Under the pieces are notes generated by a model. That model worked only from the letters and a program-made list of their open reading frames with translations. It ran no database searches and was not told the origin of the DNA. A DNA stretch of 62,818 nt, taken from Thermus arciformis (GTDB lineage: Bacteria; Deinococcota; Deinococci; Deinococcales; Thermaceae). Location: NCBI RefSeq assembly GCF_900102145.1, contig NZ_FNBC01000011.1:1-62818 (forward strand), given 5' to 3'. Shown here one piece after another: positions 1 through 62,818 of this stretch; positions within the stretch are counted from its first letter, which is position 1; the number at the start of each line of letters is the position of its first letter. The translations under genes were made by a program, and so were the position numbers.

Positions 1-156
1 GCTGGCTATGGAGCCGAGGGAAAGAGCGAGTCTGGGGCCGCTTGTGGTGCGGGCGGTGACCAGAGCCATCACCAGGGCGGCCAGGAAGGTGAGGCGCCTG
101 AGGTCGGCCTTCCAGTATCGCTTCAAGGCGTTGATGAGTGGGGTAAGCTGTTCCAT
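1..156 (-). CDS. Transposase, N-terminal fragment (runs off window)
   Basis: The minus strand is open from an ATG at 156 to the window edge, giving about 52 residues beginning MEQLTPLINALKRYWKADL. A strong ribosome-binding site (AGGAGGTGG) lies just upstream on the minus strand. The basic, helical start followed by a hydrophobic helix resembles the N-terminus of DDE transposases of the IS4/IS701 type, but too little is present to name the family. The next 100 bases before the ABC exporter gene hold no gene, which fits the end of an insertion element. Only the start of the gene is in the window, so intactness cannot be judged. Confidence 0.5.
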   Translation of the reverse strand, partial: MEQLTPLINALKRYWKADLRRLTFLAALVMALVTARTTSGPRLALSLGSIAS

Positions 157-176
157 GGGGACCACCTCCTATGGGT

Positions 177-260
177 ACCTGCCCATCCACGTGGGCGCAG
201 GTCCATCCTAAAGGGGTGGTCCCACGTTTTGACGTGTACTGAGCCCCCGTACACAGACTC
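177..260. mobile_element. Probable end of the insertion element
   Basis: Between the transposase start and the exporter gene there is an imperfect hairpin (ACCTGC at 177-182 pairing with GCAGGT at 197-202) in the transposase leader, and further out a short inverted pair TGTAC/GTACA around 235-254. These are the kinds of sequence found at insertion-sequence ends. I could not identify the exact terminal repeat or a target duplication because the other end lies outside the window. Confidence 0.3.
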
Positions 261-273
261 TTACACATAACTC

Positions 274-2079
274 TTGACACGACCCGTCCGCAGGAGGTGG
301 TTGGGGCTGGGTAAAAGACCCCTTTGGTACTTGCTGCTCCCTGCGTTGCGGCACATCTTCCGCGCAAGCCCCAGGGAGAGCGCCCTTTTGCTTGGGCTCC
401 TGGCCCTGGGAGGGCTTGTGCCAGTGGCGGTTCTGGGCTTCACCCGTGCCCTGGTGGACCAGCTGGCGACCACACTGGGGGGTAGCCCCTTTACCCCAAC
501 CCTCCTTTGGCCGCTGGTGGGGTTAGCGCTGGCTTTTGGCCTGGACTTCCTCCTCACCCCTTGGGTGGCCTACCTGCAAGGTTCGGTGAACGAAAAGCTC
601 ACCGCTCGGGTTCACCTGCTCCTCATGGAGAAGGTGGCCGGCACGCCGGACCTGACCCCCTTTGAGGATCCCCGCTTTCACGATGAGCTTCAGGTGCTAC
701 GCGACCAGGCCCCTTACCAGCCCCTCAACCTGCTGGTTTTCCTGGGCAACGCTTTCCGGGAGGTCCTCGCCGCTCTCGGGGTTCTTCTCCTGCTATTTGG
801 GCTGGCGCCTTTCTTCCCCTTACTCCTGCTTTTGGCCACCCTGCCCCAAGCCTGGCTCACCTTTCGGCTCCAGAAGGGGGTGTGGGAGGCCCTACTCTTC
901 GGGGCCCCCGAGGCCCGGCGAATGCGCTATTTCGCCGAGGTGCTCTTGAGCCCCGAGACTGCCAAAGAGGTGCGGTTATTCGGTCTTTTGCCCTTCTTCC
1001 GCAGACGTTACCTCGAGGCCTTCCATAGCCTTTACCAAAGCCTGCGCCGTGCTCGAGGCCGCCAGGCCCTAGGGACCAGCCTGCTGGTGCTACTGAGCGC
1101 CCTTTTCACGGCTCTTGCCCTCTTCTTGGGGCTGCGCCAGACCCTCTTGGGAGGGAGCCTGGGCAGTCTGGTGCTCCTCTTGCAGTCGGTGGGAAGCCTC
1201 CAGCAAAACCTCTACGCCCTAGTCCAGGACGGGGGCATGCTGTACGAAAGCCTGTTGTACTTTGAAAAGCTGGAAAGCTTCCTAGCCAGGCCCGCTTCCA
1301 TGGCGGAGACTGGCCCGGGCAGGAAGGTCCAGGGTTTTGAGGAGATCCGGTTTGAAGGGGTGGGGTTCTGCTACCCCAACGGAAAGCGGGCGCTTGCGGG
1401 AGTCTCCTTTGCCCTCCGACGGGGGGAGCGCCTGGCTTTGGTGGGGGAAAACGGGGCGGGCAAGACCACCCTGGTAAAGCTCCTCCTCCGCTTCTACGAC
1501 CCCACGGAGGGCCGCATCCTGGTGGACGGGATTGACCTCCGGGAAATAGACCTGAAGGCCTGGCGCGCCCTCATCGCCGCAGTCTTCCAGGACTTTGGCC
1601 GCTACGCCCTAACCCTCGAGGAAAACGTCGCCCTTTCCGACCCGGACGTGAAGCCCGACCCTAACCGTGTCGCAGAGGCCTTACGCTTAGGCGGGGCCTG
1701 GGAGCTCCTCCAGCGGCTTGGCCCCCAGGCCCTCCTGTCCAAGGCCTTTGGCGGCACAGAGCTTTCCCTGGGGGAGTGGCAACGAGTCGCCCTCTCGCGG
1801 GCCTTCTTCCGCAAGGCCAAGCTTTTGGTCTTGGACGAGCCTACGGCCTCGCTGGATCCCAAAGAGGAGGCCCACCTCTACAGGCGCTTCGCCGAGATGG
1901 CCGGGGGTAAGACGGTCATCCTCATCACCCACCGCCTGGGTTCGGTACGCATGGCGGACCGGATCCTCGTCCTCCAGGAAGGCCGGTTGGTGGAGGAAGG
2001 GACCCATGAGGAGTTGTTGCGGAGGAAGGGCGCCTACGCCGAGCTTTGGCGGCTCCAGGCCCAACTTTACGAAACCTGA
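274..2079 (+). CDS. ABC exporter, fused membrane and ATPase domains
   Basis: A 601-aa half-transporter of the type IV exporter fold: six hydrophobic segments in the first ~310 residues, then an ATPase domain with Walker A GENGAGKTT (about residue 390), signature LSLGE (about 497) and Walker B LLVLDEPTASLD followed by the H-loop (ITHR). It should dimerise and export a lipid, peptide or drug; the substrate cannot be read from sequence. The signature departs from the usual LSGGQ. The start is uncertain: TTG 274 gives the longest form, while an AGGAGG at 292-297 suggests a start near 301-307. The gene lies directly beside the insertion-element end, so its native promoter may have been displaced. 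Confidence 0.8.
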   Translation: MTRPVRRRWLGLGKRPLWYLLLPALRHIFRASPRESALLLGLLALGGLVPVAVLGFTRALVDQLATTLGGSPFTPTLLWPLVGLALAFGLDFLLTPWVAYLQGSVNEKLTARVHLLLMEKVAGTPDLTPFEDPRFHDELQVLRDQAPYQPLNLLVFLGNAFREVLAALGVLLLLFGLAPFFPLLLLLATLPQAWLTFRLQKGVWEALLFGAPEARRMRYFAEVLLSPETAKEVRLFGLLPFFRRRYLEAFHSLYQSLRRARGRQALGTSLLVLLSALFTALALFLGLRQTLLGGSLGSLVLLLQSVGSLQQNLYALVQDGGMLYESLLYFEKLESFLARPASMAETGPGRKVQGFEEIRFEGVGFCYPNGKRALAGVSFALRRGERLALVGENGAGKTTLVKLLLRFYDPTEGRILVDGIDLREIDLKAWRALIAAVFQDFGRYALTLEENVALSDPDVKPDPNRVAEALRLGGAWELLQRLGPQALLSKAFGGTELSLGEWQRVALSRAFFRKAKLLVLDEPTASLDPKEEAHLYRRFAEMAGGKTVILITHRLGSVRMADRILVLQEGRLVEEGTHEELLRRKGAYAELWRLQAQLYET

Positions 2080-2157
2080 GGGGATCTTGACCGGGGTGAG
2101 GCTTCCCCTTCCCCCTGGGCGCGGTCCCCTTCCTGGGCAAGGCGTAAACTCAAGGGC

Positions 2158-3534
2158 GTGGACAAGCTGGAAGCCCTAAAGCGCCTCTTCCCGGGGAAGG
2201 TGGACCTCTCGGAAAGCGAGCGCCTGCGCCACGGGAGGGACGAGGGCTATCCCGAGGCGAGGCCCGTTCTGGCCGTGGTCTACCCCGAGGGCGTGGAAGA
2301 CGTGCAGAAGGCCCTCCAGTGGGCCCGGGCGTGGGGCGTGGCCGTGATCCCCTTCGGGGCGGGGACGAGCCTCGAGGGCCACCTCTACCCCGTCAGGGAG
2401 GCCATCAGCCTGGACCTGAGCCGGATGAACCGGGTCCTGGAGGTGAGGCCCCAGGACTTCCTTTGCGTGGTGGAGCCCGGCCTCACCCGCAAGGCCTTAA
2501 ACGAGGCCCTGAAGGGCACGGGCCTCTTCTTCCCCGTGGACCCGGGGGCGGACGCTTCTTTAGGAGGCATGGCGGCCACGAACGCCAGCGGCACCACCAC
2601 GGTGCGCTACGGGGGGATGCGGCAAAACGTCCTGGCGCTCCAGGTGGTCCTGGCAAGCGGCGAGGTCTTAGAGCTCGGGCGGGGCGTGCGCAAGACCTCC
2701 GCAGGCTACGACCTCAAGGACCTCTTCATCGGAAGCGAGGGCACCTTAGGGGTCATCACCCGCCTCACCCTTAGGCTCCACCCCCTCCCCGAGCACGTCC
2801 ACACCCTAAGGGTCTTCTTCCCCGGGGTGGAGGAGGCGGCGGAGGCGAGCTACCGGGTCATGGCCTCGGGGCTTCCCGTGGCAAGGCTTGAGCTTCTGGA
2901 CGAGCTCGCCATGCGGGCGCTGAACCGGTACCTAAAGGCGGGCTTCCCCGAGCGCCCGGCCCTCTTCCTGGAGTTCCACGCCTCCACCAAGGAGGCCCTG
3001 GAGGCGGAGAGGGCCCTCGCCCTGGAGCTCGTGCGGGAGGCGGGGGCCCTCGAGGTGGAGGCGGCCAAAACGGAGGAGGAGAGGCGCCGCCAGTGGGAGG
3101 CCCGGCACCAGGCCTACTGGGCCTTGGTCCACCTCTTCCCCGGCCACCGCTTCGTGATCACCGACACCGCCGTCCCCCTCTCCCGGCTTCCCGAGATGGT
3201 GCGCTTCGCCCAAGGGCTCCTAGGGGAGATGGGCCTCACCGGGAACATCCTGGGCCACGTGGGGGACGGGAACTTCCACACCCTGGTCCCCACTCTCCCC
3301 GAGGACTACCCCAAGGCCGAGGCCTACGCGGAAAGGCTCGTGGAAAAGGCCCTGGAGCTTGGGGGCACCTGCACCGCCGAGCACGGGGTGGGCCTCAGGA
3401 AAAAGAAGTTCCTCCCCAAGGAGCATGGGGCTTCTTTAGATTGGATGCGAAAGATCAAGGCCCTCCTGGACCCCGAGGGCCTCCTGAACCCGGGCAAGGT
3501 GCTTGACATAAGCTCCCCTTCCGGCTATAGTTAA
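2158..3534 (+). CDS. glcD: FAD-linked oxidase, glycolate oxidase GlcD type
   Basis: 458 aa with the vanillyl-alcohol-oxidase fold: N-terminal FAD-binding half (FGAGTSLEGH at about 65-74, then LGGMAATNASGTTT) and a C-terminal oxidase half (LGHVGDGNFHT at about 363 and TAEHGVGL at about 405). The family oxidises 2-hydroxy acids such as glycolate or D-lactate. The partner subunits GlcE and GlcF are not adjacent, so it may act alone or as a D-lactate dehydrogenase. A -10-like TAAACT lies 13 bases before the GTG, supporting a leaderless start there. The last codons of the gene overlap the promoter of the following tRNA. Confidence 0.85.
   Translation: MDKLEALKRLFPGKVDLSESERLRHGRDEGYPEARPVLAVVYPEGVEDVQKALQWARAWGVAVIPFGAGTSLEGHLYPVREAISLDLSRMNRVLEVRPQDFLCVVEPGLTRKALNEALKGTGLFFPVDPGADASLGGMAATNASGTTTVRYGGMRQNVLALQVVLASGEVLELGRGVRKTSAGYDLKDLFIGSEGTLGVITRLTLRLHPLPEHVHTLRVFFPGVEEAAEASYRVMASGLPVARLELLDELAMRALNRYLKAGFPERPALFLEFHASTKEALEAERALALELVREAGALEVEAAKTEEERRRQWEARHQAYWALVHLFPGHRFVITDTAVPLSRLPEMVRFAQGLLGEMGLTGNILGHVGDGNFHTLVPTLPEDYPKAEAYAERLVEKALELGGTCTAEHGVGLRKKKFLPKEHGASLDWMRKIKALLDPEGLLNPGKVLDISSPSGYS
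3503..3531 (+). promoter_or_regulatory. Sigma-A promoter of the initiator tRNA gene
   Basis: TTGACA at 3503-3508 and TATAGT at 3526-3531 are separated by exactly 17 bases, a near-consensus promoter. The mature tRNA begins 13 bases after the -10 element. The promoter lies wholly inside the last codons of the glcD-like gene. Confidence 0.85.
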
Positions 3535-3543
3535 GGATGGCGA

Positions 3544-3620
<77 letters not shown>

Positions 3621-3626
3621 AACCCT

Positions 3627-3655
3627 CCCCCGGGCACTTTAGGCCCGGGGGTTTT
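3627..3655 (+). terminator. Rho-independent terminator of tRNA-fMet
   Basis: A 9-bp perfect GC stem (CCCCCGGGC 3627-3635 with GCCCGGGGG 3643-3651), 7-base loop and a TTTT tail at 3652-3655. Confidence 0.9.
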
Positions 3656-3671
3656 GCCCTAGGCTGAGGGC

Positions 3672-3911
3672 ATGGACTGGGAGGAGCGGGAAAACCCCAA
3701 ACGGCTCGTCAAGACCTTCGCCTTCAGGAACTTCCGGGAGGCCCTGGACTTCGCCCACCGGGTGGGGGAGCTCGCCGAACGGGAGAACCACCACCCCCGC
3801 CTCACGGTGGAGTGGGGGAAGGTCACGGTGGAGTGGTGGACCCACACGGCGGGCGGGGTCACGGAGAAGGACCGGGAGATGGCCCGCCTCACCGAGGCCC
3901 TCCTGGGGTAG
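3672..3911 (+). CDS. phhB: Pterin-4a-carbinolamine dehydratase
   Basis: 79 aa, a complete small dehydratase. The family motif is visible as E-R-E-N-H-H-P at about residues 36-42 followed by W and the second active-site stretch WWTHTAGGVTEKD at about 56-68. These enzymes dehydrate 4a-hydroxytetrahydrobiopterin; in bacteria without aromatic amino acid hydroxylase they may act in molybdopterin or other pterin metabolism. A -10-like TAGGCT (3660-3665) lies 12 bases before the ATG and overlaps the tail region of the tRNA terminator. It begins a plus-strand gene run ending with mutM. Confidence 0.92.
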   Translation: MDWEERENPKRLVKTFAFRNFREALDFAHRVGELAERENHHPRLTVEWGKVTVEWWTHTAGGVTEKDREMARLTEALLG

Positions 3912-3922
3912 CCTGAAGGGGT

Positions 3923-4300
3923 ATGGAGGCGCGGACCCTAGAGCTCGTCTTCCCCGAGCACACCAACCCCCTGGGGGCCGCCTTTGGCGGCTTCGTCCTT
4001 GGGCTCATGGACAAGGTGGGCTCCTACGCCGCCGCCCGGAGGGCCAAGAAGCCCGTGGTCACCGTGGCGGTGGGGAGCGTGGAGTTCAAGGTGCCCATCC
4101 GCACCGGGGACCTCCTGGAGGTGGTGGCCCGGGTGGTGCGGGTGGGGCGCACCTCCCTCACCGTGGAGGTGGAGGTCTACAAGGAGCGCTTCGGGGAGGA
4201 GAACGGCCGGGTGCTCGCCACCAAGGGGACCCTCACCTACGTGGCGGTGAACGAGAAGGGAGAACCGGTGCCGGTGGAGGCCCATGCGGGTGCTGATTGA
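3923..4300 (+). CDS. Acyl-CoA thioesterase, hotdog fold
   Basis: 125 aa, the length of YciA/BACH-type single hotdog thioesterases. The early stretch FPEHTNPLGAAFGGFVLGLMD contains the N-x-x-G-x-x-F-G-G-x-x-L-x-x-x-D active-site pattern of the family (Asn 15, Asp 30). The enzyme should hydrolyse acyl-CoA to free acid and CoA in the cytosol; chain-length preference cannot be read. It starts 11 bases after the pterin dehydratase stop. That TAG stop begins a TAGCCT -10-like hexamer, so it may also have its own transcript. It overlaps the next gene by 17 bases. Confidence 0.88.
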   Translation: MEARTLELVFPEHTNPLGAAFGGFVLGLMDKVGSYAAARRAKKPVVTVAVGSVEFKVPIRTGDLLEVVARVVRVGRTSLTVEVEVYKERFGEENGRVLATKGTLTYVAVNEKGEPVPVEAHAGAD

Positions 4301-4595
4301 CGGGGCCTGCCCCCTCTGCCGGGCCCTGGGGCGGGGCCTGAAGGCCTTGGACCTCGGGGGCACCCTCCGGGTGGAAGCCCTTCAGGAAGCCCGGGACCTC
4401 CCCCAGGCGGAACTCCTCCAGGCCCTCCACGTCCTGGAGGGGAAAAGGGCCCACCGGGGCTACGCCGCCCTTTTGGCCCTGGCCCGGAGGCTTCCCCTCC
4501 TCTGGCCCCTTTACCCTTTCCTTCTCCTCCTCGTCCCCTTCGGGGTGGGCGAGGGGCTTTACCGCTTCTTGGCCCAAAGGAGGCGGCGTGCCTGA
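4284..4595 (+). CDS. DCC-family thiol-disulfide oxidoreductase-like protein (DUF393)
   Basis: 103 aa beginning MRVLIDGACPLCRALGR, with the D-G-x-C-x-x-C motif of the DCC (DUF393) family at residues 6-12, a cysteine pair as in thioredoxin-like proteins. The C-terminal third has a hydrophobic segment (LLWPLYPFLLLLVPFGVG, about 73-90) and a basic tail (QRRRRA), suggesting membrane contact. It overlaps the thioesterase by 17 bases and mutM by 8 bases, so the three are translationally coupled. The family's substrate is not established. Confidence 0.8.
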   Translation: MRVLIDGACPLCRALGRGLKALDLGGTLRVEALQEARDLPQAELLQALHVLEGKRAHRGYAALLALARRLPLLWPLYPFLLLLVPFGVGEGLYRFLAQRRRRA

Positions 4596-5382
4596 GCTCC
4601 CCGAGGTGGAGACCACGAGGCGGAGGCTCCTCCCCCTCCTCCTGGGGGAGCGCCTCCTGGAGGTCCGCCACCAGGACCACCTGCGCTACCGCCACACGGA
4701 GCGGGCGGCGGGCAGGCGGATAGAGGGGGTGGAGAGGCGGGGGAAGTTCCTCCTCCTCCCCCTCTCCGGGGGCCTGGAGCTGGTGCTCCACCTGGGGATG
4801 ACCGGGGGGTTTCGCCTCGAGCCCACCCCCCACACCCGGGCCCGCTTCCTCCTGGAGGGCCGAACCCTCCACTTCCACGACCCCCGGCGCTTCGGGCGCA
4901 TCTGGGTGGTGGAGCGGGGGGACTACCGGGAGATCCCCCTCCTCCTCCGCCTCGGCCCCGAGCCCCTCTCGGAGGCCTTCGCCTTCCCCGAGTTCTTCCG
5001 GGGGCTGAAGGAAAGCTCAAGACCCCTCAAGGCCCTCCTCCTGGACCAGACTTTGGCCGCCGGGGTGGGGAACATCTACGCCGACGAGGCCCTCTTCCGG
5101 GCGGGGCTTTCCCCCTTGCGCCGGGGGAAGGAGGTGGGGGAGGAGGAGGCGAGGAGGCTCTTCCAGGCCCTCCGCGAGGTCCTCTCCGAGGCGGTGGCCC
5201 TTGGGGGGAGCACCCTTTCCGACCGCACCTACCGGCAGCCCGACGGCCTCCCTGGGGGCTTCCAGGAGCGCCACGCCGTCTACGGCCGGGCGGGCCTCCC
5301 CTGCCCCCGGTGTGGCCACCCCGTGGAAAGGCGGGTGGTGGCGGGCCGGAGCACCCACTTCTGCCCCCGGTGCCAGGGGTGA
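4588..5382 (+). CDS. mutM: Formamidopyrimidine-DNA glycosylase (Fpg/MutM)
   Basis: 264 aa base-excision repair enzyme removing 8-oxoguanine and other oxidised purines and cutting the abasic strand. The start is GTG 4588 because cleaving Met exposes the catalytic Pro2 followed by Glu3 (M-PELPEVETT). The conserved Lys is in RRGKFLLL (about 53). The helix-two-turn-helix contains AAGVGNIYADEALF, and a C-terminal zinc finger has C-x2-C ... C-x2-C (CPRC and CPRCQG). It overlaps the DUF393 gene by 8 bases and converges on thiP. Confidence 0.96.
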   Translation: MPELPEVETTRRRLLPLLLGERLLEVRHQDHLRYRHTERAAGRRIEGVERRGKFLLLPLSGGLELVLHLGMTGGFRLEPTPHTRARFLLEGRTLHFHDPRRFGRIWVVERGDYREIPLLLRLGPEPLSEAFAFPEFFRGLKESSRPLKALLLDQTLAAGVGNIYADEALFRAGLSPLRRGKEVGEEEARRLFQALREVLSEAVALGGSTLSDRTYRQPDGLPGGFQERHAVYGRAGLPCPRCGHPVERRVVAGRSTHFCPRCQG

Positions 5383-5417
5383 TGGGTGCCCGTAGGGAGA
5401 AGCCTCTTTTGGGGTAC

Positions 5418-6905
5418 TTAGCGGAAGCCCCCCCGGCCCCGGTCCAAGAGGTAGAAGAGGGCGGTGGAAAGGAAGGCGAGGAGGGCGGAAAGGGCCAGGG
5501 CCTCCCGGTAGGGCCCCTCTCCGGGCCTTCCCAGGCGCTCGTAGATGGCCAGGGTGAGGGTGGTCCACTCGGGCCGCCACAGGACGAGGCTCGCCCCGAA
5601 CTCGCCCAAAAGGGCGGAAAGGGCCAGGGCGCTTCCCGAGGCCAGGGCGGGGAGGAGGAGGGGAAGCTCCACCCGGAGGAAGGCGCGAAGAGGCGTGGCC
5701 CCCAGGACCCTGGCCGCCTCGAGGAGGCTTGGGGGGAGGCTCCTTAGGGCCGGGAGGAGGGCCCGGGCCAAAAGGGGGTAGGCCAGGAGGGCGTAGGCCC
5801 CCAGGAGGAGGGGGAGGGAGCCCCGAAGCCCGGGGTAGGCCAGAAGGTAGCCCAGGCCCACGGCCACCGGGCTCACCATGAGGGGGAGGAGGCCCAAGAG
5901 GTCCAAGCCCGGGCTCCCCCGGGCCGCCACCCCGTAGGCCACCCCCAGGGGCAGGGCGAGGAGAAAGGCCAGGAGGGCGAAGCGGAGGCTGTTGCCCAGG
6001 GCCTGGGGAAGGGGGGTGAAGTCCTGGGAGCCCCAGGCCTGGGCCAGGGCCTCGAGGCGCACCTCCGCGAGGAGGGCGAAGAGGGGGGCGTAAAGGAGGA
6101 GGAACAAGGCCCCCATCCCCAAGGCCAAGGCCCAGGGGCGCCGGGAGGGGAGGAGCCTGGAAGGCCCCAGGGGATAGGCGGGAACCCTCAGGTAGAGCCA
6201 GGCCAAAAGGCCCAGGGTCAAAAGCTCCAGGAGCATGAGGCCGCTGGCCTCGGCGAAGGCCAGGCGCTGGGCGAGGAGGGTGTAGACCTCCACCTCGAGG
6301 GTGGCGTACCTGGGCCCCCCCAGGAGGAGGGGAACGCCGAAGGCGGAAAAGGTGTAGAGGAAGACGAGGAGCCCCGCGGAGGCCAGGGCGGGGAGGAGGA
6401 GGGGAAGCCCCACCCGGAGGAAGGCGCGAAGGGGCGTGGCCCCTAAGACCCTGGCCGCCCCCATGGGGCCCTCCAGGCGCAGGGCCACGGGGAGGAGGAC
6501 GCGGAGGGCCAGCCCCAGGTTGTAGAAGAGGGCGGCGAGGAGAAGGAGGGCCTTCGTGCCGTAGAGGTCCACCCCCAAGACCCCCCTGGGCCCCAGGAGG
6601 GCCAAAAACCCCAAGGCCACCACCGGGGTAGGAAGGACGAAGGGCAAGGTGGCCAAGGCGAGGAAGCCCTCCCTAAAGGGAAAGCGCCTTCGGAAGAGGA
6701 AGGCCAGGGGAAGGGCCAAGAGGAGGGTGAGGAGGGCGGAAAGGAAGCCGTACTCCAGGCTCCACAGGTAGCGCCCCCAGTAGTAGGGGTTGGTGAGGGC
6801 CCGGGAAAACCCCTCCCCTACCCCCAGGGCCAGGATCCGCCCAAAGGGGTAGAAGAGGGCCAGGCCCAGGAAGAGGAGGAGGAACCCCCCCGCCAGCCGG
6901 ACCAC
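5418..6905 (-). CDS. thiP: Thiamine ABC transporter permease ThiP
   Basis: 495 aa with about 12 hydrophobic segments in two homologous halves, the double-permease layout of ThiP/FbpB-type importers. Each half has an ATPase-contact (EAA) loop reading GATPLRAFLRV, at about residues 156-166 and 403-413. Directly downstream of a thiamine-binding protein gene and a TPP riboswitch, so thiamine or a derivative is the likely substrate. The two EAA-loop regions are nearly identical at DNA level over 81 bp. No gene for the ATPase ThiQ follows; the next gene, mutM, converges from the other strand. Confidence 0.9.
   Translation of the reverse strand: MVRLAGGFLLLFLGLALFYPFGRILALGVGEGFSRALTNPYYWGRYLWSLEYGFLSALLTLLLALPLAFLFRRRFPFREGFLALATLPFVLPTPVVALGFLALLGPRGVLGVDLYGTKALLLLAALFYNLGLALRVLLPVALRLEGPMGAARVLGATPLRAFLRVGLPLLLPALASAGLLVFLYTFSAFGVPLLLGGPRYATLEVEVYTLLAQRLAFAEASGLMLLELLTLGLLAWLYLRVPAYPLGPSRLLPSRRPWALALGMGALFLLLYAPLFALLAEVRLEALAQAWGSQDFTPLPQALGNSLRFALLAFLLALPLGVAYGVAARGSPGLDLLGLLPLMVSPVAVGLGYLLAYPGLRGSLPLLLGAYALLAYPLLARALLPALRSLPPSLLEAARVLGATPLRAFLRVELPLLLPALASGSALALSALLGEFGASLVLWRPEWTTLTLAIYERLGRPGEGPYREALALSALLAFLSTALFYLLDRGRGGFR
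5638..6459. repeat. Internal direct repeat within thiP
   Basis: About 81 bp at 5638-5718 recur at 6379-6459 with only a few mismatches, 741 bp apart. Both copies encode the EAA loop region of one permease half. The span given covers both copies. Confidence 0.85.
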
Positions 6906-6906
6906 C

Positions 6907-7941
6907 CTACCGCCTCGCCCGGCGCACCGCCTCGGGGCTTTGCCCCTGCAGGACCACCTTGGTCCACTCCTCTATCCAGCGCTCCCGGTTTTGCGCCATG
7001 ACCTTGGGGTCCAGGCGCACGCTCCCCAAAGGCTCAGGGGCGAAGCGGAAGACCTCGGGGAGCCGGGCGTCCCGGCGGGCGGGGTACATCCACATCTCCG
7101 TGGGCAGGTTCTCCTGCACGGGCTTGGAGAGGAACCAGTCCACCACCTTCCTCGCCCCCTCCAGGTTCTTGGTGCCCTTCAGGATGCCCACGAACTCCAC
7201 CTGGAAGAAGGCGAGCTCCGGGAAGAGGTTGCCCGTGGGCGGCTCCTTGTACTTGCCCTCGGAGTAGTAGACCTCGGCGGCGGGGGAGGTGGCGTAGGAG
7301 ACCACCAGGGGGCGGTCCCCCTTGTAGAGGCTGAAGTGGGTGTAGTAGGCCTCGCTCCAGCCCTTGGCCACCCGCACCCCGCCGTCGCGGAGCCTCGCCC
7401 AGAAGTCCAGGTACCCGTCCTCCCCGAAGCGGGCCACCGTGGCCATGAGGAAGGCGAGCCCCGGGGAGCTGGTGGCGGGGTTTTGCACCACCAGAAGCCT
7501 GGCGTACTCGGGCCGGGCCAGGTCCTGGGGGGTCTTGGGGAGGGGTCTTTCCCGGAAGAAGGCCCTGTCGTAGTTCAGGCTCACCCAGCCGTAGTCCACG
7601 GGAAGGGCCCGGAAGGTGGGGTCCAGGAGGAGGGTGGCCTTGAGGTTACGGACCTCCGGGCTCCGGTAGGGGAGGAGAACGTCGGCCTCGAGGGCCCGGG
7701 AGAGGAAGGTGTTGTCCACCCCGTAGATCACGTCGGCGATGGGGGCCCCCTTGGTGAGGATGGCCCGGTTCAGGACCTCCCCGGCGTCCCCGGCCTTGAG
7801 GAACCGGAGCTTTAAGCCCGTATCCCGCTCAAACCGGGCGATGAGCCCCTTGTCCAGGGAGAAGCTCTCGTGGGTGAGGACGGTGATCTCCTGGGCAAAG
7901 CCGAAGGCCAAGGCCACCGCAAAGACCAAAAGGCGCAACAT
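6907..7941 (-). CDS. thiB: Thiamine ABC transporter substrate-binding protein ThiB
   Basis: 344 aa with a Sec signal peptide (MLRLLVFAVALAFGFAQ, cleavage near 16-17) and a type II periplasmic binding fold. The start EITVLTHESF, then DVIYGVDNTFLSRA, resembles ThiB/TbpA. It delivers thiamine, TMP or TPP to ThiP across the cell envelope. Its stop is one base from the thiP start, so the two are co-translated. Expression should be switched off by TPP through the riboswitch at 7983-8062; a hairpin carrying the ribosome-binding site lies directly before the ATG. Confidence 0.93.
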   Translation of the reverse strand: MLRLLVFAVALAFGFAQEITVLTHESFSLDKGLIARFERDTGLKLRFLKAGDAGEVLNRAILTKGAPIADVIYGVDNTFLSRALEADVLLPYRSPEVRNLKATLLLDPTFRALPVDYGWVSLNYDRAFFRERPLPKTPQDLARPEYARLLVVQNPATSSPGLAFLMATVARFGEDGYLDFWARLRDGGVRVAKGWSEAYYTHFSLYKGDRPLVVSYATSPAAEVYYSEGKYKEPPTGNLFPELAFFQVEFVGILKGTKNLEGARKVVDWFLSKPVQENLPTEMWMYPARRDARLPEVFRFAPEPLGSVRLDPKVMAQNRERWIEEWTKVVLQGQSPEAVRRARR

Positions 7942-7983
7942 AAAAACCCCCTGCCACCGGGGTTCGCGGAAAGCTTCCTTTCC
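7942..7983 (-). promoter_or_regulatory. Expression platform of the TPP riboswitch
   Basis: Read on the minus strand, two hairpins separate the aptamer from thiB: GGAAAG-GAAG-CTTTCC (7968-7983) and CCCC-GGTGGCAG-GGGG (7947-7962), the latter followed by five Ts and then the ATG. The second hairpin buries the G-rich ribosome-binding site and also resembles a terminator, so control could be at either level. Confidence 0.6.
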
Positions 7984-8062
7984 GTCACCTTCCCTACGCC
8001 GGCATTACCCGGATCAGGTTCCAAGGGTATCTCTCAGCCCTTTTTGGGCACCCCCGGTGACG
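7983..8062 (-). ncRNA. TPP riboswitch (THI element)
   Basis: On the minus strand a closing stem CGTCACC/GGTGACG (8056-8062 and 7983-7989) encloses the invariant CTGAGA (8032-8037) and the ACCTGATCC...GGTAATGCC...GGGAAGG segment of thiamine pyrophosphate riboswitches. It lies upstream of thiB-thiP, the expected position for feedback control of thiamine uptake. Confidence 0.95.
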
Positions 8063-8079
8063 CCCTAAGCTTAGCACCC

Positions 8080-8928
8080 CTACCTGGCCTCCGCCAAGGG
8101 CAAGGCGGCCAGGGCTTCCCGGAAGGCCCCTTCAAAGGCCTCCGGGTGGTCTATCCAGGGGAAGTGGCCCGCCCCGGGGACCACGTGGATGGGGGCCTTG
8201 AGGCGCTCGGCCACCTCCTCGGCGTAGGGGTAGCTGGTGCCGTCCTTCTCCCCCACCACCAACGCCACCGGCCTGCGGCCAGGGGAAAGGTAGGGGGTGT
8301 AGTCCAGGCGCCAGAGGCCGTTTTGCAGGAAGGCCAGGGCGGGGGCCTCGGGGCCCACGATGCCCGAGCCCTCCACCACCCACTCGTACTCCAGCCGGCC
8401 CCTCGGGCTCGGGAACATGAGGCGGTCAAAAAGGGCCTTGGGCTCGGCCTTCTCCAGGGCCTGGCGGAGGTTTTCCTCGGGGTCTGGGAGGGGGGAAAGC
8501 CCCGCCGCCTCCGCCAGGCGGGCGGCGAGCCAAGGGAAGCTGACCCAGGGGCCGAGGAGGATGGCCCCTTCCACCTGGGGAAAGCGCCTGAGGGCCTCCA
8601 GGGCCACCACCGCCCCGAAGCCGTGGGCCAGAAGGCCGAAGCGCTCTAGGCCCAAAGCCTCCGCCAGGAGGAGGGTGTCCTCCACCAGGGCGTCTATGGT
8701 GAAAAGCCTGGGGTCTGGGGGAAGCTCCAGGCTCCGCCCCGAGCCCCGCTGGTCAAAGTAGACCACCCGGAACCCCTCCAGGTAGTCCTGGAGGCCCTCC
8801 CGGAGGGGGTAGGCGTTGCCCCCGGGCCCCCCGTGGAGGACGAGAAGGGCCGGGGCGCTTTCGTCCCCTACGTCCTCCACGTAAAGCTCCGCCTCCCCTA
8901 CGGGGATGTAGCCGATTTCCTCCCGCAT
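8080..8928 (-). CDS. Alpha/beta hydrolase, proline iminopeptidase-like, nucleophile missing
   Basis: 282 aa with the prolyl iminopeptidase pattern: oxyanion-hole HGGPGGNAY (32-40), FDQRGSGRS (58-66), a cap domain and the C-terminal Asp and His regions (VGEKDGTSYP and GAGHFPWIDHPE). The nucleophile elbow reads A-H-G-F-G at 101-105, where active relatives have G-H-S-W-G; Gly103 replaces the serine. The protein is therefore either not a classical serine hydrolase or uses another chemistry. I recall a T. thermophilus homologue, structurally determined as iminopeptidase-related, with the same substitution, so it is probably not a sequencing error. A -10-like TAGTGT lies 13 bases before the ATG. 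Confidence 0.85.
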   Translation of the reverse strand: MREEIGYIPVGEAELYVEDVGDESAPALLVLHGGPGGNAYPLREGLQDYLEGFRVVYFDQRGSGRSLELPPDPRLFTIDALVEDTLLLAEALGLERFGLLAHGFGAVVALEALRRFPQVEGAILLGPWVSFPWLAARLAEAAGLSPLPDPEENLRQALEKAEPKALFDRLMFPSPRGRLEYEWVVEGSGIVGPEAPALAFLQNGLWRLDYTPYLSPGRRPVALVVGEKDGTSYPYAEEVAERLKAPIHVVPGAGHFPWIDHPEAFEGAFREALAALPLAEAR

Positions 8929-9137
8929 CCCCTATACACTACCCCATCCCGCAGGCGGAAGGCCCAGACCCTGACCCCAAGGACCTCCCGGGCCCGCGCC
9001 TCCGCCTCCGCCGAGGCCCCGAGGACCTGGAGCAGAAAGACCCCTTCCCCCTCCAGGAGCCAGTAGGGGTGGGGAAGCTCCCGGGCCAGGGCCAGGAGGG
9101 GAGGAAGGTCCTTGCCCTCCACGAAAAGCACCCTCAT
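8898..9137 (-). CDS. Small protein of unknown function
   Basis: 79 aa beginning MRVLFVEGKDLPPLLAL. I chose the ATG at 9137 because it overlaps the aldolase stop as ATGA, giving translational coupling; an ATG at 9149 would add four residues. The sequence looks like a small alpha/beta domain with one cysteine near the C-terminus and no signal peptide. It overlaps the start of the hydrolase gene by about 30 bases. I do not recognise the family. Its position between an aldolase and a hydrolase gives no clear functional clue. Confidence 0.7.
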   Translation of the reverse strand: MRVLFVEGKDLPPLLALARELPHPYWLLEGEGVFLLQVLGASAEAEARAREVLGVRVWAFRLRDGVVYRGCGRKSATSP

Positions 9138-9712
9138 CCTCGCCCCCAAAGGCGGCGGTAAAGGAGGATCTCGGCGCTCTCCTCCAGGGTGGTCATGAGG
9201 CTGTAGGCCTGGAGAAGGGCCTCCTCGGGCTTCTCCTTGCTCCCGAGGGCGAAGGCCCCGTGCCCCCGAAGGAGGCAGACCGGGTGGCGCGCCAGGGCCT
9301 CGGCCACGCTCAAGGCGGCCTCCTCCGTGGCGGAGACCGTCTTCGGGGCGAGGACCGGCACCTCCTTGAGGTAGTACTGGCCCTCGAGGTCCAGGGGAAG
9401 GATCCGGTCCAGCTCCAGGGAAAGGGCCACGGCCACCCGGGGGTGGGCGTGGACCAGGGCCTGGGCCCCGGTCCTCCGGTAGACCTCCCGGTGGATCACG
9501 CTCTCCACGCTCGCCCCCTCGGGGATGGGCCCTTCCAAGGGCACCTCCAGGAGGTCCTCCGGGGTGAGGTGGGCCTTCTGCACCCCGCTTTTGGTGATGA
9601 GGAAGCCCTCCTTGGTGCGCACGGAGAAGTTCCCCGCCGTGGCGGAGATGAGGCGCTGCCGGAAGAGGTCCTCCCCCACCTGGCGAAAGGCGGTGAAGAC
9701 GCGGGCCAGCAT
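9134..9712 (-). CDS. Class II aldolase/adducin-family aldolase
   Basis: 192 aa from ATG 9712 (an upstream in-frame ATG at 9766 exists but lacks support; CATAAT lies 12 bases before 9712). The family motifs are clear: SATAGNFSVR and the phosphate-binding TKSGVQKA, the zinc ligands H-A-H and a later H in LLRGHGAFALG, and SVESVIHREVY with the conserved Glu. These Zn enzymes split fuculose-1-phosphate-type sugars or act as ribulose-5-phosphate epimerases or methylthioribulose-1-phosphate dehydratases; the substrate is undetermined here. It is downstream of rpoC beyond a strong hairpin. Confidence 0.85.
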   Translation of the reverse strand: MLARVFTAFRQVGEDLFRQRLISATAGNFSVRTKEGFLITKSGVQKAHLTPEDLLEVPLEGPIPEGASVESVIHREVYRRTGAQALVHAHPRVAVALSLELDRILPLDLEGQYYLKEVPVLAPKTVSATEEAALSVAEALARHPVCLLRGHGAFALGSKEKPEEALLQAYSLMTTLEESAEILLYRRLWGRG

Positions 9713-9759
9713 GGCTCCATTATGCACCCTGGCTTCCCCTTCCCTTTGGGCCCGGGGAA

Positions 9760-9789
9760 GCCCCATGCGGGCCTAAACCCGCATGGGGC
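9760..9789 (-). terminator. Hairpin between rpoC and the aldolase gene
   Basis: A perfect 12-bp stem (GCCCCATGCGGG 9760-9771 with CCCGCATGGGGC 9778-9789) with a 6-base loop lies 47 bases past the rpoC stop. It has no T-run on the minus strand; on the plus strand a TTTT follows seven bases later. It could terminate or attenuate rpoBC transcription, or stabilise its 3' end. Confidence 0.55.
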
Positions 9790-9835
9790 TTGGGGTTTTG
9801 GGCCCCCGCTTTGGCGAAAGCCAGAGCAGGGTACC

Positions 9836-14410
<4,575 letters not shown>

Positions 14411-14424
14411 CTTTCCTCCGGGGC

Positions 14425-17784
<3,360 letters not shown>

Positions 17785-17838
17785 GCGTCACCTCTATTGG
17801 GAAAAGCGGGCCGCCCGAGGTAAGCTAACAGGGTTCTT

Positions 17839-17862
17839 CCGCAAGGGGCCTTCCCCTTGCGG
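17839..17862 (-). promoter_or_regulatory. Hairpin in the rpoB leader
   Basis: A perfect 10-bp stem (CCGCAAGGGG and CCCCTTGCGG) with a 4-base loop lies in the roughly 120-base untranslated leader. It is not followed by a T-run, so it is more likely an RNA processing, pausing or protein-binding site than a full terminator. Confidence 0.6.
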
Positions 17863-17914
17863 CGGCTGGCTCTTACCGTGCTCCCTTGGCCCGACCAAAG
17901 AGCACAAACCTTAG

Positions 17915-17942
17915 CCTATACGGCACACCCTAATCCCGTCAA
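17915..17942 (-). promoter_or_regulatory. Sigma-A promoter for rpoBC
   Basis: Minus-strand TTGACG (17942-17937) and TATAGG (17920-17915) with a 16-base spacer. It sits between the S4-domain gene stop at 17964 and rpoB, placing the start of transcription near 17908. Confidence 0.8.
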
Positions 17943-17963
17943 GCCTCGCGCCCAAAGCCTCCT

Positions 17964-18602
17964 CTAGCGCTCCACCTCCACCTTGATTTTATAGTTGCCC
18001 CGCACGGTTTTGCCAAGCACCTCCAAGAGGGTGAGGCTTCCCAGGCCCTCGGCCAGGAGGACGTCCCCCGGGGCCATCTCCTCCTTGGGGGAGGCCACCT
18101 TGCCCCGAAGCCGCACCTTCCCCGCCTTCGCCCCTTGGGCGAAGTAGGTGCGGGACACGCCAAACCCCTTGGCCCCCACGGCGTCCACCCGCAAAGAGGG
18201 CACCACCAGGGTGCGCACCCGCTCCCTGGGGGGCCGCAAGGCCCCCTCCGGGGGAGGGAGGAGGCGGTAGCCCTGGGCCTCGAGGGCCTTCCTGCCCTGG
18301 GGAAGGAGGGCCACCAGGTACCCCTCCTCCCAGGGCTCCACGTCCCCCAGGGCCTCCCCCAGGTCCAAAGGCTCCTTCTCCAGGAAGAAGACGGCCACCG
18401 GGTCGTGGACGGAAGGGACCTCGGGGGGGTAGAGGACGGCCACCTTGCGCTCGGCCAGGGGAAGCCCCCCGAAGAAGGCCACCCGGATCCCCTCCTTCTC
18501 CGCCAGCTGGGCGAGGGTTTGCTGCTCCTCGGGGGTGAGGAAGCCCGTCTGCACCACCCGCCCCCCCCGCGCCCGCTTGAGGTAGGCCAGAAGGTCCGCC
18601 AC
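17964..18602 (-). CDS. YlmH-like S4-domain RNA-binding protein
   Basis: 212 aa with an N-terminal alpha/beta domain and a C-terminal S4 RNA-binding domain (about 130-200, KVRLRGKVASPKEEMAPGD then VLGKTVRGNYKIKVEVER). This layout is that of YlmH, which binds ribosomal or nascent-chain-tRNA complexes and is linked to cell division operons in Gram-positive bacteria. The GTG start at 18602 follows the fabZ TAG with no gap. It is the last gene of the minus-strand run from ygfZ and ends 22 bases before the rpoB promoter. Confidence 0.75.
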   Translation of the reverse strand: MADLLAYLKRARGGRVVQTGFLTPEEQQTLAQLAEKEGIRVAFFGGLPLAERKVAVLYPPEVPSVHDPVAVFFLEKEPLDLGEALGDVEPWEEGYLVALLPQGRKALEAQGYRLLPPPEGALRPPRERVRTLVVPSLRVDAVGAKGFGVSRTYFAQGAKAGKVRLRGKVASPKEEMAPGDVLLAEGLGSLTLLEVLGKTVRGNYKIKVEVER

Positions 18603-19037
18603 CTACCCCTCCCTTAGGGCGAAGCTCAAGGTGGCGCTCGCCCTTTCCTCCCCCTCCACCAAGGCCCGCGCCGCCACCTTGCCGAGGCCCCTCCGGAAGA
18701 AAAGGAGCTCCCCTTCTAGGATGAGGGTGTCCCCGGGGACCACGGGCTTTTTGAAGCGGGCCTCCTCCACCCCCACCAGGAAGACCAGCCCCCCGGGCTT
18801 GAAGCCGGGCTGGCGGGCGATGGTCCCCACCGCCGCCTGGGCCATGGCCTCGAGGATCAAGACCCCGGGCATGATGGGGTAGCCGGGAAAGTGGCCCTGG
18901 AAGTGGGGCTCGTTGAAGGTGACGTTCTTGAGGGCCCTAAAGCGCTTCTCGTCCGCCTCCAGGACCCGGTCCACGAGGAGGAAGGGGTAGCGGTGGGGAA
19001 GGAGCTTCAGGATCTCCCCGATCTCCACGGGCCTCAC
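18603..19037 (-). CDS. fabZ: 3-hydroxyacyl-ACP dehydratase FabZ
   Basis: 144 aa hotdog-fold dehydratase of type II fatty acid synthesis, removing water from 3-hydroxyacyl-ACP. The catalytic histidine is His49 in HFQGHFPGYPIMPGV and the catalytic glutamate is Glu63 in LILEAMAQA. It starts with GTG at 19037 overlapping the mreB stop as GTGA, so translation is coupled. Co-location of a membrane lipid enzyme with mreB and RNase Y suggests coordination of envelope growth, but the grouping may be only positional. Confidence 0.95.
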   Translation of the reverse strand: MRPVEIGEILKLLPHRYPFLLVDRVLEADEKRFRALKNVTFNEPHFQGHFPGYPIMPGVLILEAMAQAAVGTIARQPGFKPGGLVFLVGVEEARFKKPVVPGDTLILEGELLFFRRGLGKVAARALVEGEERASATLSFALREG

Positions 19038-20065
19038 CTCTTCAGCACGTCGTCGGAGGAAAGGATGGTGTCCTCCAGCACGTGGAGCATCTCCAGGGCC
19101 TTCCCCGTGCCCAGGGCCACCGCCTCAATGGGGTTTTCCGCCACCACCACCGGCACCCCGGTGGCCTCCTGCAGGGCGAGGTCCAGGTTCTTAAGGAGCG
19201 CCCCGCCCCCGGTGAGGAGGATGCCCCGCTCGTAGATGTCCGAGGCGAGCTCGGGGGGGGTGGTCTCCAGCACCCCCTTCACCCCCTGGAAGATCTTGTC
19301 CAGGGGCTCCCTAAGGGCCTCGGCCACGTCCTCGGCGGGGATCTCCGCGGTGCGGGGAAGGCCCGAGACGAGGTCGCGGCCCCGCACCTCGGCCACCTCC
19401 TTCTCCTCCCCGGGGAGGACCTTAGCCCGGCCCAGCTGGATCTTGAGTTCCTCGGCGGTGCGTTCGCCGATGAGGAGGTTGTACTTCTGCCGGACGTAGC
19501 GGATGATGGCCTGGTCCATCTCGTTCCCGGCGATGCGGAGGCTTTCCGAGCGGACGATGCCCCCCAAGGAGATGACGGCGATGTCCGTGGAGCCGCCCCC
19601 GATGTCCACCACCATGCTCCCCGTGGGCTCGGCCACGTTGATGCCCGCCCCGATGGCCGCCGCCAGGGGCTCCTCAATGAGGTAGACCTTCTGGGCCAGG
19701 GCGGAGACCGCCTGCACCACCGCCCGGCGCTCCACGTCCGTGACCCCCGAGGGCACCCCCACCATGACCCGGGGCTTGAAGAAGCGGCTCATGGGGGAGA
19801 GGACCTTTTGCAGGAAGAGGAGGAGCATCCTCTCCGTGAGGGCGTAGTCGGCGATGACCCCATCCTTAAGGGGCCGCACGGCCACGATGTTCCCGGGGGT
19901 GCGCCCGAGCATCCGGTAGGCCTCGGCCCCCACCGCCTTCACCTCCCGCTTGCCCTGCACCACCGCGATCACGGAGGGCTCGCGGAGCACGATCCCCTTC
20001 CCCCGCACGTAGATGAGGACGCTGGCCGTCCCCAGGTCAATCCCGATGTCCTCGCCCTTAAGCAT
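19034..20065 (-). CDS. mreB: Rod shape-determining actin homologue MreB
   Basis: 343 aa actin-fold ATPase that polymerises under the membrane and directs cell-wall elongation. Motifs: phosphate 1 GIDLGTASVLIYVRGKG near the N-terminus, phosphate 2 VVDIGGGSTDIAVISLGG (about 154-171) and the adenosine motif GILLTGGGALL. Length is typical. No mreC/mreD follows; fabZ overlaps its stop. It starts 11 bases after the RNase Y stop. Confidence 0.96.
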   Translation of the reverse strand: MLKGEDIGIDLGTASVLIYVRGKGIVLREPSVIAVVQGKREVKAVGAEAYRMLGRTPGNIVAVRPLKDGVIADYALTERMLLLFLQKVLSPMSRFFKPRVMVGVPSGVTDVERRAVVQAVSALAQKVYLIEEPLAAAIGAGINVAEPTGSMVVDIGGGSTDIAVISLGGIVRSESLRIAGNEMDQAIIRYVRQKYNLLIGERTAEELKIQLGRAKVLPGEEKEVAEVRGRDLVSGLPRTAEIPAEDVAEALREPLDKIFQGVKGVLETTPPELASDIYERGILLTGGGALLKNLDLALQEATGVPVVVAENPIEAVALGTGKALEMLHVLEDTILSSDDVLKR

Positions 20066-20076
20066 AGCGCCTCACG

Positions 20077-21768
20077 CTACCTAGCGTACTCCACCGCCCG
20101 GGTCTCCCGCACCACGGTCACCTGGACCTGGCCGGGGTAGTTCATCTCCCGCTCTATGCGGTTTGCGATCTCCCGGGCCAGGAGGGTGGCCTTGGCGTCG
20201 GTGACCTTGTCGGGCTTGACGATGACCCGCACCTCCCGGCCCGCCTGCACGGCGAAGGCCGTCTCCACCCCGGGGAAGGAGAGGGCGATGCGCTCCAGGG
20301 CCTCGAGGCGCTGGAGGTACTCCTCGAGGCTTTCCCGCCTCGCCCCGGGGCGGGCCGCCGAGAGGGCGTCCGCCGCGGCCACCAAAACGGCGTAGACCGT
20401 CTCGGCGTTTTCCGGGTCGTGGTGGTGGGCGATGGCGTCCACCACCTCCTTGGGCTCCCCGAAGCGCCTGGCCAGGGCGACGCCGATCTCCACGTGGCTT
20501 CCTTCCACCTCCCGGTCCACGCTCTTGCCGATGTCGTGGAGGAGCCCGGCCCGCCGGGCGAGGGCGGCGTCCAGGCCGAGCTCGGCGGCCATGATCCCCG
20601 TGAGGTGGGCCACCTGGACGGAGTGCTTCAGGACGTTCTGGCCGTAGCTGGAGCGGAAGTGGAGCCGGCCCAAAAGCTGGATGAGTCCGGGCTTCAGGCC
20701 CACCACCCCGGCCTCCAGGGCCGCCTCCTCCCCCCTTTCGTAGATGAAGGTCTTCATCTCCTGCTTGGCCTTCTCCACCACCTCCTCAATGCGGCTTGGG
20801 TGGATGCGCCCGTCCTTCAAGAGCTCCTCCAGGGCCATGCGGGCGATCTCCCGGCGCACTGGGTTGAAGGAGGAGAGGAGGACGGCCTCCGGGGTATCGT
20901 CAATGATGAGGTCCACCCCCGTGAGGGCCTCAAAGGTGCGGATGTTCCGCCCCTCCCGGCCGATGATCCGGCCCTTCATGGCGTCGGAGGGGATGGGCAC
21001 CACGGAGACCGCAAGTTGCGCCGCGGTCTCCGAGGCCTGGCGCTGCATGGCCTGGGCCAGGATCTTCTGGGCCTCCCTTCTGGCCTCGAGGCGGGCCCGC
21101 TCCAGGGCGGCCCGCACCCTCTGGGCCTTCTCCTCCTCCAGCTCTTGGTCCAGCCTTTCCAGGATGAGCCGCCTGGCCTCCTCCGGGGAGAGGCCCGCCA
21201 CCTGGTGGAGGCGGGCCTCCACCTCCCTTTCCCGCTCCTCGAGGCGGGCCTCCCGGGCCCTTAGGGCCTCCTCCCGCTGGGAGAGGGCCTCCTCCAGGGC
21301 GTCCAGCTTGAGGGCCCGGGCGTCCAGGGCCTCCCCCCGCTTGGAAAGCCGCTCCGCCTCCCGGCGAAGCTCCTCCCGCTCCTCCTTAAGGCGCTCCCTC
21401 TCGGCCTTAAGCTCCTCCTGGAGGGCCTTAAGCCGCTCCCTTTCCGCCTTGAGCTCCTCCCGGTCGGCCTTAAGGCGTTCCTCGGCCTCCAAAAGGCGCT
21501 TCTTGCCCTCGGCCTCCAGGGCGGAGGCCCGTTCCCGAAGCTCCTTCTCCAGCTCCTGGCGGAGGGCCTGGGCGCGGGCCTCGGCCTCCTCGCGAAGGGC
21601 CTTGGCCTCCTTGCGGGCGGCCTCCAGGATCTCCCGGGCCTCCTTCCGGGCGGCCTCGAGGAGCTCCTTGGCCTCCTGGGCCCCTTGGGCCTCCCCCTTG
21701 CGCCTAAAGAGGAGGGCCCCCCCAAGCCCCAGGACCAGGAGCAAAAGGACCAGGTCCAGCGGGCTCAT
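20077..21768 (-). CDS. rny: Ribonuclease Y
   Basis: 563 aa endoribonuclease that initiates mRNA decay at the membrane. Order of parts: one N-terminal membrane helix (about 3-20), a very long charged coiled coil rich in E, K, R, L and A (about 25-230), a KH RNA-binding domain ([19 protein letters not shown], about 265) and an HD phosphohydrolase domain with LLHDIGK (about 408-414). Start ATG 21768 abuts the recA TAG with no gap. The recA-rny pairing is common in bacteria. Confidence 0.97.
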
Positions 21769-22791
21769 CTACTCCCCCTCTTCCTCGCTTGCGGCCAGGA
21801 CCACCTGGTCCGAGCGCTCCAAGACCTTGGCCCGGATCTCCTCCAGAAGCTCGGGGCGCTCCCGCAGGGCCTCGGCCGCCTTCTCCTTCCCCTGGCCCAG
21901 GCGGAGCTCCCCGTAGGAGAACCAGCTCCCCGCCTTCTCTATGACCCCGGCGGCCACGGCCACGTTCACCAGGTCCATGACGGGGTCCAGGCCCCGGCCG
22001 AAGTAGATCTCCAGCTCGGCCTCGCGGAAGGGCGGGGCCAGCTTGTTCTTCACCACCTTCACCTTGACCTTGATGCCCACGGCCTCGTTGCCCACCTTGA
22101 TGGGCTGGCCGCTTTTGCGCACGTCCAGGCGCACGCTGGAGTAGAACTTCAGGGCGCGGCCCCCGGGGGTGGTCTCGGGGTTGCCGTACATCACCCCCAC
22201 CTTCTCCCGCACCTGGTTGATGAAGATGGCGGCGGTGTTGCTCTTGGCGAGGACCGCGGTGAGCTTGCGGAGGGCCTGGCTCATGAGCCGGGCCTGGAGG
22301 CCCACGTGCTGGTCCCCCATCTCCCCCTCAATCTCCGCCTTGGGCACCAGGGCGGCCACGGAGTCCACCACGATCACGTCCACCGCCCCCGAGCGGGCGA
22401 GGAGCTCCACGATCTCCAGGGCCTGTTCCCCGGTGTCGGGCTGGGAGACCAGGAGGTCTTCCACCTTGACCCCAAGCTTCTGGGCGTAGACGGGGTCCAG
22501 GGCGTGCTCCGCGTCCACGAAGGCCGCCACCCCTCCCCCTTTCTGGGCCTGGGCGATGATGGTGAGGGCCAGGGTGGTCTTGCCCCCCGACTCGGGGCCG
22601 TAGATCTCAATGACCCGCCCCCGGGGGATGCCCCCGATCCCCAGGGCCAGGTCCAGGCCCAAGGAGCCCGTGGGGATCACGTCCACCTGCTGCCTGGGCA
22701 TCTCCCCCAGGCGCATCACCGCCCCCTTGCCGAACTCCTTTTCAATGGTCTTTAGGGCGTTCTCCAGGGCTTTCTTCTTGTTCTCGTCCAT
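21769..22791 (-). CDS. recA: RecA recombinase
   Basis: 340 aa from ATG 22791 ([13 protein letters not shown]), the length known for Thermus RecA; the open frame continues upstream but without family similarity. Walker [10 protein letters not shown] at about 64-72, the MAW motif and the DNA-binding loop regions ([20 protein letters not shown]) are present, and the C-terminus is acidic (ASEEEGE). It drives strand exchange and natural transformation. Its first 50 bases are also the last codons of thpR in another frame, so expression is tied to the upstream genes. No LexA-type operator was seen directly upstream. Confidence 0.98.
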
Positions 22792-23335
22792 GCTCACCTC
22801 GCAGGGGAAACTTTTCCAGAATGGTGTAAATGGGGCCCCGGGGCCTGAGCTCCGAGCGCACCAGGGCGAACTCCCGCACCGGCCAGGAGAGGCCGAAAAC
22901 CACGGGGGGCACCCGGGGGGCCGGGGCCTTGCGCCGGGCCAGGGTGATGTGGGGTTTAAAGGCCTTGTCCCCCCCCGCCCGGAGGGCCTCCTCCCCAAAA
23001 AGCTCCCGCACCCCGGCCCTAAGGCCCTCCGCCAGAGGGCCAAAGCCCTCCCCCTCGGCCTTGGCGAACCAGACCCGGGGGGTGCCCTCGTTGGGGAAGT
23101 AGCCCGTGCCCCGGAGGAAGGCGGTGAAGGGGGAAACCTGGCGGCCTAAGCGGTGGCCCAGGGCGAAGAGGTCCTCGAGGTCCCCTTCCGGCCTTTCCCC
23201 CAGGAAGAGGAGGGTCAGGTGGAGCTGGTGGGGGGGCACCTCCTTCCAGCCCTTGTAGCGGGAAGCCTTCTCCTGGGCCTCGGCCAAGGCCCGCCGAACC
23301 TCTTCCGGTAGGAAGACCGCGTAGAAAAGCCTCAT
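22742..23335 (-). CDS. thpR: RNA 2',3'-cyclic phosphodiesterase (LigT/ThpR)
   Basis: 197 aa 2H phosphoesterase with the two signature motifs H-L-T-L (about residue 39) and H-I-T-L (about 129). The family opens 2',3'-cyclic phosphate ends of RNA and can ligate tRNA halves in vitro. Start ATG 23335 overlaps the cinA stop. The C-terminus overlaps recA by 50 bases in a different frame, so its last residues are constrained by the recA start. Placement between cinA and recA suggests a shared transcript. Confidence 0.92.
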
Positions 23336-24516
23336 GTCACCAGAAGGGCCAAGGCGGCGTACACGCTCCGAAGCCTCACCGCCTCCCGGTCCCCGGGGAA
23401 GCGGTAGCGCCTGGCCTCCACCCCTTGGGGGCCCGCCAGGGCCACGTAGACCGTGCCCACGGGCTCGCCCTCCAGAGGGTCCGGGCCCGCCACCCCCGTG
23501 GTGGAGAGGGCGTAGGTGGACCCGAACAGGGAGCGGGCGGCCTCCGCCATGGCCTTGGCCGTCTCCGCGGAAACCGTCTTGGCGAGGAGTTCCTCCGGCA
23601 CCCCGAAGCGGGCCTTGGCCCCTACGGAATAGGATACCACGCCCCCCAAATAGAAGCGGCTCGCCCCCGGCACGCGGGTGATCTCCGCCCCCAGAAGCCC
23701 CCCGGTGAGGCTCTCCATGGTGGCGAGGGTGGCCCCTTCCCGCTCCATGCGCCTTTTCACCGCCTCGGCGAGGGTCATCTCCCCCTCGCCCCAGATCTCC
23801 TTGAGAAGCCGCTTCTTGATGCGCTCCGAAAGCCCTTCCACCAAATCCTCCCGGCCCCGCACCACCACCTCCACCCCGTGGAGCTTGGGGTAGGTGCCCA
23901 CCTCCACCTCCTCCTCCCGCAGAAAGAGGGGGCCAAGCCGCTCCACGATCTCCGACTCCCCTAGGCCCCAGGTCTTGAAAACCCGCGTGGCGTAGGGCCT
24001 CTGGGGGAGGGCAAGCTTGGGCAGGACCTCCTGCCACATGGGGCGCCACTCGGGCGGGGGCCCGGGGAGGAGGACCAGGTCCTTACCCCCTTTGCGCACC
24101 CACCACCCCGGGGCGGTGCCCCGGGGGTTTTTGAGCCAGGTGGCGGAGGGGATCTTCATGGCCTGCTTGCGGTTGGCCTCGGGCATGGCGCGCCCCCGGG
24201 CGCGGAAGAAGGCCTCAATCTCCCCAAGCACGGCCTCGTCCAGCTCCAAGGGCTCCCCCAAGGCCAGGGCCACCGCCTCCCGGGTGACGTCGTCCGGGGT
24301 GGGGCCAAGGCCACCCGAGAGGACCACGAGCCTGGCCCGCGCGAGGGCCTCCTCCACCTCCCGGGCCAGGGGCGCCACCTCGTCCGCCACCCTCAGGGTC
24401 CGCTCCACCTTGAGGGCGTAGGGCTTGAGGCTTCTTGCGATCTCCGCCGTGTTGGTGTCCAGGGTCTCCCCGTAGAGGAGCTCGGTGCCTACCCCGAGGA
24501 TCTCTGCTCGCTCCAT
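23332..24516 (-). CDS. cinA: CinA-like protein with NMN deamidase domain
   Basis: 394 aa with two domains: an N-terminal molybdopterin-binding-like (COG1058) domain with [20 protein letters not shown] at about 64-83, and a C-terminal CinA domain starting near 235 with [15 protein letters not shown] and [14 protein letters not shown], which in characterised relatives deamidates nicotinamide mononucleotide and hydrolyses ADP-ribose in pyridine nucleotide recycling. The name reflects its frequent pairing with recA and competence. It overlaps the stop of ygfZ-like and the start of thpR, so it is inside the operon. Confidence 0.93.
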
Positions 24517-25265
24517 GCCGCCTCCTTAAAGGGAAGGGCCTCCACGCGGTACCTCCCCCCGCCCCCCTCCACCACCGCCCCCACGGGCACCTCCTTCCGC
24601 ACCACGGCGAGGCCCAGGAGGCCGAAGGGGGTCTTTAGAAGGCGCTTCGCCTCCCCCACGCGCTTTCCCTCCAGGAAGAGCTCCGCCGGGGCCTCGCCCC
24701 CCTCTAGGGCCCTCAGGCCCACGAGGCGGTGGGGCACCTCCTTCCCCTCGGTCCTCGCCATGATCTCCTGGCCCACGTAGCACCCCTTGCCGTAGTCCAC
24801 CAGGTGGAGAAGGCCCACGCTCTGGGGGAGTTCCCCTTGGATGTCCGAGAGGAGGGGGAGGCCCTTGAGCAGCGTGTAGAGGGGATAGAGCGCCGGGGGA
24901 AGCGCCCCCTCGGCCCTCTCCCCCACCTCCTCGCGGCCGTCCGCGTAGAGGAGGCGGAAGAGGGGAAGCGCCACAAGCTCCACCTGGTCAAAGACGATGT
25001 AGCGGCGGAGGCGTTTTTCCAGGCCCTCGAGGCTCCCCCAAGGGGCGAGGAGGAAGCCCTCGGGGTGGGAAAAGAGGGTCGCCGCCTCCTCAATCTGGCC
25101 CTTGTGGTTGAGGAAGAGCACCCCAGCAGGCCCCGAAACCCGTCGCAGGTCCCGGGTGCCCTGCCCCTGGAGGAAGGAAAAGGCGTCGGGGCCCCGAAGG
25201 AGGAGCGCCCCGGGGAAGGCGAAGAACCCCTCCCCCGAGAGGGCCTTAAGAAGAAGGGGGTCCAT
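24489..25265 (-). CDS. YgfZ/GcvT-like folate-binding protein
   Basis: 258 aa from ATG 25265. The YgfZ signature K-G-C-Y-x-G-Q-E is present as KGCYVGQEI (about 162-170), with the conserved Cys. YgfZ proteins use folate to maintain or repair Fe-S clusters of radical SAM and other enzymes. A -10-like AATAAT lies 13 bases before ATG 25265; an ATG nine bases further upstream is the alternative. It overlaps the cinA start by 28 bases and heads the cinA-recA gene run, divergent from the MFS gene. Confidence 0.85.
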
Positions 25266-25303
25266 GCCTCCCATTATTGACCAAAGGGTCAGGGCGGGGG
25301 AGA

Positions 25304-26353
25304 ATGGCGGACGTGCGCTTTTTCTCTGGCGCCTTCCTCTCCCTCTTCCTGGTGGGCGTGGTCGTGGCCCTGCCCGGGGCGGCCCTCCCCCACTGGCGGG
25401 AGCGGTACGGGGTGGAAGGGGAGGTCTCGGGGTTCTTCGCCGCCCTGCTCCTCGGCCTCCTCCTGGGCGTGCGCCTGGCCCAGGGCCCAAGGCGCCACCC
25501 CCTCTTCCCGGGGGCCCTCCTCCTCCTGGGCCTCGCCTTTTTGGGGATGGCCCTGGCCCCGAGCTTCCCCTGGGTGGTGGCCCTGGCCTTCCTCCTGGGC
25601 CTGGGGGAGGGGGTGATGAACGTCCACGGAAACAGCCTCGTGGGGGAGCTCTACCCGGAAAGGCGGGTGGAGCTTTTGAACCGCGTCAACGTGGCCTTCG
25701 GGCTCGGGGCGGTCTTCACCCCCCTGGCCCTCACCCTGGGGCCTTACGCCTCCGTCCTCCTCCTGGTGGCCCTTCTTTCCCTCCTGGGGGCCCTTCTCGT
25801 CTGGCGGGCCCCCGAGGTGGCCCACACCCCCCGAAAGAAGGGGGAGCGCCTTTGGCCCTTCCTCCTGGCCGCGGCCCTCTACACGGGCCTCGAGGGGTCC
25901 TTGGCCACCTGGAACCGGGTCTGGCTGGAGCGCCTGGGCCACCCCGTGGGCGTGGGCGGGGTGCTCCTCTCCCTCTACTGGCTCCTTTTGGCCCTGGGAA
26001 GGCTCCTTTTGGCGGAGCGGGTGGCGAAGCGCCCCCTGGGAGCCCTCCGGGGCCTCCTCCTTGGGGTCTTCGCCCTCCTCGGCCTCAACCTCCTGCCCCC
26101 CACCGCCCTCCTCTTCCCCCTGGCGGGCTTCCTCCTCGGGCCCTTCTTCTCCACCCTCTTCGCCCTGGTCCAGGCCCGCTTCGGCCACCGGGCCCTGGGG
26201 GGGCTCCTCTACGCCGGGGCGGCGGGAAGCACCCTTATCCCCGCCCTCTTCGCCCTCCTGCCCCCGGAGGGGATCCCCTTTGGGCTTCTCCTCCTCGTCC
26301 TCGGCCTCTTCGCCCTGGTGCGGGGGCTGGAAAGGGGGGAAGGGCGTGCTTAA
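25304..26353 (+). CDS. MFS transporter
   Basis: 349 aa, almost entirely hydrophobic with roughly 11-12 membrane segments and short loops; Arg-rich turns (VRLAQGPRRHPL, ERVAKRPLGALRG) sit where MFS proteins carry their conserved cytoplasmic loops. The Fucose/sugar-permease-like GEGVMNVHGNSLVGELYPERR segment is the best family hint. I chose ATG 25304 with a GGGGGAG ribosome-binding site over the upstream TTG 25277. Substrate unknown. Its stop overlaps the HAD gene by 8 bases. Confidence 0.8.
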   Translation: MADVRFFSGAFLSLFLVGVVVALPGAALPHWRERYGVEGEVSGFFAALLLGLLLGVRLAQGPRRHPLFPGALLLLGLAFLGMALAPSFPWVVALAFLLGLGEGVMNVHGNSLVGELYPERRVELLNRVNVAFGLGAVFTPLALTLGPYASVLLLVALLSLLGALLVWRAPEVAHTPRKKGERLWPFLLAAALYTGLEGSLATWNRVWLERLGHPVGVGGVLLSLYWLLLALGRLLLAERVAKRPLGALRGLLLGVFALLGLNLLPPTALLFPLAGFLLGPFFSTLFALVQARFGHRALGGLLYAGAAGSTLIPALFALLPPEGIPFGLLLLVLGLFALVRGLERGEGRA

Positions 26354-26972
26354 GGCCCTCCTCTTTGACCTGGACGGCACCCTGGCGGACACGGACCCCC
26401 TGCACCTCCTGGCCTGGCGGGAGGCCCTGGCGCCCTACGGCCTGGAGGTGGACCCCGCCTTCTACCGGGCGAGGATCTCGGGGAGGCTGAACCCCGAGAT
26501 CGTGCGGGACCTCCTGGGCCTGGAAGGGGTGGAGGCGGCAAGGCTCATCGCCGCCAAGGAGGCCCGCTTCCGGGAGCTCGCCAGGGGGCTTAAGCCCACC
26601 CCTGGCCTCCCGGAGCTCTTGGCGAAGGCCAAGGAAAAGGGGCTTCTCTGGGGCGTGGTGACGAACGCCCCCAAGGAGAACGCCCTTCACGTGCTGAAGG
26701 CCCTGGGCCTGAGGCCTCCCCTCCTGGTCCTGGCGGAGGAGGTGGGCCGTGGCAAGCCCGACCCCCTTCCCTACCGGGTGGCCCTAAGGCGCCTCGGGGT
26801 GGCCCCCGAGGAGGCCCTGGCCTTTGAGGACTCCCCTTCCGGGGTGAAAAGCGCCGTGGGGGCGGGGATCCCCACCTACGGCCTCCTCACGGGGCACGAG
26901 GCGGAGGCCCTTCGGGAGGCGGGGGCGAGGGGGGTTTTCCGGGACTTCCGGGAGGCGTTAGGCCTCCTTTAG
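26346..26972 (+). CDS. HAD-superfamily hydrolase
   Basis: 208 aa from GTG 26346, which begins inside the last codons of the MFS gene. HAD motifs: I = FDLDGTLADTDPL (nucleophile and acid/base Asp), II = VVTNAPKEN, III = GKPDPLPYRVAL, IV = FEDSPSGVKSAVGAG. The alpha-helical cap of the beta-phosphoglucomutase/phosphoglycolate phosphatase type follows motif I. Likely a sugar-phosphate phosphatase or mutase; substrate is not determined. The 3' end overlaps the convergent enolase-superfamily gene by 15 bases. Confidence 0.85.
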   Translation: MLKALLFDLDGTLADTDPLHLLAWREALAPYGLEVDPAFYRARISGRLNPEIVRDLLGLEGVEAARLIAAKEARFRELARGLKPTPGLPELLAKAKEKGLLWGVVTNAPKENALHVLKALGLRPPLLVLAEEVGRGKPDPLPYRVALRRLGVAPEEALAFEDSPSGVKSAVGAGIPTYGLLTGHEAEALREAGARGVFRDFREALGLL

Positions 26973-28043
26973 GGCGTAGCGGGCGAAGGCCTCCTCGTCA
27001 AAGCGGCCCTCCACCAGGTCCTCCCAGTAAAGCCACCCCTCGCGGAAGGGGGGAAAGGGGAAGAAGCCGCCCTCGGCCTTGAGGTGGAAGGCGAGCTCGC
27101 AAGGCTCCGTCACCCCCTGCTGGAAGGCGAGGAGGGCGGACTGGTAGGCCCCGAAGGCGCTTTGCGCCTGGCTCCCCACCATGGCCTTTTTGCCCTTCTC
27201 CCGGGCGAGGGCGAGCATCTCCAGGGTCCAGGTGACCCCGGTGCGGGCGGGCTTAAGGTTGAGGACGTCAAAGGTGTTGAGCGCAAGCTCCCGCCTGAGG
27301 TCCTTCGGGGTCATGGCCGCGTCGTCGGCGATGAGGGGGAGGATCCCCTTCTCCCTCAAGGCCCGCCTCGCCTCCACCTCCTCCACGGGCAAGGGCTCCT
27401 CCACGTAGCGGAGGCCGAGCGCCTTCCAGGCCAGAAGGTAGCGCTCGGCCTCCTTGGGGGGAAGGGACTCGTTAGCGTCGGCGTAGAGCTCGGCCTCGGG
27501 GAAGGCCTCCTTCAGGCGGAGGATGCGGCGGGTGTCCGCCTCCAGGTCCTGCCCCACCTTCACCTTGAAGACCCGGACCCCCGCCCCAAAGGCCATGCGG
27601 GCGTCCTCCAGGACCTCGTCCTCCTCCCCGAGGCCCAGGATGTAGGCCACCCGCACCCGGTGCTTGGCGGGCTTGAGGACCTGGTGAAGCTCCTCCCCCT
27701 CGCTCCGCGCCCAGGCCTCCCAGAGGGCGGTGTCCAGGGCGCCCTTGAGGCCGAAGTTAAAGGGGAAGCCCTCGAGGACCGCCCGGATCCCCTCCTGGTC
27801 GTCGGCCTCGAGGCCCAAAAGCCTGGGCCTCAGGTAGTCCAACCCCGCCCTCACGCTCCCCAGGGTCTCCCCGTAGATGGTGGGGCGGATGGCCACCTCG
27901 GCCCGGCCTAGGGAGCCGTCGGAGAGCTCCACCTCCAAAAGGGCGTGCTCCAAGGCGGCAAGCTCCGAAGCCTTCCCCCAGCGCAAGGGGGCCTTCAGGG
28001 GGATGCGGAAGGGGATGAGGCGCAGGTCCCGTACCGTCGGCAT
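26958..28043 (-). CDS. Enolase-superfamily enzyme, muconate-lactonizing/dipeptide-epimerase type
   Basis: 361 aa (ATG 28043; an ATG nine bases upstream is possible). Superfamily residues are visible: the K-x-K of the acid-base pair in FKVKVG (about 160-165), metal ligands in ADANE, VEEPLP and IADDA, and the opposing Lys in NLKPA. This is the MLE subgroup, which includes o-succinylbenzoate synthase, N-succinylamino-acid racemase and dipeptide epimerases. Function cannot be decided; no menaquinone or peptidoglycan genes are adjacent. The upstream gene's TAG stop begins TAGAAT, placed 13 bases before this ATG. Confidence 0.85.
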   Translation of the reverse strand: MPTVRDLRLIPFRIPLKAPLRWGKASELAALEHALLEVELSDGSLGRAEVAIRPTIYGETLGSVRAGLDYLRPRLLGLEADDQEGIRAVLEGFPFNFGLKGALDTALWEAWARSEGEELHQVLKPAKHRVRVAYILGLGEEDEVLEDARMAFGAGVRVFKVKVGQDLEADTRRILRLKEAFPEAELYADANESLPPKEAERYLLAWKALGLRYVEEPLPVEEVEARRALREKGILPLIADDAAMTPKDLRRELALNTFDVLNLKPARTGVTWTLEMLALAREKGKKAMVGSQAQSAFGAYQSALLAFQQGVTEPCELAFHLKAEGGFFPFPPFREGWLYWEDLVEGRFDEEAFARYALKEA

Positions 28044-28053
28044 AGCCCCCATT

Positions 28054-28773
28054 CTATGGGCCGAGGCCGTGCCCCCGGAGAAAGGCCCGCAACGCCAGGA
28101 CCTCTTCCTCAGGAGAAAGGGCCTCCGTGTCCAGGACCAGGGCCCGGGGGTGGCCCTGAAGGAGGCGCAAGGGGCCTTGGGGGTCGTAGTTCCGCTTCTC
28201 CTCGGCCACGATCTTGAGCTTGGCGAGGACCTCCTCCAGGGGGGCCAGGGCCAAGGCCTCCTCCAGCTCCTCCGGGGAGAGAACGCCTTCCGCCAGGGCC
28301 TTTAGCTCCGCCATCTCCTCGGGGCGGAGCTCCACGCGGTCAAAGGCGTCCCGCCGGGAAAGGAGCCTTTTGAGCCGGGTGGCCTCCCGGGCGTGGAGGA
28401 GGACGAAAAGCGCCTTGGGGAGGTTATCCAGGGCGTAGGCCACCTCCCCTTCCCCCCTCAGGCCGTCAAAGAGGAGGAGGGGCCTTGGGGGCACGTACCC
28501 CCGGGCCAGGACCTCCGCCACCCCCCCGGGGAACTCCTCCCGGAAGCGCCGCGTGAGGCGGAAGCGCTCCTCCCGGGGGATGGGGGGCGTGGCCCCGTAG
28601 CGGGGGAGGACGTAGCGGTCCACGAGCTCCCGGCGGTCGGGGAGCCGGGGAAGGCCCAGGGCCTCCACCAGGGTGCTCTTCCCCACCCCGGTGAGGCCCA
28701 CGAGGACGAGCAAAGGCGCCTCCCTCGCGGGGACGAGGGAGGGGGCGGGCTCCAGGGAGAAGGCCACCTCCAT
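28054..28773 (-). CDS. P-loop ATPase of unknown function
   Basis: 239 aa with a clear Walker A G-L-T-G-V-G-K-S-T at about residues 26-34 and LLLFDGLRGEGE as a Walker B-like strand (about 98-109). The kinase-like size, and a LID-like RLTRRFREEF stretch, suggest a small-molecule kinase or a GTPase-like regulator, but I do not recognise the family. TAGCAT lies 12 bases before the ATG, in a divergent promoter region shared with the outer-membrane-like gene. It ends ten bases before the next gene's start. Confidence 0.75.
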   Translation of the reverse strand: MEVAFSLEPAPSLVPAREAPLLVLVGLTGVGKSTLVEALGLPRLPDRRELVDRYVLPRYGATPPIPREERFRLTRRFREEFPGGVAEVLARGYVPPRPLLLFDGLRGEGEVAYALDNLPKALFVLLHAREATRLKRLLSRRDAFDRVELRPEEMAELKALAEGVLSPEELEEALALAPLEEVLAKLKIVAEEKRNYDPQGPLRLLQGHPRALVLDTEALSPEEEVLALRAFLRGHGLGP

Positions 28774-28779
28774 GCCCCC

Positions 28780-28796
28780 ATGCTACCTGGTAGGAT
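28780..28796. promoter_or_regulatory. Divergent -10 elements
   Basis: Minus-strand TAGCAT (28785-28780), 12 bases before the P-loop gene start at 28773, and plus-strand TAGGAT (28791-28796), 15 bases before ATG 28806, lie back to back with only five bases between them. Confidence 0.5.
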
Positions 28797-28805
28797 GGAG
28801 GGGCC

Positions 28806-29297
28806 ATGAAGCGGCTTTTCGCCCTCCTCGGCCTCGCCCTGGGCCTTGCCCTGGCCCAGGCCCCCGCCTATCCGGAGAACACCCTGGGCCTGGGCTACGC
28901 CCCGGACAAGGGCATCTACCTCCAGGGAAGCGCCCTCCTGCCCTTCAGCCCCTTGGGAATAGACACCGGCCTGGACCTCCAGGTCCTCCTGGCGCAAAGC
29001 CTCGAGGCCTACGCCCTCCTCAAGGCCAACCTCTTCCCCGGCCTCGTTCTGGCGGACCTCTACACCTCCTTGGGCCTGGGCCTGGACCTCCGCTACCCCT
29101 TCGGGGTCCACCTGGGCCCCCTGGCGAGCGTGGAGCTTCCCGGGGGGGCCTTCTCCCTGGGCCTCGGCCTAGGCTACCAGGGAGGCTTCCACCTGGCCTG
29201 GGGGGCGGGGTTCAGGCTCTACCTGGAGCCTTTGGCCCTCGAGGTCTCCGCCTCGGACCGCCACCCCTTCCTCCTCTCCCTCCTCTACCTCTGGTAG
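28806..29297 (+). CDS. Secreted, outer-membrane-barrel-like protein
   Basis: 163 aa with a signal peptide (MKRLFALLGLALGLALAQA). The rest is a run of amphipathic beta-strand-like segments rich in Gly, Leu, Tyr and aromatic residues (LGLGYAPDKGIYLQGSALL, FSLGLGLGYQGGFHLAWG) and ends in an aromatic residue (LLYLW), as many outer-membrane beta-barrels do. No known family recognised. A GGAGG ribosome-binding site precedes ATG 28806. It is followed three bases later by a sugar-permease gene, so they may be cotranscribed. Confidence 0.7.
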   Translation: MKRLFALLGLALGLALAQAPAYPENTLGLGYAPDKGIYLQGSALLPFSPLGIDTGLDLQVLLAQSLEAYALLKANLFPGLVLADLYTSLGLGLDLRYPFGVHLGPLASVELPGGAFSLGLGLGYQGGFHLAWGAGFRLYLEPLALEVSASDRHPFLLSLLYLW

Positions 29298-29300
29298 CCC

Positions 29301-30140
29301 GTGAGGAAGAAGCTTCCCCTCCTCCTCTTCTCCCTCCCCGCCCTCCTCCCCCTCTTCCTCTTCGTCCTCTACCCCTTTTTGGACGTGCTCCGCTTCTCCA
29401 CCTGGGACTGGTCGGGGCTTTCCGAGCCCAGGCCCGTGGGGCTCAAGAACTACCGGGACCTCCTACAAGACCCCGCCTTCTGGGGAAGCCTCGGGGTCAC
29501 CCTCAAGTTCATGCTCCTGGCCCTGCCCCTCTTCGTGGGCCTCTCCCTGGCCCTGGCCGTGGCCCTGGACGGCCTGCCCTACGAGCGCTTCGCCAAAAGC
29601 CTCCTCTTCCTGCCGGGCCTCGTCACCCTGGGCGGGGCCACGCTTTCCTGGTACACCCTCTTCACCCCGGAGTACGGGGCCTTGGCCCAGTTCCTCCCCA
29701 TCCCCCCCTGGGACCGGGAGGGGTTTTGGGCGCTTCTCATGGTCGTGGCCTTCACCCTGTGGCGCCACCTGGGCTACGGGGTCCTGGTGGCCTCGGCCAG
29801 GCTCAAGGCCATCCCCAAGACCCTCCTGGAGGCCGCCTACGTGGACGGGGCCGGGCCTTTTGAAGCCTTCCGCCACGTGGTCCTCCCCCTGATGCGGCCC
29901 GCGGTGGCCTTTTTGGTGGTGGTGGGCACCATCCTCGCCCTCCAGTCCTACGCCGCCGTCTTCCTCCTCACCCGGGGCGGGCCCTACGGGGCCACCCGGG
30001 TCCTCGGCTACTACCTCTACGAGGCGGGGTTTGAGAACTTCCGCCTGGGGTACGCTGCGGCGGTCACCGTGGTCCTCCTCCTCCTCACCCTCCTCTTCGC
30101 CTACGCCCAGCTCCGGCTCCTCCGTCACGGGGAGGAGTAG
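29301..30140 (+). CDS. Sugar ABC transporter permease, MalF/UgpA type
   Basis: 279 aa with six membrane helices and the EAA loop EAAYVDGAGPFEAFRHV (about 177-193), typical of carbohydrate importers of the CUT1 family. GTG start at 29301, three bases after the previous stop. Neither a partner MalG-type permease, a binding protein nor an ATPase is adjacent; the gene ends by converging on mltG with a 16-base overlap. It therefore looks like an orphan or a part of a transporter encoded elsewhere. Confidence 0.88.
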   Translation: MRKKLPLLLFSLPALLPLFLFVLYPFLDVLRFSTWDWSGLSEPRPVGLKNYRDLLQDPAFWGSLGVTLKFMLLALPLFVGLSLALAVALDGLPYERFAKSLLFLPGLVTLGGATLSWYTLFTPEYGALAQFLPIPPWDREGFWALLMVVAFTLWRHLGYGVLVASARLKAIPKTLLEAAYVDGAGPFEAFRHVVLPLMRPAVAFLVVVGTILALQSYAAVFLLTRGGPYGATRVLGYYLYEAGFENFRLGYAAAVTVVLLLLTLLFAYAQLRLLRHGEE

Positions 30141-31135
30141 CGCTGGCGGAGCTCGCGGAGGTGGGCCTCAAAGTCGGTGTTCAGGTAAAGCCTCCCCCGG
30201 GCGTGGAAGAAGTAGAGGTAGGGGCGGCCCCTTTCGTCCCGGCGCACGGGGTTCAAGACGGCGAGGAGGGCGGCCCGCCCGGGGTTGGCGATGGGCCCCG
30301 GGGGAAGCCCGGGGTAGCGGTAGGTGTTGTAGGGGGAGTCCACCTGGAAGTCCCCGGCGGGGCGGGAAAGCTCGGGGAGCCTCTTCCCCAGGGCGTAGGC
30401 CACGGTGGGGTCGGCCTGGAGGGGCATGCCCCGCTCCAAGCGGTTCAGGAAGACCCCGGCGATAAAGGGCATCTCCTCGGCGCTTCCCGCCTCCTTCTCC
30501 ACGATGGAGGCCAGGGTGACCCAGGCGTGGACGGAAAGCCCCCGCTCCAATAGAAGCCTCTGCACCGGGGGGGTGAGCTCCGCCTCAAAGCGGCGGAGCA
30601 TGGCCCGCACCACCTCCTCGGGGGTGGCGAGGAGGTCAAAGGTGTAGGTGGCGGGGAAGAGGTAGCCCTCCAGGGTCTTCCCCTCCACGTAGGGGGGCTT
30701 GAGGGCCCCCGGGCCTTCCACGAGCCTGAGGAACCCCTCCCCGTCCAGCCCCGCCCCGGAAAGCCTCCGGGCGTAGTCCACCGCCCTCTCCCCCTCGGGG
30801 AAGGTGAGGGTGACGCTTAGGGGCTTCTCCCCCCCGGTGAGGGCCCGGGCCAGGCGGAAGGCCCCCTCGCCCCTCAGGCGGTAGACCCCGGGGACGATGC
30901 GCTTGGCCCGCCCGGAAAAGCGGAGGTACACCGAAAAGAGGTGGCCCGAGCGCAAAAGGCCCGCCTCCTCGAGGACCCGCGCGGCCTCGGCCCCCGTGGC
31001 CCCCCGGGGAATGCGCACCAGGGCCTCCTTGCCCGTGGGGCCGAGGAGCCAGAGGGCGTAGAGGAGGAGGAGGGCGAAGGTGAGGAAGAGGGCCACCACC
31101 CCCCGCCAAAGCCACCTTCTAGACCCTTCGGGCAA
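30125..31135 (-). CDS. mltG: Endolytic murein transglycosylase MltG
   Basis: 336 aa with one N-terminal membrane helix (about 10-31), a LysM-like segment and the YceG catalytic domain. The catalytic glutamate lies in the conserved [16 protein letters not shown] stretch (about 206-221), followed by [22 protein letters not shown]. The enzyme cuts nascent peptidoglycan strands at the membrane surface and sets strand length. It overlaps the ruvX stop by 17 bases, a common pairing in bacteria. Confidence 0.94.
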
Positions 31136-31526
31136 GGTAGTCCTCCAGAAGCACCTGTGCGGCCAGCTCGTCCAGCTTCCCCTTGTCCCGGCGAAGCCGC
31201 TTGGGGGCGTGCTTGAGGCGCTCCTGGGCGAGCTTGGTGGTGAAGCGCTCGTCCCATAGCTCCACCTCCACCCCCTTGGCCCTCAGGGCCTCCACCAAGG
31301 GAAGGACCCTCTGGGCCTGGGCGCTCTCCTTGAGGTCGGTGCGCAAGGGGAGGCCCACCACGAGTTTCCCCAAACCCTCCCGCCGCACGAAGTCCAGGAG
31401 GGCCTCGAGGTCCTCCTCCAGGGTCTTGCGCACCAAATACCCCCGGCCCGAGGCCAGGGGCACCCCCTCCTCCCCCACGGCGAGGCCGATCCGGGCCTCC
31501 CCCACGTCAAGCGCGCCCACCCGCAT
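31119..31526 (-). CDS. ruvX: Holliday junction resolvase-like RuvX (YqgF)
   Basis: 135 aa RNase H-fold protein with the leading [17 protein letters not shown] motif (first acidic residue Asp7), a central [19 protein letters not shown] and the WDERFTT motif near 92-98. YqgF/RuvX is implicated in Holliday-junction or 16S rRNA 5'-end processing. It overlaps the upstream membrane-protein gene by 20 bases and mltG by 17, so the three are translationally coupled. Confidence 0.92.
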
Positions 31527-32193
31527 ACTGAACGCTCCGGTCCGCCAAGACCACCCCCAGGTAGAGGAGGGCCACGCCCAAGGCCCTCCCCGCCTCCTCG
31601 AGGCCCACCACCCCGAAGCGGTTTAGGGTGCTGGTGGAAGCGAGGACCAGGGCGGCCAGGAAGATGAGGGCTGTGCCCTGGGCCCGCAAGGGGTTTTTGC
31701 GCCAAAAGAGGAGGGTGGTGTAGAGGGCCACCCCGGCCATGAGGGCCGTGCCCAGGAGGTTAAAGGGGATGGTCCAAAGCCTGGGCGAGGTGAGGCCGGG
31801 CGGGGGGAAGGCCACCCCCAGGGGGGCGTAGGGCTCGGGGAGGCGGGCGAGGTCCAAGGGGGCCGAGGCCACCAGGTAAAGGCCCCAGAGGAAGAGGGGG
31901 CTTAGGGCGAGGAAAAGGCCCCGGGCCGCCCTGGGGTTGAGGAGGGCGAGGCTTCCTAAGCCCAAAAAGGTCACCCCGTGCATGGCCCCGGTGAAGTACC
32001 AGAGGCGGTAGAGGAAGGGGCTCCAGGCCCCCTGGAGCCGGGCGAGGAGCTCGGCGGAAACCCCGAGGGCGAAGAAGAGGAGGCCCAGGGAGTAAAAGGC
32101 GTTGTGCAGGCTAGGGCGCCTGCGGTACCGGGTGAAGGTGAGGGCGAAGAGGGCCCAGGAGAGGGCCACCGCCAAAAGGCTTAGGAGGACCAT
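31507..32193 (-). CDS. Membrane protein with about seven helices
   Basis: 228 aa, predominantly hydrophobic, with about seven membrane segments connected by short Arg-containing loops ([19 protein letters not shown]). No catalytic motif or named family is recognised; the layout resembles 7-helix sensor-associated membrane domains, but that is a guess. The alaS TAG stop starts the hexamer TAGAAT, located 12 bases before this ATG, suggesting a separate leaderless transcript. It overlaps ruvX by 20 bases. Confidence 0.7.
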
Positions 32194-32202
32194 GCCCCCA
32201 TT

Positions 32203-34851
32203 CTAGGGGAGAAGACCGGGGAGGGCCTCCCGGGCCTTCTTGGGGTCCAGGCCGCCTCCCTGGGCCAAAGCCCCCTTGCCCCCGCCCCGGCCCCCCGCCC
32301 TCTCCGTGAGGGCCCGGAAGAGGGCCCCCGCCTCGAGGCCCCGTTCCAGGGCCCGGGAGGAGAGCTTCAGCACCGCCTGCCCCTCGCTTAGGACCAAGGC
32401 CACGTCCGCCCCCCGGGCCACCAGGTCGTCCGCCGCCTGGCGGAGGGCCTTGGCGTCCAGGCCGGGAAGCTCGGCCACCGTCCAGGTGAGGCCCCCCTTC
32501 TCCTCCAGGGAAAGCCCCCCGCCGCCCCCCAAGGCCGCCTGGACCAGGCGGGCCTTGAGGCGCTCCACCTCCCGCTCCTTCTCCTTGAGCTCGGCGAGGA
32601 GCTTCTCCAGCCTCTCCTCCAGGGCGGCCTCCCCCACCTCGAGGCGCTCGGCGAGGGCCTTCAGGCGGTTCAGGCTCCCCCGGGCGAAGCGGATGGCCTC
32701 CTCCCCCGTCACCGCCTCTATGCGGCGCACCCCGGCGGAGACCGCCTCCTCGCTCCGGATGAGGAAGGCCCCGATCTCCCCGGTGCGGCGCACGTGGCAG
32801 CCGCCGCAGAGCTCCTTGGACTCGAGGCCCTCTAGGGGGCTTCCCTCCACCCGCACCACCCGCACCACCTCCCCGTACTTCTCCCCGAAGAGGGCCATGG
32901 CCCCCTCCTTCCGCGCCTCCTCCAGGGGCATGTAGCGCCAGCTCACGGGGAAGTCGGCCACGATCCAGCGGTTCACCAGAAGCTCCACCCGCTCAAGCTC
33001 CTCGGGCTTCAGGGGCTCGGGGTGGGTGAAGTCAAAGCGGAGCCTATCCGGGGCCACGAGGCTTCCCGCCTGGCGCACGTGGGGGCCGAGGACGGCCCTC
33101 AGCGCCGCGTGGAGGAGGTGGGTGGCGGTGTGGTTCCTCTCGGTGTCCCGCCTCCTCGGGTCCACCACCGCCCGCACCCTCGTCCCTACCCTCAATACCC
33201 CCTCTTCCACCCGGGCCTTGTGGAGGAAGATTCCCCCCTCCGTCTTCTTCGTGGTCTCCACCCGGGCCCGGCCCCCCGGCCACTCCAAAAGGCCGAAGTC
33301 CCCGATCTGCCCGCCCCCCTCGGCGTAGAAGGGGGTCTTGTCCAGCACCACCTGGACCTCGGTGCCGGGCCCCGCCTCCAAAAGGCTTTGGTCCCCGGCG
33401 AGGAGGGCCAGGACCTCGGCCTCGGCCTCGAGGGCGGCGTAGCCCAAAAACTCCGTGGCCCCCCGCTCGGCGTAGAGCTCCTCGAGGACCTGGGCCCCCT
33501 TCTTGAAGATGTCCCGCTCAAAAGCCATGGCCGCCCGAGAGCGCTCCTGCTGCTCCTCTAAGGCCTTTCGGAAACCCTCCGTGTCCACGCCGAACCCCCG
33601 CTCGGCGGCGATCTCCACCGTGAGGTCTAAGGGGAAGCCGTAGGTGTCGTATAGCCGGAAGGCCTCCCCCCCCGGGAGGACCTCCCCGGGTTTGAGGCCG
33701 GAAAGAAGGGCGTCCAGCCGCTTCAGCCCGCCCTCAAGGGTTTCCAAGAAGCGCTCCTCCTCCAGCTTGATCTGCCGCTCCACCGCCTCCAGGTTCTCCC
33801 GCATCTCCGGGTAGAAGTCCCCCAGGACCTCGGCCACCACCGGGGCCAGGCGGTGGAGGAAGGGCTCCTGTAGCCCCAGGAGGTAGCCGTGCCTCAGGGC
33901 CCGGCGGAGGAGGCGGCGGATCACGTAGCCCCGCCCGGTGTTGGAGAAGGTCACCCCGTCAGAGAGGGCCGCCACCACCGCCCGGATGTGGTCGGCGATC
34001 ACCCGGTGACTCACCGAGGCCTTGCCTTCGTAGGGCTTGCCGCTATAGAGGGCCACCCGCTCGATGATGGGGTAAAAGGTGTCCGTGCGGTAGAAGTCCT
34101 CCACATCCTGCAGGATGGCCGCCACCCGGTAAAGGCCCATGCCGGTGTCGATGTTCTTCTGGGGAAGGGGCTTGAGGATGCCGGGCCCCGGGATGGGCCC
34201 CTGGCGGTCGTACTGGGTGAAGACCAGGTTCCAGATCTCCACAAAGCGGTCCCCGCTTCCGGTGTTGGGCCCGGTCTCGTCCGGGGTGCCGAAGGCGGGC
34301 CCGCGGTCGTAGAAGATCTCGGAGCAAGGCCCCGAGGGCCCGTTGGGCCCGTGGGTGATGGCCCCGCCCGGCCAGTAGTTCTCGTCTTCGCCGAAGCGGC
34401 CGATTTTTTCCTCGGGGACCCCCACGAGGTCGCGCCAGATCCCGTAGGCCTCGTCGTCGTCCTCGTAGACCGTGACCCAAAGACGCCCGGGGTCCAGCTT
34501 GAGGTGCTCCGTGAGGAACTCCCAGGCCCAGAGGATGGCCTCCTTCTTGAAGTAGTCCCCGAAGGAGAAGTTGCCGAGCATCTCAAAGTAGGTGTTGTGC
34601 CGGCTGGTGCGGCCCACGTTCTCTATGTCCCCCACCCTCAGGCACTCCTGGCAGGTGGTGACCCGGCGCCACTCCCTGCCCCCGAAGATGGGCTTCGCCC
34701 CGAGGAAATAGGGCTTTAGGGGGGCCATCCCCGCGGAGGTGAAGAGGAGGGAGGGGTCGTTCTCGGGGATGAGGCTGAAGGAGGGGAGGCGCAGATGCCC
34801 CTTGCCCTCAAAGAAAGAGAGGAACTTCTCGCGGATCTCCGCCGTGCGCAT
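32203..34851 (-). CDS. alaS: Alanyl-tRNA synthetase
   Basis: 882 aa class II synthetase. Motifs: N-terminal MRTAEIREKFLSFFEGKGH and FTSAGMAPLKPYF, GPNGPSGPCSEIF in the catalytic core, the editing domain zinc ligands H-T-A-T-H (about 558) and C-G-G-C-H (about 677), and the C-terminal DHHA1/C-Ala region with AALGGGGGLSLEEKGG. The start is ATG 34851 with a perfect TATAAT 13 bases upstream on the minus strand, so the transcript is probably leaderless. Confidence 0.98.
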   Translation of the reverse strand: MRTAEIREKFLSFFEGKGHLRLPSFSLIPENDPSLLFTSAGMAPLKPYFLGAKPIFGGREWRRVTTCQECLRVGDIENVGRTSRHNTYFEMLGNFSFGDYFKKEAILWAWEFLTEHLKLDPGRLWVTVYEDDDEAYGIWRDLVGVPEEKIGRFGEDENYWPGGAITHGPNGPSGPCSEIFYDRGPAFGTPDETGPNTGSGDRFVEIWNLVFTQYDRQGPIPGPGILKPLPQKNIDTGMGLYRVAAILQDVEDFYRTDTFYPIIERVALYSGKPYEGKASVSHRVIADHIRAVVAALSDGVTFSNTGRGYVIRRLLRRALRHGYLLGLQEPFLHRLAPVVAEVLGDFYPEMRENLEAVERQIKLEEERFLETLEGGLKRLDALLSGLKPGEVLPGGEAFRLYDTYGFPLDLTVEIAAERGFGVDTEGFRKALEEQQERSRAAMAFERDIFKKGAQVLEELYAERGATEFLGYAALEAEAEVLALLAGDQSLLEAGPGTEVQVVLDKTPFYAEGGGQIGDFGLLEWPGGRARVETTKKTEGGIFLHKARVEEGVLRVGTRVRAVVDPRRRDTERNHTATHLLHAALRAVLGPHVRQAGSLVAPDRLRFDFTHPEPLKPEELERVELLVNRWIVADFPVSWRYMPLEEARKEGAMALFGEKYGEVVRVVRVEGSPLEGLESKELCGGCHVRRTGEIGAFLIRSEEAVSAGVRRIEAVTGEEAIRFARGSLNRLKALAERLEVGEAALEERLEKLLAELKEKEREVERLKARLVQAALGGGGGLSLEEKGGLTWTVAELPGLDAKALRQAADDLVARGADVALVLSEGQAVLKLSSRALERGLEAGALFRALTERAGGRGGGKGALAQGGGLDPKKAREALPGLLP

Positions 34852-34858
34852 GGCTTTG

Positions 34859-34876
34859 ATTATAGGGGCTTACAAT
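34859..34876. promoter_or_regulatory. Back-to-back leaderless promoters of alaS and the 34884 gene
   Basis: Minus-strand TATAAT (34864-34859) lies 13 bases before the alaS ATG, and plus-strand TACAAT (34871-34876) lies 13 bases before ATG 34884. The two -10 elements are only six bases apart, so the two polymerases would compete for overlapping sites. Confidence 0.6.
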
Positions 34877-34883
34877 GGGCCCC

Positions 34884-35159
34884 ATGAAGGTCCAGATGCG
34901 CCGCTACACCCTGAAGGAAGGGGCCAAGGAGGCCTTCCAAAGGGTCTTCCTGGAGACCATCGTCCCCCTGAGGCAGGCCCTGGGCTTTAGGGTCCTCGGG
35001 GCCTACTGGCTTTCGGAGCGGGAGTTCCTCTGGTTCGTGGCCCACGAGGCCTTTGAGGAGGCGGAGAAGGCCTACTACGCCCACCCCGAAAGGCAGAAGG
35101 TGGACCCCAGGGCCTACCTGGAGGCCATAGAGACCCGTTTCGTGGAGCGCCTTCTGTAG
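34884..35159 (+). CDS. Small dimeric alpha/beta-barrel (NIPSNAP-like) protein
   Basis: 91 aa starting MKVQMRRYTLKEGAKEAF; the fold pattern (strand, helix with K/E-rich face, strand GFRVLGAYWLSEREFLWFVAHEAFEEAEKAYYAH) resembles NIPSNAP/antibiotic-biosynthesis-monooxygenase ferredoxin-like dimers. Such domains often bind haem, flavin or act as stress proteins, but no active-site residue is obvious. I prefer ATG 34884, which has TACAAT 13 bases upstream; ATG 34875 would add three residues. Divergent from alaS. Confidence 0.65.
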   Translation: MKVQMRRYTLKEGAKEAFQRVFLETIVPLRQALGFRVLGAYWLSEREFLWFVAHEAFEEAEKAYYAHPERQKVDPRAYLEAIETRFVERLL

Positions 35160-35204
35160 GCCGGGCCACGCCTAAAGCCCCGCTTTGGGGTAGGCTCGGT
35201 GGGG

Positions 35205-36347
35205 ATGGAGCTTTTCCTCCTCGTCCTCCGCAACCTCCTGGCGAGGCCCGTCCGGAGCCTCCTCACCCTGCTTGGGGTCCTGGTGGCCACGGCGAGCATG
35301 GTCCTCTTCCTCTCCTTCGGGGAGGGCCTGAGGCGGGCCCTCTTCCAGGAGCTCTCCCGGGTGGGCCCCGCCATCCAGGTGGTGCCGGAAGGGGCGGAGG
35401 GCTTCGTCTTCGGCGGCCTCCCTGAGATTTCCCCCGAGACCCTGAAGGCCCTGGAGGAGGCGGGAAGGGCCCTGGGGGTGCGGGCGGTGGTCCCCACCCT
35501 CTTCCTCACCCGGGGAGGCTTTGACCCCAGCACCAGCTTCCTCTTCCAGGGCCTGCCCGAGGGAACCCCCCCGGACCTTCTCTACCCGGGGCTAAAGGCC
35601 AGGGAAGGCCGCCTCATCCCCTCGGAAGGGGGCGCCGTGGTGGGGGCCAAGGTGGCCAAGCGGAGCGGCCTCGCCCTGGGAAGCCTCCTGAGGCTTTCCC
35701 CGAGGCTCGCGCTTGAGGTGGAGGGGGTCTTGGAGGAGACGGGTGGTCTTGCCGACAACCTGATCTTCGTCCCCTTGAGGGTGCTCCAGGAGGCCTTGGG
35801 CACGGAGAACGTGACCGCGGTGCTCGTGGCCCTAAGCCCCGGCCAGAAGGCGGAAGCCGTGGCCCGGGCCCTGGAGGAGGCGGTGCCCGGGGTCAAGGCC
35901 CAGACCACGAGCGAGGTGATGCGCTTCGCCGAGCGCGCCCTAAGGATCAGCGACCTGGTGCGCTTCGGCATCAGCCTGGTGGCCCTGGTGGTGGGGGGGC
36001 TTCTCGTGGCCAACACCGTGATGATGTCCGTGTACGAGCGGGTGCGGGAGTTCGGGGTGATGCGGGCCCTGGGGGCGAGGCGGGGGTTCATCTTCCGCCT
36101 GGTGCTCCTGGAGGCCCTTCTCCTGGCCCTCCTGGGCGGGGCCTTGGGCCTGGGCCTGGGAGGGGCGGCGTCCTACGCCATCAACCTCTACACCCTGGAC
36201 CAGGTGGGCCTGGCCCTCTCCGCGGTGACCCCGAGGCTTGGGCTTTTCGCCCTGGGGGTGGCCCTCGGTCTAGGGCTTCTCGCCGGGCTTCTTCCCGCCT
36301 ACCACGCAAGCCGCATCCCCGTGGTGGAGGCCTTGGGGAGGGTGTAG
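35205..36347 (+). CDS. ABC permease of the MacB/LolC family
   Basis: 380 aa with the FtsX/MacB layout: one membrane helix (about 14-34), a large extracytoplasmic domain (about 40-245) and three C-terminal helices (about 255-280, 305-330, 345-368) with the conserved MRALGARRGFIFRLVLLEA loop that contacts the ATPase. Start ATG 35205 preceded by GGTGGGG; a GTG six bases upstream is possible. The ATPase gene begins immediately after its stop. It likely exports or extracts a lipid, lipoprotein, peptide or drug from the membrane. Confidence 0.88.
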   Translation: MELFLLVLRNLLARPVRSLLTLLGVLVATASMVLFLSFGEGLRRALFQELSRVGPAIQVVPEGAEGFVFGGLPEISPETLKALEEAGRALGVRAVVPTLFLTRGGFDPSTSFLFQGLPEGTPPDLLYPGLKAREGRLIPSEGGAVVGAKVAKRSGLALGSLLRLSPRLALEVEGVLEETGGLADNLIFVPLRVLQEALGTENVTAVLVALSPGQKAEAVARALEEAVPGVKAQTTSEVMRFAERALRISDLVRFGISLVALVVGGLLVANTVMMSVYERVREFGVMRALGARRGFIFRLVLLEALLLALLGGALGLGLGGAASYAINLYTLDQVGLALSAVTPRLGLFALGVALGLGLLAGLLPAYHASRIPVVEALGRV

Positions 36348-37031
36348 ATGACCCTAAGGGCGGAAAACCTCACCAAGCGCTACCGGCAAGGGGAGAAGGA
36401 GGTGGTGGCCCTTTCGGGCTTCACCTACGCCTTCCCCCCGGGGGCCACGGCGGTGGTGGGGCCTTCGGGAAGCGGGAAGACCACCCTCCTAAACCTCCTC
36501 GCGGGCTTTGACCTGCCCACGGAGGGCGGGGTCTACCTGGGGGACACCCCCCTTCACGCCCTCTCGGAGGACGAGCGGGCGGGGGTGCGGCTTAGGCACA
36601 TGGGCTTCGTCTTCCAGCAGTGGAACCTCATCCCCACCCTCACCGCCTTGGAGAACGTGGCTTTTCCCCTTCTCCTCGCGGGCTGGCCGAGGAGGGCGAG
36701 GCTAAAGCGGGCGGCGGAGCTTTTGGAGAAGGTGGGCCTAGAAGCCCGCCTCCACCACCTGCCAAGCCGCCTCTCCGGCGGGGAGCAGCAGCGGGTGGCC
36801 CTGGCCCGGGCTTTGGCCCTGGACCCCCCCATCCTCTTCGCCGACGAGCCCACGGGGAACCTGGACCTCGAGGCGCGGGAGCAGGTGGCGAACCTCCTCT
36901 TCGCCCTGGGCGAGGCGCGTACCCTGGTCCTCGTCACCCACGACCTGGAACTCGCCCAAAGGGCGGGGCGCATCCTCCACTTAAAAGGCGGGCGGCTCGT
37001 GCGGGAGGAGGCGCCTCAGGCCAAGGGCTAA
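36348..37031 (+). CDS. ABC ATPase of the LolD/MacB family
   Basis: 227 aa ATPase with Walker [13 protein letters not shown]-loop [17 protein letters not shown], signature [15 protein letters not shown], Walker [13 protein letters not shown] and the H-loop VTHD. The Q-W/N-L-x-P-x-L-T stretch and the E-Q-Q-R signature are typical of LolD/MacB/FtsE-type ATPases that work as mechanotransmitters. It starts at the base after the permease stop. No membrane-fusion or outer-membrane partner is adjacent. Confidence 0.93.
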
Positions 37032-37078
37032 GGCCCCTGGGACATTCCGCCCACCCCTTCCGTGGCAGAATACCCCCC

Positions 37079-38410
37079 ATGGGCGAGCGCCTGGTGGTCG
37101 TGGGCGGGGTGGCGGGCGGGGCCTCCGCCGCCGCCAAGGCCAAGAGGGAAAACCCCGAGCTGGAGGTGGTGGTCTACGAGAAGTCGGGGTGGGTCTCCTA
37201 CGGGGCCTGCGGCCTGCCCTACGTGCTCTCCGGGGAGATCCCCCGCCTGGAAAGGCTGGTGGCCCGCACCCCCGAGGAGTTCCGCAAGCAAGGCGTCCTG
37301 GTCCACACCCGCCACGAGGTGGTGGACGTGGACTACGGGCTCCGCACCCTCACGGTGCACGACCACGCCGAGGGAAGGACCTTCCAGGACCGCTTTGACC
37401 ACCTGGTCCTGGCCACGGGGGCAAGGCCCCTCCTCCCCCCCATCCCCGGCACGGAGCAGGCGGGGGTGTACACCTTGAGGAGCATGGAGGACGGGGAGAG
37501 GCTCCTAAAGGCCCTTCCTCAAGCCCGGCGGGCCGCCATCCTGGGGGCGGGGTACATCGGCCTCGAGGCCGCCGAGGCCTTCCGCAAGCGGGGCCTGGAG
37601 GTGACCCTCCTGGAGGCCAAGGACCGCCCCCTCCCCCACTGGGACCCCGAGGTGGGGGCCCTCCTCAAGGAGGAGCTGGAACGGCACGGGGTGGAGGTCT
37701 GGACCGGGGTGAAGGTGGAGGCCCTCCGGGGAACGGGCCAGGTGGAGGCGGTGGAGACCTCGGAAGGGGTGGTGCCCGCGGACCTGGTGCTGGTGGCCAC
37801 GGGGGTCCGGCCCAACACCGCCCTCGCCCAGGCCATGGGGGTGGCCCTGGGGCCCACGGGGGCCATCGCCACCGACGAAAAGATGCGCACCAACCTGGAA
37901 GGGGTCTACGCCGCCGGGGACGTGGCGGAAAGCTTCCACCGGCTCCTCAAGCGCCCCTACTGGCTCCCCTTGGGGGACGTGGCCAACAAGCACGGCCGCA
38001 CCGCGGGAAGCGTCATCGCCGGCAAGGAGGCCCGCTTTCTGGGCGTGGTGGGCACGGCCATCTTCAAGGCCTTTGACCTAGCCGTGGCCACCACGGGGCT
38101 TTCCCTGGAGGGGGCCCTCAAGGAGGGGTTCCGGGCCAAGAAGGTCTTCATCCAAAGCCGGGACGGGGCCCACTACTACCCGGGAAGCGGGCCCCTCTGG
38201 GTGGAGCTCGTCTACGAGGAGGGGACGGAGAGGCTTCTGGGCGGCGCAGTGGTGGCCCGGGGGCACGCCGCCCTCCGCATAGACGTCCTCGCCGCCCTCC
38301 TCCACCGGGAAGGAAGGGTGGAGGACCTTTTGGCCCTGGACCTGGCCTACGCCCCGCCCTTTAGCCCCGTCTGGGACCCCCTCCTCATCGCCGCCCAGCA
38401 GGTGCGCTAG
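37079..38410 (+). CDS. CoA-disulfide reductase / NAD(P)H oxidase-like flavoprotein
   Basis: 443 aa from ATG 37079; upstream open frame lacks similarity. N-terminal FAD dinucleotide fold VVVGGVAGGASAAAKAK, then the single redox cysteine Cys44 in SYGACGLPYVLSGE that marks CoA-disulfide reductases and NADH oxidases of the pyridine nucleotide-disulfide family, a central NADH fold (AAILGAGYIGLEAAEAF) and the second FAD motif (GVYAAGDVAE). It probably reduces CoA disulfide or oxidises NADH in thiol redox balance. An AGAATA-type -10 lies close before the ATG. Confidence 0.9.
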   Translation: MGERLVVVGGVAGGASAAAKAKRENPELEVVVYEKSGWVSYGACGLPYVLSGEIPRLERLVARTPEEFRKQGVLVHTRHEVVDVDYGLRTLTVHDHAEGRTFQDRFDHLVLATGARPLLPPIPGTEQAGVYTLRSMEDGERLLKALPQARRAAILGAGYIGLEAAEAFRKRGLEVTLLEAKDRPLPHWDPEVGALLKEELERHGVEVWTGVKVEALRGTGQVEAVETSEGVVPADLVLVATGVRPNTALAQAMGVALGPTGAIATDEKMRTNLEGVYAAGDVAESFHRLLKRPYWLPLGDVANKHGRTAGSVIAGKEARFLGVVGTAIFKAFDLAVATTGLSLEGALKEGFRAKKVFIQSRDGAHYYPGSGPLWVELVYEEGTERLLGGAVVARGHAALRIDVLAALLHREGRVEDLLALDLAYAPPFSPVWDPLLIAAQQVR

Positions 38411-38413
38411 GTG

Positions 38414-38425
38414 GTGTAGCTACAC
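38414..38425. promoter_or_regulatory. Candidate operator upstream of isocitrate lyase
   Basis: GTGTAG-CTACAC is a perfect 12-base palindrome in the 96-base gap before aceA, beginning three bases after the previous stop codon; a partly matching TACACC-like sequence recurs nearby at 38453-38464. The site fits a dimeric transcription factor. No regulator gene is adjacent. Confidence 0.45.
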
Positions 38426-38506
38426 GGCCCCAGGGTGTCAAGCCCCGGGGCTTACACCCTACACCAATCCCTCCCCCGCCTCCAGACTGGAACCTGGAGG
38501 TGGGCT

Positions 38507-39823
38507 ATGGAACCCCTCAGCATGCTCAGCCCGGAGATGCGGCAGGAGGCCGAGGCGCTCCGCAAGGAGTGGGAGACCGACCCCCGCTGGAAAGGGGTCA
38601 AGCGGGACTACCGGCCCGAAGACGTGGTGCGGCTTCGCCCCAGCGTGATGGTGGAGCACACCCTGGCCAAGCGAGGGGCGGAAAAGCTCTGGCGGCTCCT
38701 CCACGAGCGCCCCTACGTCCACACCTTCGGGGCCTACACCGGGGCCATGGCGGTGCAGATGGTGCGGGCCGGGCTGGAGGCCATCTACCTCTCCGGCTGG
38801 CAGGTGGCCGCCGACGCCAACCTGGCCTGGCAGACCTACCCCGACCAGTCCCTCTACCCCTACAACTCCGTGCCCCAGATCGTGAAGCGCATCAACAACG
38901 CCCTCATGCGGGCCGACCAGATTGAGCGCTCCGAGGGCAAGGTGACCCGGGACTGGTACGTGCCCATCGTGGCCGACGCCGAGGCGGGCTTCGGCGGGGC
39001 CCTCAACGTCTTTGAGCTCACCAAGGCCATGATTGAGGCGGGAGCCGCGGGCATCCACTACGAGGACCAGCTGGCCAGCGAGAAGAAGTGCGGCCACCTG
39101 GGGGGCAAGGTCCTGGTGCCCACAAGCCAGCACATCCGCACCCTCCAGGCGGCCAGGCTCGCCGCGGACGTGATGGGCGTGCCCACGGTGATCATCGCCC
39201 GCACCGACGCCGAGGCCGCCACCCTCATCACCAGCGACATTGACGAGCGCGACCGGCCCTTCATCCTGCCGGGCGAGCGCACCCCCGAGGGCTTCTACCG
39301 CTTCAAGAACGGGATTGAGGCGGGCATCGCCCGGGCCCTGGCCTACGCCCCCTACGCCGACGTGATCTGGATGGAGACCTCCAAGCCCGACCTCGAGGAG
39401 GCCCGGAAGTTCGCCGAGGCGGTGAAGCGGGAGTTCCCCGACAAGCTCCTCGCCTACAACCTCTCCCCCTCCTTCAACTGGAAGAAGTTCCTGGACGACG
39501 AGACCATCGCCAAGTTCAACCGGGAGCTCGGGGAGATGGGGTACAAGTTCCAGTTCATCACCCTGGCGGGCTGGCACACCCTGAACTACTACACCTGGGA
39601 GCTGGCCAAGGGCTACAAGGCCCGGGGCATGCCCGCCTTCGTGGAGCTCCAGCAGAAGGAGTTCCTGGCCCAGGCCCAGGGCTTCACCGCGGTGAAGCAC
39701 CAGCGGGAGGTGGGGGCGGGCTACTTTGACGAGGTGGTCCTGGCCCTGACCCAAGGGGAGGCCTCCACCCTGGCCCTCAAGGGCTCCACGGAGGAGGCCC
39801 AGTTCAACGAGCCCGTGCACTAA
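38507..39823 (+). CDS. aceA: Isocitrate lyase
   Basis: 438 aa, first enzyme of the glyoxylate shunt, splitting isocitrate into glyoxylate and succinate. The catalytic KKCGHLGG motif holds Cys195; [18 protein letters not shown] and [13 protein letters not shown] are further family stretches. Start ATG 38507 has a GGAGGTG ribosome-binding site; an ATG 72 bases upstream is unlikely. No malate synthase is adjacent. It is a single-gene unit with a terminator at 39841 and a palindromic candidate operator in front. Confidence 0.97.
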
Positions 39824-39840
39824 GGGCCCTTCCCCATAGG

Positions 39841-39868
39841 CCGCTCCCCGGTCCCGGGGAGCGGTTTT
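39841..39868 (+). terminator. Terminator after isocitrate lyase
   Basis: An 11-bp perfect stem (CCGCTCCCCGG with CCGGGGAGCGG, 39841-39851 and 39854-39864) followed by TTTT. Confidence 0.9.
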
Positions 39869-39888
39869 CCTACCCCAGGCCCTAGTCC

Positions 39889-39917
39889 TTGTTGCATGAA
39901 GGCACACCGCCTAGATA
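39889..39917 (+). promoter_or_regulatory. Candidate promoter of the 920-aa protein gene
   Basis: TTGTTG (39889-39894), 17-base spacer, TAGATA (39912-39917); the ATG follows 13 bases later, leaving almost no leader. Confidence 0.55.
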
Positions 39918-39930
39918 GAGTGTAGGCATC

Positions 39931-42693
39931 ATGCGCGAAGCTTCTACACCCTGGCTTCGCTACCTGGAGGTCCTCCGCCCCCACCTCCGGGGCCAGGACC
40001 ACCGGGGGAAGAGGGGGTCCTTGCGCTGGCTCGAGGCCCTCATGGCCGAGCGGGGAGGCCGGGCAGGGACGGTGCGCAACATCCTCTACAAGGACCTGGG
40101 AAGCCCGGAGGAAAAGGAAAGGCTTTACGGGCTCATCGCCGACCTCTACCGGGAGGCGGGCCTCAAGCCCCCGCCCCCCCCGGCGGAGCTCTTCCTGGAA
40201 AGCGCCCGCAAGGTGCTGGGCCGGGACAAGCGCCGCATCTTCCGCCGCTTCCTCCGGGAGCTGGAGGTGGGGGGAAGGCCCCAGATGGTGGTGGTGGGGG
40301 GGCCGGCCACGGGCAAGGGGGTGCTCCTCTCCGCCCTGGCCCGGGCCCTTTCCGCCCTGCCCCACCAGGAGCCCCACGTCCTCAACCTGGGGGGGGAGGT
40401 GGCCCAGGCCCTCATCCCCCTGGCGGAAGGCCTCGGGGTGGGGGAGGAGGTGCGGGCCCTCCTCGCCCAGCTCTCCCCCACCCAGCCCTACGCCCTCCAG
40501 GGGGCCTTGCAGCAGGAGGTCCTCGCCCTCCTGGCCGAGGCCCTGAACCGGGAGGGCCGCCCCCTCCTCCTCCGGGCCGAGGCGGAGGGCACCCTGGAGG
40601 GCCTTCCCCTCCGGGGCCCCGACGGGGGCCAGAGGGGGCTTGCCGCTTGGCTCGAGCCCTTCCTCCGCAAGCTCAAAGGGCCCTACCTGGCCGCCCTCTC
40701 CGAGGCCCCGCCCACCCTGCCCTACCAGCCCCTCTCCCCCCCAAGCCGCGAGGAGGCCCGGCGCTTCGTGCGGGAGAAGCTTCCCCACCTGCCCCCGGAG
40801 CGCCTCGAGGCCTTGGTGAACCAGGCGGGGCGGAACTTTGGGGAGCTTTCCCGCCTGGTGCTCCTGGAGGCCGCCAAGCACGACCCCCAGACCCCCCTGC
40901 AGGACGACCCCACCCTGAGGCCCCTCCTCCAGGCCCTGGCCGCCTTCAGCCCCGAGGCCGACCCCGCCTTCCCCCTGGTCCTCCTGGAAAAGGCCCTGGG
41001 CAAACCCCTGGAGAAGCTCTCCCAGGCGGAGCGGGCCCTCCTGGACTGGGTGGGGGAGGGCCTGGTGCGCCCGGCCCTGAGGAGCCTCCTCCCGGAGGAG
41101 GCCCCGAAGGCCCTCCACCTCCTGGCCCTGGAGCACTTCCCCCGGGAGAACACCTTCCGCAAGCTCTACCACGCCCGGAAGGCGGGGGAGCGGGGGGTTC
41201 TCCTGGAGCTTCTGCAGGAGGACCCCGCCCGCCTGGCCCTCCTCCCCGGCCTCTGGGAGGAGGCCCAGGCCTGGCCCCGGGAGGACCTGGAGGCCCTGGC
41301 GGGGGTGGTGGTGCGCTACCGGGCGGTCCTCGGCCAGTACGCCCACCCCGAGGCCGAGGCCGCCCTCCGGGTGCTCTCGGAGTCGCAAAACCCCTCCTTG
41401 CGCACCTGGGCCCGGATCAAGGCCGCGGAGGCCAAGGCGGACGCCGCCCTCTACAAGGAAGCGGAGGGCCTCCTTCCCCCCAAGGAGGACCTGGCCCTCC
41501 TGGACGAGACCGCCCAGGCGGAAGGCCTCTTGGTGATGGCCGCCGTGGAGCGGTGGAAGGGGGACTACGAGCGGGCCGCCCGCTTCGTGGCCGAGGCGGA
41601 AGGGCTCCCCGTGGCCCCCTTCCTCAAGGACCGGGTGCAGCTCTGGCGGGGCCTGGTGGCCAAGGACCTGGGGCGGTACGAGGAGGCCCTCGCCGCCCTC
41701 GGCCAGGTGGGGCACGACCCTCTCCTCCTGGGCCGGGCCCGCTACCAGATGGGGGACCTCCTGATGCGCTTGGGCCGCCTCGAGGCCAAGGTGCGCATGG
41801 AGGAGGGCCTGAAGGCCCTGGAAGAGGCAGGGGCCCCCAAGGACGAGGTGGCCCGGGTGCGGGCCCGCTACGCCACCCTCCTAAGGCGCCTCGGCCTCTA
41901 CGAGGAGGCGGAGGAGGCCATCCAAAAGGCCCTCGCCGAGGCCGAGGACCCCTTCACCCGGGCCCGGGTGCAAAGCGAGGCGGGCATCCTCGAGGCCGCC
42001 CGGGGCCGGCCCTTTGAGGCTCTGGCCCACCTGGTGCCCGCGGAGGCCTACTTCCGCACCACCCCCGAGCGCCCCAAGGAGGCCCGTTACCGGCACCTCC
42101 GCACCCTCTTCCGCCTGGGGGCGGCCTACCTCCTCCTGGAGGCGGGCCAACCTTACCGGGCCCCCTTCTTGGGCGGGTTAAACGCCCCCACGGCCCAAAA
42201 CCTCCTCCAAAGCCTCCTGGCGGAGATCCCGGAGGAACCCACCGACCGCTACACCGCCCTCAGGCTGGACACGGCAAGCCTCCTCGCCCTCCTCCTTCCC
42301 CCGGAAGAAGGGAAGGCCCTCTTAAAGCCCCTTCTGGAGCTGGAAAACCCCTACCTCCGGGCCCAGGCCCGCCTGGGCTACGCCGAGTGCCTGGCCCGGG
42401 AGGGAAGCCTTGGCGAGGCCCTGGCCCAGATCGTGGCCCTCCCCCCTCTGGAGGACCCCGGGCTTCTGGCCCAGGCCCGGGCGGTGGAGGTCCTGGCCCT
42501 TTTGGGCCTGGGGGAGCGGGAGGCGGCCTGGCAGAAGCTCCTGGAGGTGCGGCAAAGCCCCCTCCCCCAGGCCTTCCGCTTCCAGCTTGGCCGCGCCCTG
42601 GGGCGGTTCTGCCCGGAACTGGGAAAGCGGCTTCCCCCCACGCCCTTGGCCCTTCCCGAGGCCCTGGGCTTCCACCTGGCCAATCCTGACTAA
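39931..42693 (+). CDS. Large P-loop protein with helical repeats, unknown function
   Basis: 920 aa. Residues 1-80 are a basic helical region (SLRWLEALMAERGGRAGTVR) ending in a run of prolines (80-84). A P-loop-like G-G-P-A-T-G-K-G at 123-130 lacks the usual Ser/Thr after Lys, so nucleotide use is uncertain. From about 350 on, the sequence is a series of Leu/Ala/Glu-rich helix pairs reading like TPR repeats (for example LLRRLGLYEEAEEAIQKALA at about 650-669). The layout recalls STAND-type signalling ATPases, but no family was recognised. It lies between aceA and the suf operon with its own promoter. Confidence 0.7.
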   Translation: MREASTPWLRYLEVLRPHLRGQDHRGKRGSLRWLEALMAERGGRAGTVRNILYKDLGSPEEKERLYGLIADLYREAGLKPPPPPAELFLESARKVLGRDKRRIFRRFLRELEVGGRPQMVVVGGPATGKGVLLSALARALSALPHQEPHVLNLGGEVAQALIPLAEGLGVGEEVRALLAQLSPTQPYALQGALQQEVLALLAEALNREGRPLLLRAEAEGTLEGLPLRGPDGGQRGLAAWLEPFLRKLKGPYLAALSEAPPTLPYQPLSPPSREEARRFVREKLPHLPPERLEALVNQAGRNFGELSRLVLLEAAKHDPQTPLQDDPTLRPLLQALAAFSPEADPAFPLVLLEKALGKPLEKLSQAERALLDWVGEGLVRPALRSLLPEEAPKALHLLALEHFPRENTFRKLYHARKAGERGVLLELLQEDPARLALLPGLWEEAQAWPREDLEALAGVVVRYRAVLGQYAHPEAEAALRVLSESQNPSLRTWARIKAAEAKADAALYKEAEGLLPPKEDLALLDETAQAEGLLVMAAVERWKGDYERAARFVAEAEGLPVAPFLKDRVQLWRGLVAKDLGRYEEALAALGQVGHDPLLLGRARYQMGDLLMRLGRLEAKVRMEEGLKALEEAGAPKDEVARVRARYATLLRRLGLYEEAEEAIQKALAEAEDPFTRARVQSEAGILEAARGRPFEALAHLVPAEAYFRTTPERPKEARYRHLRTLFRLGAAYLLLEAGQPYRAPFLGGLNAPTAQNLLQSLLAEIPEEPTDRYTALRLDTASLLALLLPPEEGKALLKPLLELENPYLRAQARLGYAECLAREGSLGEALAQIVALPPLEDPGLLAQARAVEVLALLGLGEREAAWQKLLEVRQSPLPQAFRFQLGRALGRFCPELGKRLPPTPLALPEALGFHLANPD

Positions 42694-42698
42694 ACCAC

Positions 42699-42727
42699 TA
42701 TACTTTTGGAGGGAAGGGCGGTATACT
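42699..42727 (+). promoter_or_regulatory. Promoter region of sufCBD
   Basis: Two TATACT hexamers (42699-42704 and 42722-42727) lie exactly 23 bases apart upstream of sufC. Either may be a -10 element; with 17 bases between them, the first occupies the -35 place of the second. No clear TTGACA is present, which suggests activator dependence or tandem starts. A short inverted pair GGTCG/CGACC lies in the leader. Confidence 0.45.
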
Positions 42728-42779
42728 CCTACTTGCGAACGGGTCGCAGTAGGAGGCCGGCCCGACCTCAGGAGGGAAG

Positions 42780-43532
42780 ATGAACCAGCTAGAAATCCGC
42801 GACCTCTGGGCTTCCATTGACGGGGAGATGATCCTCAAGGGCGTGAACCTGGTGGTTCCCAAGGGGGAGGTCCACGCCCTCATGGGCCCCAACGGGGCCG
42901 GGAAGAGCACCCTGGGCAAGATCCTGGCCGGGGACCCCGAGTACACCGTGGAGAAGGGGGAGATCCTCCTGGACGGGGAGAACATCCTGGAGCTCTCCCC
43001 GGACGAAAGGGCGCGGAAGGGGCTTTTCCTCGCCTTCCAGTACCCCGTGGAGGTGCCCGGGGTGACCATCGCCAACTTCCTCCGCCTCGCCCTCCAGGCC
43101 AGGCTCGGCCGGGAGGTGGGGGTGGCGGAGTTCTGGGCCAAGGTGAAGAAGGCCCTGGAGCTTCTGGACTGGGACGAAAGCTACCTCTCCCGTTACCTCA
43201 ACGAGGGCTTCTCCGGCGGAGAGAAGAAGCGGAACGAGATCCTGCAGCTATTGGTCCTCGAGCCCACCTACGCCGTCCTGGACGAGACCGACTCGGGCCT
43301 GGACATTGACGCCCTCAAGGTGGTGGCCCGGGGCGTGAACGCCATGCGGGGGCCGAACTTCGGCGCGTTGGTCATCACCCACTACCAGCGCCTCCTGAAC
43401 TACATCGTCCCCGACCGGGTGCACGTGATGATGGACGGCCGGGTGGTGGCCGAGGGCGGCCCCGAGCTCGCCCTGGAGCTCGAGGCCAAGGGGTACGAGT
43501 GGCTTAAGGAAAAGGTGAAGGAGGGCGCATGA
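42780..43532 (+). CDS. sufC: Fe-S assembly ATPase SufC
   Basis: 250 aa ABC-type ATPase of the SUF scaffold. Walker [13 protein letters not shown] (about 37-48), a SufC-specific signature [13 protein letters not shown] and Walker [15 protein letters not shown]. It binds SufB and SufD and powers cluster assembly in the cytosol. An AGGAGG ribosome-binding site precedes ATG 42780. Its stop overlaps the sufB ATG. Confidence 0.98.
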
Positions 43533-44935
43533 GCGAGGCCGATCTGAGGACGCTGGGGGAGGAGTACAAATACCACTTCGTGGACGAGGTCAAGCCGGTC
43601 TTCGTGGCCGAGCGGGGCCTAAGCCGCAGGGTCATTGAGGCCATCAGCTACCACAAGGGGGAGCCCGAGTGGATGCTGAAGTTCCGCCTGCGGGCCTTTG
43701 AGATCTTCCAGAAGAAGCCCATGCCCACCTGGGGCCCCGACCTCTCGGGCCTGGACCTGGACGACCTCGTCTACTACGTGAAGCCCGCCGAGGTGCGGGA
43801 CGCCAAGAGCTGGGAGGAGGTCCCCGAGGAGATCCGCCGGACCTACGAGCGCCTGGGCATCCCCGAGGCGGAGCGCAAGGTCTTGGCCGGGGTGGGGGCC
43901 CAGTACGACTCGGAGATGGTCTACCACCGGGTCAGGGAGGAGCTTGAGCGCCAGGGGGTCATCTTCGTGGCCATTGAGGAGGGGATGAAGAAGTACGAGG
44001 ACCTCTTCAAGGAGTACTTCGCCAAGGTGGTGCCCCCTGAGGACAACAAGTTCGCCGCCCTGAACTCCGCCGCCTGGTCCGGGGGGTCCTTCGTCTACGT
44101 GCCCCCCGGGGTCAAGGTGGAGCTCCCCCTGCAGGCCTACTTCCGGGTGAACACCCCCGAGTTCGGCCAGTTTGAGCGCACCCTGATCATCGTGGACGAG
44201 GGGGCCGAGGTCCACTACATTGAGGGCTGCACCGCCCCCATGTACTCCACGGAAAGCCTCCACACGGGGGTGATTGAGATCGTGGTGAAGCGGGGGGCGC
44301 GGAGCCGCTACACCACCATCCAGAACTGGTCCACCAACATGTACAACCTGGTAACCCAGCGGGCCCTGGTCTACGGGGAGGCCTACCACGAGTGGGTGGA
44401 CGGCAACCTGGGCTCCAAGGTCACCATGAAGTACCCCTCCAGCTACCTCCTGGAGCCGGGGGCGAGGAGCGAGATCCTCTCCATCGCCTTCGCCAAGACG
44501 GGCCAGCACCAGGACACCGGCGGCAAGCTCATCCTGGCCGCCCCCCACACCTCGGGGACCATCGTCTCCAAGAGCATCTCCAAGGGGGAGGGGCGGGCGA
44601 GCTACCGCGGCCTGGTGAAGGTGACCGAAGGGGCCCGGCACGGCAAGGTCAACGTGGAGTGCGACGCCCTCCTCATTGACCCCGAAAGCCGCACCGACAC
44701 CTACCCCTACATTGAGATTGAGGAGGAAACCGCCCACGTGGGCCACGAGGCCACGGTCTCCAAGATCAACGACGAGCAGATCTTCTACCTCCAGTCCCGT
44801 GGCCTGAAGGAGGACGAGGCCGCGGCCCTCATCGTGCGCGGCTTCATTGAGCCCATCGCCAAGGAGCTCCCCCTGGAGTACGCCGTGGAGCTCAACCGGC
44901 TCATTGAGCTGGAGATGGAGGGCTCCGTAGGCTAA
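43529..44935 (+). CDS. sufB: Fe-S scaffold subunit SufB
   Basis: 468 aa, the standard length. SufB forms the scaffold on which clusters are built with SufC and SufD. Recognisable stretches are the N-terminal [20 protein letters not shown], a beta-helix core with [17 protein letters not shown] and the C-terminal [24 protein letters not shown] overlaps the sufC TGA, giving coupled translation. sufD follows after 60 bases. Confidence 0.98.
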
Positions 44936-44995
44936 GGGGCCCGGTCCGGGGGGCGAGGCTTGCGGGCCTCCCCCCTTCCCGCGCAAGGAGGCAGG

Positions 44996-46288
44996 ATGCA
45001 GGTACTGGACAAAACCCAAGTGGAGGCCCTCTCCCAAGCCCTGGGCGAGCCCGCCTGGGTGCTGGAGCAAAGGCTCAAGGCCCTCGAGGCCTTCAGCCGC
45101 CTCCCCTACCCCAGCAAGAAGGACGAGAATTGGCGCTACACCGACCTCTCCGAGGCTCCCCTGGAGCAGGAGGCGGAAGCCCCTAAAGGGCTCAGGCTCT
45201 CCCGGGACGAGCTTCCCGAAAGCGTGCGGCAGCGCCTGGAGAAGACGGACGCCTCGGGGTTTCTCGTCTTCGTGGGGCCGGACCTCGTCTACGCCGAGGT
45301 GCCCGAGGAGCTTTCGCAAAGGGGCCTGGTCTTCACCTCCCTGGCCGAGGCCCTGAAGACCCACCCGGAAAAGGTGGCGGCGGCCCTCTTCCAGGCGGTC
45401 TACACCGAGGACAAGTTCGCCGCACAGAACAGCGCCTTCTTCACCCACGGGGCCTTCCTCTACGTCCCCGCGGGGCTTGAGGTGGAAAAGCCCCTGGGGG
45501 TCTTCAAGGTGCTCCCGGAAGGGAAGGCCTCCTTCGGCCGCACCCTCCTCTTCCTGGAGGACAACGCCAAGGCCGCCTACATTGAGGAGTACCTCTCCTC
45601 CGACCTCCCTCCCACCCTCCACCTCTCCGCCACGGAGATGGTCCTGAGGCCCGGGGCCCGCCTGCGCCACGCCCACGTCCAGACCTTCGGCAAGGGGGTG
45701 TGGCACTTCCACCGGCAAAGGGCCCTCTTGGAGCGGGACGCGGGCCTCAACGACCTCGTGGTGAACCTCGGGGGCGCCTACGCCCGGAGCGAGGTGGCCT
45801 CGGAGCTCCTGGGCCCGGGGGCGGAAAGCGAGATGCTCGGCCTCTACTTCGGCCACGGGAAGCAGCAGTTTGACCACTACACCCTGCAGCACCACGTGGC
45901 CCACCACACCCGAAGCGACCTCCTCTACAAGGGGGCGGTGAAGGACGAGGCCCGGGCGGTCTTCTCCGGCCTCATCCGGCTGGAAAAGGGCGCCCAGAAG
46001 ACGGACGCCTACCAGGCGAACCGCAACCTCCTCCTCTCCCCCACGGCCCGGGTGGACTCCATCCCCCAGCTGGAGATCGGGGCCAACGACGTGCGCTGCA
46101 CCCACGGGAGCACCACCGCCCCCGTGGACGAGATGCAGCTCTTCTACCTCCAGTCCCGGGGGCTTCCTCGAGGCCTCGCCCAGGAGCTCCTGGTCAAGGC
46201 CCACCTGGCGGACGTCCTCACCCGCATCCCCTTGAAGGCGCTTCGGGCCCACATTGAGGCGGTCATTGAGGAGAAGGTGCGGATCTAG
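44996..46288 (+). CDS. sufD: Fe-S scaffold subunit SufD
   Basis: 430 aa from ATG 44996, which has a strong AAGGAGG ribosome-binding site; an upstream in-frame start at 44960 lacks one. Paralogue of SufB: KDENWRYTDLSEA near 38-50, beta-helix core, and the C-terminal CTHGSTTAPVDEMQLFYLQ with the conserved His. It completes the SufBCD complex. Two bases separate its stop from the Rieske protein gene. Confidence 0.97.
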   Translation: MQVLDKTQVEALSQALGEPAWVLEQRLKALEAFSRLPYPSKKDENWRYTDLSEAPLEQEAEAPKGLRLSRDELPESVRQRLEKTDASGFLVFVGPDLVYAEVPEELSQRGLVFTSLAEALKTHPEKVAAALFQAVYTEDKFAAQNSAFFTHGAFLYVPAGLEVEKPLGVFKVLPEGKASFGRTLLFLEDNAKAAYIEEYLSSDLPPTLHLSATEMVLRPGARLRHAHVQTFGKGVWHFHRQRALLERDAGLNDLVVNLGGAYARSEVASELLGPGAESEMLGLYFGHGKQQFDHYTLQHHVAHHTRSDLLYKGAVKDEARAVFSGLIRLEKGAQKTDAYQANRNLLLSPTARVDSIPQLEIGANDVRCTHGSTTAPVDEMQLFYLQSRGLPRGLAQELLVKAHLADVLTRIPLKALRAHIEAVIEEKVRI

Positions 46289-46290
46289 CC

Positions 46291-46593
46291 ATGTGGACCC
46301 CCGTGGCCAAGCTCGGCGAGTTCCGAAACGGCCGCCTCGTGGTGAAGCGGCCCGAGCACAAAAAGCCCATTCTCCTCCTCTACACGGGGGAGGAGGTCTT
46401 CGCCCTGGAAGACGTCTGCACCCACGACGACGGCCCCCTCCACGAGGGGGAGGTGGAGGACGGGGCCATCGTCTGCCCCCGGCACGGGGCCCGGTTTGAC
46501 CTGAGGACGGGGCGGCAGACCCTCCCCGCCCCGAGGCCCGTGAAGGTCTTCCCGGCCAAGGTGGAGGGGGACACCGTCTTGCTGGACCTTTAG
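46291..46593 (+). CDS. Rieske-type [2Fe-2S] ferredoxin
   Basis: 100 aa with the Rieske motifs C-T-H (Cys43, His45) and C-P-R-H (Cys62, His65), the spacing of ferredoxins of the NirD/BphF group. No membrane anchor. Directly downstream of sufD, so it likely donates electrons during cluster assembly or is a client of it. Followed by a terminator that ends the suf transcript. Confidence 0.92.
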   Translation: MWTPVAKLGEFRNGRLVVKRPEHKKPILLLYTGEEVFALEDVCTHDDGPLHEGEVEDGAIVCPRHGARFDLRTGRQTLPAPRPVKVFPAKVEGDTVLLDL

Positions 46594-46611
46594 CCCAAGG
46601 GCGGTGGCGAA

Positions 46612-46638
46612 GGCCCAAGGGTTTCCCTTGGGCCTTTT
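46612..46638 (+). terminator. Terminator of the suf operon
   Basis: A 10-bp perfect stem GGCCCAAGGG/CCCTTGGGCC with a 3-base loop, followed by TTTT. Confidence 0.92.
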
Positions 46639-46642
46639 GTCC

Positions 46643-46672
46643 TTGACCTTTCCGGGCAAGAGGGGGTAGGGT
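46643..46672 (+). promoter_or_regulatory. copZ promoter
   Basis: TTGACC (46643-46648), 18-base spacer, TAGGGT (46667-46672), lying immediately after the suf terminator. Confidence 0.65.
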
Positions 46673-46679
46673 GGAGATA

Positions 46680-46699
46680 CCCACCCCACCAGGGGTGGG
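46680..46699. promoter_or_regulatory. Candidate CsoR operator
   Basis: CCCACCCC-ACCA-GGGGTGGG, an 8-bp perfect inverted repeat covering the start of transcription of copZ. CsoR repressors bind G/C-rich palindromes of this kind, and the csoR gene is in the same operon. Confidence 0.65.
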
Positions 46700-46711
46700 G
46701 GGAGGTGAAGG

Positions 46712-46912
46712 ATGCTCAGGCTCAAGGTGGAAGGCATGACCTGCAACCACTGCGTCATGGCGGTGGCGAAGGCCCTCAAGAAGGTGCCCGGCGTGGAGAA
46801 GGTGGAGGTCTCCCTGGAAAAGGGGGAGGCCCTGGTGGAGGGGGCGGCCGACCCCAAGGCCCTCGTCCAGGCGGTGGAGGAGGAGGGGTACAAGGCCGAG
46901 GTCCTGGCCTAG
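46712..46912 (+). CDS. copZ: Copper chaperone CopZ
   Basis: 66 aa heavy-metal-associated domain with the M-T-C-N-H-C metal site at residues 9-14 and the ferredoxin-like beta-alpha-beta pattern. It carries Cu+ in the cytosol to CopA and CsoR. Strong GGAGGTG ribosome-binding site. First gene of copZ-csoR-DUF305-copA and under the candidate CsoR operator. Confidence 0.95.
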   Translation: MLRLKVEGMTCNHCVMAVAKALKKVPGVEKVEVSLEKGEALVEGAADPKALVQAVEEEGYKAEVLA

Positions 46913-46914
46913 CC

Positions 46915-47199
46915 ATGCCCCATGCCCATCTGCACCTGGACCCCAAGGTGAGGGAGGAGGCGAGAAGGCGCCTCCTCTCCGCCAAGGGGCACCTGGAGGG
47001 GGTCTTGCGCATGCTGGAGGACGAGGGGGTCTACTGCGTGGACGTCCTCAAGCAGCTCAAGGCCGTCCAGGGGGCTCTGGACCGCGTGGGGGAGATGGTC
47101 TTAAGGGCCCACCTCAGGGACCACGTGGCCACCGCCCACGAGCGGGGGGACGTGGAGGAGATCGTAGAGGAGCTCATGGAAGCCCTCAAGTACCGCTAG
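46915..47199 (+). CDS. csoR: Copper-sensing repressor CsoR
   Basis: 94 aa all-helical repressor. Ligands of the Cu+ site are Cys41 (VYCVD), His66 and His70 (LRAHLRDH), the C-H-H set I recall for T. thermophilus CsoR and unlike the C-H-C set of other bacteria. Copper binding releases it from DNA and so derepresses the operon. The ATG follows the copZ stop by two bases. Confidence 0.95.
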   Translation: MPHAHLHLDPKVREEARRRLLSAKGHLEGVLRMLEDEGVYCVDVLKQLKAVQGALDRVGEMVLRAHLRDHVATAHERGDVEEIVEELMEALKYR

Positions 47200-47209
47200 G
47201 AGGTCAAGC

Positions 47210-47710
47210 GTGCGCCACCTGACCCTGGTTCTCCTTTGGCTCGTGCCCGTTTTCGCCCAACACGCCCACCACGCCCCTGCCGATTCCGGGGAGAGGGCCT
47301 TTCTCTCCGCCATGATCGCCCACCACGAGGGGGCTTTGGCCATGGCCCGCTTCATTCTGGAGAAGGGCAAGGACCGGGAAGTCCGGGCCTGGGCCGAGGC
47401 CATCCTCAAGGACCAAGGACGGGAGATCGCCCTCATGCGAAGCTGGCTGGGGAGCCTGGGCGGACTGGACCAGGCGGCCTACGCCGCCATGGAAAAGGAG
47501 ATGGCGGCCATGCTCCAGGAGCTTAAGGCCGCCCAAGACCCTGACCGGACCTTCGTGGCCCTCATGCTCCTGCACCACAAAGGAGCGGTGGAGATGGCCC
47601 TGGAAGCCCTTTCCACCGCCAAGGACCGCCGCGTCTTGGACTTGGCCCGGGACATCGTCCTGGCCCAGGCGAAGGAGATGCACACCTTCAGGCTATGGCT
47701 CTTGAAGTGA
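47210..47710 (+). CDS. DUF305 secreted protein, probable copper-related
   Basis: 166 aa with a short signal peptide ([17 protein letters not shown]) and a His-rich mature start (QHAHHAP), followed by two helical repeats each with a DUF305 motif: [12 protein letters not shown] (about 35-46) and [12 protein letters not shown] (about 122-133). DUF305 proteins have been linked to copper tolerance through His and Met clusters. GTG start at 47210. It sits between csoR and copA and overlaps copA by 16 bases, so it belongs to the CsoR-controlled operon. Confidence 0.85.
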
Positions 47711-50073
47711 AGGTGGGGGTCCGCGGGATGACCTGCGCCGCCTGCGTGGCCCGGGTGGAAAGGGCCTTGAAGCGGGCGGAAGGGGTGGAGGAGGCCCGGG
47801 TCAACCTCACCACCGAGGAGGCCTTCTTGCGCCTGCAGGAGGGCGTGGACCTCCGGAAAATCCTAAAGCGGGTGGAGGAGGCCGGGTACGAGCCCGTGGT
47901 GGCCCGGGCCGAGATCCCCGTGAAGGGCATGACCTGCGCCGCCTGCGTGGCCCGGGTGGAAAGGGCCCTGGCCAAGCTTCCCGGGGTACTCGCGGCGAGC
48001 GTGAACCTGGCCACGGAAAAGGCCTTCGTGGAGTACCTGCCGGACACGGTGAGCCTTGCCCGGATCCGGCAGGCCATCCGGGAGGCGGGCTACGAGCCCC
48101 TGGAGGGCGCGGAGGAGGCGCAGGAAAAGGCGCCCACCTACCGCAAGGACCTCCTCCTGGCCCTCCCCTTCGCCCTCCTCACCCTCCTCCTCGCCATGGG
48201 GCCCATGCTCCTCCCCCTGCCCCGCTTCCCCGGCTTCCTCCAGGCCCTCGCCGCCCTCCCCGTCCTCTACGCGGGAAGGCGGTTTTTCCGGCAGGCCCTG
48301 GCCGAGGCCCGCCACCTCGCCTTCGGCATGAGCACCCTGGTGGCCCTGGGGGCGGGAAGCGCCTACCTCTACTCTTTCCTGGTCCTCTTTTTGCCTGGCC
48401 TCTTCCCCGAGGAGGCCCGCCACCTCTACCTCGAGGCGGGGGCGGTGATCCTGGCCCTGATCCTTTTGGGCAAGCACCTGGAGGAAAAGGCCAAGGGGAA
48501 GGCCTCGGAGGCCATCCGCAAGCTCCTGGCCTTGAGGCCCAAGACCGCCCGGGTGGTGCAGGAAGGGGAGGAAAAGGAGATCCCCGCCGAAGCCCTCATC
48601 CCTGGCGACCTGGTGCGGGTCCTTCCCGGCGAGCGCATCCCCGCCGACGGGGTGGTGGTGGAGGGCTTTAGCCACGTGGACGAGGCCATGCTCACCGGGG
48701 AGCCCATCCCCAAGGCCAAAAAGCCCGGGGATGAGGTGGTGGGGGGAACGGTGAACGGGGAAGGTCCCCTCCTCATCCGGGTAAGCCGGGTGGGGGAGGC
48801 CACGGTCCTGGCCCAGATGGCCCGCCTGGTGGAGGAAGCCCAGGCCTACAAGCCCCGGGTGCAGGAGGTGGCGGACCGCATCGCCAGCGTCTTCGTGCCC
48901 ATCGTGCTCATCATCGCCCTTATCACCTTTACCCTTTGGATTCTCTATGGCCCCGGCCTCTCCTACGCCTTCGTGGCCCTCCTTTCCGTTCTCCTCATCG
49001 CCTGCCCTTGCGCCATGGGCCTCGCCACCCCAGCGGCCATCGCTGTGGCCACGGGGCGGGCGGCCCAGCTCGGCCTCCTCTTCCGCAAGGGGACGGCCCT
49101 CGAGGCCCTGGCCCGGGCGGATACCGTGGTCCTGGACAAGACCGGGACCCTGACCCAAGGGAAGCCCACCCTCACGGAACGTTTAGGGTTTGCCCTGGAC
49201 CCCCTCGAGGCCCTGCGGCTGGCCGCGGCTCTGGAGCGAGGGAGCGAACACCCCATCGCCAAGGCGGTTTTGGATGCCGCCAAGGACCTTTCCATACCCG
49301 AGGCCCAGGCGGTGCGGGCTCTTCCCGGGGAGGGGATCGAGGGAGTCGTGGAGGGGAAGAAGCTTTACCTGGGGGGCCCAGCCCTGATGGAGAGGCTTGG
49401 GGTGGCGCTTCCCAAGGAGGCCTGGGAGCTATCCGAAAAGGGCTACACTCCCCTTTACCTGGCGGATGGGGAGAGGCTTTTGGCCGCCTTCGGGGTCTTT
49501 GACCCCCCCAAGCCCGAGGCGCGAAGGGTGGTGGCCGCTTTAAAGGCCCTGGGCCTCAAACCCGTCCTCCTCACCGGGGACCACCCCATCCCGGCCAGGC
49601 GGGTGGCCGAGGCCTTGGGCATAGAGGAGGTGCTGGCCGGGGTGCGCCCTGAGGGTAAGGTGGAGGCCATACGGCACCTCCAGGCCCAGGGGCGGAAGGT
49701 GATCTTTGTGGGGGACGGCATCAACGACGCCGCCGCCTTGGCCCAGGCCGATGCGGGCATCGCCCTGGCCACGGGCACGGACATCGCCGTGGAGGCAGGG
49801 GATGTCATCCTGCTTTCTCCGAGCCTGGAAAGCTTGGTGGACGCCATCCTTCTGGCACGGCGTACCCTTCGGACCATCTACCTCAACTTCTTCTGGGCCT
49901 ACGCCTACAACATCCTCCTCATCCCCGTGGCGGCCGGCATCCTCTACCCCTTCACCGGGCTACTGCTAAACCCCATGCTGGCGGCCGGTGCCATGACCCT
50001 CTCCAGCCTCTTCGTGCTCAGCAACTCCTTGAGGCTAAAAGGGTTCCAGCCAAGGAGCTTTACCGTAGCTTAA
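47695..50073 (+). CDS. copA: Cu+-exporting P-type ATPase CopA
   Basis: 792 aa P1B-type ATPase. Two N-terminal metal-binding domains with G-M-T-C-A-A-C (Cys14/17 and Cys81/84), membrane CPC motif ([14 protein letters not shown], about 436), phosphorylation site DKTGTLTQG (about 481), HP motif SEHPIAKA and hinge [10 protein letters not shown]. It pumps Cu+ out of the cytosol. The two metal-binding domains share an identical 39-base stretch. The stop codon lies inside one of the TTTAC/TTAA sites that precede the next operon. Confidence 0.97.
47728..47967. repeat. Identical 39-bp direct repeats in copA
   Basis: 47728-47766 and 47929-47967 are identical and 201 bases (67 codons) apart. They encode the copper-binding helix of the two metal-binding domains. 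Confidence 0.9.
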
Positions 50074-50090
50074 TCCGCCGAGGCTAAGCT
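50059..50090 (+). promoter_or_regulatory. Copper-island tandem site 1 with -10 (regulator operon)
   Basis: TTTAC (50059-50063) and TTAAT (50070-50074) are 11 bases apart, and a -10-like TAAGCT starts at 50085, 26 bases after the first half-site. It overlaps the copA stop. See the three matching sites at 52074, 54649 and 55968. Confidence 0.65.
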
Positions 50091-50110
50091 GGAACTAGGA
50101 GGTGAAAGGT

Positions 50111-50323
50111 ATGTGGTGGTGCGACCACGGTGGGTACCTGGGCTGGTGGGGGCCCCTCTTAAGCCTCCTTTGGTTCGCCCTCCTAGGCCTCTTGGTCTAC
50201 TGGATCGTCAGGACCTTAGCCCCTGAGCGGCGGGACCGGGCCTTAGAGGTGCTAAGGGAGCGCTACGCCAGGGGGGAGATCGACAAGGAAACCTTTGAGC
50301 GGATGAAGCGGGACCTCGCATGA
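50111..50323 (+). CDS. SHOCT-domain miniprotein, membrane-anchored
   Basis: 70 aa: an N-terminal metal-ligand-rich start (MWWCDHGGYLGWWG), one membrane helix (about 15-34) and a C-terminal SHOCT domain (LEVLRERYARGEIDKETFERMKRDL). A GGAGGTG ribosome-binding site supports ATG 50111 over the GTG at 50102. SHOCT domains are short helical modules of unknown general role. Its stop overlaps the response regulator ATG, so it is part of that operon. Confidence 0.8.
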   Translation: MWWCDHGGYLGWWGPLLSLLWFALLGLLVYWIVRTLAPERRDRALEVLRERYARGEIDKETFERMKRDLA

Positions 50324-50997
50324 AGGTCCTTTTGGTGGACGACGACCCGGCCATCCTCGAGGTCCTCGGGGCCTTTCTGAGGGGGGCCGGGTTTGAAGTC
50401 TTGGAGGCGGAGGACGGGGAAAAGGCCTTGGAACTCTTTCCCCAGGCCGATCTGGTCATCCTGGACCTGATGCTCCCCAAGGTGGGAGGCCTCGAGGTGG
50501 CCCGCCTCATCCGCCAGGAGCGCCCCGAGCTTCCCCTCCTCATCCTCACCGCCAAGGGGGAGGAGGAGGACCGGGTCCTGGGCCTGGAGCTTGGGGCGGA
50601 CGATTACGTGGTCAAGCCCTTCAGCCCCAGGGAGGTGGTGGCCCGGGTCAAGGCCCTGTTGCGCCGGGCCGGGCTTAAGGAAGAGCTCGTTTACGGCCCC
50701 TTACGCATCCTCCCCAAGGCCCGCCAGGCCTACCTGGAGGGCAGACCCCTCTCCCTTTCCCGGCTGGAGTTTGACCTCCTTTTGACCCTCGCCCAGCACC
50801 CGGGGATGGTCTTCAGCCGGGAAAGGCTTTTGGAGAAGGTCTGGGGACCGGACTTTCCGGGCGTGGACCGGGTGGTGGACGTGCACATTGCCTCTCTCCG
50901 AAAAAAGCTCGGGGACGATCCGGAAAACCCCCGCTTCATTGAAACGGTGCGGGGCGTGGGTTACCGCTTCAAGGACCCGGATGCGCCTCTTCCTTAA
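50320..50997 (+). CDS. OmpR-family response regulator, CopR-like
   Basis: 225 aa: receiver domain with acidic pair DDD (7-9), phospho-acceptor Asp49 in VILDLMLP, Thr in ILTAKGEEED and Lys in DDYVVKPFSP, then a C-terminal winged helix (FSRERLLEKVWG, VVDVHIASLRKKLGDDP). Such regulators bind direct half-sites one helical turn apart. Encoded with a histidine kinase and inside a copper island, so copper is the likely signal. Its ATG overlaps the SHOCT stop; its end overlaps the kinase start by 17 bases. Confidence 0.9.
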   Translation: MKVLLVDDDPAILEVLGAFLRGAGFEVLEAEDGEKALELFPQADLVILDLMLPKVGGLEVARLIRQERPELPLLILTAKGEEEDRVLGLELGADDYVVKPFSPREVVARVKALLRRAGLKEELVYGPLRILPKARQAYLEGRPLSLSRLEFDLLLTLAQHPGMVFSRERLLEKVWGPDFPGVDRVVDVHIASLRKKLGDDPENPRFIETVRGVGYRFKDPDAPLP

Positions 50998-52102
50998 GCT
51001 CTTCCTAAGCCACCTTCTGGTGGCCCTCCTTGCCCTTGTGCTCCTCCTGCTGCTGGCGGAGGCCTTCGCCCCCGCCTTCTACCGGGGGCACGTGGAGCGC
51101 ATGCTCCACGCCCTCTCCATGATGGGGGGCGGCATGATGGGCGAGGCCCTGAGGCGGGACCTGGAGGAGGGGCTTCGCTCCACCCTCACCGCCGCCCTTC
51201 TCGCCGCTTTACCCCTCGCCGCCCTGGGCGCCCTCCTCACCGCCTCCTTCGCCAGCCTGCGCCTCGCCAGGACCGCAAGGCTCCTCGCCGAGGGGAGCCG
51301 CCGGATGGCCGAGGGGGAGTACGGGGTCCGCCTTCCCCTTTTGGAGCGGGACGAGCTCGGGGAGCTCGCCCTCCACTTCAACCGCCTGGCCGAGGCCCTG
51401 GAGAAGGTGGAGAAGACCCGGGCCGAACTGATCGGCACCGTGGCCCACGAGCTCAGAACCCCCCTGGCCGCCCTCCAGGGGTACGCGGAGGGGCTTATGG
51501 ACGGGGTCCTTTCCAAGGAGAAGGCCGCGGAGGGGATTCTGCGGGAGGTGAAGGCCATGCGCCGCCTGGTGGAGGACCTTTCCTTGGTCTCCCGGGTGGA
51601 GGCGAAGGCGGTGGAGATCCGTCCCAGGCCCCTGGACCCCAAGGGCCTCCTCGAGGAGGCCCTGGCCCGCTTCCAAAGCGCCTTCCAGGCCAAGGGGGTG
51701 GCGCTTTCCCTGGAGGCCCAAGACCCCCTTCCCCAGGTGTGGGCCGACGAGGAAAGGGTCCTCCAGGTGCTGGCCAACCTCCTCACCAACGCCCTCCGCC
51801 ACACCCCGCAAGGCGGCGAGGTGCGCCTCAGGGCCTTCCGCCAGGGAGAGGCCGTGGCCTTTGAGGTGGCGGACACCGGCCCCGGCATTCCCGAGGAGCA
51901 CCTGCCCCACATCTTTGAGCGCTTCTACCGGGTGGACAAGGCGCGTAGCCGCAAGGAAGGGGGAAGCGGGGTGGGGCTCACCGTCGCCAAGGGCCTGGTG
52001 GAGGCCATGGGGGGGAGGATCTTTGTGGAAAGCCGTGTGGGCGAGGGAACAACCTTCACCTTCACCCTCCCCCTTTACACGGGCTTAACGCTCAAGGGTT
52101 AG
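50981..52102 (+). CDS. Sensor histidine kinase, CopS-like
   Basis: 373 aa: helix 1 (about 5-30), a very short periplasmic loop, helix 2 (about 68-88), HAMP, DHp domain with phosphorylated His near 156 (VAHELRTPLAAL) and an ATPase domain with N box (NLLTNALRH), DTGPGIP and GSGVGLT. The loop holds H37, M41, H43, M47, M48, M52 and M53, a cluster suited to bind copper or silver. Start ATG 50981 overlaps the regulator gene. The stop TAG starts the -10 hexamer of the next promoter. Confidence 0.9.
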   Translation: MRLFLKLFLSHLLVALLALVLLLLLAEAFAPAFYRGHVERMLHALSMMGGGMMGEALRRDLEEGLRSTLTAALLAALPLAALGALLTASFASLRLARTARLLAEGSRRMAEGEYGVRLPLLERDELGELALHFNRLAEALEKVEKTRAELIGTVAHELRTPLAALQGYAEGLMDGVLSKEKAAEGILREVKAMRRLVEDLSLVSRVEAKAVEIRPRPLDPKGLLEEALARFQSAFQAKGVALSLEAQDPLPQVWADEERVLQVLANLLTNALRHTPQGGEVRLRAFRQGEAVAFEVADTGPGIPEEHLPHIFERFYRVDKARSRKEGGSGVGLTVAKGLVEAMGGRIFVESRVGEGTTFTFTLPLYTGLTLKG

Positions 52103-52105
52103 GGT
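52074..52105 (+). promoter_or_regulatory. Copper-island tandem site 2 with -10 (CueP-like gene)
   Basis: TTTAC (52074-52078), TTAAC (52085-52089), -10 TAGGGT (52100-52105). The ATG follows 13 bases after the first base of the -10, so the transcript is probably leaderless. Confidence 0.7.
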
Positions 52106-52112
52106 TTGGGGC

Positions 52113-52631
52113 ATGAGAAGGATCCTGGCGTTCCTAGGCGTGGCGTTGGCCCTGGGGCTGGCCCAAACCCTCTCTCCAGAGGCCCTAAGGGGCGCCTCTC
52201 CCGAGGAAGCCCTGCTCCTTGCCAAGCGTTTCCGGGAAGCGGGCGCCCAGGTGATAAGCTACGTGACCCCTGAAGCCTTCTTCTTTGAGTTCCCCGACGG
52301 CCGCAAAGCCCAGGTGGCCTTGGGGGACCGGTTCTTGGTGGCCGTGGCCCCCTACCGCCAAAGGACCCACCCCTGCCAGGTCCACTACTTCTCCAGCTGC
52401 ACGGCGGAGCTTCGGGAGGAAACCTTTGCGGTGCGGGTTCTGGAGGAAGGTAAGGAGGTGCTAAAAGCCCAGGTGCGCACCGGCAAGGACGGCTTCTTTG
52501 AGCTTTGGCTTCCCCGGAACCGCCGCTATACCCTCGAGGTCCGCCAGGGGGACTGGGTGGCCCAAGGTGCCCTCACCACCTTCGCCCAAAGCCCCACCTG
52601 CCTCACGGAGCTAAGGCTTTCCCGGAGGTGA
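52113..52631 (+). CDS. CueP-like periplasmic copper-binding protein
   Basis: 172 aa with a signal peptide (MRRILAFLGVALALGLAQ). The CueP pattern T-H-x-C-x2-H-x4-C is present as THPCQVHYFSSC with Cys88 and Cys96, and a third cysteine, Cys163, lies in SPTCLTE. In Salmonella CueP the equivalent cysteines bind Cu+ in the periplasm and help supply superoxide dismutase. Family assignment is from the motif and spacing. Its promoter matches the four-site architecture, and it is followed by a beta-propeller protein gene. Confidence 0.8.
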   Translation: MRRILAFLGVALALGLAQTLSPEALRGASPEEALLLAKRFREAGAQVISYVTPEAFFFEFPDGRKAQVALGDRFLVAVAPYRQRTHPCQVHYFSSCTAELREETFAVRVLEEGKEVLKAQVRTGKDGFFELWLPRNRRYTLEVRQGDWVAQGALTTFAQSPTCLTELRLSRR

Positions 52632-52634
52632 GGG

Positions 52635-53387
52635 ATGCGGCGCCTCCTCACCCTCTGGGTTTTGGGACTGGGCGCCCTGGCCCAGGTTCCCGTGGGCCAG
52701 GTGGCCACCCGGGACGTCCACGCCCTCCTGTGGCTTCCCGACGGCCGCCTCCTCTTCGGCCACCACGATGGCATCCAGGCCTCCGAGGACGAAGGCCGGA
52801 CCTGGCGGGACCTGGTGCGCAAAACGGGCTTTGACGCCATGGGCCTCGTTCTGGAGAGGGACCGCATCCTCGCCGCCGGACACTGGGTGCTTTCGGAAAG
52901 CCGAAACGGGGGCAGGACCTGGCGGAACCTCCGCCCCAGGGGGCTTCCCGCCCTGGACCTCCACGGCTACGCCGCCTCAGGGGGCCTCCACTTCGCCCTC
53001 GAGGCCACCCACGGCTACTTCGTCAGCGAAGACGGCGGGAAAACCTTCAAGTCCACCGCCCCTAAAGGGCTTCCCAAGGCGGGCATGGCGGCCATGGTCT
53101 TCCAGGGGAAGACCCTTTACGTGGCCCCCATGGGCCAGGGCCTCTACCAAAGCCCAGACGGCGGCCAGACCTTCACCCAGGTACCGACCCCGGAGCGGGA
53201 GATCTACGCCCTCGCGGCAGGGGCGGGGACCCTTTATCTCGGAGGGAAGACGGGCCTCTGGCAGAGGACCCCGGCGGGCTGGAAAAGGCTCTGGCAGGGC
53301 ACGGTCCTGGCCCTCGCCGCCCATCCCCAGGAGGCGGGAAGGCTCGTCTTCATAGACGGCCAAGGGCGGGTCTGGAAGCTTCCGTAA
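52635..53387 (+). CDS. Secreted beta-propeller (BNR/YCF48-like) protein
   Basis: 250 aa with a signal peptide (MRRLLTLWVLGLGALAQ) and repeated Asp-box motifs typical of sialidase-like propellers: ASEDEGRTWRDL, SESRNGGRTWRNL, VSEDGGKTFKS and QSPDGGQTFTQ. Resembles F510_1955-type 'glycosylhydrolase' proteins that often accompany metal-handling genes, but no glycosidase active site was identified. Three bases after the CueP-like stop, so cotranscribed with it. Confidence 0.8.
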   Translation: MRRLLTLWVLGLGALAQVPVGQVATRDVHALLWLPDGRLLFGHHDGIQASEDEGRTWRDLVRKTGFDAMGLVLERDRILAAGHWVLSESRNGGRTWRNLRPRGLPALDLHGYAASGGLHFALEATHGYFVSEDGGKTFKSTAPKGLPKAGMAAMVFQGKTLYVAPMGQGLYQSPDGGQTFTQVPTPEREIYALAAGAGTLYLGGKTGLWQRTPAGWKRLWQGTVLALAAHPQEAGRLVFIDGQGRVWKLP

Positions 53388-53446
53388 GGGCGCGTCCCTG
53401 CCGAAAGCCCAAGGATCCCGAAGGCTGCCCCCAGATCTCCTTCTGC

Positions 53447-53475
53447 TTGAAGGGAAGCCCAAGGGAGGCTACCCT
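53447..53475 (+). promoter_or_regulatory. Candidate promoter of the DUF4258/DUF2283 pair
   Basis: TTGAAG (53447-53452), 17-base spacer, TACCCT (53470-53475); the GTG at 53485 is 15 bases after the -10 start. Confidence 0.4.
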
Positions 53476-53484
53476 AGCCTTAGG

Positions 53485-53751
53485 GTGCCGAAGCCCGGCA
53501 TGGGGAGCCCGGAGTACGTCCTCACCCAGCACGCACGGGAGGTTCTGGAGAAGAGGGGCATCCCCCTAGAGTGGATAGAGCGGGCGCTGGCCTTTCCAGA
53601 AGCCGTGGAAAAGGACCGGGTAGACCCCTCATTGGAGCACCGCCTCGTCCGGATTCCGGAGAGGGGGAAAGTGCTCCGAGTTGTCGTGAACCCTAAGTCC
53701 CACCCCATGCGGGTGGTAACGGCGTTTTTGGACCGGAGGGTAGTCTTATGA
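53485..53751 (+). CDS. DUF4258-family small protein, possible toxin
   Basis: 88 aa with the family pattern: an N-terminal helix LTQHAREVLEKRGIPLEWIERAL, then a beta sheet ending in TAFLDRRVVL. DUF4258 proteins have the fold of BrnT/RelE-like mRNA interferases and are often paired with DUF2283 partners. GTG 53485 is the assumed start; ATG 53500 is possible. Its stop overlaps the ATG of the DUF2283 gene, as in toxin-antitoxin pairs. Activity is inferred, not shown. Confidence 0.7.
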   Translation: MPKPGMGSPEYVLTQHAREVLEKRGIPLEWIERALAFPEAVEKDRVDPSLEHRLVRIPERGKVLRVVVNPKSHPMRVVTAFLDRRVVL

Positions 53752-53951
53752 GGCTAAAGATAGACCGTGAAGCGGATGCGCTCTACTTGACGCTAACTGA
53801 AGGACCGGCCAGCCGCTCGGAGGAAGTGGCCCCCGGGATCATCGTGGACTACGACGAGCAGGGCCGGCTCGTGGGGGTGGAGGTACTCTACCTCAGCCAG
53901 CGGGCCCCTGAAGCGGAGCTGCAAAGGTTTTTGTTTGAAACCGTGCCCTAA
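53748..53951 (+). CDS. DUF2283-family small protein, possible partner/antitoxin
   Basis: 67 aa with the DUF2283 pattern (MRLKIDREADALYLTL...GIIVDYDEQGRLVGVEVL), a small beta-rich domain. It often follows DUF4258 genes with overlapping stop and start, as here. No DNA-binding helix-turn-helix is seen, so autoregulation of the classic type II kind is uncertain. A weak hairpin (AGGGGA 53961-53966 with TCCCCT 53974-53979) lies between it and the convergent methyltransferase gene. Confidence 0.75.
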   Translation: MRLKIDREADALYLTLTEGPASRSEEVAPGIIVDYDEQGRLVGVEVLYLSQRAPEAELQRFLFETVP

Positions 53952-53977
53952 GAGCGCTGAAGGGGAGCCCATATCCC

Positions 53978-54604
53978 CTACTCCTTGAAGGCAAGCCCCG
54001 CCACGTGAGGGGCCACCACGGGAAGGGGGAGGGAAAAGGCCTCCGCCTCCACCCGGGGAAAGCGGGCCTGGATTAAGGCGATGGTCTTGCGGTTCGGGTG
54101 GCACCCGTCCCCAAAGAAGACGAAGAAAGGCGTGGCCGCCTCCTGGAAGAGGCGTAAAGGGGTCCCTTTGGGGGCCGCCACGTGCTCCAGGAAGAGGTAG
54201 GCCCCGCCCGGCCGCAAGACCCGGTGGACCTCTTCCAAGGCCTTTTCGGGGTCCGCCACCGAGCAGAAGACCAGGGTGCCCACCACCAGGTCCACGCTTT
54301 CTTCCGGCAAAGGGATGGCCTCCGCCCGCCCGGGAAGGAGGGTGAGGGCGAGGCCCCGCCTCTTGGCCTCCTCCCTCAGGCGGGGGTGGAAGAAGGGGTT
54401 GGGCTCGAGGGCCAGGTAGGCCACCCCAGGGGGGAGGTAGGCCAGGTTGGTGCCGGGCCCGGGGCCGATCTCCAAGACCCTTTCGGGCCGCACCCGCCCG
54501 AGGGCCTCCTGGAAAAGGGCCCGCTTCCTTTCCGCCACCAACGCCTCGTGCCGGGCGGAAAGGCGGGGGTAAAGGTGGGCAAAAAGACGCTTTCGCCAAA
54601 GCAT
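53978..54604 (-). CDS. Class I SAM-dependent methyltransferase
   Basis: 208 aa with the SAM-binding motif VLEIGPGPGTNLAYLP (about 44-59), an acidic loop ALEPNPFFHPRL and motif IV LVVGTLVFCSVADPEKALEE followed by VLRPGGAYLFLEH. The sequence resembles UbiE/METTL7-type methyltransferases acting on small molecules or lipids. Substrate unknown. It diverges from the Met-rich operon and shares the intergenic region; TATGGT plus a GGAGG precede the ATG. Confidence 0.85.
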   Translation of the reverse strand: MLWRKRLFAHLYPRLSARHEALVAERKRALFQEALGRVRPERVLEIGPGPGTNLAYLPPGVAYLALEPNPFFHPRLREEAKRRGLALTLLPGRAEAIPLPEESVDLVVGTLVFCSVADPEKALEEVHRVLRPGGAYLFLEHVAAPKGTPLRLFQEAATPFFVFFGDGCHPNRKTIALIQARFPRVEAEAFSLPLPVVAPHVAGLAFKE

Positions 54605-54648
54605 GCCTCCACCATAATCCGGCCCCGGTAGGCCCGGACTGAGCGCCC

Positions 54649-54680
54649 TTTACGCAAGCTTAACAATACCGGGATAGGGT
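54649..54680 (+). promoter_or_regulatory. Copper-island tandem site 3 with -10 (Met-rich operon)
   Basis: TTTAC (54649-54653), TTAAC (54660-54664), -10-like TAGGGT (54675-54680). A second possible -10, TATAGG, follows at 54680. Confidence 0.65.
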
Positions 54681-54697
54681 ATAGGTGGAGGTGAACG

Positions 54698-54943
54698 ATG
54701 GGCATGATGGGTTGGGGTGGAATGGGCGGCTTCGGAGGCTTCTTCGGGCTTTTCAACATGCTCCTCTTCCTGGCCCTTTTGGCCTTCCTGGTCTACCTGG
54801 GCTTTAGGGCCCTGGAGCGGTGGGAGGGCCGCAAGGGAAAGGACGAGGCTCTGGAGACCCTTAGGCTCCGTTACGCCAAGGGGGAACTGGACGAGGAAAC
54901 CTTTAGAAGGCTCAAGAAGGAGTTGGAAGGAGGGGAAGCATGA
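54698..54943 (+). CDS. SHOCT-domain miniprotein with Met/Gly-rich N-terminus
   Basis: 81 aa, a paralogue of the 50111 product: a Met-rich start (MGMMGWGGMGGFGG), one membrane helix (about 15-38) and a SHOCT domain (LETLRLRYAKGELDEETFRRLKKEL). The Met cluster would lie at the outer face of the membrane helix if the SHOCT part is inside. A GGAGGTG ribosome-binding site precedes ATG 54698. Its stop overlaps the start of the Met-rich secreted protein. Confidence 0.8.
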   Translation: MGMMGWGGMGGFGGFFGLFNMLLFLALLAFLVYLGFRALERWEGRKGKDEALETLRLRYAKGELDEETFRRLKKELEGGEA

Positions 54944-55551
54944 AACGGGCTGGTTGGGTTTTAGGTCTGGTAACCCTCGGGCTTTTGGGGCTCGCCCTCA
55001 CCCAGGGGATGATGGGGGGCTACGGGGGGATGAGCCCCGGGATGATGGGCATGGGCATGATGACCGTATACCCCCCGGAGGCGAAGCCCATCCCCGAGGA
55101 GGTGGCCAAGGCCCGGATGGAGGCCTACGCCAAGCGGCTTTACCCGGGCGCGCGCCTTAAGGACTTCATGGCCTTCAGCCACAACTACTACGCCCAAGTG
55201 GTGGACGAACGGGGCCAGGGGCTTTTTGAGCTCATCGCCGACCGCTACACCGGGGTGGTCTCCCCCGAGCCCGGGCCCAACATGATGTGGAACACCCGCT
55301 ACGGGATGATGGGTGGTCTGGCCCAGGCCCCGGTGCGCTACGGGCTCGAGGAGGCCAAGAAGCTGGCCGAAGCCTTCCTCAAGGGCTTCCTCCCCGGGGC
55401 CCGGGTCATAGAGGAGGGCGCCTTCCCCGGGTACTACACCTTTGACTTCGGCCGAAAAGAGGTAGAGGGGATGCTTTCCGTGAACGCCTACACCGGGGAG
55501 GTCTGGGTCCACACCTGGCACGGCCCCTTCCTCGGCGGGCACGAGGAGTAG
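54940..55551 (+). CDS. Met-rich secreted protein, probable periplasmic metal binder
   Basis: 203 aa with a signal peptide (MKRAGWVLGLVTLGLLGLALTQ) followed by a striking Met/Gly run from MMGGYGGMSPGMM to about residue 42. The folded part has two PepSY-like halves, each beginning with a helix (EVAKARMEAYAKRLYPGA; LEEAKKLAEAFLKGFLPGA) and then strands. Another Met group (MMWNTRYGMMGG) and C-terminal His residues add ligands. The ATGA overlap with the SHOCT gene makes them a translational pair. Copper binding is inferred. Confidence 0.75.
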   Translation: MKRAGWVLGLVTLGLLGLALTQGMMGGYGGMSPGMMGMGMMTVYPPEAKPIPEEVAKARMEAYAKRLYPGARLKDFMAFSHNYYAQVVDERGQGLFELIADRYTGVVSPEPGPNMMWNTRYGMMGGLAQAPVRYGLEEAKKLAEAFLKGFLPGARVIEEGAFPGYYTFDFGRKEVEGMLSVNAYTGEVWVHTWHGPFLGGHEE

Positions 55552-55573
55552 CCTATAGGGGTAGGAGGTATCC

Positions 55574-55963
55574 ATGACCGGGATGCGCAAGACCCTAAAG
55601 GCCACCCTTTCCGAGGCCCGCGCCCAGGTGGAGGCCGCCCTCAAGGAGGAGGGCTTCGGGATCCTGACCGAGATCAACATGGCCGCTACCCTAAAGGCCA
55701 GGCTCGGCCTGGAAAGGCCCCCCTACCTGATCCTCGGGGCCTGCAACCCAAGCCTTGCGGCCAAGGCCCTCGAGGCCGAGCCCGAAATCGGCCTCCTCCT
55801 CCCCTGCAACGTGGTGCTCCGGGAGGCCGAGGAGGGGGTGGAGGTCCTAATCCAGGACCCCAAGGAGATGTTCCGGGTCCTCCCCGAGGCCACCCAAAGG
55901 GCCCTCGCCCCCGTGGCCGAAGAAGCCCGCACCAGGCTCTCCCGGGCCCTGGCCCGGCTTTAG
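55574..55963 (+). CDS. DUF302 protein
   Basis: 129 aa with the DUF302 pattern: LSEARAQVEAALKEEGFGILTEINMAATLKARLG followed by YLILGACNPSLAAKALEAEPEIGLLLPCNVVLRE. The two conserved cysteines (Cys57, Cys78) are in GACNP and LPCNV. DUF302 is a small ferredoxin-like fold found in redox and metal-stress loci; function is unknown. Strong GGAGGT ribosome-binding site. Ends six bases before site 4. Confidence 0.85.
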   Translation: MTGMRKTLKATLSEARAQVEAALKEEGFGILTEINMAATLKARLGLERPPYLILGACNPSLAAKALEAEPEIGLLLPCNVVLREAEEGVEVLIQDPKEMFRVLPEATQRALAPVAEEARTRLSRALARL

Positions 55964-55967
55964 GGGC

Positions 55968-55999
55968 TTTACGCGCCCTTAACACTTCCCCTCTAGCCT
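55968..55999 (+). promoter_or_regulatory. Copper-island tandem site 4 with -10 (multicopper oxidase)
   Basis: TTTAC (55968-55972), TTAAC (55979-55983), -10 TAGCCT (55994-55999). The ATG lies 13 bases after the first base of the -10, as at site 2. Confidence 0.7.
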
Positions 56000-56006
56000 A
56001 AAGAGC

Positions 56007-57395
56007 ATGCTGGCGCGCAGGAGCTTTCTCCAAGCGGCGGCGGGCAGTCTGGTCCTGGGCCTGGCCCGGGCCCAAGGCCCTTCCTTCCCCGAGCCCAAGG
56101 TGGTGCGGAGCCAGGGCGGCCTCCTCTCCCTGAAGCTTTCTGCCACCCCCACCCCGCTTGCCCTGGCGGGGCAAAGGGCCACCCTCCTCACCTACGGGGG
56201 GAGCTTTCCCGGGCCCACCCTCCGGGTCCGCCCCAGGGACACGGTGCGCCTCACCCTGGAAAACCGCCTTCCCGAGCCCACCAACCTCCACTGGCACGGC
56301 CTGCCCATCTCCCCTAAGGTGGACGACCCCTTCCTGGAGATCCCCCCGGGGGAGAGCTGGACCTACGAGTTCACCGTTCCCAAGGAGCTGGCAGGTACCT
56401 TCTGGTACCACCCCCACCTGCACGGCCGGGTAGCCCCCCAGCTCTTTGCCGGCCTCCTGGGAGCCCTCGTGGTGGAAAGCTCCCTGGACGCCATCCCCGA
56501 GCTCAGGGAGGCGGAGGAGCACCTCCTCGTCCTGAAGGACCTGGCCCTCCAGGGCGGGCGCCCGGCGCCGCACACCCCCATGGACTGGATGAACGGGAAG
56601 GAGGGCGACCTGGTCCTGGTGAACGGGGCCCTGCGGCCCACCCTGGTGGCCCAGAAGGCCACCCTGAGGCTTCGCCTCCTCAACGCCTCCAACGCCCGCT
56701 ACTACCGCCTGGCCCTGCAGGACCACCCCCTTTACCTCATCGCCGCCGATGGGGGCTTCCTGGAAGAGCCCCTGGAGGTGTCCGAGCTCCTCCTGGCCCC
56801 AGGAGAGCGGGCCGAGGTCCTGGTGCGCTTGCGGAAAGAGGGCCGCTTCCTCCTCCAGGCCCTGCCCTACGACCGCGGGGCCATGGGCATGATGGACATG
56901 GGGGGCATGGCCCACGCCATGCCCCAAGGGCCAAGCCGGCCCGAAACCCTTCTTTACCTCATCGCCCCCAAGAACCCCAAGCCCTTACCCCTGCCCAAGG
57001 CCCTAAGCCCCTTCCCCACCCTGCCCGCCCCCGTGGTCACCCGCCGCCTGGTCCTCACCGAGGACATGATGGCCGCCCGCTTCTTCATCAACGGCCAGGT
57101 CTTTGACCACAGGCGGGTGGACCTGAAGGGGCAGGCCCAGACGGTGGAGGTCTGGGAGGTGGAAAACCAGGGGGACATGGACCACCCCTTCCACCTCCAC
57201 GTCCACCCCTTCCAGGTCCTCTCCGTGGGCGGGAGGCCTTTCCCCTACCGGGCCTGGAAGGATGTGGTCAACCTGAAGGCGGGCGAGGTGGCCAGGCTTC
57301 TGGTTCCCTTGAGGGAAAAGGGCCGGACCGTTTTTCACTGCCACATCGTGGAGCACGAGGACCGGGGGATGATGGGAGTCCTCGAGGTGGGTTAG
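56007..57395 (+). CDS. Multicopper oxidase (laccase/CueO type)
   Basis: 462 aa with a Tat signal (RRSFLQAAAGSLVLGLARA) for export of a folded enzyme. The four copper motifs are intact: HWHG (about 95-98), H-P-H-L-H-G (about 135-140), HPFHLHVHPF (about 392-401) and the T1/trinuclear HCHIVEHEDRGMM (about 444). A Met-rich hairpin MGMMDMGGMAHAM (about 293-305) is typical of cuprous oxidases such as CueO. The sequence looks close to the known T. thermophilus laccase. It likely oxidises Cu+ in the periplasm. The leaderless start follows site 4. Confidence 0.96.
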   Translation: MLARRSFLQAAAGSLVLGLARAQGPSFPEPKVVRSQGGLLSLKLSATPTPLALAGQRATLLTYGGSFPGPTLRVRPRDTVRLTLENRLPEPTNLHWHGLPISPKVDDPFLEIPPGESWTYEFTVPKELAGTFWYHPHLHGRVAPQLFAGLLGALVVESSLDAIPELREAEEHLLVLKDLALQGGRPAPHTPMDWMNGKEGDLVLVNGALRPTLVAQKATLRLRLLNASNARYYRLALQDHPLYLIAADGGFLEEPLEVSELLLAPGERAEVLVRLRKEGRFLLQALPYDRGAMGMMDMGGMAHAMPQGPSRPETLLYLIAPKNPKPLPLPKALSPFPTLPAPVVTRRLVLTEDMMAARFFINGQVFDHRRVDLKGQAQTVEVWEVENQGDMDHPFHLHVHPFQVLSVGGRPFPYRAWKDVVNLKAGEVARLLVPLREKGRTVFHCHIVEHEDRGMMGVLEVG

Positions 57396-57478
57396 GGCTT
57401 CCTTCCCGGCACGAGGCCGGACCTTCCACCCCCCCCTCCTGGGGAAGGGTATATGCTTGGAAATAAGGAGGCGCTCGG

Positions 57479-59536
57479 ATGAAGCACGAGAACCCTCACC
57501 ACAAGCACTCCCACCCCCATTCCGAACCCCAGCACGCGCACCCCTCTGGGGGGCACGCTGCCCACACGGGCCACGACAAGCACGCCGGGCACACCCCGGA
57601 GATGTTCCGGGACCGCTTTTTCGTAAGCCTCCTCCTCACCCTCCCCATCCTCTACTTCTCCGAACATTTCCAAGATTGGTTCGGCTACCGGGCAGCCCAG
57701 TTCCCGGGAAGCGCCTGGGTGAACCCCGTCTTGGGGACGATCCTCTACTTCTACGGCGGCCTGGTCTTCCTAAAGGGGGCGCTTCGCGAGCTTCGGGCGC
57801 GCACCCCCGGGATGATGACCCTCATCGCCCTGGGGATCACCGCGGCCTACGGCTACAGCCTGGCCGTCTCCTTGGGCCTTCCGGGAAAGCCCTTTTACTG
57901 GGAGCTGGCCACGCTCATTGACGTGATGCTCCTCGGGCACTGGCTGGAGATGGCCTCGGTGCAGGCAGCAAGCCGGGCCCTGGAGGAACTCTCCAAGCTC
58001 ATGCCCACCACCGCCCACCGGATCTTGGGCGACCGCATAGAAGACATACCCGTCTCCGCCCTCAAAGAGGGGGACCTGATCCTTATCCGCCCCGGGGAGC
58101 AGGTGCCGGCGGACGGGGTGGTGGTGGAGGGCGCTTCCACGATGAACGAGGCCTTCCTCACCGGGGAGTCCCGGCCCGTGCCCAAAGAACCGGGAGACGA
58201 GGTGATAGCCGGGGCGGTGAACGGGGAGGGCGCCCTCAAGGTCCGGGTCACCCGCACCGGGGAGGCCACCACCCTAAGCCAGATCCTGCGACTGGTACAG
58301 GAAGCCCAAGCCTCCCGGAGCCGCTTCCAGGCCCTGGCAGACCGGGTTGCGGGGTGGCTCTTCTACATCGCCCTTACCCTCGGCACCCTCACCTTCCTCG
58401 TCTGGCTCGCCCTGGGACGGGACTTCAACTTCGCCCTCTCCCTGGCAGTAACCGTGGTGGTCATCGCCTGCCCCCACGCCCTAGGCCTCGCCATCCCCCT
58501 GGTCACGGTGAACGCCACGGCCCTGGCTGCCCGGCACGGCATCCTGGTCCGGAACCGGGAAGCCTTTGAACGCGCCCGGGAGATCCGCTTCGTGGCCTTG
58601 GACAAGACCGGGACCCTCACCGAGGGGCGCTTCGCCGTTCGGGCAATATACGCTGAGGAGTTTTCCGAGGAAGAGGTGCTTTCCCTAGCTGCGGCCCTCG
58701 AGGCTTTCTCGGAACACCCCTTGGCCCAGGCCATCGTGGAAGCGGCGGAAGGCAGGGGGCTTCCCCGCCCTGAGGTCCGGGACTTCCAGGCGGTCCCCGG
58801 CAAAGGCGTGGAGGGCACCCTCGAGGGTAAACGCTACCGGGTGGGCCGGCCCGAGTGGGCGGAGGAGCTTGGGCTAAGGGTGTCCGAAGCCCTAAAGCGA
58901 GGCCTCCAGGAGGCCGAAGGCCGGGGGGAAAGCGCCGTTGCCCTCATGGACGAGGAGCGGGTTTTGGCCTACTTCGCTTTGGCCGACCGCATCCGTCCCT
59001 CCGCCAAGGAAGCCGTCCAACGGCTGAAGGCCATGGGCCTCACCCCCGTGATGATCACGGGGGACGCCGAGGCCGTGGCCAAAACCGTGGCCCAGGAGCT
59101 GGGAATTGAGCGGTACCACGCCCGGGTCCTACCCCAGGACAAAGCCCGGATCGTACGCGAGCTCAAGACCCAAGGCCCCACCGCCTTCGTCGGCGACGGC
59201 ATCAACGACGCCCCCGCCCTCCTCGAGGCCGACCTGGGCATCGCCATCGGGGCGGGGACCAACGTGGCCATCGAGGCGGCGGATCTCGTTCTGGTGGAAA
59301 GCGACCCCCTGGACGTGGTCCGCGCCCTCCTCCTCGCCCGGGCCACCTACGCCAAGATGGTGCAGAACCTCTTCTGGGCCACGGGCTACAACGCCATCGC
59401 CCTGCCCCTGGCCGCCGGGGTGGCCTACCCCTTGGGGATCGTCCTTTCTCCGGCGGTGGGAGCGCTTTTTATGAGCCTCTCCACGGTGATCGTGGCCCTA
59501 AACGCCACGCTCCTCAGACGGGTGCGCCTGGACTAG
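57479..59536 (+). CDS. copB: Copper-transporting P-type ATPase CopB
   Basis: 685 aa P1B-3-type ATPase. The His-rich N-terminus (MKHENPHHKHSHPHSEPQHA) replaces metal-binding domains; the membrane motif is CPH (IACPHALGLAIPLV, about 330) rather than CPC, followed by DKTGTLTEG (about 374) and GDGINDAPALLEA (about 571). CPH types transport Cu2+ or Cu+/Ag+ out of the cell. AAGGAGG ribosome-binding site. Together with CopA this gives two copper pumps of different type. Its TAG stop starts the -10 hexamer for sufS. Confidence 0.94.
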   Translation: MKHENPHHKHSHPHSEPQHAHPSGGHAAHTGHDKHAGHTPEMFRDRFFVSLLLTLPILYFSEHFQDWFGYRAAQFPGSAWVNPVLGTILYFYGGLVFLKGALRELRARTPGMMTLIALGITAAYGYSLAVSLGLPGKPFYWELATLIDVMLLGHWLEMASVQAASRALEELSKLMPTTAHRILGDRIEDIPVSALKEGDLILIRPGEQVPADGVVVEGASTMNEAFLTGESRPVPKEPGDEVIAGAVNGEGALKVRVTRTGEATTLSQILRLVQEAQASRSRFQALADRVAGWLFYIALTLGTLTFLVWLALGRDFNFALSLAVTVVVIACPHALGLAIPLVTVNATALAARHGILVRNREAFERAREIRFVALDKTGTLTEGRFAVRAIYAEEFSEEEVLSLAAALEAFSEHPLAQAIVEAAEGRGLPRPEVRDFQAVPGKGVEGTLEGKRYRVGRPEWAEELGLRVSEALKRGLQEAEGRGESAVALMDEERVLAYFALADRIRPSAKEAVQRLKAMGLTPVMITGDAEAVAKTVAQELGIERYHARVLPQDKARIVRELKTQGPTAFVGDGINDAPALLEADLGIAIGAGTNVAIEAADLVLVESDPLDVVRALLLARATYAKMVQNLFWATGYNAIALPLAAGVAYPLGIVLSPAVGALFMSLSTVIVALNATLLRRVRLD

Positions 59537-59545
59537 ACTGAGGGC

Positions 59546-60760
59546 ATGGACCTAAGCACCTTAAGGGTGGACTTCCCCCTGATCGCTGGGCGGCCCGACC
59601 TCGTCTATCTGGACTCCGCCGCCACGAGCCAAAAGCCAAGGCGCGTCATTGAGTCCCTGAAGCGCTTCTACGAGACCCTGAACGCCAACGTCCACCGGGG
59701 GGCCTACCGGCTTTCCGCCGAGGCCACCGAGGCCTACGAGGAGGCCCGCAAAAGGCTTGCCCGCTTCCTGAACGCAAACCCCCAGGAGATCGTCTTTGTG
59801 CGCAACACCACCGAGGCCATGAACCTGGTGGCCTACGCCTGGGGCCTGCGGCACCTGCGGGAGGGGGACGAGGTCCTGGTCACGGAGATGGAGCACCATG
59901 CGGGCCTCGTCCCCTGGCACCTGGTGGCGGGGCTCAAGGGGGCGAAGGTGAAGGCCATCCCCCTCACGGAGGAGGGAAGGCTGGACCTGAGTGCCCTGGA
60001 CCGCCTCCTCACCGAGAGGACCCGGGTGGTCTCCCTGGTGCACATGTCCAACGTCCTCGGGACCATCAACCCGGTGGCGGAGATCGCCCGAAAAGCCAAG
60101 GAGGCGGGGGCCCTGGTGGTGGTGGACGGGGCGCAAAGCGCCCCCCACCTCCCCGTGGACGTCAAGGCCCTTGGCGCCGACTTCTTCGCCCTTTCCGGGC
60201 ACAAGATGCTGGGGCCCACGGGGGCCGGGGTGCTTTGGGGCCGCTACCCGGTGCTGGAGGAGATGGGGCCCTTCCTGGGAGGCGGGGAGATGATCCGGGA
60301 GGTCCACGTGGACCGCTCCACCTACGCCCCCCCGCCCCAGCGCTTTGAGGCGGGCACCCCCCCCATCGCTGAGGCTATCGCCCTGGGGGAGGCCGCCTGC
60401 TACCTCATGGAAGTCGGGATGGAAAAGGTCTTCGCCCACGACCGGGCCCTTTTGGCGTACGCCTTAAAGCGCCTGGAGGAGGTGCCGCGCCTCCGGGTCT
60501 ACGGGCCCAGGGGCGAGGACCGGGGCGGGGTCATCCCCTTCACCTTAGGCCGCCTCCACGCCCACGACCTCGCCACCTTCCTGGACCAGGAGGGGATCGC
60601 CGTGAGGGCGGGCCACCACTGCGCCCAGCCCCTCCACCGGAAGCTCGGCCTTGCGGCCACCGCCCGGGCGAGCTTTTACCTCTACAACACGAAGGAGGAG
60701 GTAGACCGCTTCGTGGAAGCCCTCCTAAGGATAGAGGCCAAGTACCGGGCCTGGCTATAA
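59546..60760 (+). CDS. sufS: Cysteine desulfurase SufS
   Basis: 404 aa class V PLP aminotransferase fold. Catalytic Lys220 binds PLP in SGHKMLGPTGAG and the persulfide-bearing Cys359 is in RAGHHCAQPLH, both typical of SufS. It supplies sulfur to SufU and the SufBCD scaffold. The CopB TAG stop gives TAGACT, 12 bases before this ATG, suggesting its own leaderless transcript. Separated from sufCBD by 13 kb of copper genes. Confidence 0.97.
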   Translation: MDLSTLRVDFPLIAGRPDLVYLDSAATSQKPRRVIESLKRFYETLNANVHRGAYRLSAEATEAYEEARKRLARFLNANPQEIVFVRNTTEAMNLVAYAWGLRHLREGDEVLVTEMEHHAGLVPWHLVAGLKGAKVKAIPLTEEGRLDLSALDRLLTERTRVVSLVHMSNVLGTINPVAEIARKAKEAGALVVVDGAQSAPHLPVDVKALGADFFALSGHKMLGPTGAGVLWGRYPVLEEMGPFLGGGEMIREVHVDRSTYAPPPQRFEAGTPPIAEAIALGEAACYLMEVGMEKVFAHDRALLAYALKRLEEVPRLRVYGPRGEDRGGVIPFTLGRLHAHDLATFLDQEGIAVRAGHHCAQPLHRKLGLAATARASFYLYNTKEEVDRFVEALLRIEAKYRAWL

Positions 60761-60761
60761 T
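60756..60761 (+). promoter_or_regulatory. -10 element (TATAAT) inside the sufS stop
   Basis: A perfect TATAAT includes the TAA stop of sufS and lies 13 bases before the sufU ATG at 60769. No clear -35 was found, so promoter activity is tentative. Confidence 0.45.
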
Positions 60762-60768
60762 GGATCAA

Positions 60769-61185
60769 ATGAGCGTCCTTGACGAGCTTTACCGGGAAAT
60801 CCTCCTGGACCACTACCAGAGCCCCAGGAACTTCGGGGTTCTGCCCCAGGCCACCAAGCGGGCCGGGGGGATGAACCCCTCCTGCGGGGACCAGGTGGAG
60901 GTGATGGTGCTCCTGGAGGGGGACACCATCGCCGACATCCGCTTCCAAGGCCAGGGGTGCGCCATCAGCACGGCGAGCGCCTCCCTCATGACCGAGGCGG
61001 TGAAGGGCAAGAAGGTGGCGGAGGCCCTGGAGCTATCCCGCAAGTTCCAGGCCATGGTGGTGGAAGGCGCCCCCCCGGACCCCGCCTTGGGCGACCTCCT
61101 CGCCCTCCAGGGGGTGGCCAAGCTCCCCGCCCGGGTGAAGTGCGCCACCCTGGCCTGGCACGCCCTGGAGGAGGCCTTAAGGTGA
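60769..61185 (+). CDS. sufU: Sulfur-transfer protein SufU/IscU-like
   Basis: 138 aa from ATG 60769; an ATG nine bases upstream is possible but the shorter form matches the T. thermophilus protein as I recall it. Metal and sulfur ligands are Cys39 (PSCGD), Asp41, Cys64 (GQGCAIS) and the C-terminal Cys (KCATLAW). It accepts sulfur from SufS, with zinc in characterised SufU proteins. It follows sufS with no gap and is followed by a small gene starting inside its last codons. Confidence 0.95.
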   Translation: MSVLDELYREILLDHYQSPRNFGVLPQATKRAGGMNPSCGDQVEVMVLLEGDTIADIRFQGQGCAISTASASLMTEAVKGKKVAEALELSRKFQAMVVEGAPPDPALGDLLALQGVAKLPARVKCATLAWHALEEALR

Positions 61186-61388
61186 AGCGCTACCCGGCCC
61201 ACAAGGTGACGCCCCTCCTGGTGGCCCACAAGGACCTCATGGAGGCCTGGAAGGAGGCGGCCAAGGAGGGCCGGATCCGGGCCAAGACCCTGGGGCGGGA
61301 GAACGTGGTCATCGTGGAGGACCCGGGCCTCATCGCCCGCCTCGAGGCCTTGGGCCTCAAGGGCGAACCCGTGGTGGAGGAAGCATGA
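61182..61388 (+). CDS. Small protein downstream of sufU
   Basis: 68 aa from GTG 61182, which overlaps the sufU stop as GTGA. The sequence VKRYPAHKVTPLLVAHKDL then GRIRAKTLGRENVVIVEDPGLIARLEALG looks like a compact alpha/beta domain. No cysteines and no known family recognised. Its stop overlaps the next ATG, so it is translated between SufU and the hydrolase. A role in sulfur transfer is only a neighbour-based guess. Confidence 0.65.
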   Translation: MKRYPAHKVTPLLVAHKDLMEAWKEAAKEGRIRAKTLGRENVVIVEDPGLIARLEALGLKGEPVVEEA

Positions 61389-62095
61389 AGGGGGTGGTCT
61401 TTCTGCACGCCTTCCCCTATAGCCCCAGGATGTGGGAGGGCGAGGTGGCCCTCCTCAAGACCCGTCTCCCCGTCCTCGCCCCCCACTACCTGGGCCTTTC
61501 CCTGGGGAAGGCCGCCGAGAAGGTGCTAGGGGAGATGGACGAGGCGGGGCTGGAGCAGGCGGTCTTCGTGGGGCTCTCCATGGGGGGGTACCTCGTCTTT
61601 GAGCTCTTCCGGAAGGCCCCGGAGCGCTTCTTGGGGATGGTCCTCTCCAGCACCCGGGCGGGGCCCGACAGCGAGGAGGCCAAGCGGAACCGCTACGCCC
61701 TAAGGGAGCGGGTCCTGAAGGAAGGGGTGGGCTTCCTGCCCGAAGCCCTCCTCCCAAGCCACCTGGGCCGAACCACCCAGGCCACGAAGCCCGAGGTGGT
61801 GGAGAAGGCGAGAGCCCTCGTCCTGGAGGCCTCCCCCGAGGCCGTGGCGGAAACCCTCGCCGCCCTGGCGGAAAGGCCCGACTCCACCCCCCTCCTTCCC
61901 CGGATGGGGGTGCCCGCCCTGGTCCTCGTGGGGGAAGAGGACACCCTCACCCCCCCGGAGGAGGCCAGGCGCATGTGGAAGGCCCTCCCCGACGCCCGCA
62001 TGCTCATCCTCCCGGAGACGGGCCACCTCGCCAACCTGGAAAACCCCAAGGCCTTCCGCACCGCGCTTCTGGGCTTCCTCGCCGAGTTCTTCTAA
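61385..62095 (+). CDS. Alpha/beta hydrolase
   Basis: 236 aa with the alpha/beta hydrolase catalytic set: nucleophile Ser65 in GLSMGGYL, Asp in VGEEDTLTPPEEA and His in ETGHLANLENP. HAFPYSPRMWE near the start forms the oxyanion-hole region. Unlike the 8080 hydrolase, the serine is present. Esterase- or peroxidase-like; substrate unknown. Start overlaps the small protein stop as ATGA, so it is the last gene of the suf-side operon. Confidence 0.88.
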   Translation: MKGVVFLHAFPYSPRMWEGEVALLKTRLPVLAPHYLGLSLGKAAEKVLGEMDEAGLEQAVFVGLSMGGYLVFELFRKAPERFLGMVLSSTRAGPDSEEAKRNRYALRERVLKEGVGFLPEALLPSHLGRTTQATKPEVVEKARALVLEASPEAVAETLAALAERPDSTPLLPRMGVPALVLVGEEDTLTPPEEARRMWKALPDARMLILPETGHLANLENPKAFRTALLGFLAEFF

Positions 62096-62152
62096 AGCCG
62101 GAAGGCGTCCTCGAGGGAGAGACGGAGGTCCAAACAGGGCACGTACACCTGG

Positions 62153-62818
62153 TCAACCAAAGTGCACATTAGCGCACTCCGGCCCCCCACCAGGAGGAGG
62201 ACCTAAGCTACTCCCCCACCCCTCCCACGCTCCCCGGTGAAGGAGGGCCTTCAGCGGGGAGAGGTCACGAGGTACCGTGCTCCTGAGGAGGGGAAGGAAG
62301 AGGCCTGCCCTCAAGACCCGCCAGGGATGGGCGCCAAGGAAGTTCCTTCCCTCGGTTGACCCCTCTTGGCTCCCCGGTGAGCCCTGAAGGCTTGAAAACA
62401 AGGCCAGGTGGCGTTTCGCCCTCCCGATCTCCCGGGAAAGCCTGCGCCTCAGGTAGGGGTTGCGCTCCTGCGCTTTTTTGGCCCAGAGTTCCTGCACCCT
62501 GGAGGCGTAGAAGCCCTGGACGTGGCCCCTGAAGCTTTCGTCCCGGAGAAGCCTCTCGTACCCCCTGGGAAGCTTCTCCCTGAACCCCAAGGCCCTCCTC
62601 CCGATGACGTAAGCGGCGGCCACGTCCTTGGAGAGGGAAAGCTGGGGGGCGTACTTCAGCATCCCGATGGTGGAGGTGTCCTGCGGGTTGACCTCCACAA
62701 CCTGGATGCCCTTCCTCCTGGCTAGGGAGTGGACCTTTCTGAGCAGAGAGGCGTAAGCGAAGCGGTGCTGCTTCCCGCGGAAAGCCCTCCCCGAGCCGTC
62801 ACCCCTCCTGGACTTCCT
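62153..62818 (-). CDS. TnpB-related (IS200/IS605 accessory) protein, C-terminal part
   Basis: The minus strand is open from the window edge for 221 residues to a TGA at 62153. It contains HRFAYASLLRKVHSLARRKGI, then VVEVNPQDTSTIG, the TnpB region before the zinc ribbon, followed at once by SKDVAAAYVIGRRALGF, the RuvC-III-like segment. The zinc ribbon cysteines that normally separate these are absent. About 145 further residues rich in basic and aromatic amino acids follow (YERLLRDESFRGH..., RRRLSREIGRAKRHLALFSSL). The N-terminus and any associated right-end RNA lie outside the window. Confidence 0.7.
   Translation of the reverse strand, partial: RKSRRGDGSGRAFRGKQHRFAYASLLRKVHSLARRKGIQVVEVNPQDTSTIGMLKYAPQLSLSKDVAAAYVIGRRALGFREKLPRGYERLLRDESFRGHVQGFYASRVQELWAKKAQERNPYLRRRLSREIGRAKRHLALFSSLQGSPGSQEGSTEGRNFLGAHPWRVLRAGLFLPLLRSTVPRDLSPLKALLHRGAWEGWGSSLGPPPGGGPECANVHFG

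Follow-up and report, generated by a model that had tools for sequence, protein, structure and literature searches.

A putative autoregulated MalT-like regulator of glyoxylate shunt genes in Thermus and its relatives

MalT, the STAND-type maltose activator of Escherichia coli, acts on several short boxes whose arrangement varies and carries a C-terminal LuxR-type HTH together with an intact ATP site. In the same bacterium, IclR is the repressor of aceBAK. The role that we propose below for a Thermus protein resembles that of IclR as a local regulator of the glyoxylate shunt, although IclR belongs to an unrelated and much smaller protein family. The protein, for which we use the shorthand Q, has 920 amino acids and is encoded in the window, a stretch of 62,818 nucleotides from Thermus arciformis. 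Its domain layout, conservation, linkage and co-occurrence with other genes were computed here, as was the conservation of its candidate DNA boxes.

Q and MalT have in common the NTPase core, winged helix, arm and TPR sensor superhelix (PMC4381067, PMC10427625), and the boxes associated with Q are likewise several, short and variably arranged. Q differs from MalT in its N-terminal HTH-like domain, its degenerate Walker A and Walker B motifs, its boxes and its targets. The order N-terminal DNA-binding domain, NOD, TPR is that of AfsR and the large SARP regulators (PMC10936776), but in AfsR the N-terminal part consists of an OmpR-like winged helix and BTAD, for which Q gives no Pfam match. PH0952, a STAND protein with a TPR sensor (6mfv, PMC6468293), is the best fold match over the NTPase and TPR parts (Foldseek E 1e-10); relative to PH0952, Q adds the N-terminal domain and has lost the ATPase motifs. 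The layout and logic of Q resemble those of MalT and AfsR, and what sets it apart is the position and type of the HTH and the loss of the ATP motifs. Because these features differ from MalT and AfsR, we do not file Q as a STAND ATPase.

Architecture and conservation of Q

The earlier note placed a 920-aa ORF between genes for isocitrate lyase and SufC. The ORF lies exactly there, and its flanks match those families (Pfam ICL E 1.6e-116; TIGR01978 E 2.4e-101):

39931..42693, + strand: Q gene, HTH-like/STAND-like/TPR protein (ORF position, homologue search, model, dN/dS)
38507..39823, + strand: isocitrate lyase gene aceA, start taken as ATG 38507
42780..46288, + strand: sufC-sufB-sufD operon, the downstream neighbour and not a supported target

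In T. thermophilus HB8 the corresponding locus tag would be TTHA1837, judging from the flanking TTHA1836 (isocitrate lyase) and TTHA1838 (SufC) (PMC7662524). Our search of 111 genomes of the phylum found Q in 50 of 50 Thermaceae genomes, and Q gives a single match within its own genome. Comparisons with other Thermus yield dN of about 0.09-0.11 and dS of about 0.4-0.6 (dN/dS about 0.15-0.28), and Q is under purifying selection. This ratio, together with the presence of Q throughout the Thermaceae, shows that Q is not a chance ORF. Q itself is large and uncharacterised, in Thermus as in its relatives, and a search of one literature library found no paper on the Q gene and none naming a glyoxylate shunt regulator in Thermus. 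Frameshifts split the copies at L191 (G048), L192 (G029), L193 (G038) and L194 (G003); in G038, sufB and sufD are split too, so an assembly error is likely behind the split Q copy of that genome.

A structure model built from 33 aligned relatives (mean pLDDT 90.3) places a small HTH-like N-terminal domain before a P-loop NTPase, a winged helix, an arm and a MalT-like TPR superhelix:

39931..40188, + strand: N-terminal domain, residues 1-86, with modelled helices 7-18, 31-40, 45-54 and 59-75 and low-scoring matches to XRE/lambda-repressor-like folds (Z up to 4.5)
40216..40698, + strand: P-loop NTPase-like domain, residues 96-256 (LGRDKR ... ALSE)
40297..40320, + strand: degenerate Walker A GGPATGKG, residues 123-130
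40906..41073, + strand: residues 326-381, probably the winged helix of the STAND core, assigned from the secondary structure of the model
41278..42681, + strand: sensor-like TPR superhelix, residues 450-917 (Pfam TPR; model; MalT domain III, 1hz4, Z 18.3 over 344 residues; Rap/NprR, Z about 22)

The segment 3′ of the P-loop domain fits a lid, winged helix and arm in the model, so that a NOD core is followed by a repeat sensor as in other STAND proteins. The earlier note had read the protein as STAND-like with a degenerate P-loop, an altered NTPase site and more than 500 residues of helical repeats, and had proposed structure prediction and a fold search. The model, the match to 6mfv and the Walker residues bear this reading out; residues from about 393 to 917 form helical repeats in the model, and TPR repeats are the only Pfam matches, with TPR_8 above its cut-off. 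A PDB sequence search with Q returned no close relative, only one TPR at E 0.54.

The intact Walker A pattern GxxxxGK[ST] is absent from Q, whose GGPATGKG lacks the Ser/Thr. Across the Q clade the last position is G, S or R (S in L024 and L044, R in L046), and GKT is kept solely in G050, which has an intermediate form, and in the Trueperaceae paralogs. The Walker B acidic pair (hhhhD[DE]) is likewise missing, as the Q clade strand reads LLLRAE without Asp and the paralogs carry an LLxHVSQ-like sequence, also with no Asp at that strand. In a midpoint-rooted tree with long branches flagged, the degenerate-Walker clade is grouped with full support and branches in species order. The Walker loss looks derived, since the Trueperaceae paralogs and G050 keep GKT and the tree groups the degenerate clade, and the gene looks vertically inherited because this clade follows species order. 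With both Walker motifs degenerate throughout the clade, ATP hydrolysis by Q is unlikely; nucleotide may still be bound.

The N-terminal domain was modelled on its own with a pLDDT of 88.5, and in this separate model four residues separate helices 31-40 and 45-54, which are paired as in an HTH. Residues 1-86 are a signature common to the Q clade and its paralogs, with 16 of 86 residues invariant and a motif VRNI[LI]Y[KR]D. Pfam matches of 33 Q members at E <= 1 include no HTH family, an absence from profiles that does not exclude the fold. Foldseek with this domain gave nothing significant (no match with E under 0.8), and a structural second look returned mostly lambda-repressor/XRE domains, weakly (Z 2-4.5). 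These matches hint at a DNA-binding HTH but do not prove one. The 86-residue N-terminus is of a different make from that of the SARP/AfsR proteins, with neither Trans_reg_C nor BTAD matched in Q by Pfam. A C-terminal LuxR-type HTH as in MalT and LAL proteins is also absent: the TPR runs to residue 917, and there is no GerE/LuxR Pfam match.

Genomic partners of the Q gene

Within the Thermaceae, Q lies directly after aceA in Thermus, in genera g2, g3 and g5 and in two Meiothermus-like (g4) genomes; in most g4 genomes the two genes are not adjacent. The suf operon follows Q in Thermus, g2, g3 and g5. The single 3.26-Mb contig of G108, a Truepera-like genome, carries malate synthase, aceA and Q as a cluster without suf. 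Neighbour conservation, which the earlier note had proposed to check, thus takes the form of adjacency to aceA in Thermus, other Thermaceae and G108.

Outside the Thermaceae, aceA was found in four of the searched genomes (G050, G058, G099 and G108), three of which carry the Q clade while G050 carries the intermediate form. Conversely, three of the five non-Thermaceae genomes with the Q clade have aceA; it was not seen in the other two, G096 and G072, the latter being just 67% complete. Neither the Q clade nor aceA was seen in the remaining genera of family f4 (g13, g14). This co-occurrence gives a Fisher p of 0.001, or 0.0001 counting family f2.

Two observations concern the suf side of the locus. 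The sufC 5′ region holds a conserved inverted repeat (window 42729-42752; CTTACTGCGAAYGGGTCGCAGTAAG in most Thermus) right after a TATACT element; this repeat may serve suf as an operator or leader structure. Beyond suf, window 46705-50073 encodes a CsoR-like metal-sensitive repressor, a DUF305 protein and a heavy-metal P-type ATPase, probably a metal (copper?) cluster.

GGTGTA and TACACC boxes at aceA, Q and other promoters

Short boxes of the form GGTGTA and its complement TACACC recur upstream of aceA and of Q:

38413..38465, + strand: candidate operator boxes 5′ of aceA (GGTGTA 38413, TACACG 38421, GGTGTC 38434, TACACC 38453, TACACC 38460)
39841..39868, + strand: terminator-like hairpin after aceA (CCGCTCCCC GGTCC CGGGGAGCGG, then TTTT), read in the sequence; a mechanical scan did not list it
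39904..39950, + strand: boxes at the Q promoter (ACACC 39904; AGTGTA 39919, overlapping the -10; TACACC 39945, in codons 5-7)

The aceA boxes of the window include the pair GGTGT-N15-ACACC (38434-38458). Aligned aceA upstream regions conserve tandem pairs of this form with 7-8 bases between them and variable intervening sequence, and paired boxes are present in 30 of 31 Thermaceae aceA promoters. Similar tandem arrays precede the malate synthase-aceA operon of G108, G099 and G058 (3/3). No paired boxes were found in the malate synthase promoter of the window's own genome. The longest aceA ORF (462 aa), from GTG 38435, overlaps the boxes; the likely start is ATG 38507. A hairpin sequestering the SD in the aceA leader was considered and dropped, because the likely start site lies downstream of the first hairpin arm.

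Elsewhere in the genome, exact GGTGT-N15-ACACC sites include the promoter of a gene resembling that of pyruvate phosphate dikinase (PPDK), and an outward form, TACACC-N7-GGTGTA, sits 40 bp upstream of a gene for a 2-oxoglutarate dehydrogenase E1-like protein (SucA); PPDK and SucA are named from N-terminal sequence rather than by profile search. The ppdK boxes are found in 21 of 21 promoters, 11 of them exact, and the sucA boxes, which are confined to Thermus, are exact in all 15. A chained TACACC-N7-GGTGTA-N13-TACACC precedes a 24-aa ORF, exact in six of six genomes. This ORF, MEQAKEISQAWQEALETYGEREEE, lies next to typA with a ribosome-binding site (L084:1348-1419, - strand), is 92-100% identical in six Thermus genomes (orthologs L165, L166, L170, L181, L184) and likely encodes an unannotated microprotein. 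Across promoters, boxes thus occur as inward pairs (GGTGTA-N12/13-TACACC) or outward pairs (TACACC-N6/7-GGTGTA), some of them chained.

Shuffled controls contain such boxes in about 1-2% of shuffles, and the exact outward pattern occurs at 42 sites in 27 Thermus genomes versus 7 for the reversed pattern; these two controls reject a chance origin. The sufC promoters, taken as a further control, carry the boxes in 0 of 9 cases. When two mismatches are allowed in one genome, the outward pattern shows no excess (60 versus 133 for the control). Degenerate genome-wide scans were therefore uninformative and were left out of target calling. One exact outward site (C35:6945) was dropped as a target since it sits within an ORF.

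The Q gene probably has its own promoter, as the earlier note had proposed: the GC hairpin with TTTT parts it from aceA, and a -10-like TATAGT(GTA) element near the start codon is conserved across Thermus. Q promoters, including those of Marinithermus- and Truepera-like genomes, hold 39 GGTGTA/TACACC hexamers where 3.5 are expected. In Meiothermus-like genomes, the Q copies unlinked to aceA carry TACACC-N7-GGTGTA immediately before the start; G058 has GGTGT-N15-ACACT at its copy, and Thermus Q promoters keep the half-sites without the exact N13/N7 spacing. The TACAC box within codons 5-7 extends this pattern into the Thermaceae reading frame. Residue 5 varies while its third base is always T, the T-ACA junction over codons 5-6 is kept in 13 of 13 Thermaceae sequences printed, and the Thr6 codon is always the rare ACA (12 of 262 Thr codons counted, about 5%). 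Because the amino acid varies yet this T and the rare ACA are kept, the constraint acts at the DNA level.

The Trueperaceae paralogs (for example, L047, L054 and L059) have the N-terminal domain and layout of Q at 26-32% identity, but they keep GRPGSGKT, are longer (about 1050-1120 aa) and lack the boxes upstream. Their promoters have a TGTGTAC-type sequence in common and no hexamer boxes except one in G050. An TGTGTACTTGTTTAC-like sequence is common to the upstream regions of L047, L048, L054 and L059. L047 and L059 adjoin an AcuC-like histone-deacetylase-fold gene, and L048, probably also L054, adjoins a GNAT acetyltransferase; a link of these paralogs to acetyl-CoA metabolism is possible.

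Alternative readings and a model for Q

We consider it probable that Q regulates glyoxylate shunt and gluconeogenesis genes, and its own gene, in the manner of MalT and AfsR and through the GGTGTA/TACACC boxes; it would then be a master regulator of acetate metabolism. The boxes might instead belong to another regulator, for example of IclR, GntR or CRP type, with Q as its target and serving, without binding DNA, as a STAND-like scaffold or a post-translational acetate/glyoxylate sensor. We judge this rather unlikely, while recognizing that the HTH evidence described above is weak and that the malate synthase gene of HB8 adjoins an IclR-family gene. Known factors also act at this locus. In T. 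thermophilus HB8 lacking the CRP-family protein TTHB099, aceA rises by log2 4.4 and sufC falls by log2 2.5 (PMC7662524), and aceA is thus strongly regulated, with regulators other than Q acting on it too. However, the half-sites of the published TTHB099 consensus TGTATTCTAGAATACA are spaced differently, and the table of mapped TTHB099 sites does not list aceA (PMC7662524). Moreover, boxes persist at the Q promoter across families, also where Q is unlinked from aceA, as is typical of a local regulator that controls its own gene, and the glyoxylate operon arrays occur in genomes that have Q.

The earlier note had suggested that Q regulates one of its neighbours, and here the two neighbours part. 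Q is adjacent to and co-directional with sufC in Thermus, g2, g3 and g5, but control of the suf Fe-S assembly operon is very improbable: its promoters lack the boxes, sufC has its own TATACT promoter and an inverted repeat of different sequence, and Q has no suf neighbour at several Thermaceae loci or in G108, where it still adjoins aceA. Linkage, co-occurrence and common promoter boxes identify aceA, and not suf, as the partner of Q.

Bacterial NLR-like defence proteins also have a STAND and TPR layout, but a role for Q as an Avs/NLR-like defence sensor, which the earlier note had raised, can be put aside as extremely improbable, given a vertically inherited core gene in a metabolic context, no toxic effector domain by Pfam, only weak Csx3 P-loop matches from PADLOC (best E 0.012), no relatives by tblastn in the phage and plasmid collections searched, and nothing convincing from PHROGs or a scan of viral contigs with the N-terminal domain profile.

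Returning to Q as a regulator, we infer that it binds the boxes itself. This is the simplest account, because Q has a DNA-binding-like domain, boxes lie at the Q gene wherever it is located, and boxes lie at the glyoxylate operon where both genes are present. The N-terminal HTH-like domain would contact arrays of GGTGTA and TACACC, the STAND-type core (NTPase-like domain and winged helix) would serve as switch and oligomerisation unit, probably independently of ATP hydrolysis, and the TPR superhelix would respond to a metabolite or to a protein partner. Candidate targets are aceA in Thermaceae, malate synthase-aceA in Marinithermus- and Truepera-like genomes, ppdK, sucA, the 24-aa ORF and the Q gene. 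Boxes just upstream of the presumed -35 suggest that Q activates aceA and ppdK, and boxes overlapping the -10 and first codons suggest that it represses its own gene.

More tentatively, Q may represent a class of pseudo-STAND transcription factors, specific to Deinococcota, that have lost hydrolysis, sense a central-carbon signal through the TPR and assemble on GGTGTA arrays to control an ancient glyoxylate/gluconeogenesis regulon comprising these targets. If so, the class would operate the STAND switch independently of nucleotide, in everyday metabolism and after erosion of its ATP motifs, and the sister clade that retains these motifs makes the need for an NTPase site directly testable. Q is a defined candidate regulator with a DNA box and a few named targets, all of which can be tested in a thermophile that is amenable to genetics.
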